Shown: positions 1 to 38,922 of the stretch, piece after piece
Position numbering within the stretch: the stretch's first letter is position 1
Layout: every line of letters begins with the position of its first letter
NCBI RefSeq assembly: GCF_000615445.1
Contig: NZ_BALY01000017.1
Coordinates: forward strand, 1 to 38,922
From: Lactobacillus hamsteri DSM 5661 = JCM 6256
Lineage (GTDB): Bacteria > Bacillota > Bacilli > Lactobacillales > Lactobacillaceae
Direction: 5' to 3'
DNA: 38,922 nt
Notes under the pieces: model-generated
Database searches by the model: none
Seen by the model: the letters and a program-made list of their open reading frames with translations, nothing else
Told to the model about the DNA's origin: nothing
Program-made: the position numbers and the translations under genes

Positions 1-17
1 TTGACAAAGAGCCTTTT

Positions 18-101
18 TTATTTAACTTTTTTACCTGTTGTGGCAAGTCCCACCGCAAAAACGATGATGGTCAAGCCAGCAACTGCTAAGATTCTTTTCA
101 T
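18..101 (-). CDS. 27-aa single-helix membrane microprotein
   Basis: ATG at 101-99, stop TAA at 20-18. The peptide starts MKR, continues with about 18 hydrophobic residues (ILAVAGLTIIVFAVGLA) and ends in a basic tail (GKKVK), so a single membrane-spanning segment is expected. It begins 8 nt after the stop of the cytochrome b5-like gene on the same strand, which suggests co-transcription and perhaps translational coupling; no strong Shine-Dalgarno is visible in the gap. I do not recognise a family. It could be a membrane anchor or partner for the haem-binding protein, but that is inference from position only. Confidence 0.5.
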   Translation of the reverse strand: MKRILAVAGLTIIVFAVGLATTGKKVK

Positions 102-109
102 AAAGATCA

Positions 110-346
110 CTACTTTTCATCAACTAAAACGCCAACAGGTTCCATATGAGCCAAAGCATCGTCGCCGTGAGGATGAGCTCCGCCAGTCATAGCCTCAGTT
201 AAATCTTGACCAGCCTTAATGCCGTGGTGTGCGCCATGGGCAAAAAACTTGGTAACATCGTAAACCTTGCCTTTGACTGCAATGTAGGCAGGCTTGCCAT
301 CTTCACCGTTGTATTCTGCTAAAGTCTTTAAAGTGAATTCTTTCAT
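110..346 (-). CDS. Cytochrome b5-like haem/steroid-binding domain protein
   Basis: A 78-aa single-domain protein. It opens with the family pattern KEFTLKTLAEYNG...PAYIAVKGKVYDVT and carries a His-rich centre (FAHGAHHG about residue 36, GGAHPHG about residue 55) in the place of the haem-ligand loops of cytochrome b5. There is no signal peptide or membrane segment. A good Shine-Dalgarno (GGAAGGAAAGAG) lies upstream of the ATG. The family is widespread in lactobacilli, which mostly cannot make haem, so the ligand and role are uncertain; a haem or small hydrophobic ligand bound at the membrane is plausible. The helix-only microprotein follows directly. Confidence 0.8.
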   Translation of the reverse strand: MKEFTLKTLAEYNGEDGKPAYIAVKGKVYDVTKFFAHGAHHGIKAGQDLTEAMTGGAHPHGDDALAHMEPVGVLVDEK

Positions 347-386
347 GATCTCTTTCCTTCCGTCTTACTTTTCATAAGTTGCTTAA

Positions 387-415
387 ATTATAGCATAATT
401 GCTAATGATTGAACC
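387..415 (-). promoter_or_regulatory. Promoter for the cytochrome b5-like gene
   Basis: A consensus -10 TATAAT (392-387) with an extended TG one base upstream. The -35 is weak (TGGTTC or close, 18 bp away). It lies in the 3' end of the upstream 36-aa gene and about 40 bp before the b5 start codon. Confidence 0.55.
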
Positions 416-512
416 AATAATACACAATCAGTGCGGTAACAATGACGGACCAGATAAGGGCGTTGATTCGCTCCTTTTTGGTTGGCTTTTCTTTTTTAAA
501 AAAATTATTCAT
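402..512 (-). CDS. 36-aa single-helix membrane protein
   Basis: ATG at 512-510, stop at 404-402. The first ~17 residues are strongly basic (KKEKPTKKER), followed by one hydrophobic helix (ALIWSVIVTALIVYYWF) and a short end, so an N-in single-pass topology is expected. The Shine-Dalgarno GAAGAGA sits about 6 nt before the ATG. Its 3' end contains the promoter of the cytochrome b5-like gene. No family recognised. A terminator between it and the 198-aa gene at 621 shows that it starts its own transcript. Confidence 0.6.
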   Translation of the reverse strand: MNNFFKKEKPTKKERINALIWSVIVTALIVYYWFNH

Positions 513-555
513 TCGATCTCTTCTCTATATCAGATTTATTTTAATTTTAACAAAT

Positions 556-587
556 GAAAAAAGTTACGGAAATAACCATAACTTTTT
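556..587 (-). terminator. Intrinsic terminator, works for minus strand (T-rich on both sides)
   Basis: Inverted repeat AAAAGTTACGG / CCATAACTTTT with a short loop, followed on the minus strand by a T run. It closes the 198-aa gene. Confidence 0.75.
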
Positions 588-620
588 AGCTTCTTTATCG
601 AAAGTATTCTTCAGCCACCC

Positions 621-1217
621 CTATCTATTTCGGCGTCTACTCTTAGCACCAATCTTCCGTGTCTTTTTCTTCTTTTTCAAAGCTTTTCTGCTATAACGAT
701 GCAAACGTCTTGAATCATTTTCAGGTTTTCTAGTTGGCTTAAGCAACAACTCAGGATCGACAATCTGGGCACCAACTAAGTTAGGAACAGTTTCATCTTC
801 CGCGGAGGCAAGCACAGGCGATGGTTCAATAACTTCAGGCTCCTCTGATTCATCAACCTCAAAAGTTGTTACCAACGCTCTCTTAGGTTCAATATTTTCA
901 GCCGAAACAAATAAGCTAAGCACATTGCCTTTCAGCTCAACATCCCCCAAGTAATAAAATTCTTTACCATCTTTCTTGATCGCTTGGTAAACCGCAATCT
1001 TCTCTTCCTTGATCTTAAGAACTTTATCCTTTTTTCTCCGAAGCTTTTCAAAATGATCATCAGCCAAGTAATAAACAAAAGACTTACCATTCACATCCGC
1101 TTTAACTCGAGCATCCTTAGCCTCGTCTTTATGTTTCTTAATTCTTTCAAGTTTTGGCATTTGCTTTTGTAGCGGCTTAAGCGTCTTTTTAAGTATTGGC
1201 AAATGAGTAATTTCCAT
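621..1217 (-). CDS. Basic hypothetical protein, 198 aa
   Basis: ATG with Shine-Dalgarno AGAGGT 8 nt upstream. It has three parts: a Lys-rich N-terminal region to about residue 90, an acidic Pro/Glu linker (about 118-140), and a strongly basic C-terminal tail from about residue 165 rich in Arg and Lys (RKALKKKKKTRK). It has no signal peptide or membrane helix. The basic tail suggests contact with nucleic acid or ribosomes, but I recognise no domain. It lies 31 nt after the nitroreductase on the same strand with no terminator between, so the two may share a transcript. Confidence 0.7.
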   Translation of the reverse strand: MEITHLPILKKTLKPLQKQMPKLERIKKHKDEAKDARVKADVNGKSFVYYLADDHFEKLRRKKDKVLKIKEEKIAVYQAIKKDGKEFYYLGDVELKGNVLSLFVSAENIEPKRALVTTFEVDESEEPEVIEPSPVLASAEDETVPNLVGAQIVDPELLLKPTRKPENDSRRLHRYSRKALKKKKKTRKIGAKSRRRNR

Positions 1218-1248
1218 CGCAACGACCTCTTTTCTACAACTTTAAAAA

Positions 1249-1893
1249 TTATTCGAAGTCAACCAATTCATCAAGCGGGTATCTTGTTGTAGTAATCTCA
1301 TCTTCAGCTTCTGGATTATGCTTGCCAATTGCAATTGCCATAACAGGAACATATTGTTTAGGATCTAATCCCATAACTTCTGCGGCCTTACCTGCATCGT
1401 AGCCGGCCATCGCGTTTGTTTCATAACCGTGTTCACGTGCAATCAACATAAATTGCATAGCAGCAAGGGATGAATCAACCATGGAATCCGCAACAAGCAT
1501 TTCTCTTGGGGCCTTTTCATAAAGAGGCATAAAGGTATTCAAAGCCGCATCCATTGCTTCTTTTGTCACTTTTTTGGATTCGTACATGTTATGCCACAAT
1601 TGGCTATACTTCTTATATGCCAACGTATTTCCAAAGAACAAAACAACTGCGGAACTATTATCGATTTGTGGGAAATTAAACTTCATGAAATATTTATGCA
1701 GCTTTTCTCTCCCCTCATCAGTGTCAACAACGATGAACTTCCAAGCTTGAAGATTGCATGCAGAGGGAGCCGTAATAGTTTCTTCAAGCATTTCTTTCAT
1801 TTCATCGCGACTAATTTTTACTGATGGATCAAACCTACGAACTGAATGTCTTTCTGTCAAAATTTTGTGAAAATCGTTATTAACAATAGCCAT
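1249..1893 (-). CDS. Nitroreductase-family FMN oxidoreductase
   Basis: 214 aa, the usual length. It shows the family pattern: HSVRRF near residue 16 (FMN phosphate contact), SACNLQAWKFIVV about residues 43-55 (the PSxxNxQPW-type motif), and a C-terminal PVMAIAIGK. It should use NAD(P)H to reduce nitro compounds, quinones or a related acceptor; the substrate cannot be read from sequence. Shine-Dalgarno AGGAG precedes the ATG. A cre-like operator lies 22 bp before the start codon, suggesting CcpA control. The closest overall look is to the MhqN/YodC/YfkO type of small nitroreductase. Confidence 0.85.
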   Translation of the reverse strand: MAIVNNDFHKILTERHSVRRFDPSVKISRDEMKEMLEETITAPSACNLQAWKFIVVDTDEGREKLHKYFMKFNFPQIDNSSAVVLFFGNTLAYKKYSQLWHNMYESKKVTKEAMDAALNTFMPLYEKAPREMLVADSMVDSSLAAMQFMLIAREHGYETNAMAGYDAGKAAEVMGLDPKQYVPVMAIAIGKHNPEAEDEITTTRYPLDELVDFE

Positions 1894-1914
1894 AATTTTC
1901 TCCTATCATCTAAG

Positions 1915-1928
1915 TGTTATCGCTTACA
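1915..1928 (-). promoter_or_regulatory. cre (CcpA) operator candidate
   Basis: On the minus strand TGTAAGCGATAACA matches the catabolite-responsive-element consensus TGWAANCGNTNWCA at every fixed position. It lies 22 bp before the nitroreductase start codon, where binding would block transcription. Confidence 0.6.
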
Positions 1929-1961
1929 CATATGATATATTATTTTGAATATAAATGCATG

Positions 1962-1991
1962 AAAAAAGCCACGAAACTAAATTCGTGACTC
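1962..1991 (-). terminator. Intrinsic terminator of the L,D-transpeptidase gene
   Basis: Stem GTCACGAA / TTCGTGGC with a 5-nt loop and a run of six T on the minus strand, just after the stop codon at 1998. Confidence 0.8.
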
Positions 1992-1997
1992 TTATAT

Positions 1998-2621
1998 TTA
2001 TCTATACTTAATAATTACTTTAGTATTATATGGTACATGATCATGAAGCCATTTTGCATCGCTTACTGATAAACGAACGCAGCCATGACTTGCGGGCTTT
2101 TTACCCAACTTGTGAGCTTCCTTAGGAATAAAGGTATTTGACCATTCATGCGTTGGCACGGAGTGGAACAAATACAATTGGCCAATCCAGCCCACTGGGT
2201 AAAATGCAGATGAAAAACGGTGGGGATGGTATGAATTAGTACGGTAAGTTCCTCTTGGAGTTAAACTCTTGCCATTTACCATCTTTCCTGCAGAACAATA
2301 CATAGTATAAAGCACCTTATTGCCGCTTCTGACATACACACGATTGCCTAAAATTGAAACGCGTAAATTCAAATTCTTTACTTTGCGCAAATTAGGATAC
2401 TTAGTCTTAGTTTGACTAGATTTCTTCCAATATGTGCCTGTCATCTTACGCATATCAGCAGGATCCGCATATGGTTGATACTTAGTTTTCTTTAACTTAG
2501 TCTTTGCACTAGTTTTAGTTACAGCGGTTTTAGTTGCTGCACTTACTTGCGTTTCCGCGGTCACGGAAAAAGCTGTCGCTAAAGCCACAGATGCTAGGAT
2601 TGTTTTGAATTTCTTATTCAT
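1998..2621 (-). CDS. L,D-transpeptidase (YkuD) domain secreted protein
   Basis: The start is the ATG at 2621, whose product begins MNKKFKT and has a Sec signal peptide ending near VSAATK. The reading frame extends further upstream but into the preceding gene. After a Lys/Thr-rich linker, the YkuD catalytic block is clear: FHSVPT, then KKPASHGCVRLSVSDAKWL near the C-terminus, with the active-site Cys in SHGCVRL. It should act outside the membrane on peptidoglycan, as cross-linking transpeptidase or carboxypeptidase. The gene has its own promoter in the 3' end of the upstream gene. Ribosome binding is weak (GAAAGTAGCG). Confidence 0.85.
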   Translation of the reverse strand: MNKKFKTILASVALATAFSVTAETQVSAATKTAVTKTSAKTKLKKTKYQPYADPADMRKMTGTYWKKSSQTKTKYPNLRKVKNLNLRVSILGNRVYVRSGNKVLYTMYCSAGKMVNGKSLTPRGTYRTNSYHPHRFSSAFYPVGWIGQLYLFHSVPTHEWSNTFIPKEAHKLGKKPASHGCVRLSVSDAKWLHDHVPYNTKVIIKYR

Positions 2622-2655
2622 TTTATCGCTACTTTCAAATAGTATACTCGGTTTT

Positions 2656-2684
2656 ATATTATCTCCATTTAGCCGGATGGTCAA
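2656..2684 (-). promoter_or_regulatory. Promoter of the L,D-transpeptidase gene
   Basis: -35 TTGACC (2684-2679) and -10 TAATAT (2661-2656) with a 17-bp spacer, inside the last codons of the upstream gene. It supports the start at 2621. Confidence 0.65.
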
Positions 2685-3249
2685 TTTTCACAAAATTGCC
2701 GTTCATCATATATTGAACAAATTCTACTCGTTCTAAATTGACCTCTCTTATGAAATAAAGTGTCGTTCCATCTTCATCAATATTAAACAGATCTATAATG
2801 TTTACATTAAAAATATCGTCGACGCTTTCCATTAATTGATCAATATTCATCTTGTTATGCGCATCAATCAATTTACTAACACAATCCATTACTTGAATAT
2901 CAAAATCATCCCAAACTTCAGCATTTATAGCTAAAATTTGATCGTCTGGAACATCGACTTTAACGAGTACGATTTTATCGCTAGGATTATAATTCATAAA
3001 TGGTTCTATATCCTCGTACTTGCGCGTTTCGATCTGCAAAAAACCCGGTTCAAAGATTTGCTTTTTGGCTGGGCTTAATAATCTTTTTAGCATTCGTGAA
3101 GACACTAATTGTGCTGAAATAATTGCCCTATCGGCAAAATTTTCTGTATCGTACAATTGTCGAAGAAAGTCATCTTCTCTTAAAACAAACTTCCCTGTAG
3201 CTTTTAACTGATGCCAATCTTCCCAGTTTAAATCAACTAATAATTCCAT
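2659..3249 (-). CDS. Conserved-looking hypothetical cytoplasmic protein, 196 aa
   Basis: Soluble acidic protein without signal peptide. Shine-Dalgarno AAGGAA before the ATG. It opens WEDWHQLKATGKFV, which is reminiscent of DUF3841-type proteins, but the rest is not recognisable to me. Aromatic and acidic residues dominate, with no catalytic motif. It shares no obvious operon logic with its neighbours; the L,D-transpeptidase promoter is embedded in its 3' end. Confidence 0.65.
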   Translation of the reverse strand: MELLVDLNWEDWHQLKATGKFVLREDDFLRQLYDTENFADRAIISAQLVSSRMLKRLLSPAKKQIFEPGFLQIETRKYEDIEPFMNYNPSDKIVLVKVDVPDDQILAINAEVWDDFDIQVMDCVSKLIDAHNKMNIDQLMESVDDIFNVNIIDLFNIDEDGTTLYFIREVNLERVEFVQYMMNGNFVKIDHPAKWR

Positions 3250-3340
3250 ATAAATTCCTTTTATCTTGTTTTATGAAATAATATCAGGAATTAATCGCAG
3301 TTACAATAACCTTTCATACAAAATCGTGCTTTTTGTATAA

Positions 3341-3373
3341 AAAAAGCACCTAGTCACACAAACTAGATGCTTT
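3341..3373 (-). terminator. Intrinsic terminator of the 167-aa secreted-protein gene
   Basis: Stem AAAGCATCTAGT / ACTAGGTGCTTT with a 7-nt loop and a T run on the minus strand. Confidence 0.8.
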
Positions 3374-3378
3374 AATAC

Positions 3379-3882
3379 TTATTTTCTGAAATAGTCTCTA
3401 ACGTATAGGTTAGCAAATCTCATATTTTTACTGTTAATTACGCTTAACTCGCCTGTAGCTGATTCTCCGAATTGATGAAGCCAATTATGTCTGAAGCTTA
3501 AAGACTTTTTACCATGATCAGTTGGAGCTAACCACTTATGCTTATTAGCATATTTTTCAGCGGCCATCATGTTCTTTTCAGTGTAGTGACCCTTCGGCTC
3601 ATAGAAAGTATAAGTACCAGACAAGGCCTTCTTACCTGCACGACGGGTGAAGGTAATTTGGTGCTTGGTAATTCTAATCTTGCTGTATGCGTGTAAATAC
3701 TTTGAACTCAAGCCACTTGTCACGGTTTTTCCATTTTTGAAATGCCAGGTTCCGCGCAAAGCCTTTGGCGTTGTATATAATTTAGCGCCATAAGGTGCAG
3801 CATAAGCAGCCTTGCCAGTTGAAATTCCTACTCCCAAGGCAATGAACAATGCAAAAATAATTGCTAATACTTTTTTCTTCAT
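3379..3882 (-). CDS. Small secreted protein with a TPKxxRGTW motif
   Basis: 167 aa. It has a Sec signal peptide (KKK, then a hydrophobic stretch, cleavage near AYAAP). The mature part begins YTTPKALRGTWHF, a motif also seen in the 178-aa secreted protein at 22137-22673 (YTTPKATRGTWYY) and, in looser form, in the lipoprotein next door. The remainder is basic and rich in Lys, His and Tyr, probably a small beta-rich domain. Strong Shine-Dalgarno AGGAGGAG. Function unknown; such proteins are common in Lactobacillus surfaces. Confidence 0.75.
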   Translation of the reverse strand: MKKKVLAIIFALFIALGVGISTGKAAYAAPYGAKLYTTPKALRGTWHFKNGKTVTSGLSSKYLHAYSKIRITKHQITFTRRAGKKALSGTYTFYEPKGHYTEKNMMAAEKYANKHKWLAPTDHGKKSLSFRHNWLHQFGESATGELSVINSKNMRFANLYVRDYFRK

Positions 3883-3912
3883 TTGTGACTCCTCCTAAAA
3901 ACTATTTTTAAG

Positions 3913-3941
3913 TTATCACAACTTGAAAAAATTGACTGCAA
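3913..3941 (-). promoter_or_regulatory. Promoter of the 167-aa secreted-protein gene
   Basis: -35 TTGCAG (3941-3936), 17-bp spacer, -10 TGATAA (3918-3913), about 30 bp before the start codon. Confidence 0.55.
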
Positions 3942-3972
3942 TTCTTCTTTTTTGCACGTTAAAATTTTTATT

Positions 3973-5025
3973 TTAATCTTCATCCGGCAATTCAAAATAC
4001 TTTAAATCGCCAAATTTAACATTCTTATACTGGTTAGCAAGGGCTGGCGTTTTCCAATAAACCTCATCAATTAAGGCGCCTGCGCCTGCACCCTCAACTA
4101 AAACAGTCTGTCCCTTTTCTGTATGCAAACCATAATATTCTCCATCGCCAGCATCTTGCATCCATGAACGAACATTCATAAAATCAATGCCATTAATACG
4201 TTTATTAGGAACTTGTACCATTCCCCAGTTTTTAGTCGCATTTTGATATGATTTTGGCATTTTGTAATAAGAATTATCTTCAACGAAACTCTCATCAATT
4301 GTATGCAATTCTAAAGGTTGCTTAAATTCTGTACCACTTATTTTATTTTTGTTCATTACTAAAGTGATAATCTTCTTATGGTATTTTGAATAAGTATACC
4401 AAGTTCCTTGCATCCCTGACGGAACATTAAACAATCCCTTATCCCCTTGGATATTGGACTTCTTTCCTGAAGCTGACGCCGAAGAATTCGACGAATCATC
4501 CCCATCAAAGCTTGCGCGGTCATCGTTAACCTTCGCATTTTTAGCCAAATTATTTACCAAAGCATCAGAATTACGTTTATTCAAATAATCAACCATCTGT
4601 TTCATCGAAACAGATTCGATTTCCTTACCATTTGAAAACAAATAATAAATATTATCATTGCCATCTTGCTTCAAAGTATAGCCAGCATTAGCAGCAACCA
4701 TATAAGCCACGCCACTACCGTCTTTCATATAAGAATAATCATCCTGATTTCTCAAGCTAACTTGCAAGCCGTCAGCTTGTCCCTTGCTCAAAGCCTTATT
4801 CCAGCCACCTGCATAACGATTGCCGGCATATGCGGTAATCACGGCAACTGTTTTTTGTGGGCTTAAATCATTTGCAGACAAATGTCCCATTTTGCTCGGT
4901 CTCTTTTTCACTTTAGTGACCTTAAGCTGATCATTGCCCTTAGTACTTTTTTCTTTCTTTTGGCTGCATCCCGCAAGAGCCAAACCTGCCAACAAAATTA
5001 TTGAAACCTTCCCTATTTTTCTCAT
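3973..5025 (-). CDS. Lipoprotein, 350 aa, unknown function
   Basis: A lipoprotein signal peptide with lipobox LALAGC places Cys near residue 20, followed by a charged linker. Residues about 50-165 form one region (TVAVITAYAGNRYAGGWN...) and a Ser-rich linker (DDSSNSSASASGKK) separates it from a C-terminal region starting GLFNVPSGMQGTWYTY. That GTW segment resembles the start of the mature small secreted proteins at 3379 and 22137, suggesting a shared module. It should be membrane-anchored on the outer face. A -10 TATAAT lies at 5067-5062; the rest of the 270-bp gap up to 5296 holds a terminator and no gene that I can see. Confidence 0.75.
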   Translation of the reverse strand: MRKIGKVSIILLAGLALAGCSQKKEKSTKGNDQLKVTKVKKRPSKMGHLSANDLSPQKTVAVITAYAGNRYAGGWNKALSKGQADGLQVSLRNQDDYSYMKDGSGVAYMVAANAGYTLKQDGNDNIYYLFSNGKEIESVSMKQMVDYLNKRNSDALVNNLAKNAKVNDDRASFDGDDSSNSSASASGKKSNIQGDKGLFNVPSGMQGTWYTYSKYHKKIITLVMNKNKISGTEFKQPLELHTIDESFVEDNSYYKMPKSYQNATKNWGMVQVPNKRINGIDFMNVRSWMQDAGDGEYYGLHTEKGQTVLVEGAGAGALIDEVYWKTPALANQYKNVKFGDLKYFELPDED

Positions 5026-5247
5026 ATTTTCTCCCTATTACTCTGCATTCTTAACCATTTAATTATAGAATACTTTTACTTTTTAACGAAAAATAATTAC
5101 AAATTCGTCATAAAATCTTCTTATTTAGCGACTAATCTTATAATCATAGCAATTAAGAAAGCAAGGTGATCAAATAAAAAATTTCAAACTTCCTTATTAT
5201 TTAAATTTTTCTCATTCTCATTTTTATATTTCCCGTTATGGAACAAA

Positions 5248-5284
5248 AAGGCCTGCTACTAAAAATCTTTAGTAACAGGTCTTT
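5248..5284 (-). terminator. Strong intrinsic terminator after the rarA remnant
   Basis: Long stem AAGACCTGTTACTAAA / TTTAGTAGCAGGCCTT with a short loop and T run on the minus strand. It would have ended rarA transcription and is still intact. Confidence 0.85.
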
Positions 5285-5296
5285 AATCTTTACTAA

Positions 5297-5624
5297 TTAT
5301 TCATATTCTTCGTGCCACTGTTTAATCTGTTCAAGTCGCTTCTTAAAGCGGATTTCGTGACCTTGCTCAGTTGGATAATAATATTCATGACCAACCAAAT
5401 TATCCGGCATGGTTTGCATATCAGTAATTTTATCCTTGCTATCATGAGCATACTGATAACCTTTACCATATCCTTCTTCTTTCATCAATTTGGTTACACC
5501 ATTGCGAATCTGCATCGGTACCGACTGATTTAGCGTATTTTTCACATCCTCGACAACATTCCGCGCAGCCATATATACTGCGTTCGACTTCGGAGCCAAG
5601 GAAAGATGAAGATTCTTGTTTCAT
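5297..5624 (-). pseudogene. rarA: C-terminal remnant of replication-associated recombination protein A
   Basis: Codons from about 5614 to 5297 give LAPKSNAVYMAARNVVEDV, then VPMQIRNG, GYGKGYQYAHDS, MPDNLVGHEYYYPTEQG, which is the C-terminal ~100 residues of RarA/MgsA, a ~430-aa AAA+ ATPase acting at stalled replication forks. The ATPase core is absent. An in-frame stop precedes the fragment. An ATG with Shine-Dalgarno GGAAAG at 5624-5622 begins a short out-of-frame peptide (MKQESSSF) that may be what is left of the original start. The simplest reading is an internal deletion of about 330 codons. No other rarA copy is in the window. Confidence 0.75.
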
Positions 5625-5639
5625 TTTTTTCTTTCCAAA

Positions 5640-5819
5640 CAAAAAGAAGATAAACGAAAAGCAGATTGCTTATCCTTTATCTTCATTACCATATGTATTC
5701 TTCACCATACATAAGCCTTAACTGATCAGCACAGCAGAGTCATCACTTCTGCCTGCTTTAACGATCAGCCCATCATCTTTTCCACCTTAATGTAGTATTT
5801 AAGCGCCCTACATCAGGGC
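5640..5819 (-). ncRNA. ssrS: Structured ncRNA, probable 6S RNA
   Basis: A transcript unit without an open frame: -10 TATAAT at 5831-5826 with a weak -35 (TTTACT, 17 bp), predicted start near 5819, and a strong terminator hairpin (GAAGATAAA / TTTATCTTC plus T run) ending near 5640, giving about 180 nt. Internally there are long-range pairings (TACATTAAG with CTTATGTA; CTGATC with GATCAG; GCAGA with TCTGC) forming an elongated, bulged rod, and the 5' end has CCUGAUGU as I remember from Bacillus 6S-1. Length, fold and position beside rarA, the usual Firmicute neighbourhood as I recall it, point to 6S RNA, the RNA polymerase-binding regulator. No covariance search was possible. Confidence 0.55.
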
Positions 5820-5869
5820 ATCTTTATTATAATAGAAAATCGCGAAACAGTAAATTAATTATCTATTTT

Positions 5870-6652
5870 TTAATTTACTCCGCTAATCTCTGTTGCGTTT
5901 TTCTTTACTGCTTTAGGAACAGTCACGTCGATATTATCATTCAAAGCTGTATAATTGCTTACTTTTGCAATGTTATTGGCATTTACAATTTCATATGTTG
6001 AAACAACCTTATTGATTGCATAATTCTTTTTATCAACAAAATATTGAATATGAGCCTTACGGACCGTACCATAAACCTGCTTCATAGATAGGCCAATTCG
6101 GCGGTCATTGCAGATATAGTCCTTAATCTTCTTTTGATTTGGCTTATCACAATTATAGGTCAAAATATAATTATTTTTATTTTGGCTGATCTTCCACTTT
6201 AAAGCCTTAACATCTGCGTGTTCAAAGCTCTTGCCCATTTGTTTAAGCAATTTCGTGAACTTCTTTTTATTCATCGCATGACTAGGGCTCGGATTAGGAT
6301 TGGTCGTCTTCACAATACTGTCATTTTGCTTCATATAGCTTTCAGTATTGTTGATATTCCAAACTTCTAAGACAGAATCTTCAATATCACGGCTATAAAT
6401 ATAGTAAGCGTAAGGCTTTAAAGTAAAGCGCATCTCAAGTTTTTCAGAATTATGATTGTCTTTATTTTTAGAAATAATATGAAAATCTTTATAATCCTTG
6501 AACTGTTCCGCTTTTTTACTGATTTGACTGTATGTAGGCAGCTTTTCTGGTGCCTTTTTTGTTTTTGATTCCTTATTATTGCCACAGGCTGTTAAACTGA
6601 TTGCCAAAGTTAACATCGCCAACATGCCTGCAAAAAGTTTCATTTTCTTCAT
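5870..6652 (-). CDS. Lipoprotein, 260 aa
   Basis: Lipoprotein signal peptide with lipobox ISLTAC (Cys about residue 23) and a Lys-rich linker. The mature part is Lys/Asn/Tyr-rich and shows alternating strands (for example NYILTYNC, HIQYFVDKKNYAINKVVSTYEIV) like the DUF6612/LolA-like class of Gram-positive lipoproteins, but I would not assign a family. TGGAG lies before the ATG. It stands alone between the ncRNA and the terminator of the downstream peptidase gene. Confidence 0.75.
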   Translation of the reverse strand: MKKMKLFAGMLAMLTLAISLTACGNNKESKTKKAPEKLPTYSQISKKAEQFKDYKDFHIISKNKDNHNSEKLEMRFTLKPYAYYIYSRDIEDSVLEVWNINNTESYMKQNDSIVKTTNPNPSPSHAMNKKKFTKLLKQMGKSFEHADVKALKWKISQNKNNYILTYNCDKPNQKKIKDYICNDRRIGLSMKQVYGTVRKAHIQYFVDKKNYAINKVVSTYEIVNANNIAKVSNYTALNDNIDVTVPKAVKKNATEISGVN

Positions 6653-6709
6653 TATTTACTCCAATGTCATGAAAATGTGTACTTTTCTATTCTAGCAAAA
6701 TTGAAAGAA

Positions 6710-6747
6710 AAAAGCGTTAGAACATGCAAATTCGTTCTAATGCTTTT
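6710..6747 (-). terminator. Intrinsic terminator of the C1B peptidase gene
   Basis: Stem AAAAGCATTAGAAC / GTTCTAACGCTTTT with a 10-nt loop; T run on the minus strand. Confidence 0.85.
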
Positions 6748-6763
6748 TATATTTTTTCAAAAT

Positions 6764-8092
6764 TTAAAATAAAGTATCCCAAGGTTCAACTTTGATAGGC
6801 TTAGTAGCCAACACGTCAAGAACTTCCTTAGGCAAGTATTTCTTATTGGCAACAACTTGGTAACAATACTTTTCAAACCAAGATTGAGTCATACACATAT
6901 ATCCGCCTTCGCCGATACCATCGCCCCAAGAGTTTTCAACCTTCCAGCGATTTGGCTTGCCATTGACTAAGTTAACGCCAGTGATCGCCATACAGTGGGT
7001 TGCGCTGTTTTGCTTAGTGATAAGGCCATCTTTTTTATTCATCTTATAATCGATGCCGATCAATTCTTCTTGGTGGTAAAGCTTGTCATCAAGCCAGCCG
7101 GCCTTGCGTGCATCAGAATCAGTGCCAACATCACAGCCGAACCAAACAATATGACCATCTTTCAATTGATCAATAATTGCCTGTTGAAGATATTTGAAAT
7201 CGACATTAACATATTCAGTTTGGTAGCCACCAGCAACGTTGTCTTGCATTTCATTCCAATAAACATGATTGTATTCATGATCAGGATAATCAACCAATTC
7301 AACGAAGTCATCAAGATTTACGCCAATGAATTTATCAAGCAATTCTTTTGGCGTTACATCTAATTCCTGATGGAAATTGCCTTTATCATCCTTGTATTCC
7401 AAATCGAATTTCTTAGGTGGTTCACCGAATGCCAAAACGCATAGACGATAAATTTCGCTAAGCATTTCTTGACGGCGATTTTCCACTTCTTCAGCTGACT
7501 TGCCATCTTTAATCATTTGACGAAGTTCAATAGCATCTTTTCTTTGCAAACTAGCATTAATTGTGTCGAACTCAGAAGTATTTTTCGTATTAAAAGTATC
7601 TGGCATGACATAGCTTGGCACGACACCGTATTTTTCAATAACGGCTGCGGCATTATCCCATTCACCGCCATCATCCATAGCGTAGCTAAGGTATGCTTGA
7701 ACATGTTGTTCGCCTAATTCTTCGGCAGCGCTGCGCACGATTCTTTGCAAGAAAAGATTGGCTCTGCCTAAACGATCCCAGAAGAAACTGTAATTTTGGG
7801 AAAGTTCGAAATCTTTGACATTATACTTTTTAGCAAATTCTTGGCGCAAAGTATTGAGTGCCGCAAACAACCAACAACGACCACTTCTTCTTTGATTAGT
7901 TGCCTTGCCAGTTGGTACTTCAATTGAAAAGGTCATATTGTTGCGTGCGCTAGAAGCTGGATCTGCGGAACTGGCCAAGAAGCCGTTTTTCGCAATCGTA
8001 CGACCTGCGATAGCAGCCATTTTATCTTGTTTTAATTCTTTTGAAAAACGGTCAAGTAAATCTGACGTTATTTCTTTTCCTTGATTTTTCAT
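6764..8092 (-). CDS. C1B cysteine peptidase, PepE/PepG type
   Basis: 442 aa. Bleomycin-hydrolase family: NQRRSGRCWLFAALN holds the catalytic Cys about residue 73 with the oxyanion Gln six residues before, NSATHCMAITGV holds the His, and VENSWGDG the Asn. No signal peptide, so it acts in the cytosol on peptides taken up by the cell. The C-terminus stops at EPWDTLF, lacking the extra arm (after WDPMG) that in PepC blocks the active site and makes it an aminopeptidase; an endopeptidase or oligopeptidase activity like PepE/PepG is therefore expected. A paralogue lies at 18375-19688. The gene is monocistronic with its own terminator. Confidence 0.85.
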   Translation of the reverse strand: MKNQGKEITSDLLDRFSKELKQDKMAAIAGRTIAKNGFLASSADPASSARNNMTFSIEVPTGKATNQRRSGRCWLFAALNTLRQEFAKKYNVKDFELSQNYSFFWDRLGRANLFLQRIVRSAAEELGEQHVQAYLSYAMDDGGEWDNAAAVIEKYGVVPSYVMPDTFNTKNTSEFDTINASLQRKDAIELRQMIKDGKSAEEVENRRQEMLSEIYRLCVLAFGEPPKKFDLEYKDDKGNFHQELDVTPKELLDKFIGVNLDDFVELVDYPDHEYNHVYWNEMQDNVAGGYQTEYVNVDFKYLQQAIIDQLKDGHIVWFGCDVGTDSDARKAGWLDDKLYHQEELIGIDYKMNKKDGLITKQNSATHCMAITGVNLVNGKPNRWKVENSWGDGIGEGGYMCMTQSWFEKYCYQVVANKKYLPKEVLDVLATKPIKVEPWDTLF

Positions 8093-8130
8093 AGTTATCC
8101 CTCATTTTTTAATTTATTTATATTTTACCC

Positions 8131-9540
8131 TTAATCTGAAAAGAAATCAGTATATTTAACTACTTTTACATTATGTTCTTGCGCATATTTAGAAAAATTA
8201 TCTGTAACTTCTTTAGTGAAGAAATATAAATAAGATTTTTTAATCTTAGGCAATAAAGTAGCTCTTCTAATCAAAGTATCGACCATTTCATGATTTAATT
8301 TATCCGCGTTTCTCCACTTGCATTCACCAACAATTGCTTCAGAATCATTAAAATTAATTGCCGCAATATCAATTTCTTCTTGTTTCCGTAATGCTGGATT
8401 ATTTCCCCACCAATTTCCAATGGTTTTAGGTTCAAATGGTAAATCATCATTTTGCCACAGCCAGTCTTTGCTAGCTTGTTCAAAAACAGGACCTAAAAAG
8501 CGAGGTAATTCCTCCATAATATTGGCAAGCAATCCCTTCGTTTTTTCAAGCGCAATCTGGTCTTGATATTCAGCGATAAATTTAAACCAGAACTTAAACA
8601 TATTATCTTTGAAAGCATAAATAAATTTGCGCTTATTTTTTTCAAGAATAGGTTGTTTTCTTTCAATAATTTCCAAGTCAATTAAATTATTCAAATATTG
8701 ACTAATGCTGTTGTTATTAGTCATCCCTATAGCTTGGCTTATTTCTGAATTTTTTGTTTTACCATGCGCTAAAGCGTTTAAGATTGAAAAATATGTTGCT
8801 GGCTTTCTTAGTTCTTCTTGCAAAAGAACATTAGGTTCATTCTGTAATGGTGCATTTTGAGTTAAAAATAGTTCTCTGATATTTTCATCAACGCTTAATT
8901 TTTGATCAATAAAACTTAAATACTGTGGAATACCATCCGTGATTCCATAATATGCCATCAAATCATCATCGTTTACATCAGGAAGCATTTTTTTAGTATC
9001 AAAAAGATTAAACGGACGGATTTTAAACTGCCCCGTCTTTCTTCCATAAAGAGGACTCTTATATCCTAAAACCTGATGTTCCATAAACGACATTGACGAA
9101 CCGCAAAGAATCAACATAATATTGTTATTTTCTTTGTATAAATTATCAATCTCAAACTGTAAAATTGAACTTATTGATCGTTCAGATTCCGCAAAATATG
9201 GAAATTCATCCATTACAAAAATCAGCTTTTCATTTTGATTGTCAGCAATGTCTTGAATTTCTTCGAAAGCCTCTTGATAATCATTAAAAGTTCTATTTCT
9301 ATTATTACGATCTGGATTTTCAAAATTCAGAATTGCGTTCGATAAAAAGCGTAAATTTGTTTCTGAAGTTGCCTCAACTCCCTGAACATAGATAGCTGGT
9401 TTATTTTCAATAAATTGCTTAATTAAAGAAGTTTTCCCAACACGTCTGCGTCCATATACAACAGCCATTTCAAATTTGGGACTGTCATACATTTTATTTA
9501 AATTTTTTAATTCAATCTCACGTCCAACGAATTCGTTCAT
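8131..9540 (-). CDS. AAA+ ATPase with winged helix and C-terminal DUF234 nuclease-like domain
   Basis: 469 aa. Walker A GRRRVGKT at residues 30-37, Walker B KLIFVMDE about 105-112, sensor LILCGSSMSF, then a winged helix-turn-helix near residues 265-295 (SEISQAIGM...ISQYLNNLIDLEIIER). The C-terminal DUF234-type domain has GPVFEQASKDWL and a PD-(D/E)XK-like core EEIDIAAIN...AIVGECKW. Shine-Dalgarno AAAGGT before the ATG. Upstream is an array of 15-bp repeats (9552-9617). A close paralogue lies at 35607-37022. Role unknown; families of this kind are often scattered in multiple copies per genome. An autoregulatory or mobile-element-like role is inference. Confidence 0.85.
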   Translation of the reverse strand: MNEFVGREIELKNLNKMYDSPKFEMAVVYGRRRVGKTSLIKQFIENKPAIYVQGVEATSETNLRFLSNAILNFENPDRNNRNRTFNDYQEAFEEIQDIADNQNEKLIFVMDEFPYFAESERSISSILQFEIDNLYKENNNIMLILCGSSMSFMEHQVLGYKSPLYGRKTGQFKIRPFNLFDTKKMLPDVNDDDLMAYYGITDGIPQYLSFIDQKLSVDENIRELFLTQNAPLQNEPNVLLQEELRKPATYFSILNALAHGKTKNSEISQAIGMTNNNSISQYLNNLIDLEIIERKQPILEKNKRKFIYAFKDNMFKFWFKFIAEYQDQIALEKTKGLLANIMEELPRFLGPVFEQASKDWLWQNDDLPFEPKTIGNWWGNNPALRKQEEIDIAAINFNDSEAIVGECKWRNADKLNHEMVDTLIRRATLLPKIKKSYLYFFTKEVTDNFSKYAQEHNVKVVKYTDFFSD

Positions 9541-9551
9541 TTTTTACCTTT

Positions 9552-9617
9552 CGTAATTACAATTACAGTAATTTAAATTACAGTAATTACGATTACTGTA
9601 ATTATAATTATCGTAAT
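9552..9617. repeat. 15-bp iteron array upstream of the DUF234 ATPase
   Basis: Dyad units ATTAC(A/T)GTAAT start at 9562, 9577 and 9592, and a degenerate unit (ATTATCGTAAT) at 9607, exactly 15 bp apart; a half unit (CGTAAT) is at 9552-9557. Each unit is an 11-bp near-perfect dyad. The array sits 12 bp before the ATPase start codon, in the promoter region. Confidence 0.8.
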
Positions 9618-9744
9618 ATATAGGAATCAAATTTGCAAAAAAATCATCTTCTATAATCTAAAATTATCTCCTTCGATTAGATATAAGTCTTAGATTTATT
9701 TTTCATTCGCAAATACAATATTAATATATAAAGGAGTGATTTCT

Positions 9745-10425
9745 ATGAATAAACCATACATTATCGTACACATGATGTCATCCATTGACGGTCGCATTGA
9801 CTGCGATATGACTGCTCAACTTCGTGGCAATAAAGAATATTACGATACTTTAAGTGCAATTAATTGTCCAAGCAACTTAAGCGGCCGCGTTACTGCCGAA
9901 ACTGAATTGACGAGCGGCGGAAAATTCGAAGCAAACAATCCTAAAACAATTGGAAAAGAAGCTTTTTCAAAAAATAATGAAGCTACGGGCTACAACATCG
10001 TTGTTGATACGAAAGGCACCCTTCTTTGGGGCGACGACGCAAATGCCAACCAGCCACATTTAATCATCACTAGTGAACAAGCCAGCAAAGAATATCTCGA
10101 TTATTTAACCAAGCGTCATATTTCTTGGATTGCAGTAGGTGAAAAGCACATTGATTTGAAACGTGCAATGGAAATATTAGCTGATGAATTCGATGTTGAA
10201 CGTTTAAGCATTGTCGGTGGCGGACATATCAACGGCGGGATGCTTGAAGCAGGTTTAGTTGATGAAATCAGCTTGGTGATTGGACCAGGAGTTGACGGCC
10301 GTGGTGGCGAAACTGCTGTTTTTGACGGTATGAACAAGAACAGCAAACCAATTTCGCTTAAAGTAAAAGACGTCAAAACCTACGATGACGGTGCAATTTG
10401 GCTTCGCTATTTAATTGAAAAGTAA
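9745..10425 (+). CDS. RibD C-terminal / dihydrofolate-reductase-like NADPH reductase
   Basis: 226 aa from the ATG at 9745, chosen over the in-frame GTG at 9736 because AAGGAG (9731-9736) sits 8 nt before it. It opens PYIIVHMMSSIDGRID, the RibD_C signature, and has LSIVGGGHINGGML and GPGVDGRGG. It belongs to the pyrimidine-reductase/DHFR-like fold. No deaminase domain and no riboflavin genes nearby, so it is probably a stand-alone NADPH oxidoreductase of unknown substrate. Only plus-strand gene between 1 and 14 kb. Confidence 0.8.
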   Translation: MNKPYIIVHMMSSIDGRIDCDMTAQLRGNKEYYDTLSAINCPSNLSGRVTAETELTSGGKFEANNPKTIGKEAFSKNNEATGYNIVVDTKGTLLWGDDANANQPHLIITSEQASKEYLDYLTKRHISWIAVGEKHIDLKRAMEILADEFDVERLSIVGGGHINGGMLEAGLVDEISLVIGPGVDGRGGETAVFDGMNKNSKPISLKVKDVKTYDDGAIWLRYLIEK

Positions 10426-10441
10426 AATATTAAATCAAAAA

Positions 10442-10469
10442 ACGGAAAATCATTTTGTGATTTCCCGTC
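10442..10469. terminator. Bidirectional terminator between convergent genes
   Basis: Stem ACGGAAAATCA / TGATTTCCCGT with a 4-nt loop; T run on the plus strand and A run (T on minus) on the other side. Confidence 0.8.
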
Positions 10470-10479
10470 TTTTTTATTT

Positions 10480-11489
10480 CTAATTAAAATGTAGCACGCT
10501 AGGATCAAATGATTCTGTATCCTTCACTCCTGTATAAAGCATTAATTGCGATAATTCTTCATTCATCTTCTGAAGTTTATCCTCAACGCCCTTTTCACCA
10601 TCATCAAGCAATTCTGGCAAAATCCCACGTCCAATTAAAACCGCGTCGGCGCCTAATGCCAAAGCTTTATACGCATCATAGCCCGACATAAGCGAACCAT
10701 CAACAAAAATTGTCATGTTTGTGCCCTGTAATGCTTTTTCAATATCAGGCAAAACCTTCAAAGGTGGCAGGCCAAATGGAATTCTGCCGTGGTGATGAGA
10801 GACAACAATCGCCTTGCATCCGGCCTTCCAAGCTTCAATGCATCCCTAACCGACAAAACGCCTTTAGCAACAAATGGCAACTTAGTGGAATTTACGTATC
10901 TACGCAAATCTTCCTCAGTAATTGGACCAAGCGGGATCCCGTCAACAACGTCATAATCACCATTCGTGCCAGCAACGTGGTCAATATCAATGCCCACAGC
11001 TACCGCACCATGATCTTCCGCAAATTTAATTTCATCCAAAATCTTTTGATGATCGGCAAAGGGCTTAATGATTCGTACTGTTTCCGCACCTTCGGCAACA
11101 ATTTCCGCGTATTCTTCATCGGTTTCCATACCGATCCAATTTAACACACGCATCTTTTTAGCCGCAGCGGCTTTTTCTTGCATTGGCTTTCTGCTTTTAT
11201 CATCTAAAACTTTATTCAAATGAGAAAGAGCTGCTAAAGTCAATGGTGAAGCATATTTCTTGCCGAAAATCTCAGTAGTCAAATCTGGCTTAACCGCGTC
11301 AATCACGCGCATTTCTACCAAAATATTATCTAAATATGCGCGATTATGGACATTCGCATCATCAGCTTTACCACTCGTCACAGGAATCATTCCCTTAGGA
11401 CCTGGCCATGGACTACTTGGATCTTTTTCTTGCTTCAATTCTTTCATAAAAGACGCACCAGTAACGGCATCTTCTTTGTGTTCACTCAT
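10480..11489 (-). pseudogene. FMN-dependent alpha-hydroxy-acid (lactate) oxidase-like gene, frameshifted
   Basis: The N-terminal ~220 codons (11489 to about 10831) give GPKGMIPVTSGKADD, PLTLAALSH, VAVGIDIDHVAG, LPFVAKGVLS. The rest continues in the next frame: AGCKAIVVSHHHGRIPFG, then FVDGSLMSGYDAYKALALGADAVLIGRG, the FMN-binding end of the glycolate/lactate oxidase family. The shift falls at 10830-10835: a single base is missing where the conserved sequence would read aaggctt (here aagctt). Restored, it would be about 336 aa. Shine-Dalgarno GAAGGG precedes the ATG. The reaction would be lactate or another 2-hydroxy acid plus oxygen to oxo acid. Recent loss or a sequencing error are both possible. 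Confidence 0.8.
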
Positions 11490-11561
11490 GTTATCCCTTC
11501 TTCTATTTATCGTTTTCTTATCTTTTATTTTAACGATAATTTTTCATTTTTCGCTAGAAAA

Positions 11562-11587
11562 AAGCCCTAAACTGATTGTTTAGGACT
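11562..11587 (-). terminator. Terminator of the fumC-fumarate reductase operon
   Basis: Stem CCTAAAC / GTTTAGG with a 5-nt loop and T run on the minus strand. Confidence 0.8.
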
Positions 11588-11612
11588 TTCTTATTTATCA
11601 ATAAATCTCTTA

Positions 11613-13010
11613 TTATTTATTTTCACGAATGAATTCTGTCATCTTAATACCAGCTTGACGGCCAAAGACAACAGTTTCCGCGATTGAGTTACCACCAATA
11701 CGGTTATTGCCGTGAAGTCCGCCAGAAACTTCACCTGCAGCATACAAACCTTTGATGACATTACCATTAGTATCCAAAACCTTAGTTTCTGGTGTAATGT
11801 GAATACCACCCATTGTGTAGTGAATTGCTGGATGAATGTGAATAGCAAAGAACGGACCTTTTTCAATACCGCGATCCATACCTGTACTTCTACCGAATTC
11901 AGTATCGTCGTCAGCGGCTACTTCTTTATTCCAGTTAGCAACCGTAGCCTTCAAGTTTTCGGCATTAACACCAATATTATTAGCTAAATCTTCCAAGCTA
12001 TCGCCATGTTCAACTAAACCAATTGAATCGTAGAAATCAACAGCCTTAGCGTGGTCTCTAATACCTTGATCAAGAACAAGGTATGCGCCATCTTCATTCA
12101 AATTGGTGATTGCATCAGAAACAATCTTACGAGTATTTAATTCGTTGACAAAACGCTTGCCAGCCTTGTTAACCAAAATTGCACCTTCACCACGAACAGC
12201 TTCTCCAATTAAGAAGACACGTGGATTATCAGTTTGAGCAGTTGGGTGAACTTGGATCAAATTCATTTGTACAAGTTGACCGTTAATAGCTTCCGCAAGC
12301 TTTAAACCATCACCTGTTGCGCCAGGTTGGTTGGTAGTTTTGTAATCCTTTAAATCTGGACGATATTTGGCAATGATATCTTTAGATGCACCAAATCCAC
12401 CTGTAGCAAGCAAAACGGCCTTAGCAGTAATCGTCTTCTTGCCATCCTTGGTTTCGACTTCAACACCCGTAACTTGCTTGTTATTGTCTTGAATTAACTT
12501 AACAGCTTTAACTTCATTGAAAACGGGAATTTCTTCTTTTTCGGCAACCTTTAATAAATTAGTTTCCAAAAATGCACCAATCGGAGCTAAGCTTGCTGGA
12601 CGGTGGCAACGCTTGCGACTCATCCCGCCAGTGATAGTCAAATCATTAACAACAATGTCATGATCCTTAAGCCAACTAATCGCACTTGCTGAATGATCAA
12701 CAAAGAACTTAAGCATGGCAGGATCGTTCATAAGGCCGCCACCCTTCATAGTTTCTTTGTAAAAATCAGCATTGTGGTCAATGATTCCGTGTTCATATTG
12801 AACGTTTGATTCTGAAGCATTCATCCCAGATGAAGCTTTATTGGTGTTACCACCTAATTTTTCATTCTTTTCAAGAACCACAACATTCAAGCCAAGTTCA
12901 TGAGCCTGAATAGCAGCACTCATTCCTGTTCCGCCAGAACCAATAATTACCGCATCATAACTAGGAGCTAATTCAGATGCATCTTTGGTTTTAAAGATAA
13001 ATTTAGCCAT
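11613..13010 (-). CDS. Soluble fumarate reductase flavoprotein
   Basis: 465 aa. N-terminal FAD fold YDAVIIGSGGTGMSAAIQA then VVVLEKNEKLGGNTNKASSG, substrate region SRKRCHRPASLAPIG, and the C-terminal HYTMGGIHITPETKVLD and YAAGEVSGGLHGNNRIGGNS characteristic of the FrdA/flavocytochrome-c family. It lacks the N-terminal FMN-binding domain found in NADH-coupled versions, so its electron donor is not evident. It follows fumC by 7 nt with AGGAAA as ribosome site; the pair converts malate to succinate via fumarate as an electron sink. No membrane segments. Transcription is probably from the fumC promoter. Confidence 0.9.
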   Translation of the reverse strand: MAKFIFKTKDASELAPSYDAVIIGSGGTGMSAAIQAHELGLNVVVLEKNEKLGGNTNKASSGMNASESNVQYEHGIIDHNADFYKETMKGGGLMNDPAMLKFFVDHSASAISWLKDHDIVVNDLTITGGMSRKRCHRPASLAPIGAFLETNLLKVAEKEEIPVFNEVKAVKLIQDNNKQVTGVEVETKDGKKTITAKAVLLATGGFGASKDIIAKYRPDLKDYKTTNQPGATGDGLKLAEAINGQLVQMNLIQVHPTAQTDNPRVFLIGEAVRGEGAILVNKAGKRFVNELNTRKIVSDAITNLNEDGAYLVLDQGIRDHAKAVDFYDSIGLVEHGDSLEDLANNIGVNAENLKATVANWNKEVAADDDTEFGRSTGMDRGIEKGPFFAIHIHPAIHYTMGGIHITPETKVLDTNGNVIKGLYAAGEVSGGLHGNNRIGGNSIAETVVFGRQAGIKMTEFIRENK

Positions 13011-13017
13011 TATTTTC

Positions 13018-14418
13018 CTATTCCTTCTTACTCTTATCGACGTTGGTCATTTGCATGTAATCCATCCACTCGTCGTATTGCTCTTCAGTAACCTTGCCAC
13101 TCTTAAGTGCAGCTTCACGCAAAGTCGTTCCTTCTCTTTGAGCAGCTTGCGCAATCTTAGCAGCAGCATGATAACCAATATGTGGTGAAAGCGCGGTAAC
13201 AGTCATCAAACTGTTATCAAGCAAGTCATCCATTCTTTCTTCATTGACGGTTAAACCATGAATCATTCTATCAGCAAAGCCCATGATTGTTCCAGTCAAA
13301 ATTTCACATGAATCAAGGAAACTAGAAATCATAACTGTCTTGAAGACATTCATTTCAAAGTTACCTTGTGAAGCAGCAAAAGTAATAGTTGTATCATTAC
13401 CAAATACCTTTGCGACAGCCATAGTTACAGCTTCAGCTTGAGTTGGGTTAACCTTTCCTGGCATGATTGATGAGCCCGGTTCGTTTGCTGGAATATTTAA
13501 TTCACCATAGCCTGCACGTGGGCCGGAAGCCAAAAGACGAATATCTTGAGCAATCTTAAACATATCAGCGGCTAAAGTCTTAAGCGCGCCGTGAACAACG
13601 TCAAGACCAGAGTGATGTGCCAAGCCCCAGAATTTATTAGTGTCAACTTCAAATTTATGACCGTAAACTTCGGATAACTTACCAGCAATCTTTTCAGTCA
13701 TTCCTGGAGCTGCGTTAAGTCCTGTACCTACAGCAGTTCCGCCGATTGCTAATTCATATAAAGTAGGTTTTAATTCTTGGATATATTTTAAATCATGCTT
13801 AAGAGCTGCCATGTAGCCAGAAATTTCTTGACCAAAAGTCAATGGGGTAGCATCTTGCAAGTGTGTACGACCAACTTTGACAGTCTTCCAGTACTTATCT
13901 TCCTTAACCTTTAATTCGTCGATCAAGTGTTGGATCGCAGGTTCAAGCTTGTCCAAAGCTTCAATAGCAACAATATTCATAACTGTTGGGTAAGTATCGT
14001 TTGATGATTGACCACGGTTAACATCATCATTTGGCAAAATATCAAGGTCAGGATGATTTTTGTTAGCTAAATTAGCAACAACTTCATTTACGTTCATGTT
14101 GCTTTGTGTACCTGAACCAGTTTGCAATACGTGAAGTGGGAAATCTTTGCGCAAATCATCATCGCTTAAGGCAAGCAATTGATCAATAGCTTCTTCGATT
14201 GCTTCACCTTTTTCCTTAGGTTCATCGCCAACTTCAACATTTGATTCGGCAGCAGCCTTCTTTAAATGAAGAAAAGCACGAACAATTGCTAATGGCATTA
14301 ATTCACCGCTTGGGAAATTGTTGCGGCTTCGTTCAGTTTGTGGACCCCACAATGCATCTTTAGGGATTTTTACAGGACCGATAGTGTCACTTTCAATACG
14401 ATAATTTTCTTCAGCCAT
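13018..14418 (-). CDS. fumC: Fumarate hydratase class II
   Basis: 466 aa from the ATG at 14418, which has AGGAG 7 nt upstream; an in-frame upstream start at 14436 lacks this. Family signature GSSIMPGKVNPTQAEAV about residues 315-331, plus SGTQSNMNVNEV (about 98-109) and the HLQDATPLTFGQE region. It hydrates fumarate or dehydrates malate in the cytosol. It heads an operon with the fumarate reductase. The promoter overlaps a cre-like sequence, so CcpA repression by good sugars is likely. Confidence 0.93.
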   Translation of the reverse strand: MAEENYRIESDTIGPVKIPKDALWGPQTERSRNNFPSGELMPLAIVRAFLHLKKAAAESNVEVGDEPKEKGEAIEEAIDQLLALSDDDLRKDFPLHVLQTGSGTQSNMNVNEVVANLANKNHPDLDILPNDDVNRGQSSNDTYPTVMNIVAIEALDKLEPAIQHLIDELKVKEDKYWKTVKVGRTHLQDATPLTFGQEISGYMAALKHDLKYIQELKPTLYELAIGGTAVGTGLNAAPGMTEKIAGKLSEVYGHKFEVDTNKFWGLAHHSGLDVVHGALKTLAADMFKIAQDIRLLASGPRAGYGELNIPANEPGSSIMPGKVNPTQAEAVTMAVAKVFGNDTTITFAASQGNFEMNVFKTVMISSFLDSCEILTGTIMGFADRMIHGLTVNEERMDDLLDNSLMTVTALSPHIGYHAAAKIAQAAQREGTTLREAALKSGKVTEEQYDEWMDYMQMTNVDKSKKE

Positions 14419-14497
14419 AATTAGTCTCCTAATCAAATTTTTAATTTTATAAATATCAACTAAATCTTTTTAAAATTTAAATAACCTTACACTCTAA

Positions 14498-14525
14498 ACT
14501 ATATCACGTAAGCGTTTTCTGACAA
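14498..14525 (-). promoter_or_regulatory. fumC promoter with overlapping cre-like site
   Basis: -35 TTGTCA (14525-14520), 16-bp spacer, -10 TATAGT (14503-14498). The spacer and -35 edge hold AGAAAACGCTTACG (14520-14507), matching the cre consensus at 12 of 14 positions. Confidence 0.65.
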
Positions 14526-14610
14526 ATAATAATTATAATTTTTAATTTATTATTTTAGTTTACAGAAGATAATTTTCGATTTTCTCTTTTAAATTTAATT
14601 TTATGTTCGC

Positions 14611-14659
14611 TTGCTTATTCGAACGTTTGTTTATATACTATTCTTCGAAAATACGTTCG
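14611..14659 (+). promoter_or_regulatory. Promoter with two LexA/DinR-like boxes
   Basis: -35 TTGCTT (14611-14616), 17-bp spacer, -10 TATACT (14634-14639). Box 1 CGAACGTTTGTTTA (14620-14633) fills the spacer; box 2 CGAAAATACGTTCG (14646-14659) covers the predicted start of transcription. Against the Gram-positive SOS box CGAAC-N4-GTTCG, box 1 matches 8 of 10 fixed bases and box 2 matches 9 of 10. The arrangement is that of a LexA-repressed promoter. Confidence 0.6.
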
Positions 14660-14669
14660 GAGGACTAAT

Positions 14670-16304
14670 ATGAGCTTTTTTAATTTCATCACAAATATTC
14701 TTAACAAGACCCAAACACACAATCATCAAGATATCGATGCGCTATTAACTTTTCCCTATCTTCAAAAGAAAGCTATTAGAAAAAACATAATTGATGAGCA
14801 ATGCAATATTGAACGAAAATATGCAATAAAGCATTACATGAACAAATATAGGCATGATAATTCACGACATGAAGCCCTAGCTCCTTTTTATGAAAATAAT
14901 AAGTTGGTTAATTGGATTGGGATTGTTTCGGATATTATTATCGATAATAAGGAAAATCCCCGTATTCTGATTGACAAATTAACTTTAGATAATCCTAAAA
15001 AGCCGCAATTGCTTGATTATCATCTTTGGATTCGCACTAATAAAATTAAATATATTCAGAATGATAGCAATACTCAAACTATTGCAATTGGGGATGCTAT
15101 TCGTGGCATTAGTTCCGTCGATACATATTTAGGAAATCAAAATGAAGTTAAATATGGTTTTAACGCTACAGTAATTCGCGGTGCCGGAATTTTAATTGGT
15201 AATAAAAGGACAAATGCTATACAAACAAATTTAAATGCAAAAATAAAGACAAATTATGATCGAAAAAATGATTGGATTCTAAAATGCACCAACTCTTGCG
15301 AAGCAATAGCTAAATACTCAAAAAGCAATGCTAATGAAATATTGTCTCAGCCCTCTCAAGTTTCTATTTCCTTTCAAAAAAGCAACTATTCTCATTACTA
15401 TAGTCACCTTTCTAAAGAGGACGAAGTTACTTCTACGAAAAAAGAAAATCAAACTGTTATTAGCAATGGCAAATATATCGGAACTGTTAATGCAATAACC
15501 TATATTTCGCGTAAAAATAATAATCTTACTCCGATTATTCGTTTATCTAATATTACCAATGAAAATGGACAAAATATCATTACCAAATCATATTTTAAAT
15601 ATGAAGGGAAAATTCTAGAATTAGGTCAATTAGTCAAAAGTGACAAAATTATATTTTCTACTAAAACAAAATTATCCAACAAAGTAACCGATTTAGGAAC
15701 TATTGAAGATTGTACTTTGAAAAATAAGCAAAATGGCGGACTGCCTATTCCATCTACTAAAGAAGAATTGCTAGGATACATAATGGCTGAAAAAGACGAT
15801 ACTAAACCTAATCATCTTTATTATCGGCAAAAATATCAGGATTGGCTTATCAGCAACAAATTGGAGGCCAGCAATAATTTAATTAGCAAAGATGGGATCC
15901 AACAAATTTTACAAATTAAAAAAAGCGTCCTGAATCAACGTATGCAAAAATCATTCATTATTCCTAAACAACGTAAAAACAATAAAGACTTTTATGATTT
16001 TTCCGTTATTCAAAAAATTGCAGAAGAAAAAGAACCTATTGCAGAAGCAACAGATTCTCTTAAAACGTTAACAGGGCAAAATTTAAATACAATCACAACA
16101 TATGATGGAATCTACTATACTCGTAATTTTGCTAATCTCGATTCATACCTAATAAGAAATGAAATTGAGCGTCTTTCACGAGTATGCGCTAATTTATATA
16201 TTAAGGCCAAAGATGAAAATGGTAATGAAAAATATGTATTAGTAAAAACAATTACGCAGGCTAAAAGCTACAATGATGAAAAAATGCTGATGATTGATAA
16301 TTAG
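14670..16304 (+). CDS. Unknown 544-aa protein with two OB-like modules, probably SOS-induced
   Basis: ATG 5 nt after GGAGGA. The protein is Lys/Asn-rich, soluble, with no signal peptide. I see two similar blocks: residues about 80-175 (WIGIVSDIIID...RILIDKLTL...IAIGDAIRGIS) and about 268-335 (YIGTVNAITYIS...PIIRLSNIT...GQLVKSDKIIFSTKT). The alternation of strands with a G-x-V start and a late GD/K turn suggests OB folds, as in single-strand DNA or RNA binders; this is inference. The N-terminus (1-75) is helical and basic and the C-terminus (from about 355) is helical, with KxKENQ-type repeats absent. I recognise no family. The LexA-like promoter upstream suggests induction by DNA damage. It is transcribed toward brnQ with only 16 bp between the stops. 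Confidence 0.7.
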   Translation: MSFFNFITNILNKTQTHNHQDIDALLTFPYLQKKAIRKNIIDEQCNIERKYAIKHYMNKYRHDNSRHEALAPFYENNKLVNWIGIVSDIIIDNKENPRILIDKLTLDNPKKPQLLDYHLWIRTNKIKYIQNDSNTQTIAIGDAIRGISSVDTYLGNQNEVKYGFNATVIRGAGILIGNKRTNAIQTNLNAKIKTNYDRKNDWILKCTNSCEAIAKYSKSNANEILSQPSQVSISFQKSNYSHYYSHLSKEDEVTSTKKENQTVISNGKYIGTVNAITYISRKNNNLTPIIRLSNITNENGQNIITKSYFKYEGKILELGQLVKSDKIIFSTKTKLSNKVTDLGTIEDCTLKNKQNGGLPIPSTKEELLGYIMAEKDDTKPNHLYYRQKYQDWLISNKLEASNNLISKDGIQQILQIKKSVLNQRMQKSFIIPKQRKNNKDFYDFSVIQKIAEEKEPIAEATDSLKTLTGQNLNTITTYDGIYYTRNFANLDSYLIRNEIERLSRVCANLYIKAKDENGNEKYVLVKTITQAKSYNDEKMLMIDN

Positions 16305-16320
16305 TTTTTTGCTGAAATAT

Positions 16321-17685
16321 TTAATTTAATGTATTTCTTTTAGTTTTCAAATAGTAAAATACCAATCCAATGCCTAATCCAACTAAAGCTGGCAATAGCC
16401 AGGATAATCCCATATTTGCTAGTGGTAATTTATCTCTTAATGAAGCAACGGCTAAACCAAATTGACTTTGACTAACTACGTTTGGAAAAGCAACGATCAT
16501 ATCACCAAAAGCTGGTACAACGGTAAATAAAATCATAAAGAAATAAACTGTACCATCCTTTTTAAATAATGGTGAAAAAACAGATAAAACAATTAAAGTC
16601 ATCGACAAAGGATACAAAAACATAAGCATTGGCGTCGACCAAGCAATAATTTCATCTAATCCAATATTGGCGGTGATAAACGATGCTAAACAACTTAGAA
16701 AAAGCCAAGTATGATAGCTTACTTTTGGAAAATGTTTATGAAAATCTTGAGCAAATGCGGCAACCAAACCAACAGCCGTTGTTAAGCAAGTAATTGTTAA
16801 CAAACAAGCAAGTAATGCTTGACCAAAAATGCCTCCATATTCGTTAACAATTTGATTAAAAGCAACACCACCATTGTCGGAAACTTTAAAATGACCTAAA
16901 GACATGGCTCCCATTAAAATTAATAATAAATAGATCAAACCAATAGCCGCGACAGCTAAAATTCCAGATTTTCCAACTACTTTAGACACGCTTTTTTCAT
17001 CTTTTTGTCCCATTGATTTAACCGCCGTGACAACAGTAACACCAAAGGCCAAACCGGCTAAGGCATCCATAGTGTTATAGCCTTCCAAAAAGCCATTAAC
17101 TAAAGCAGAATGTTTATAAGCAGCTGTAATAGGTGCAGTTTGCGGATTTCCTAAAGGATTTAAAAAAGCTACTACGAAGACTAAAAACAATAAAGCTAAA
17201 AATAATGGGTTTAATACTTTGCCGACATTAGATAAAATATTGTTTTCATGATATGAAAAAGCAAAAGCTGCTCCGAAGAATACTGCAGAAAAAATTAATA
17301 ATGAGACAGTTTGCATATTTTGGGGAACAAATGGAGCAACTCCAACTGTAAATGAAACCGTGGCAGTTCTCGGTGTTCCAAACAATGGTCCAATAGTTGC
17401 GTGAATCAAAACCATAAACACAATTGCAAATCCTGCCCCTAAAGGCTTACCAATATCATAAACACCTTCCGAGCGTGTAATAGCAACAGCTAAGACTGAT
17501 AATAAGGGTAATAAAACACCTGTGATCAGAAATCCAATTGCTGCACTTCCCCAATTTGCACCAGCTAGTTGGCCTAAATGAAGTGGAAAAATTAAATTCC
17601 CTGCTCCAAAAAATAAACCAAATAATAGGGATGCAACAACTAAATATTGCTTCCATGTCAATTTTTGAGATGTTAAATCATTCAT
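16321..17685 (-). CDS. brnQ: Branched-chain amino acid transporter BrnQ (LIVCS family)
   Basis: 454 aa with about 12 hydrophobic segments. N-terminal LLFGLFFGAGNLIFPLHLGQ is the LIVCS family signature, followed by TRSEGVYDIGKP and GPLFGTPRTATVSF. It imports Leu, Ile or Val by cation symport across the membrane. Shine-Dalgarno AGGAGGAGAA is strong. It is preceded by a T-box leader (17722-18007), so it should be expressed when its cognate tRNA is uncharged; the leader supports the substrate assignment. Confidence 0.93.
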   Translation of the reverse strand: MNDLTSQKLTWKQYLVVASLLFGLFFGAGNLIFPLHLGQLAGANWGSAAIGFLITGVLLPLLSVLAVAITRSEGVYDIGKPLGAGFAIVFMVLIHATIGPLFGTPRTATVSFTVGVAPFVPQNMQTVSLLIFSAVFFGAAFAFSYHENNILSNVGKVLNPLFLALLFLVFVVAFLNPLGNPQTAPITAAYKHSALVNGFLEGYNTMDALAGLAFGVTVVTAVKSMGQKDEKSVSKVVGKSGILAVAAIGLIYLLLILMGAMSLGHFKVSDNGGVAFNQIVNEYGGIFGQALLACLLTITCLTTAVGLVAAFAQDFHKHFPKVSYHTWLFLSCLASFITANIGLDEIIAWSTPMLMFLYPLSMTLIVLSVFSPLFKKDGTVYFFMILFTVVPAFGDMIVAFPNVVSQSQFGLAVASLRDKLPLANMGLSWLLPALVGLGIGLVFYYLKTKRNTLN

Positions 17686-17721
17686 GATATTCTCCTCCTG
17701 AAATTATCTGATCACAAAAAA

Positions 17722-18007
17722 AGTCCCTCAACCAAAATTGCTTTGATTGAGGGACGTCGTAACGTGGTACCACCCTTTATTTCATATCGTTATTGCTAAC
17801 AATACCTTATACGTACGGCCAAAATGGCGATACGCCGACACTATAATGGGTGTTCCCACTGTTTCTTACTCTAAAAATTAAGAAACAGAACTCGAAAGTG
17901 ATTTTCATTTAATCTTAAATTTATCTCCTTGCACCTAACGAGACTCGCTGTAAATATCGATTAAACTACTCTTCTTTCTCTTTGTTTTCAGATCTATTAA
18001 ATTATTG
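17722..18007 (-). promoter_or_regulatory. T-box riboswitch leader of brnQ
   Basis: The conserved T-box core AAGGGTGGTACCACG lies at 17777-17763 (minus strand), followed by a terminator stem GTCCCTCAATCAAAGC / TTTTGGTTGAGGGAC and T run (17755-17716). Upstream is the stem-I region; a candidate specifier is ATC (17903-17901, in context GAAAATCAC), which would read tRNA-Ile and fits a branched-chain transporter. The specifier is inference without a folded alignment. Confidence 0.88.
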
Positions 18008-18013
18008 ATTATT

Positions 18014-18041
18014 ATTTTAATCTTATTATAATTTATGTCAA
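18014..18041 (-). promoter_or_regulatory. Promoter of the T-box-brnQ unit
   Basis: -35 TTGACA (18041-18036), 16-bp spacer, -10 TAAAAT (18019-18014). Confidence 0.65.
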
Positions 18042-18070
18042 TAGCTTTTTAATATTTTTCAAAACAAAAA

Positions 18071-18097
18071 CGAGAGCTACGTACTTCGTAACTCTCG
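18071..18097 (-). terminator. Strong terminator of the small transcript at 18.1-18.3 kb
   Basis: An 11-bp stem CGAGAGTTACG / CGTAGCTCTCG (one G-U pair) with a 5-nt loop, followed by TTTTTGTTTT on the minus strand. Confidence 0.88.
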
Positions 18098-18135
18098 CCT
18101 TTTCATCCAGAACACAGATCAAGTGCTTGTACGCA

Positions 18136-18225
18136 TTAGACCTCTGCTTGATCGGTGTCTCGATGTGTGGTTTTGTAATTTCGTGAATTTGAATATGGAT
18201 CTTCAATTTCTTGATTATTAACCAC
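18136..18225 (-). CDS. Possible 29-aa peptide in a short regulated transcript
   Basis: GTG start at 18225-18223, 7 nt after GAGG; stop at 18138-18136. The peptide is polar and slightly acidic (VNNQEIEDPYSNSRNY, ending RDTDQAEV), with no signal or membrane segment. It lies within a ~210-nt unit bounded by a 16-bp palindrome and AT-rich -10-like region upstream and a strong terminator downstream. Either this is a real small protein, or the unit is a small RNA and the frame is incidental. No family recognised. Confidence 0.4.
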   Translation of the reverse strand: MVNNQEIEDPYSNSRNYKTTHRDTDQAEV

Positions 18226-18261
18226 CGGAACACCTCATTTCTATAAACTAGATATATTTCT

Positions 18262-18277
18262 AGGTAAGCGCTTACCT
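18262..18277 (-). promoter_or_regulatory. 16-bp perfect palindrome, cre-like operator
   Basis: AGGTAAGCGCTTACCT is a perfect dyad with the cre core (12 of 14 consensus positions), placed just downstream of a TATTAT-type -10 (18290-18285), where a repressor would cover the start of transcription. Confidence 0.55.
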
Positions 18278-18338
18278 TACATTTATAATATACCATCTAT
18301 TCAGTTTTTTTGCATTAAAAAAGCTCAATTTATACAAA

Positions 18339-18362
18339 AAAGAGCAAAATTTATTGCTCTTT
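18339..18362 (-). terminator. Terminator of the second C1B peptidase gene
   Basis: Stem AAAAAGAGCAA / TTGCTCTTTTT around a short loop, T run on the minus strand. Confidence 0.75.
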
Positions 18363-18374
18363 TTCTCATAGTTA

Positions 18375-19688
18375 TTAACCAATATTATCCCAAGGCTTAA
18401 GGTCAATGGCTGGACCTTCCGCAATCTCGACTTGCTCCTTAGTCAAATATTTTTTATTTACAACTACATCGTAGACATAGTCTTCAAACCATTGCGGACT
18501 CATAATATAAAAACCTTTATTGCCATATTTATCGCCCCAGGAATTTTCAACTTTCCATTTGCGGATCTGTCCTTTATCTTCATCAACACCAACTAGAGTC
18601 ATATCATGAGTGGCATATCCTTCGCCAGTAGCAAGACGATCTGCCTTGCTCATTTGCGTATCAACGCTAAACAAATCGTCGGTCTTGTAAAGTTCACTAT
18701 CAAGATAACCAGTTTTGCGTTCCATTTGCTTCAAAACATCATTGCCAAAAATAACGGCTTGACCATCCTTAAGTTGTGCCATCGCAGCTTGTTCCAAATA
18801 TTCAATAGGCACATTCAACATAGTGATAGGATCGCCACCAGCAACATTATCATACAAAGCTTGGTGATATAACTTATTGTATTCAAAATTAGGACTGTTT
18901 GACAAAACAACATAATCATCAAATTTAAAGTCGCCAAGATATTTTTCCGCAAATTGATGTGGAGTCAAATCCTTTTCTAAATGATATTTTTTATCATCAT
19001 CACGATATTCCAAGTCAAATTTCTTTGGTGGTTCGCCTAAAGCCACAGCAGCAATACGATAAACTTCATTTAAGAATTGTTTCTTAGTTTTTTCAAGTTC
19101 ATCAGTTTTTCCTGCATTAGCTAGCCTACGCAATACTAAGGCATCTTTTCTTTCCTTACGAGCCAAAGAATCGATTAAGCCAGTCGTATTGTTGGAGTTG
19201 AAACTTTCAGGCATTGCATATGAAGGAACAACACCATATTTTCTAACCAAATTGATCGCCATTCCCCAAAGACCGCCATCTTGACCAGCAAATTCAAGCC
19301 AAGATTGGACCTCACGATCATCAAGTGGCTTATCAGCTAGACGGATCATTGCATCATAAAAAGCATTGGCACGCTCAATCTTATCCCAGAAAAAGTTGTA
19401 AGCTTGAGAGAAAGTAAAATCCTTCACCTTGTACTTCTTGCCAAAATAATGGCGTAAAACGTTTAAACTTGAAAATTCCCAGCAACGACCGGAATGCTTT
19501 TGGTCAGTTACGCCACCAATATCAAGTTCAGTTGAGAAAACTTGATTCAATCTTTCCGAAACATGATCATTAAATGATGCTTCAAGAAGACCGCTACGAC
19601 GTGCGGCACGAGAAGCAACTTGATTTTTATCATTTTTATTGAAATCGGCAGAAAATTCTGCGATTTCTTGCTCTGATAATATACTCAT
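18375..19688 (-). CDS. C1B cysteine peptidase, PepE/PepG type (second copy)
   Basis: 437 aa from the ATG at 19688 (AGAGGT upstream); an in-frame ATG at 19709 lacks a ribosome site. Catalytic Cys in DQKHSGRCWEFSSLN (about residue 68), His in YATHDMTLVGV, Asn in VENSWGDKYG. Cys+2 is Glu where relatives usually have Leu or Met, and the residue after the His is Asp rather than Ala or Cys, so substrate preference may differ. It ends KPWDNIG, without the C-terminal arm of PepC aminopeptidases; an oligopeptidase/endopeptidase role is expected. Length matches PepE/PepG (437-438 aa). Paralogue of the gene at 6764. Confidence 0.87.
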   Translation of the reverse strand: MSILSEQEIAEFSADFNKNDKNQVASRAARRSGLLEASFNDHVSERLNQVFSTELDIGGVTDQKHSGRCWEFSSLNVLRHYFGKKYKVKDFTFSQAYNFFWDKIERANAFYDAMIRLADKPLDDREVQSWLEFAGQDGGLWGMAINLVRKYGVVPSYAMPESFNSNNTTGLIDSLARKERKDALVLRRLANAGKTDELEKTKKQFLNEVYRIAAVALGEPPKKFDLEYRDDDKKYHLEKDLTPHQFAEKYLGDFKFDDYVVLSNSPNFEYNKLYHQALYDNVAGGDPITMLNVPIEYLEQAAMAQLKDGQAVIFGNDVLKQMERKTGYLDSELYKTDDLFSVDTQMSKADRLATGEGYATHDMTLVGVDEDKGQIRKWKVENSWGDKYGNKGFYIMSPQWFEDYVYDVVVNKKYLTKEQVEIAEGPAIDLKPWDNIG

Positions 19689-19758
19689 ATTAAAACCTCT
19701 ATTTATCATTTTAATTTTTTGTTAATTTAAATAATACCGTAACTTGGCTAAAAATAAA

Positions 19759-19795
19759 AGCATTAATCTATATATTCAAAATATGAATTAATGCT
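19759..19795 (-). terminator. Terminator downstream of the AEC permease gene
   Basis: Stem AGCATTAAT / ATTAATGCT with a 19-nt loop and TTTATTTTT on the minus strand. Between it and the permease stop is a short stretch that could encode 27 aa (ATG at 19847 region with AAAGGAAA) or, in another frame, the last ~20 residues of a lost protein; neither is convincing. Confidence 0.7.
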
Positions 19796-19863
19796 AAAGT
19801 AATATTTTTATTAAAATTCAAACGTATGTGGTTTAACTTCCGTGTATTCATAATTATTTTCCT

Positions 19864-20799
19864 TTAAAAAATCAAATTACCAAGGACAATCATCATTGGT
19901 AGGGTCGCCACGGAAATTAACGTTGACAGACACATTAATTCTGTTGGAAATTTAACATCAAAATCACTCATCAAACTAAACAGCACAACAATTCCAGCAA
20001 CTGGACAAGAAGCCATAATTAAAGTGGAGATTTTGGCTAAATTGTTCAGTGGAACTAAGTAAAGGATCCCCAGTACGCATAAAGGAAATACAATATTTCT
20101 TACTAAAATTCCCCACCAAGTAAAACGATTGATAAGATCCCCCTTTAGGCTAATTGATCCTAGATTGGTGCCAATGACAATCATACTTAACGGTGTATTA
20201 ATATCTGCAATATAGTTCATCGGTGTGGCAATAAGATCAGGAATCTGGATTTGGAATAAAAAAATCAGAATCCCAATTATCGCGGCAATAATATTAGGAT
20301 TTAAAATAATTTGCTTAATATTTTCGGCCAACGATTTATCTTGCTTTTTAAATAAGCTAATTCCGTGAGTCCATAGGAAAATATTGTAACAAATTAAGTA
20401 AGGCACACCGTAAAAAACACCATTATTGCCTAGAATCGCTTGAATTAACGGCAAGCCCATAAAACCAGCATTAGTATAAGTTCCAGCATATTTCAGAATT
20501 GTTCTTTTTTCATTATTGGGAACTGATTTTTTATTAAATAGGAATTTGCTAACGACAATTTTAAAAGCAAAAAGAAAAACAATCAAAATCATCAGTAGCA
20601 AAAATTGAGTTAAACGTTCAGCAGTTAATTTCTGTTTAAAGGAATTAATAATTAAACACGGTGAAACTACATACAACAAAATTTTAGTTAAATCTTGAAC
20701 TGTTTGTTTATGAATAAATTCAATTTTATAGCAAAGTAAGCCGATTAACATCAATATAAACATGATAATTACTTGCTTAATTGGTATCAAAAGTGGCAT
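19864..20799 (-). CDS. AEC-family permease (auxin efflux carrier type)
   Basis: 311 aa from the ATG at 20799, 6 nt after GAAGG; the in-frame GTG at 20817 has no ribosome site. About ten hydrophobic helices in two halves. The two family blocks are visible: YTNAGFMGLPLIQAILG and the C-terminal ASCPVAGIVVLFS. Bacterial members of the family move malate or related organic acids, and some are auxin-like acid exporters. No partner gene (such as malolactic enzyme) is adjacent, so the substrate is open. Confidence 0.85.
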   Translation of the reverse strand: MPLLIPIKQVIIMFILMLIGLLCYKIEFIHKQTVQDLTKILLYVVSPCLIINSFKQKLTAERLTQFLLLMILIVFLFAFKIVVSKFLFNKKSVPNNEKRTILKYAGTYTNAGFMGLPLIQAILGNNGVFYGVPYLICYNIFLWTHGISLFKKQDKSLAENIKQIILNPNIIAAIIGILIFLFQIQIPDLIATPMNYIADINTPLSMIVIGTNLGSISLKGDLINRFTWWGILVRNIVFPLCVLGILYLVPLNNLAKISTLIMASCPVAGIVVLFSLMSDFDVKFPTELMCLSTLISVATLPMMIVLGNLIF

Positions 20800-20840
20800 T
20801 CCATTCCTTCTTTCCACTATCTACTTTACACCAATAATTA

Positions 20841-20872
20841 AAAAGGCAAACTCAATCGAGTCTGCCCTTTTT
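20841..20872 (-). terminator. Terminator of the padC-padR unit
   Basis: Stem AAAGGGCAGACTC / GAGTTTGCCTTTT around GATT, T run on the minus strand; its left arm begins at the padR stop codon. Confidence 0.8.
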
Positions 20873-21395
20873 ATTTTATCGATTTTAACCAAGCAATTTG
20901 TCCTTCAATTCGAGAAATCGCTCTAGTCAGAATTAAGTAGTGACCGTAATTTTGTTGAATCCTTTTTTCATCATCAAACAAAAGTGCTTCTCTCATTTTC
21001 AAATGTGCCAATTGTTCCTTCAAAAGCCGCTTTTCTTCATCAATCAATTCATTAACACGTGGATCATCTTTATCATTAATGAAAAACATTTTTAATGAAA
21101 ATGGATCACGATTGACTGGTAATTCCAAGGGTTGATCAATCCACTCTTTTAACACACTTTTTCCATTTAAAGTCAGAAAATAATCAATTTCTTTAGCATT
21201 ATCTTCCTTGGAACGCTTTTCAATCCACTTATCAGCCAGCATCTTTTTAAGTTCAGGATAAATTTGACTATGTGATGCTTTCCAAAATTCACCAATTTCA
21301 CACGTAAATTGCTCAGTAATTTCTTTTCCCGATAAGCCTGGATTTTGCTTTAAAATACCCAAAATTATATATGGTAAAACTCTCTTTTTTGGCAT
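20871..21395 (-). CDS. padR: PadR-family transcription regulator
   Basis: 174 aa. N-terminal winged helix VLPYIILGILKQNPGLSGKE...ASHSQIYPELKKM typical of PadR, then the C-terminal helical dimerisation part (LLKEQLAHLKMREALLFDDE). It lies 52 nt after the phenolic acid decarboxylase on the same strand. In lactic acid bacteria PadR represses padC/padA until phenolic acids appear. Two ATGT-N8-ACAT dyads precede padC. Ribosome site GAAGTG. Confidence 0.88.
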   Translation of the reverse strand: MPKKRVLPYIILGILKQNPGLSGKEITEQFTCEIGEFWKASHSQIYPELKKMLADKWIEKRSKEDNAKEIDYFLTLNGKSVLKEWIDQPLELPVNRDPFSLKMFFINDKDDPRVNELIDEEKRLLKEQLAHLKMREALLFDDEKRIQQNYGHYLILTRAISRIEGQIAWLKSIK

Positions 21396-21447
21396 AAAAT
21401 CACTTCATTTCTGCCTTTAGTTTATCGAAAAAAGCGTGAAATTGCTA

Positions 21448-22002
21448 TTACTTATTAATGCGTCTGTAATCTTCAGTGTAGTATTTACCATCACGAATAT
21501 CGTCAGTCATGCCTTCATATGGAGCTTCGGCAATAACTTCTTCGTTATCTGCGCCAGCATCCCCCATATAAGTAATTGTCGCAAATTCTGGAACAACCAA
21601 TTTAGGATAAGTTTCGTACTTTTCACGAGATTCGTGCATTAAATCAATATGTTCATTTTGGAAACAAACAGTAATTTCAGGATGATCTTCAACCCACTTT
21701 GGGAAGAAAATTGTACCATTAAGCTTGTGTTCATTAGGAACAAAATCAAGTGCAACATCAGTGCCAGTTGGTTCAGTCCATGCAATTTTATAAATACCTT
21801 CTGTCAGCATATTGATATGAGCTTCTTGATCTTTAACCCAACGACCAGCAACCATGCCACCGTGAATTCGGTAATCAACAGTATGATCATTCTTGCAGTA
21901 CCATTCATATTCCCAACCATTATCGTAAGTGTAGATAAAGTGAGTTCCTACGAAATCGTCTAAAGTCTTAAATTTTTTATTCATATTATTTAAATCAGCC
22001 AT
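21448..22002 (-). CDS. padC: Phenolic acid decarboxylase
   Basis: 184 aa from the ATG at 22002 with AAGGAG upstream; frame opens earlier, through the operators, but without a ribosome site. Family residues: [23 protein letters not shown] at residues 13-35 region, [13 protein letters not shown], and [18 protein letters not shown]. It removes CO2 from p-coumaric, ferulic and caffeic acids giving vinyl phenols, in the cytosol, without cofactor. It forms an operon with padR, which lies downstream and is presumably autoregulated. Confidence 0.93.
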
Positions 22003-22017
22003 AATTTTATCTCCTTT

Positions 22018-22068
22018 ATGTAAATATCGACATAAATTACATAGATAAGTATATGTCGTTATCAACAT
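22018..22068 (-). promoter_or_regulatory. padC promoter with two PadR dyads
   Basis: Two dyads of the form ATGT-N8-ACAT lie at 22018-22033 and 22053-22068, centres 35 bp apart. A -35 TTGATA (22065-22060) lies inside the upstream dyad and a -10 TATGTA falls between the dyads. Confidence 0.75.
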
Positions 22069-22094
22069 AAATGCAAATATTTTTTCAAATTAAA

Positions 22095-22121
22095 AAACAC
22101 TTGAACTGAATCAAGTGTTTT
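22095..22121 (-). terminator. Terminator of the 178-aa secreted-protein gene
   Basis: Stem ACACTTGA / TCAAGTGT with a 5-nt loop and TTTTTT on the minus strand. Confidence 0.8.
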
Positions 22122-22136
22122 AAAACTATTTTTATA

Positions 22137-22673
22137 TTATTTAGCAGCCTTGGCTAAAGCTTTGGTCTTGAAGGCATAGCTAACAGCTTGTTGACTCGCG
22201 CCTGTAGCAATCTTCAAAGCCTTAACTTTTTTACCGTTAACCTTTCTGGTTGTTGGAATATAGAAAATTCCGTCACCGGCTAAGTTAATCCAATTATTAA
22301 CGTTAAAGCCCTTCTTGAAATCATAAGCTGCATAAATATTCTTCTTTGTAACTTTCTTGATGAATGCATTGCGCTTCTTAGCAGAAACATTATAAACATT
22401 CTTCTTTAAGAAACTTTCTGAAGGAACATACAACTTATTACCAGCAGCAGTATGAGCTGTGATCTTCACTTTATAAATTGTTTTCTTGTCACTGCTATAC
22501 TTGCCAGTTTCACGATAATACCAAGTTCCACGGGTTGCCTTTGGCGTTGTATACTTACGGGCGATTCCGTATTGGTTAGCAGCTTGAACTGTCTGGCTTT
22601 GACTTTGCATCCCAACTGTAAACACGCCTAAAAATGCCAATAATGAAAGTAAAAATAAGTATCTCTTTTTCAT
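22137..22673 (-). CDS. Small secreted protein with TPKxxRGTW motif
   Basis: 178 aa from the ATG at 22673, 7 nt after GGAGGT. It has a Sec signal peptide (KKRYLFLLSLLAFLGVFTVG; cleavage near VQAAN). The mature start YTTPKATRGTWYY matches the protein at 3379-3882. The rest is basic, Lys-rich, with a short hydrophobic tail region. A cre-like sequence TGAAAGCGCATTTA (22731-22718; 12 of 14) and a -10 TATAAT lie upstream. Function unknown. Confidence 0.75.
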   Translation of the reverse strand: MKKRYLFLLSLLAFLGVFTVGMQSQSQTVQAANQYGIARKYTTPKATRGTWYYRETGKYSSDKKTIYKVKITAHTAAGNKLYVPSESFLKKNVYNVSAKKRNAFIKKVTKKNIYAAYDFKKGFNVNNWINLAGDGIFYIPTTRKVNGKKVKALKIATGASQQAVSYAFKTKALAKAAK

Positions 22674-22776
22674 CGCACTTACCTCCATTTATATTTTCTT
22701 TCTCTTCTATTATATAATAAATGCGCTTTCATAATTGCACTTTTAAGAAAATTTAAGTATTTCTACGTATTAAAAA

Positions 22777-22875
22777 TTGCTCAAATTTTTGAGCAAAATT
22801 GTCATTTTATATAAAAGTGCTCAAATTTTTGAGCATTTTTTATTTTTTTAGGATTTTGCTCAAACTTTTGAGCAA
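22777..22875. repeat. Three palindromes upstream of the DUF4143-type ATPase
   Basis: Palindromes TTGCTCAAA-N2-TTTGAGCAA at 22777-22796 and 22856-22875, and an 18-bp copy at 22818-22835. Their centres are 40 and 39 bp apart, close to four helical turns, so they face the same side of the helix. The last copy ends 33 bp before the start codon, near the expected promoter (TAAAAT -10 at about 22882). Confidence 0.85.
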
Positions 22876-22908
22876 AAAATGATAAAATTTCAATAGGAGG
22901 AAAATAAT

Positions 22909-24126
22909 ATGCTTTTAATTCCAAGACCTTCTTATTTAAATTTTCTAAAATCATGGCAAGACAAGCAAGTAATTAAAGTAGTTTCCGGTGTTAGACGTTG
23001 TGGAAAATCCACTTTATTCACGATTTTTCAAAATCATCTTCTCAATCAAGGTATTCCAAAAGAGAATATTATTCAAATCAATCTTGAAACACCCGATTTT
23101 TTAGATTTTAGTACTTCAACTCAATTATATGAATACTTAAAACCGAAATTAAAAGTACATGGAATGAAATATGTTTTTATTGACGAAATACAACATATTA
23201 TTCATTTTGAAAAAATTGCTGATGCTTTAAACACATTAAATGACGTAGATCTCTATCTTACAGGATCTAATGGATATTTCATGTCAGGTGAATTAGGTAC
23301 TTTACTAACCGGCCGTTTTGTTGAATTAAAAATGTTGCCTCTATCATTTAAAGAATATGTAACTGGTTATAAAGAGATATACAAAGATCAAAATTTAAGC
23401 AACACACAAATGTATAATAATTATTTACGTTTTAGTTCCTTTCCCTTTACTCTCCAATTAAATAATAATCCAATTCAAGTAAGAGAATACCTAGAAGGAA
23501 TTTATACTTCTATTATTTATCGTGATGTAGAAGCCCGTCTAGGTAATTCTGATAAGTCTATTTTAGATAAAATAGTTCAATTTTTATTCGATAATATTGG
23601 AAATCAATTATCGATTAGAAAAATATCTAATACTTTAACCTCAAATGGTTTTAAAATCTCATCAAATACCGTTACTAAATATATAGATGCATTGCTAGAC
23701 AGCCTTATGATTTATCGTACTCCGCGCTATGATATTCATGGAAGATCATTATTAGCAAGCAATGAAAAGTATTATTTAGTTGATATTGGGTTAAGGTACC
23801 TTTTACTTCAAAGTAAGAAAGCTGATCGTGGACATATTTTAGAAAATATAGTTTATTTAGAACTTTTACGACGAAATTATAAGGTAACTGTTGGTAGTTT
23901 ACCCAATGGAGAAATTGATTTTGTGGCACAAAAAGGTGATGAACTTGAATATTATCAAGTTTCTGAAAGCGTTATTGATCCAAATACATTAAAAAGAGAA
24001 CTATCTCCTTTTGAAAAAATTAATGATCATTATCCAAAATATCTCTTAACTTTAGATGAAATTGGTGCAAACGATAATTTCGATGGTATTCAACAAAAAA
24101 ATGTAATTGATTGGTTACTAGAATAA
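22909..24126 (+). CDS. AAA_14/DUF4143-type ATPase
   Basis: 405 aa; AGGAGG 8 nt before ATG. Walker A GVRRCGKS at residues 27-34, Walker B KYVFIDEIQ about residues 88-96, sensor LTGSNGYFMSGELGT. Winged helix about 230-270 (SIRKISNTLTSNGFKISSNTV). C-terminal DUF4143 block GHILENIVYLELLRRNY...NGEIDFVAQKGDELEYYQV, a PD-(D/E)XK-like fold (E, D, xQV in place of the usual ExK). Single gene between convergent terminators. Distinct subfamily from the ATPases at 8131 and 35607 but same architecture. Three palindromes sit in front. Role unknown. Confidence 0.85.
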   Translation: MLLIPRPSYLNFLKSWQDKQVIKVVSGVRRCGKSTLFTIFQNHLLNQGIPKENIIQINLETPDFLDFSTSTQLYEYLKPKLKVHGMKYVFIDEIQHIIHFEKIADALNTLNDVDLYLTGSNGYFMSGELGTLLTGRFVELKMLPLSFKEYVTGYKEIYKDQNLSNTQMYNNYLRFSSFPFTLQLNNNPIQVREYLEGIYTSIIYRDVEARLGNSDKSILDKIVQFLFDNIGNQLSIRKISNTLTSNGFKISSNTVTKYIDALLDSLMIYRTPRYDIHGRSLLASNEKYYLVDIGLRYLLLQSKKADRGHILENIVYLELLRRNYKVTVGSLPNGEIDFVAQKGDELEYYQVSESVIDPNTLKRELSPFEKINDHYPKYLLTLDEIGANDNFDGIQQKNVIDWLLE

Positions 24127-24148
24127 TTAATGCTTTCAATAAATAAAA

Positions 24149-24182
24149 ATGATAGACTTCATTTTAATCAGAAGTCTATCAT
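24149..24182. terminator. Bidirectional terminator
   Basis: Stem ATGATAGACTTC / GAAGTCTATCAT with a 10-nt loop, followed by T runs on both strands. It ends the ATPase gene and the esterase remnant. Confidence 0.85.
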
Positions 24183-24185
24183 TTT

Positions 24186-25020
24186 TTATTTGTTTATTTC
24201 CTTTGCAATTAACTGCAACATATCTTCACTTTGATTACATGATCTTGACCGATCAAGAAAACCATGATCTATTCCTTTATATAGAACCTCTTCCACATTT
24301 TTACCCGCTTGGCGCAATTTCTTAGCAAAATATTTATTACTCTGCAAATAATAATCAAACTCTGCTTCAATCATAGTAATATCTGGAAAATCACTAAAAT
24401 CATGGGCATAAACCGGACTAATTAACGGATTTTCAACACTATCATTACCAGGATAAAGCAAACGAATCACGTTATTAACATAGATAAATTTATTAAGTCG
24501 TGCACGAATGAATTTTTCTTCGCTTGGATCCATATCATAATCCGAATACTGCCAATGATACATCGTCTTATTCGTGTCGGTAATGTCCAATGCTGCGTAC
24601 ATTGGAAAAAGTTTACGAATTTGATGCTTTTTATCAGTTAATCCGCATGCAACGCAAAGTTCACCACCTGCACTATCTCCTGTCATGTAAACTTGCGAAT
24701 CTATAAAACTGATTTTGCTTTGATGATTCATAATCCATTCAAGAAACTCTTTAATATCAAGATAAGCACCTGGAAATGGGGTTTCTGGAGCCAAACGATA
24801 AGATAACGGTAAAATTATCAATATTGGCTAAATATCAGCATTCACAATTAAAGTTATCAAAAGTTCCCGCGTAACCATGAATAAAAATCAAGCATTTACC
24901 GTTGGGGGGTTCAGGCGTATAAATTCTGGTCGGCATAGCACGATTAACCAAAGGAATCAATATATATTCTTCCTTAACTGGTAAGTTATCTGTTTTAATT
25001 TTCGGATATTCGCCACGCAT
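24186..25020 (-). pseudogene. Decayed alpha/beta hydrolase (HSL-type esterase)
   Basis: Pieces of one enzyme in two frames. The first (25020 down) reads MRGEYPKIKTDNLPVKEEYI, then CLIFIHGYAG, where the oxyanion HGGG is reduced to HGYAG, and ends at a TGA after FNCEC. The second, from about 24821, carries PLSYRLAPETPFPGAY, TGDSAGGEL (nucleophile Ser), IEAEFDYY (Asp) and GIDHGFLDR (His), so the catalytic triad remains. The stop, the frame change at about 24800-24830 and the lost glycines indicate a true pseudogene rather than a single sequencing error. An intact relative lies at 28618-29514. Confidence 0.75.
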
Positions 25021-25040
25021 AGATTTAAAATTAATATTTT

Positions 25041-25160
25041 CTATGTAACAGGATGTTCGATATTCTTCTCATCGTAAAGATTGTCAGGATCTAATCTTGC
25101 TTTGACTTTCGGATCAAGTAATCCTTTTTTATTACCATAAATCGTATTCTTAATAATCAT
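25041..25160 (-). CDS. 39-aa open frame with good ribosome site, possible relic
   Basis: ATG at 25160-25158 with AAAGGAG 8 nt upstream; stop TAG at 25043-25041. It begins 12 nt after the GNAT stop, so it would be co-translated with it. The sequence has GLLDPKVKARLDPDNLYDEK, vaguely like the last residues of FAD-linked oxidases, so it may be a tail left after a deletion. No family recognised. Confidence 0.35.
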   Translation of the reverse strand: MIIKNTIYGNKKGLLDPKVKARLDPDNLYDEKNIEHPVT

Positions 25161-25172
25161 GAATTGACTCCT

Positions 25173-25601
25173 TTACAAGTTATTTTTCCATTCCATACTA
25201 TATTCCCTTCCATTAGTATCTTGGTCAATATCTATCATAGAAATCTTCATCCCTTGCGCAATATAAAAACTAACCGCCCTTTTATTTTTTTCGTAAACAT
25301 GCAGACTGAAATTATCATAATTCTGCTTAATATAAGCTAGCAATTTTGTTCCAACCCCATGTCCGCGATACTTTTCATCAACAAATATCCCAGCTAAATA
25401 ATGATCAATCATCCCGACAAAACCTAAAATTTTGTCATTATCTTCGTAAGCAAAAACATTTGCTTGTAAAAGCGCATTTCTCACTTCATCATAATGATTT
25501 TGCCAATATGAAGCTGGAACAAAATCATGCGTGTCAAGATTACTATCCAACCAGATTTTCATTAAACGATTTAAATCTTTTTTATTTGCCTTCCTAATCA
25601 T
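25173..25601 (-). CDS. GNAT-family N-acetyltransferase
   Basis: 142 aa from the ATG at 25601, preceded by GGAGGG; the open frame extends upstream without a ribosome site. The acetyl-CoA loop is clear: YLAGIFVDEKYRGHGVGTKLL, with R-G-H-G-V-G as the Q/RxxGxG/A motif, and the C-terminal NKRAVSFYIAQGM. Substrate unknown. Divergent from the sirtuin operon; the shared intergenic region holds dyads of the same motif on both sides. Confidence 0.88.
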   Translation of the reverse strand: MIRKANKKDLNRLMKIWLDSNLDTHDFVPASYWQNHYDEVRNALLQANVFAYEDNDKILGFVGMIDHYLAGIFVDEKYRGHGVGTKLLAYIKQNYDNFSLHVYEKNKRAVSFYIAQGMKISMIDIDQDTNGREYSMEWKNNL

Positions 25602-25614
25602 CTTTCCCTCCAAA

Positions 25615-25725
25615 AGTTCATTACACATTTCTAAAAAGTGTAGTGAACTATACAATTTGTAAAAAACTGCTCTTAATTACTTTTGCTTTTTAAATTATTC
25701 TTTTTTCATAAAGTTCACTACAGTG
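25615..25725. promoter_or_regulatory. Dyads between GNAT gene and sirtuin operon
   Basis: Site A: AGTTCATTACAC (25615-25626) and GTGTAGTGAACT (25638-25649), one mismatch, 11-bp centre, overlapping the start of the GNAT transcript. Site B: AGTTCACTACA (25712-25722) overlapping CACTACAGTG (25716-25725), before the sirtuin gene. The shared core TGTAGTGAACT suggests one regulator for both directions; the TetR gene in the sirtuin operon is the obvious candidate. Confidence 0.55.
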
Positions 25726-25764
25726 TGTCTTTAATTAAACATAATATCAAGAAAAGAGAATAAA

Positions 25765-26625
25765 ATGGATAAAATTCAAGAATTAATCAACCAAGTAAAT
25801 CAAGCTGATGCCATTTTAGTCGGTGCTGGCTCAGGGATGTCTAACGCGGCTGGCATGAATTTTTGGTATGAAGCTAGTCCGCTTTTTATGAAACACCTTA
25901 AATACTATTATGATAAATACTATTTCAACGGTATTTTCAATGGTTTCTATACCCGTTTTGATTCCTTAGAAGAAAAATGGGCGTTTCAACTAATCGCATG
26001 GGATATGATTTTTAATATTCCACCACAAAAACCTACTTACACTTACCTCAAAACCTTGCTTCAAAATAAACCCACTCATATTATTACCACAAACCAAGAT
26101 GGTCTTTTTAAACGTTACTACCCTGACGATCAAATTAGTGAAATTCAAGGTTCCTGGTATTTCATGCAAAGTAAAGATACCAGCAATGATAAGAATTTAT
26201 ACGATGCCAAAGAAATAGTCACTGATCTTTTGTCTAAAATTAAGGATCACCGTTTAGATAAAAAATACATTCCTACAAGTCCGATTAATGGTTCAACGTT
26301 ACAAGTTTGGGCCCGTGGTCCCGAATTTCTTGAAGACAACCGCTACTACGAAGAATACCAAAAGGTTAATAAATTCTTAGCCAAGTATCGTGGTAAAAAG
26401 ATTCTTTTCCTTGAAATGGGTGTTGGCCGCATGACGCCAATGTTTATCCAAGAACCATTCTGGGAAATGACTAAATATATGAAAAATTCTTTCTATATTA
26501 ATATCAATCCTAAAGATGCCCTAACTAATCCGGTAATCAAGGATCGTTCCTTATTAATTGGCGATGATATCAATGAAGTTTTAAAACAAGCAGCTGAGAG
26601 AGTTGGAGGAAATAATAATGACTAA
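25765..26625 (+). CDS. Sirtuin-like protein (class-M type) without catalytic His
   Basis: 286 aa. NAD-binding GAGSGMSNAAGM at residues 20-31, TTNQDGLF at 108-115 (position of TQNxD), and EIQGSW at 126-131, with Gln128 where Sir2 deacylases have the catalytic His. The C-terminal LFLEMGVGRMTPMF and IKDRSLLIGDD match the SirTM class of protein ADP-ribosylating sirtuins, which, to my recollection, also have Gln there. The zinc-binding Cys are gone (SKDTSND and YIPTSPINGS sit in their place). It is first in an operon with a second sirtuin gene (8-nt overlap) and a TetR gene. Confidence 0.75.
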   Translation: MDKIQELINQVNQADAILVGAGSGMSNAAGMNFWYEASPLFMKHLKYYYDKYYFNGIFNGFYTRFDSLEEKWAFQLIAWDMIFNIPPQKPTYTYLKTLLQNKPTHIITTNQDGLFKRYYPDDQISEIQGSWYFMQSKDTSNDKNLYDAKEIVTDLLSKIKDHRLDKKYIPTSPINGSTLQVWARGPEFLEDNRYYEEYQKVNKFLAKYRGKKILFLEMGVGRMTPMFIQEPFWEMTKYMKNSFYININPKDALTNPVIKDRSLLIGDDINEVLKQAAERVGGNNND

Positions 26626-27950
26626 AAAAGCAGTTAAATTAGCCCACGAATGGCTCGAAAATGCGGATGCAATTTTAGTAACCGCCAGCAATGGCTTTTC
26701 TATTTCTGAAGGTTACAATTTATTTGCTAACGACAAAAAATTACGCGAGGTTATCGGTGAAGATATCGTTGAAAAATATCACTTGCCTAATTTAATTATG
26801 GCCGGTAATTTTCAATATCCATCCCCAGTTGAACATTGGCGCGTTTTAGCCAGAATTGGCGAATATTACTTTAACAATTATGAAGAATCGCCTTACATGT
26901 CTGATTTAAAAGAAATTATTGGCAATAAGCCTACTTCATTTGGACATCAAACACTGAGCACCACTTTGATCTTGCGGGTTTACACAACACTTTGGAAGTT
27001 GAAGGAAATTCTCTTGAAGCCGTCTGTAGCAAGCATCCCGATGAGCACGGCATCTTTCCATTAAGTTCCAAGATTCATGAAATCTACGAAAAGGATCAAG
27101 CTGGTACTTTAACTGAAGACGACTTGCCAGTTTGTGACAAATGTGGTGCACCATTAGAACCAAACATTATCGGTGACGATTTTCAAATTAACAAAGAACG
27201 CCTCAACAAATTCCAAGAATTTATTGAAAAATATGAAGACAAAAATTTACTTGTTCTTGAACTTGGTATTGGTCCCCGCAATCAAATGATCAAGCACCTA
27301 GCATGCAGCTTGTCGCCGCTGACAAAAATAGTCATTACATCACGATCAATAAAGGCGAACTCCTTATTCCTGACCAAATTAAAGATCGTTCTATCGGCTT
27401 TTCTTCCTCCATTGGCCTCGCTTTTAAGGAATTATTGACGGGCAAAAGTAATGGTTCAACTACAGTCGGCCCTGAAAAAGTAAAACCAAAGCCAGAACTT
27501 TCTCCAGAAGAAAAGGCCAAGCAAGAAGAAGAAATGCAGATTTTCTATCCAAATTACATGGTAGATACTCCTACTCGTCCAGGAACTTTCCCAATGTACT
27601 TGACCATCGACAAAGATCATCCTTCTCATCTTCACACAGTCGAATATGGTCAATCATGGATGTACAATTATGGTGATGCCGCAATTGCCCATTGCTTTAC
27701 TCAAGAAGGTCAATACTATCAAGTTAAACTTGGCCTTAACAAAGAAAACGGCGAAGTTCATGGTTTTTACACTGATCCTGGAACTTTCGTAGCTATCGAA
27801 TCATCCGACAGCAACGGCGTGGGCTTTTCTCAAATCAGCACAGATATTCCAACCAATGCTAATGGCGCAATCATGGTTCCTCGTCTTGATAAATTCTTGC
27901 AACTTTTCCCAGATCAGAGAGAATTAATCGAACGTTTAGCAGTTAAATAA
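26618..27950 (+). pseudogene. Second sirtuin-like gene, broken by two frameshifts
   Basis: ATG at 26618 after GGAGG; restored length about 440 aa. Frame 1 carries ADAILVTASNGFSISEGY and ends its sense after IIGNKP; frame 2 continues FIWTSNTEHHFDLAGL, VEGNSLEAVCSKH, then PVCDKCGAPLE (zinc Cys present), LLVLELGIGPRNQMIK; frame 3 continues MQLVAADKNSHYITINKG. The breaks are at about 26930-26933 (one T lost, cct-ac for cctt-ac) and about 27294 (one G lost, aagcac for aaggcac). The catalytic His position is Glu (VEGN). Beyond the sirtuin fold it has about 130 extra residues (QIFYPNYMVDTPTRPG...). Both lesions are single-base losses in two-base runs, so assembly error must be excluded. Confidence 0.8.
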
Positions 27951-27984
27951 ACTTCTATGTATAATTGCATTAAGGAGTTTATTT

Positions 27985-28590
27985 ATGGCAGAAATTAAAA
28001 AAAGAAAAACCGATCGTCGAACAATTTATACAATCCAACTAATTAAAGATGCATTTTTAGATTTAGTCAAAATTGAAGGTTACAATAAAATCTCGATTGC
28101 AAAATTATGTCGTCAGGCGGAAATTACAAGGTCAACATTTTATTTGCATTACAATACCATCACCGATGTTTTAAATGATGTCCTTGATGACGCAATTTTA
28201 AGCACTGACTTAACTAGCAATCCGGCTCCTACTAATGAAGAACTTTCATTTGATTATCTCAAAAAGAATGAATCATTGCTCCCTGCTTGCCAGCGTGTCG
28301 GTGATTCCGAAAAGTATCAGCTGTTGCTACTTGATCCTGATTTAAGTGAGTATATCATCGGCCGAATTATGGCGCATGAGCGCAATTACGTCATTCCTTC
28401 AATCATGAAAAAGGCTGGCTTGAGTCAAGAAGATACAGAAACCTTATTTTTATATATCATTCATGGTTCCTTCGCCGTAAACCGTGCGCACCATTTTATC
28501 AAAGACAAGAAATGGGCACACGATGTGCAATTGCTCAATCGTTTTACTGAAGCGGGATATAAATATTTAAAAAATGATCAATCTAAGTAG
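27985..28590 (+). CDS. TetR-family regulator
   Basis: 201 aa. N-terminal helix-turn-helix KDAFLDLVKIEGYNKISIAKLCRQAEITRSTFYLHYNTI is the TetR signature; the ligand-binding C-terminal part is helical, of the TetR_C type found in lactobacilli. Ribosome site AAGGAG. It lies 35 nt after the sirtuin pair on the same strand and probably controls that operon and perhaps the divergent GNAT gene through the dyads at 25615-25725. Confidence 0.88.
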   Translation: MAEIKKRKTDRRTIYTIQLIKDAFLDLVKIEGYNKISIAKLCRQAEITRSTFYLHYNTITDVLNDVLDDAILSTDLTSNPAPTNEELSFDYLKKNESLLPACQRVGDSEKYQLLLLDPDLSEYIIGRIMAHERNYVIPSIMKKAGLSQEDTETLFLYIIHGSFAVNRAHHFIKDKKWAHDVQLLNRFTEAGYKYLKNDQSK

Positions 28591-28605
28591 GCTGATCATT
28601 TTTGT
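28572..28605 (+). terminator. Terminator of the sirtuin-tetR unit
   Basis: Stem AAATGATCA / TGATCATTT with T run on the plus strand, overlapping the last codons of tetR. Confidence 0.7.
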
Positions 28606-28617
28606 TCATTATGAATT

Positions 28618-29514
28618 TCATTTAACCATGTGCTTTCTAAAGAATTCCGCTTCTTCGTCGTTAGCTTCTTTAGCCAAATCATCTTTTTGATTAATTAAGA
28701 AAACGTGCGATTCGGAATGTTTTTCATCACCCCATGATTTTTGAATAACTTCAACGCCTTTAGCTCTCAAAAAGCCGTCTAAACGAACCGCGCAATCATG
28801 AATAAAATCCCGATTTGCGGTACTAATAAAGGTTGGTAAAAAGGCCTTTGTGATGTATTTTTCAACATTAAGCAAATCCCTTTTACCTTCATCGGCCATA
28901 ATTTCTGGCTTAAAATAGGCAGTCGTCATATCCATAATCATTCCTGGATCAAGCATAAAAGTTGCTGGACTATTCAGAGCTACAGCTCTAAATTTTAAAT
29001 CAGTTAATTCGTAGCCAAACTTTTGACGATATTCTGGATTAGTCAAAATAGCCGTGTATTGTTCTGCCATTTGACCACCGGCTGAATCTCCAATTAAAAA
29101 GACATTGTTTTTGTCTAAATTGTATTCATCGGCATGATCAGCTACCCAGTGAACATATTCATTAACTTGATCGAGTTCCTCTGGAAAAGTGGCTTCAGGT
29201 CCCAATTTATAGTTAGGGTTTACAAATGCAAAACCACGCTTGGCCATTCCTAAGCCATAAAATTGATAGGTTTCTTTTGTACCATAAATCCAGCCGCCAC
29301 CGTGGATTTGGATAATTACTGGCAACTTATCTTCAACGTTCTTTGGTAAATATAAATCCAGTAAATTCCATTTGGGATCTTCACCATATTGAATATCGTC
29401 GATTCTTTTTACTTCTGGAATATCATGTGGCAAACCGCTATCTCGCCTATCATCATTTTCTTTGCAACCGGCTCGCCATTCTTCAACAGCTTCTAAAGTT
29501 TTTTTATCAATCAT
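28618..29514 (-). CDS. Alpha/beta hydrolase, esterase/lipase
   Basis: 298 aa. Oxyanion loop QIHGGGWIYG about residues 69-78, nucleophile elbow LIGDSAGGQMAEQ, Asp in STANRDF, and His in KHSESHVFLIN complete the triad. BD-FAE/HSL-type carboxylesterase; no signal peptide, so cytosolic. No intact ribosome site is obvious beyond GGAAGAAT. A cre-like box lies 17 bp upstream. It is an intact relative of the decayed gene at 24186. Confidence 0.88.
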   Translation of the reverse strand: MIDKKTLEAVEEWRAGCKENDDRRDSGLPHDIPEVKRIDDIQYGEDPKWNLLDLYLPKNVEDKLPVIIQIHGGGWIYGTKETYQFYGLGMAKRGFAFVNPNYKLGPEATFPEELDQVNEYVHWVADHADEYNLDKNNVFLIGDSAGGQMAEQYTAILTNPEYRQKFGYELTDLKFRAVALNSPATFMLDPGMIMDMTTAYFKPEIMADEGKRDLLNVEKYITKAFLPTFISTANRDFIHDCAVRLDGFLRAKGVEVIQKSWGDEKHSESHVFLINQKDDLAKEANDEEAEFFRKHMVK

Positions 29515-29531
29515 ATTTATTCTTCCTTTTC

Positions 29532-29545
29532 AGAATGCGCTTACA
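29532..29545 (-). promoter_or_regulatory. cre-like site upstream of the esterase gene
   Basis: TGTAAGCGCATTCT on the minus strand matches the cre consensus at 12 of 14 positions, 17 bp before the start codon. Confidence 0.4.
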
Positions 29546-29646
29546 TAATAAATTCTATATTTTTCTGACTGTTTTAACAAGGAAAAATAATCATCCTCTT
29601 CCCCCATCAAAGGGTATAATAGAAAGCATCTTTGGGAGGAGATTAA

Positions 29647-30885
29647 ATGGATTTTGATATTTTACATTGGAATAAAAAAATCTGGCAAAATATTCTAAAT
29701 GTTGAAATAGTTTATGCGGCCATCATTTATTTGATTTTAGGCGCTACACAAGCTCATTCGGAATTTTTTACAGCTGGATTATTGTTAATTATCTTAGCAC
29801 TCAATCGTTTTCAAGATAAAAATCAAACCTTGAAATACTGCGCTGTTTGGGGAAATATTATTATTTTACCCTATGAATTTTGTTCGGTTTGGTCGATCAC
29901 TGGCAACTTTTTACTATTTAAATTACCAATTATCGCACCATTAACTATTTTGATTTTATGGCTCTTTTGGCTAGTCTTGCTCGTTCCAATTGTCATGACT
30001 TCAGCAGACTATATTAAAAATTGGTTCTTGCGTTTAATTGCCTTTAGTTTTTTAGACTGCCAATATGGCATGGATATTGCATTGCAGATTAAACATTTAC
30101 CATTTTTCCATACATTTAATGATCAAGGCGTAGTTTCTGCTTTTGCATTACTTATTTTGGCATGTTTCTTAGGTTACAGTTGGGGCTATCGTTTCAATCC
30201 GAACTTAAAATTTGTTCCAAGCCGTAAGTTCAAATGGAGCGTTTTTATCGCTTTAATTGTTTTGCTTATAATCGATGTTTGGTGGAATGATTTTGGTGGC
30301 AATGGCGATAATTTGCTTTCAATTTTATTTTCTAGTTATGTCGATTTACAAGCTAAGTACTTTACATTACCTAACTTTACTTCAGCTTTAGAGCCTGGCA
30401 TTCTTGAGGAAGCCGAACGTTACATTTGGATGATCATTTTACTTGCCGGCTTTAATCAATTTAAAGAATGGCGCGTGCCAATTGTCGTATATGGTTCAAC
30501 ATTACTTTTTGCTTTAAGTCATTTAAGCAATGTTGGCGTGAATGGTCAAACATTTTTAGCAACGATCAGCCAAGTAATTGCAGTAAGTGGCGCAATGATT
30601 TGGGCAGTTGCTTATCTTTACACAGGTAAATTATGGATTACAATGATTGCACACTTCTTTACTGATTACTTAATCAACTTGCAATCTGGCTGGGCTTCAT
30701 CATCTACTTGGAGTGGAAGCTTCGCGGATTGGGCAACAACTTTTATCCCATTAATTTTTGGATTAGCCGTAACAATTTGGATGATGTATGGCGATCGCCG
30801 ACAAGTTATGGAAGAAAATGCGGATCGTTTACTTAATATGAATAGTTATCAGACTCTCACCATGTTAGATGTCATGGCAAGATAG
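29647..30885 (+). CDS. CPBP/Abi-like membrane protein
   Basis: 412 aa with about 10 hydrophobic segments. C-terminal half shows the CPBP-family pattern: ILEEAERYIW (motif 1, but spacing is EExxR, not the usual EExxxR), LLFALSHLSNV (FxxxH), and IAHFFTDYLIN (HxxxD/N). Members include intramembrane proteases and bacteriocin-immunity proteins; activity is uncertain given motif 1. GGGAGGAG precedes the ATG and a TATAAT -10 lies at 29615-29620. No bacteriocin gene is adjacent. Confidence 0.75.
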   Translation: MDFDILHWNKKIWQNILNVEIVYAAIIYLILGATQAHSEFFTAGLLLIILALNRFQDKNQTLKYCAVWGNIIILPYEFCSVWSITGNFLLFKLPIIAPLTILILWLFWLVLLVPIVMTSADYIKNWFLRLIAFSFLDCQYGMDIALQIKHLPFFHTFNDQGVVSAFALLILACFLGYSWGYRFNPNLKFVPSRKFKWSVFIALIVLLIIDVWWNDFGGNGDNLLSILFSSYVDLQAKYFTLPNFTSALEPGILEEAERYIWMIILLAGFNQFKEWRVPIVVYGSTLLFALSHLSNVGVNGQTFLATISQVIAVSGAMIWAVAYLYTGKLWITMIAHFFTDYLINLQSGWASSSTWSGSFADWATTFIPLIFGLAVTIWMMYGDRRQVMEENADRLLNMNSYQTLTMLDVMAR

Positions 30886-30888
30886 AAA

Positions 30889-30918
30889 AAAGACTTGAGA
30901 TTTTCTCAAGCCTTTTTT
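30889..30918. terminator. Bidirectional terminator between convergent genes
   Basis: Stem AAGACTTGAGA / TCTCAAGCCTT with a 3-4 nt loop, T runs on both strands; serves the CPBP gene and the mucus-binding gene. Confidence 0.85.
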
Positions 30919-30942
30919 GGTTATTATCTATAAAAAATAATA

Positions 30943-33900
30943 TTAATTATTACGTTTACGGTCTACAGCCATGCCAATCAACCCAGCAATTGAAACTAAA
31001 GCTAAACCGACAAGAGTAAATTTGTTTTGTTTTTCACCAGTTTCAGGCAACTGATTTGTTGTATTAATTAATTTTTCTTTCGATAACTCTTCTCTTACAC
31101 CATTTGAAGAATGAAAAGTTTGCGCTACTGAAATAGAACTTCTTAATGGGCGATAAGTTAAACTCTCAACTTTTTGATTATTAACACCAGTAGTTTTGTA
31201 CAATTTATTCGACTTTTTCTTTGCAGATGAACTATGATTCTCTGTTGACATATCTCTAATCACAGTTTTATCAGACAATTTACTTTGCATTTGCGGCTGC
31301 GTTGGTTGTTCTGGTTCACTAGGTTGTGTAGGAACAATGGGATCTGTATCTTGTGATGGCGTAGTTGGTTGTGATTTTGAATCTGGCATAATTTCGTTTG
31401 ACTGACTTGGAGAAGATTGTTTTTTGAAAATAACAGTAATAATTACATCTGAATCGTTAGGAATAACTTTTACTGCATTAATTTGCTTCTCCCCATCTTT
31501 CGATAAACCTAATTCATTCGTTTTTTCTTTATCATTACGTGCAACTGAAATCAAATCATAATTATTCGGAGAATCAATCGGAATAGATTTAAATATAAAT
31601 GAATCCGGTGTCCAAGTATAATTTTTAGTTGAACCAGCTGGACGGAAACCACTAAATGATACGCTTGAAGAGAAGGATTGATGTCTTATTTCATTACCAT
31701 TTTCATCTTCAAAAATATAGTTAACAATTTCTGTTATTTGTTTTGAAATCTTTTCTGGCTGCACATCATTATTTTCTTTTCGTCTCAAATATACATATTG
31801 ATCCGGCATATTTTGTGTAAATTTAGCTTTAGCAAGATCAGCTGGAGCAGATACTAATACATAATTTTCACTATAATTCCAAAGCATGTTAGTTACGTTT
31901 GAAAATTCATCAACATTACCATTGATATTAGAAATCTTATGTTCCAATATTTCATTACCATCAGAAGGTTGCCATTGGACTTTGTTAGTAGGGAAAGTTT
32001 TTTCACCTATATCAATATAATGGATATTGTAACTAGATTTACGAACTGGTTTTTTAGCCTTAGTATATATAACCGTTAAATTGATATCTTCAGAATCTGG
32101 ATTAATCTTATCAAATTCCTTAATATACACATTTTTACCTTCTTTATATTCAATATTTTTATCTGCAGGTAAATTATCATTCTTTGAAGTAAAATTATAT
32201 CCGGCTTTTGTTGGAATTAAAACCTTTGCAAAAGTTTGGTCAGTACTTGGATTCCAGGAAATACCAAAATTTTGTTTATCATGGCCATCATACTTTCCAC
32301 TAAGATTAAATGTAATATCTTTTTGATAAGTAGGGAAAGCTTCTGTACCATTTTCATACAAATATTTAATTTTTTCATGAATTGTCTTAGATTTGCTAAT
32401 ATTTGTAATCTTATGCCTTAAGTAAATATATTGATCCGGCATTGTATCGGTCATAATACCTTTACCAATTTTTTCTGGCTCTTGGATTAATTCAAATCCC
32501 TCTTTTTCATAATCTTCTGGTTTCCAAAGTGAACCAGTTACATCATAAGACGAATTAAGTGGACTATTAACTTTAATATCATGACTACCATTATCAATCA
32601 CATTTTCATCTTTTGATGTAAAACCTGAAGTTTTATTAGTTCTTCCTACATCAATATAATGGATATTAAAACTTGCACTATTCTTTTTCAGGTAAACTAT
32701 AAATCGACTTGCATTAGTATTCTCAAATTTCCCCCAAGCAAATTTATCAAGATTATATTTATCATTACCTGATGGAAAGGCTAATTGCGTTTCATTATTG
32801 TGATTTGATGACACAACATGATCAAGTAAATAATTATCACTTTGTTTTAAATAATTAAGGTAATTATTTGCCCCTGAAAATTCAATCTTGTTTCCTTCTC
32901 CACCTTGAGCTGTAAACGTGCCATTTGGTAAGTCAGCATTTGGTGAAGCAATATCTCTAAAACTAAGAAAAACTTTTCTTAATTCACTCGCACTTGCAGA
33001 ATTTTCAACTGAAAGTGGTAAAGTTTGACGAAAGATTGCTGCATGCCAATCGTAACGTGCAGACCCGTCTGTTGAATTAATTCCAACATTAGTTTGAACT
33101 TTTGAACCATCTGGTTTTATAGCTTCAATTTTGTATCCAATTCCTAAAGTATTATTAACGGCATCCCTCAAAGCTTCATTATCAGTTAAAGCAGAACCAT
33201 TAAAATTATAATGTTTTCCAGGTTGTTGCCTTTTAACATCTTGGTCATAAGTTTCAATTCCACTTGGTAATGTGAAGCCTGAAGCACTAACATTTAACCA
33301 TGATAACCAATCCTCTTCTCTAAATTTAACATTAGGATTAGAACATCTTACATGATAAATATGAGTTAAAATGCCATCTTGGTCACTAGTATCTACAGTA
33401 ACATTAATATCTGATTTTATTTGATCAAATTTCTCAGTATCTTTAGATAAATATAGTCCACTTTCGTTTCTAATTTCATTGTTTAAATTATCTTTTTGAT
33501 AATATGCCAAATTGTCTTTTAGTTGTTTTTCTGCTTCTTCAGCTGACGTCCACTGATATGTGAAAATAGGACTTTTACCTACGGTAATCGTAACATCAAA
33601 ATTATTACCATCTGCTTCTGCTGGACAAAATGTATCATTATTAGAGAAATATGTATTAACTGAAACTTTATTTTCTGGATCCCATGTTCTTGCAAAATAA
33701 GTATTTTCACTTATTGAAGTATTTTTATTTGATTTTATAAACTTTTTATTTGAAATATATCTACCAGGAACCTGTAAATTACTACTAAAAGTTCTATCTC
33801 CAATATGAATATCATTTTTAGCAGTATACATAAAAGATTTTTGATCTTTATTTTCATCCTCAGTATATTGATAGACTATAGGATGATTGGTAGGATCATC

Positions 33901-35300
33901 ATTTAATGTTGCTAATTTTTTCCTGAAACCCAATTCAAATTTAATTCAATGATAAATGGATTAGATGGGTCAGCTGTATTAATATATCGATTAGTTTCGT
34001 CATCATTAAACACTAAACGATAATGATCCCCCATATTGTATGCCTTGCCGACTACACTACCTTTATATTTAATAGCAATAGTTTTCGACAATTGATTATC
34101 ATAATGACGGATCGAACCATTTTCCTCAGTCAATCCCATATCTACATCAATATAATCTTGATCATCAATTGGCTTATTTAATACGATAGTAAAACTTAAT
34201 TTTTCTGAACCAGATTCTTGATCAGTACTACCATCTACTGCTTGGGCACTAACATTTTTAACTTCATATTTTGAACTATCAGCAGCATTTTTTCCAGGAA
34301 TAATGTTATAAACTATGCGTCCTGCCTGATAATTTTGAATCCCATTTGTAAACTTTGCTAAAATATATTTTCTTCCGTCAGTTAATGTAACAGTAGTATT
34401 CCCACCACCATAACCTTCTGGCAAATTATAATTTAAATCATGAGCATCAGCAAAAACTAATTGATTCCATACATTATAAGTCTGTTTTCGACCATCTAAA
34501 TCTTTATCAGTTGCCGTTAAATCTGCCTTTAATTGAATTTCTTTTCCGTTACCATCCGGTGCAGTTTTAGTAGTTACCCAATAAGCTTCTTCACCATTAG
34601 TAGTTTTTCCAAGTTTATTAATGGTATAAGGATTATCTGCAGCACTTCCATTGTCTTTTAAACCATCAGTCGTAAATCCCTTTGGAATAAGTACCATAAA
34701 ATTTGGATTTTTAATTGTACTATCACCATAACTAGAAAGTTGATACTTTATAGTCATATGATCACCAACATTTACTTCAACCCCATTATCACTATCCGCA
34801 GCAGCATTTTTACTGCCATCGGCATTAACCATTTGCGCATAGCCTGTAAAAGTAGCCTTTTTTTCTTCGGTCTTATTTTCAGCAACAATCTTATTTAAAG
34901 TATCAGGACTTACTTTATCATTACCTTCAAGCTTTAAAGTTTCAGTTGATGCTTCATTATCAAGATTATTTTCAGTTATTTTTTGTTTGTCATGAATAGC
35001 TGGAATCTGTGCCGTTGTATTATTTGACTCTGTTTTATTTTGCTCTATAGTTTTAGTATTATTTTGAGCAATTTCTGTATTTTGTTCTTGATTATCATGA
35101 CTATTATTGCTGCTTGGAGTTTGCTCAACAGTTTGAGCTGAGGAATGATTATCAACAGCTGCTTCTACAGTTGAATTAGTTCCCCAGAATACCATTGTGC
35201 CAAGAAAAACTGAGGCAACACCAATACTCAATTTACGAATACTAAAACGTTGACGTTCTTTACTTATTTCTTCCACCATTTGTTTTCTTTTTGCATCCAT
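30943..35300 (-). pseudogene. Mucus-binding LPXTG surface protein, split by a poly-A frameshift
   Basis: Restored length about 1450 aa. N-terminal YSIRK-type signal (FSIRKLSIGVASVFLGTMVF), Asn/Gln/Thr-rich region, then an adhesin-like beta domain from about residue 155. The frame ends at a TAG after NWVSGKN; the next frame continues (LATLNDDPTNHPIVYQY) with no loss of sense. The break is at an A6 tract (T6 at 33916-33921 on the plus strand) that would need A7. The second part has two repeats beginning NIHYID(V/I)G and ending MPDQY(I/V)YLR, each with a Mub-type domain, then a Pro/Gln/Thr wall-spanning region and LPETGEKQNK (31050-31036) plus helix and basic tail. Sortase-anchored adhesin for mucus. 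Ribosome site weak (GTGAG). Confidence 0.88.
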
Positions 35301-35442
35301 ATTTAAAACTCACAGTCTTCTCATTATATAAATAACACTAATTTTCAATGCAATTATAGCACTCTATATTGCATCAGTAAGTATTAAATATGGACTTTTT
35401 TATAATAAAATAACAAATTTTGATTTTTACAAAAAAACAAGT

Positions 35443-35567
35443 GTCTGGGAAAAAACTCTAAAATAAAGAAAACACTGATAATCATCGTTAGATAAACGTT
35501 GATATATCAGTGTTTTTACTTTCTAAAAAATCATGATATAAATCAAATTAAGACTTATTTCCCAGAC
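35443..35567. mobile_element. 125-bp MITE-like hairpin element
   Basis: 20-bp terminal inverted repeats (35443-35462 and 35548-35567) match at 17 of 20 positions, beginning GTCTGGGAAA. Inside is a second long inverted repeat, AAAACACTGATA / TATCAGTGTTTT (35469-35516), extended by ATCATCGTT / AACGTTGAT. No coding capacity and no clear target-site duplication. It lies after the stop of the ATPase gene and before the mucus-binding gene promoter; the hairpin could also terminate transcription. Confidence 0.55.
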
Positions 35568-35606
35568 TCATTAATTTATGTCTTCAATATTTAATAATTT
35601 TTCATT

Positions 35607-37022
35607 TCAATCAAAAAAATCACCATATGAAATTACTCGCACATTTTGCTTCTTTGCTCGTTCTTTAAAATCATTATTATCCTTTTTCACAAAGAAATAC
35701 AAATACTTATTTTTAATAGTATTCTTTTCACCAAATAATTCTGCTCTATTACGTAAAGTAGTTAACATCTCTCGACTCAATTTATCTGAATTGCGCCATT
35801 TACATTCGCCAACTATAGCTTCAGAATTATCAAAATTTACGGCAACAATATCAATCTCATCTTGGCGTTTTAAAACAGGATTATATCCCCACCAACTTTT
35901 GATGCTTCGTGGTTCAAAAGGTAATTCACTTTGCTTCCAAAGCCAGTCCATACTAGCTTGTTCAAAAATGGGGCCTAAAAAGCGAGGTAATTCTTTCATA
36001 ATTGCTTCAAGTACGCCATTCGTTCTCCCTAAAGCAATTTGATCCTGCTCTCCAGAAATAAATTTAAACCAGAATTTAAACATATTATCTTTAATAGCAT
36101 AAATTCCATTTTTAGAATTGGTATCAAGAATTGGCGATTTTCGTTCAATTATTTCCAACTCCATTAATTTATTTAAATATGGACTAAGCTGTGAACTACT
36201 CTTTAAACCTATTGCTTGATAAATTTTATTAACCTTAGTTTTGCCATTAGCAATTGCAACTAAAATTGAATAATATGTGGCCGGCTTGCGCAACTCTTCT
36301 TGAAGTAAAATATTTGTCTCATTTTGTAAGGGTGCATTTTGTTTCAAAAATAATTTATTAATATTTTCTGAAACCGTAATTCTTTGATCAATAAATGTCA
36401 AATATTGCGGAACTCCACCAGTAATACCGTAATATGCCAACAAATCCTCATTATCGATATCTGGAAGCATTTTCTTTGTATCAAAAATATTAAATGGTCG
36501 AATTTTAAATTGGCCTGTCCTTCTGCCATATAAAGGACTTTTTATTCCTAATACTTGATGTTCCATAAAAGACATCGAAGATCCACAAAGAATAAGCATA
36601 ACATTATTGTATTCTTTATAAATATGATCTATTGTGTACTGCAATATAGAACTAACTTCAGGTGCAGATTCAGCAAAATATGGAAATTCATCAAGCACAA
36701 AAACTAATTTTTCTTTTTGATTATTCGCAATATTTTCTACTTCAGTAAAAGCATCCCGAAAATCATTAAAAGAAAAATGTGTATTTATTCTACCCGGATT
36801 TTCAAAATCCATAATTGCATCGGATAAATATTGTAAATTTAATTCTTTTGTAGCCTCAATTCCTTGAATATAAATAGAAGGTTTATTTTTAATAAATTCT
36901 TTAATTAAAGATGTTTTACCTACTCTGCGTCTTCCGTAAACAACTGCCATCTCGAAGTTAGGACTTTGATACATCTCATTCAAGTTGGTAAGTTCAGTTT
37001 CTCTAGCGACAAATTTTTTCAT
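35607..37022 (-). CDS. AAA+ ATPase with DUF234 nuclease-like domain (second copy)
   Basis: 471 aa from the ATG at 37022, preceded by AGGTGG. Same architecture and high similarity to the gene at 8131-9540: GRRRVGKTSLI (Walker A, residues about 29-39), LVFVLDEFPYF (Walker B), LILCGSSMSFMEHQVLGIKSPLYG, winged helix NKIYQAIGLKSSSQLSPYLNKL, and C-terminal PRFLGPIFEQASMDWL, DEIDIVAVNF, AIVGECKWRN (D...ExK). It ends 25 bp before the first palindrome arm of the MITE-like element. Its promoter region holds 15-bp repeats related to those of the first copy. Confidence 0.85.
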   Translation of the reverse strand: MKKFVARETELTNLNEMYQSPNFEMAVVYGRRRVGKTSLIKEFIKNKPSIYIQGIEATKELNLQYLSDAIMDFENPGRINTHFSFNDFRDAFTEVENIANNQKEKLVFVLDEFPYFAESAPEVSSILQYTIDHIYKEYNNVMLILCGSSMSFMEHQVLGIKSPLYGRRTGQFKIRPFNIFDTKKMLPDIDNEDLLAYYGITGGVPQYLTFIDQRITVSENINKLFLKQNAPLQNETNILLQEELRKPATYYSILVAIANGKTKVNKIYQAIGLKSSSQLSPYLNKLMELEIIERKSPILDTNSKNGIYAIKDNMFKFWFKFISGEQDQIALGRTNGVLEAIMKELPRFLGPIFEQASMDWLWKQSELPFEPRSIKSWWGYNPVLKRQDEIDIVAVNFDNSEAIVGECKWRNSDKLSREMLTTLRNRAELFGEKNTIKNKYLYFFVKKDNNDFKERAKKQNVRVISYGDFFD

Positions 37023-37039
37023 ATCGTCCACCTAATATA

Positions 37040-37084
37040 ATTATGATTATTCTAATCATAATTAGTATAATCGTAATTATATAT
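37040..37084. repeat. 15-bp repeats upstream of the second DUF234 ATPase
   Basis: Three units of 15 bp starting at 37040, 37055 and 37070 (ATTATGATTATTCTA, ATCATAATTAGTATA, ATCGTAATTATATAT). The first two form an 11-bp inverted repeat, AATTATGATTA / TAATCATAATT with a 3-bp centre. The core AATTAYGATTA is shared with the array at 9552-9617. Confidence 0.65.
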
Positions 37085-37093
37085 AAAAGCAAT

Positions 37094-37141
37094 TTCTGTG
37101 AATTAAATAAAAATACAGCTCACGTAAATGTGAACTGCATT
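37094..37141. repeat. 48-bp direct repeat, left copy (downstream of zeta-like gene)
   Basis: 44 of 48 bases identical to 37982-38029. It contains a hairpin CAGTTCAC / GTGAGCTG followed by a T-rich run on the minus strand, i.e. a terminator, and ends inside the stop codon of the toxin gene. Confidence 0.8.
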
Positions 37142-37742
37142 ATTTATATTTTTGCTTCGAAATTTTTATTGCCTCTGTCGCCCATTCAGCTACTTCATCA
37201 TTAATGAAAGTGATTTTTTTATTATTTCTACTTAAAACCGATACATATTTTTCACTATTATCAAATAAGTCTACAGTATCAAACATATTTACTAATTTTG
37301 ACAAGTTTTGAAGAGATTGTGGATATCTTTTTATTATTATTTCTTCTGGAATATCATGTCCACCCTTTTCAACCCTATTTTTAACTCTTTCAATGGCCAA
37401 TTCAGGACTCTTTAATCCAACATAAAATAGATGCGTAGAAAAGCCTTTGCTTTTAGCATCATTTAAAATATTCAAATAAGTTTTTGAATGTCCTGACAAA
37501 GTCGTTTCCATATTGAAGCTTTTACATGAATTAATGCATTCTCGAATTCTTTTTATTTCAATTCTCATTGATTTAATAGCTGTTACCCCATCATGCCAAT
37601 CCCAATTTTTGTCTCTAGCTATCTCATCAGCATTAACTCTTATTGATTGTGAAATTGTAGGATATCTTTGGATCCCTGTTGTATATAAGGTGGATTTCCC
37701 AGCACCATTTATCCCTGCAAACATGTATAAATCTTTACTCAT
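37140..37742 (-). CDS. Zeta-toxin-like P-loop kinase
   Basis: 200 aa. Walker A FAGINGAGKST at residues 8-18, then NADEIARD, the ETT motif in NMETTLSGHS, and the Arg-rich IERVKNRVEKGGHDIPEEIIIKR typical of the COG4185/zeta family that phosphorylates UDP-N-acetylglucosamine in characterised toxins. The start is 1 nt after the stop of the 59-aa partner gene, so translation is coupled. Together they look like a type II toxin-antitoxin pair. Toxicity here is not shown by sequence. Confidence 0.8.
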   Translation of the reverse strand: MSKDLYMFAGINGAGKSTLYTTGIQRYPTISQSIRVNADEIARDKNWDWHDGVTAIKSMRIEIKRIRECINSCKSFNMETTLSGHSKTYLNILNDAKSKGFSTHLFYVGLKSPELAIERVKNRVEKGGHDIPEEIIIKRYPQSLQNLSKLVNMFDTVDLFDNSEKYVSVLSRNNKKITFINDEVAEWATEAIKISKQKYK

Positions 37743-37743
37743 A

Positions 37744-37923
37744 TTATCTTATAAAGTCACCATTAATAACTTTTCTTTGTCTAGCCTGTAAAGCCCTATC
37801 TTGTAATGCTTTCCAAAAATTTCTTTCTGCTTGGTTTTTAGACTCATTTATTCTTGCTTGCAATTCTCTATCATCTAATTTTTCAATTTCTTTATCAATT
37901 TTATTTGTTTGATCAAAATTCAC
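37744..37923 (-). CDS. 59-aa antitoxin-like partner of the zeta-like gene
   Basis: GTG start at 37923-37921 with GGAGG 8 nt upstream; stop at 37746-37744. The protein is charged and helical (KIDKEIEKLDDRELQARINE, then NFWKALQDRALQARQR) with a basic end. It is short enough to be missed by length cut-offs. Position immediately before the toxin, with its own promoter and palindrome, is typical of antitoxins, though the small epsilon antitoxins of known zeta pairs are longer and this one is not recognisable by sequence. Confidence 0.7.
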   Translation of the reverse strand: MNFDQTNKIDKEIEKLDDRELQARINESKNQAERNFWKALQDRALQARQRKVINGDFIR

Positions 37924-37951
37924 GCTAAAAACCTCCTTTATTATTAAACTA

Positions 37952-37975
37952 AGTATAACATTTAGTAATCACTAA
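37952..37975 (-). promoter_or_regulatory. Promoter -10 and palindromic operator of the toxin-antitoxin pair
   Basis: -10 TATACT (37957-37952) and, 4 bp upstream, the dyad TTAGTGATTACTAA (37975-37962; arms of 5 with a 4-bp centre). Suits autorepression by the antitoxin or complex. Confidence 0.5.
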
Positions 37976-37981
37976 TATCTC

Positions 37982-38029
37982 TTCTGCGAATCAAATAAAA
38001 ATATAGCTCACGTAAATGTAAACTGCATT
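37982..38029. repeat. 48-bp direct repeat, right copy (terminator of nucleoside phosphorylase gene)
   Basis: Partner of the repeat at 37094. The same hairpin and T-rich run lie directly after the phosphorylase gene, where this is the natural terminator. The two copies bracket exactly the toxin-antitoxin unit. Confidence 0.8.
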
Positions 38030-38035
38030 TATTTA

Positions 38036-38803
38036 CTATTCCTTAATCTTCGCCAAAACTTGTGAACCAATATCTAAGCCTGCGCTGTGAGATTCACTTC
38101 CCCAATCACGCTCATCATAATTTTCCATGTTAGCTAATGTATCCGCCGTAAACAAAATTTGAGCAAAATCAATTTTTCTAAATTGTGCACAAGCTGCCAT
38201 CCCCGCGCATTCCATTTCAACAGTCGCTGCGCCTAATTGGCGGAATTGTGCAACCTTTTTTGGCGTTTCTCTAAAGAAACCATCGGTTGTCCAAGTTGTG
38301 ATTTCATCATATTCTAAACCAAATTCATTAACTGCCTTTTCAACTTCTGACAAATATTCAGATTTTAAATCTATGTATCTGCCTGGCCCCATGTAATGGA
38401 AAGACGTTCCTTCATCACGAATTGCACGAGTTGGAATAAGCATCGCATTTTCTGGCAAATCTTCTAATGCTCCGGCATTTCCAAAAGCCAAAACTTTCTT
38501 TACTCCATACGAAATTAACCAATCGAGAAGTTGGACAGCTGCTGGCGCACCTAATGGAGCTTGGCAGAGAGTTAATTTTTCATTATTGATTTCAACTTCG
38601 TAAATGTTTGGTTGAAAAGAAATTGAATCAAAGGCTCCAATTATCTTGTGGGGATGCTTAGTAAGAAAATCATCAATATTATCCTTGGGTACGAAAGCAT
38701 AAAGCAATCTTGAGTGAAAATGAAATGGTAGCTGATCATGATTTGGCTCAAGAACTGCATGTTGGTTTTTATCAAAATCTAAAATAAAAGGTTCTTCTGA
38801 CAT
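38036..38803 (-). CDS. PNP/UDP-family nucleoside phosphorylase
   Basis: 255 aa from the ATG at 38803, 7 nt after GAAGGG; an ATG 9 bp earlier touches the ribosome site. Family marks: LLDWLISYGVKKVLAFGNAGAL, IPTRAIRDEGTSFHY, and VEMECAGMAACA (residues about 198-209) with Glu-Met-Glu ribose contacts. It should split purine or pyrimidine nucleosides in the cytosol for salvage. Substrate class not decided by sequence. Confidence 0.88.
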   Translation of the reverse strand: MSEEPFILDFDKNQHAVLEPNHDQLPFHFHSRLLYAFVPKDNIDDFLTKHPHKIIGAFDSISFQPNIYEVEINNEKLTLCQAPLGAPAAVQLLDWLISYGVKKVLAFGNAGALEDLPENAMLIPTRAIRDEGTSFHYMGPGRYIDLKSEYLSEVEKAVNEFGLEYDEITTWTTDGFFRETPKKVAQFRQLGAATVEMECAGMAACAQFRKIDFAQILFTADTLANMENYDERDWGSESHSAGLDIGSQVLAKIKE

Positions 38804-38899
38804 ATATAACATCCCTTCTCATTTTTGTTTAACCCTAATAACACTAAATAAATAATATTTATCAAGATGTCTAAGTAAAAAGATGATAATATAATTAAA

Positions 38900-38922
38900 A
38901 GCACACTCTTGTGAGCGTGCTG
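38900..38922 (-). terminator. Terminator of a gene beyond the window edge
   Basis: Stem AGCACGCTC / GAGTGTGCT with a 4-nt loop and T-rich tail on the minus strand; it lies at the end of the window. Confidence 0.6.

Follow-up and report, generated by a model that had tools for sequence, protein, structure and literature searches.

How is a Lactobacillus gene for a 544-aa protein without a recognizable family controlled, and what might its product do? The gene (14670..16304, plus strand) is an open reading frame with an ATG at position 14670 of the window, i.e., of the whole stretch of 38,922 nucleotides analyzed here, and its relatives, an alignment and a tree place the product in an undescribed Lactobacillus family. 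We consider it fairly probable that this is a chromosomal SOS gene repressed by LexA, with a multi-module, probably DNA-binding product from a family shared with megaplasmids and mobile elements. The SOS regulon of lactobacilli seems to be little described, and among the open-licence papers listed by literature searches, none appears from its title and the first part of its abstract to be a LexA-regulon study of a Lactobacillus.

Two LexA-type boxes in the promoter region

An earlier note on this DNA had proposed a promoter made up of TTGCTT, 17 bp and TATACT, which was confirmed by direct reading of window positions 14611-14639. A -35-like hexamer TTGCTT (14611..14616, plus strand), which agrees with TTGACA at three of six positions, is followed by a spacer of 17 nt and the -10 hexamer TATACT (14634..14639, plus strand). 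This promoter was absent from the 14 promoter-like sites returned by a consensus scan, for which shuffled sequences gave a mean of 12.4. Since the -35 hexamer is poor and the scan did not return the site, the hexamers are weak by themselves and the promoter alone is unremarkable, which does not hold for the box that it contains.

This LexA box 1, CGAACGTTTGTTTA (14620..14633, no strand assigned), was identified from the sequence, by comparison with lexA boxes, by its matrix score and by a genome-wide pattern count. It occupies the 14 spacer positions that adjoin the -10 hexamer and agrees at eight of ten positions with CGAAC-N4-GTTCG, the LexA operator given for B. subtilis and S. aureus in Table 1 of PMC9578287. 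Its 12-nt core, GAACGTTTGTTT, is identical to the core of the lexA box at five lexA loci (L056, L071, L074, L076 and L082). A weaker LexA-like box 2, CGAAAATACGTTCG (14646..14659, no strand assigned), recognized from the sequence, the pattern count and the matrix score, lies over the expected transcription start. It agrees with the operator at nine of ten positions, is separated from the -10 hexamer by 6 nt (it starts 7 nt past the end of the hexamer), and shares its final base with the first base of GGAGG; the starts of the two boxes are spaced 26 nt apart. The earlier note's SOS-like box in the spacer and second box over the predicted start are both found at these positions.

LexA-type sites in the host genome and the genus

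The host genome encodes its own LexA, and lexA is present in 67 of 75 genomes of the genus (E 1e-50). Of the 30 lexA loci fetched from these 67 genomes, 29 have AGAAC-N4-GTTTG at a distance of 62-87 nt upstream of the start. Boxes with up to two mismatches were found at 26 of 31 recA loci fetched from the 70 of 75 genomes with recA; the remaining five comprise two boxes with three mismatches, two loci without a box and one in which the start was not found. The earlier note had asked for a motif search with the genome's own lexA box as a check. This search was run, and the host lexA box, AGAACGCCTGTTTG, is of the same kind as CGAAC-N4-GTTCG; lexA, recA and pcrA of the host (the last named by eye) all carry boxes of the kind of box 1. 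As a separate observation, the two recA loci without a box (L084 in G034 and L085 in G009) belong to genomes that also lack a lexA match at E 1e-50, a possible joint loss of lexA and the recA box, yet G021 and G008 likewise lack a lexA match at this threshold and have a box at their recA loci (L096 and L107).

A symmetric scoring matrix was derived from 23 distinct lexA, recA and pcrA sites, which score 12.9-19.0 bits and were chosen for their likeness to the consensus (two mismatches at most). Left out were the lexA site of L080, the recA sites of L106 and L112, which have three mismatches, two recA loci in which there is no box (L084 and L085), and L100, where the start motif was not located. 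With 15.6 bits, box 1 falls within the training range though outside the training set; three sites that score as high were found in 2 Mb of Markov sequence. For box 2 the score is 11.9 bits, a level reached by 65 sites per 2 Mb of Markov sequence. This score is low because box 2 breaks one core base. Each orthologue box described below likewise breaks one core base, and the bases in question are kept by all 23 training sites; the omitted lexA site of L080 breaks the core as well. The matrix background from the own genome (86,251 positions) consists in part of loci fetched for having boxes, so that the random-sequence counts alone are usable.

The genus LexA consensus, WRAACRNNNGTTYG, matches the 1.83-Mb genome at 17 places, box 1 and the sites of lexA, recA and pcrA among them, and a reversed control pattern matches at 26. 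Eleven of the 17 sites lie 24-71 nt before a plausible start, namely those of lexA, recA, pcrA, six tnpB copies, an Abi_2 gene and the 544-aa gene; some of these overlap short unassigned ORFs, and for two tnpB copies (L157 and L163), where the ORF caller took an earlier start, the box position was taken from the alignment. The other six sites lie within longer ORFs or near none, and one of them is also found 26 nt before a start. As the consensus is no commoner than its control, it is the placement of these 17 sites, not their number, that may be informative. For box 2, which is one of nine places in the genome with at most one mismatch to CGAAC-N4-GTTCG, the reversed control gave 52.

Several LexA-type sites, in this genome and elsewhere, deserve mention in their own right. 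The six host tnpB copies (L152, L154, L157, L159, L163 and L165), of the IS605 OrfB/TnpB type according to a Pfam run on L165, carry TGAAC-N4-GTTTG directly upstream of the -10 hexamer. The arms and about 15 nt before them are nearly or wholly unchanged and the N4 is variable, with five forms recorded (ATGC, ACAT, ATAC, GTAT and, twice, ATAT). Copies of tnpB in four other genomes (G026, G005, G013 and G072) keep TRAAC-N4-GTTTG, and a LexA-type palindrome upstream of the -10 hexamer was seen at the tnpB copies L186, L187, L188, L189, L203 and L211 of other genomes; more distant tnpB-like promoters (e.g., L190-L194) have no box in the stretch printed. Invariant arms around a varying N4 are the pattern that would be expected of selection for LexA binding, and this suggests that the RNA-guided nuclease gene tnpB may be under SOS control. 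Transposition of ISDra2 is stimulated by radiation and TnpB is dispensable for it (PMC2806898); passages of that article contain no LexA box at tnpB.

The Abi_2-type abortive-infection gene of the host genome (Pfam; ORF 1541-2452 of L160) has AAAACATAAGTTTG at 1501-1514, 27 nt before its start. Likewise, a phage-integrase-family gene (Pfam; ORF 1545-2648 of L033) has CGATCAAATGTTCG at 1501-1514, about 30 nt before its start, with a score of 11.7 bits. A 71-aa, probably membrane-spanning protein of L. kitasatonis (ORF 11505-11720 of L049) lies behind TTGAACATTTGTTTGATATAAT at 11442-11455, and the box-promoter stretch matches again in L197 (G060) and L208 (G013); the protein is a candidate for a small SOS-induced protein.

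Conservation of the box among relatives

Conserved boxes upstream of homologues were a further check proposed by the earlier note, and the outcome was divided. The matrix was applied to 32 upstream stretches, from which L026, L029 and L032 (fragments or duplicates) and P0002-P0005 (the four closest database relatives) were omitted; L009/L144, L013/L146 and L027/L149 represent the same or nearly the same locus twice, L023 offered 189 nt only, and L025, L027, L028, L031 and L147-L149 hold a single module. More than 11 bits were reached in three of the 32 stretches, that of the 544-aa gene included, and the next best score was 8.0. The other two are those of L006 (CGAATACATGTTCG, 11.1 bits) and L007 (CGAATACACGTTCG, 12.3 bits), with one modest box each. 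These boxes end 1 nt before TATAAT and box 1 ends flush with TATACT, i.e., in the same register relative to the -10 hexamer. The L006 and L007 proteins are about 30% identical to the 544-aa protein and 94% identical to each other and, since they are near-copies, their boxes count as one independent observation. On the negative side, the matrix scan found no box upstream of L008, a truncated orthologue of the same clade with an ORF ending near a contig end, nor upstream of L025, a long branch of unsure place in the tree, nor upstream of any of the 17 sequences that represent the sister clade in the tree.

The tree was calculated from residues 20-208 with 25 rows, in which L007 stood for the L006/L007 pair (alignments A1 and A2 were made without L006). 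In this tree, one supported clade (99/96) holds both the 544-aa protein and L007, each in a moderately supported sub-branch of its own (89/87 and 85/91). A single origin of the box does not follow from the tree, which requires two changes, equal to shuffled labels. The reading that we prefer is that the box was probably present at the base of the clade that holds the 544-aa protein and L007. It was also observed that codon 5 of L006 is an in-frame stop (1484-1498) where its near-copy L007 is open; L006 may be a decaying copy or may start downstream, and the stop implies that the gene may be dispensable.

The alternative that the boxes arose by chance, i.e., that this is an ordinary accessory gene with box-like promoter sequences of which LexA makes no use, would fit the 29 of 32 scanned upstream stretches without a box and the consensus count, which does not exceed that of its control. 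However, box 1 scores alongside the sites of lexA and recA, a second box follows 26 nt on, and the register to the -10 hexamer is kept in distant orthologues. In view of the matrix score, the placement in the genome and the orthologue register, chance is not favored as the explanation of box 1, and we regard this alternative as decidedly unlikely. LexA control of the 544-aa gene is, by contrast, likely on the evidence of these sites and would be specific to a sub-lineage. Of the earlier note's proposal of damage induction through LexA, the control is well supported by the sequence, and the generality is limited by the boxes missing in the truncated orthologue and outside the clade.

Modular architecture of the protein

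The 544-aa protein matches no Pfam, NCBIfam or PHROG family, in agreement with the earlier note, which could not assign it. By alignment, it consists of an N-terminal stretch, a conserved module A (residues ~76-208; 14895..15293, plus strand), a conserved module B recognized by profile matches (residues ~262-400; 15453..15869, plus strand), a winged-helix/MerR-like region assigned by alignment to relatives (residues ~402-452; 15873..16025, plus strand), a variable linker and a conserved C-terminal domain (residues ~478-544; 16101..16301, plus strand). Most invariant columns of the alignment lie in module A and fewer in the helix region.

Modules A and B correspond to the first and the second of the two OB-like blocks of the earlier note. 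No OB family is supported by sequence profiles for the protein family in Pfam or PDB; the module B pattern 'L..L..GD.I.F.AR' is one that we take to be OB-like. Module A occurs without module B in proteins of 312-355 aa (L025 and L147), and module B is a stand-alone protein in other Lactobacillaceae, sometimes on plasmids. Profile comparison of module B with the stand-alone family A3 gave an E value of 4e-15, for which it should be considered that some A3 members had been found with the family profile itself. Module A and the stand-alone module B proteins have an H-x-W motif in common; an internal duplication as the source of modules A and B was rejected, as the profile comparison was not significant.

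For the winged-helix-like region, L009 exceeds the Pfam MerR_1 cut-off (27.3 vs 21.6 bits) as the only one of nine relatives scanned singly, and a helix-turn-helix profile matches three of 25 relatives at E <= 1; the 544-aa protein itself has no Pfam match. The family profile weakly resembles AdcR (3tgn_A) and other winged-helix PDB chains (best E value 0.014). Together with the plasmid neighborhoods of some relatives, this region is the reason for considering DNA binding by the product, and nucleic-acid binding is plausible on these grounds.

A winged helix could also mean that the protein is an SOS-controlled second-tier transcription regulator, with the helix on a specific operator and the two modules sensing a ligand or partner. 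The occurrence of the region in relatives, in some long-clade members apparently as two in tandem, would suit such a regulator. Against this, the proteins measure 544-800 aa, the invariant columns concentrate outside the helix region, and both modules are found without it, so that a regulator appears unlikely to us.

Distribution and genomic context of the family

Among 8000 candidates scored in a protein database, four other relatives were found. Matches are present in 25 of 75 genomes of the genus, the own genome included, three of them in module B or the helix region only, and in 33 of 397 sampled Lactobacillaceae genomes with at most three candidates scored per genome. In this sample, matches that extend beyond module B and the helix region into module A are confined to Lactobacillus; those in other genera cover module B or the region behind it, and nine of 40 genera, counting Lactobacillus, have a match. 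A scan of named genomes returned no match with the single protein and nine loci, all of the sister clade, with the alignment. The family is undescribed and diverges fast. Its relatives are under purifying selection, with dN/dS values of 0.05-0.26 in the six pairs, out of seven, that allowed the calculation; synonymous sites are saturated in two pairs, and L006/L007 (0.26) is the sole pair from the clade of the 544-aa gene.

On both sides, the 544-aa gene is flanked by genes of the opposite strand that resemble normal chromosomal ones. One flank encodes a flavocytochrome c and an enzyme like fumarate hydratase, for which fumC_II was the best model without reaching its cut-off; the other encodes a carrier for branched-chain amino acids. 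The gene was beside fumC in none of 15 other Lactobacillus fumC loci read, which marks it as an accessory gene at this position. A recent island in the window was rejected, as no long flanking repeat was found, and so was a phage origin, as the full protein has no match in 50,697 phage records or in viral contigs. A stand-alone module B protein (L148) matches a single 'Bacteriophage sp.' record, an unannotated one of 5.7 kb, at 39% identity over 59%, and module B is therefore not strictly absent from viruses. Elsewhere in the window, two paralogue pairs were noted by eye: C1-type aminopeptidases (6764-8092 and 18375-19709) and ATPases with the P-loop GRRRVGKTSLIK (8131-9540 and 35607-37031).

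Some relatives, for example those in L. gallinarum, L. kitasatonis and L. ultunensis, look chromosomal by their neighbors, and others are carried by megaplasmids. On pWW1 of L. kefiranofaciens and pLc83 of L. crispatus, the relative and a divergent ssb have one small gene between them; on p2 of L. crispatus, ssb lies ~6.5 kb away with transposase genes between; and in the L. intestinalis megaplasmid, parA and a small gene precede the relative, and a replication initiator in divergent orientation lies beyond. Stand-alone module B copies were found, for example, on a plasmid of L. helsingborgensis, where a Rep3-type replication initiator lies immediately upstream, and, by eye, near integrase-like genes in L126 and L132.

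The patchy distribution and fast divergence would also be compatible with an anti-mobile-element or suicide effector, released once DNA damage or invading DNA triggers SOS, as would the like boxes at the Abi_2 gene and the tnpB copies of the host genome. However, PADLOC has no match for the 544-aa protein, no catalytic motif was recognized, and some relatives reside near ssb or parA on megaplasmids. Eleven of 25 relatives match just a 60-position mad1 model, and in all four matching relatives among eight scanned singly the mad1 stretch falls in the helix-turn-helix region. Assignment to a defence family was rejected, since the mad1 match comprises the helix-turn-helix only and no PADLOC model was matched beyond it. 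We regard an effector as the least probable of the alternatives considered.

Proposed role

LexA cleaves itself once RecA has formed filaments on single-stranded DNA, and from this established behavior and the boxes we infer that LexA would block the gene until RecA-triggered cleavage. In the undamaged cell, LexA would occupy box 1 and perhaps box 2, and RNA polymerase would be blocked. Upon damage, RecA filaments on single-stranded DNA would trigger self-cleavage of LexA and the 544-aa gene would be expressed. Its product would then most likely bind DNA, either at replication sites that are damaged or stalled or on an element replicating under stress. As our guess at its exact job, we favor the first of these, with the protein handling the DNA there.

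A more specific version, which we put forward as a rather speculative possibility, is that a single-stranded DNA-binding system of a plasmid backbone was taken over by the chromosome and wired into SOS. The two modules would then be new OB-like modules and, together with the winged helix, would form a lineage-specific accessory to replication or repair. If LexA control of the 544-aa gene is real, a lineage-specific SOS target would have come from a family shared with megaplasmids, tying genes of mobile elements into the damage response.

Relation to known systems

Similarity to OB-fold single-stranded DNA-binding proteins is suggested by two plasmid relatives that lie one gene from ssb and by the presumably OB-like pattern of module B, but no sequence-family match to them exists for the family of the 544-aa protein. 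MerR-type and winged-helix domains (MerR_1; AdcR, 3tgn_A) are weakly resembled by one region of the family profile; unlike such proteins, one of nine singly scanned relatives passes the Pfam cut-off and the 544-aa protein has no match. Homologous, uncharacterized proteins are encoded on megaplasmids of L. crispatus, L. kefiranofaciens and L. intestinalis; they align with 66-93% of the query, with an identity of 27-32%, and are annotated as 'hypothetical' or, in one case, as 'molybdenum ABC transporter ATP-binding protein'. In contrast to the 544-aa gene, their genes are plasmid-borne, near ssb or behind parA, and without a LexA box. With respect to the Bacillota LexA regulon, the locus differs in that the target is no known SOS gene and that no box was found in the sister clade, but it corresponds to this regulon in the type of operator, its position in the promoter and the kind of boxes at lexA, recA and pcrA of the host.
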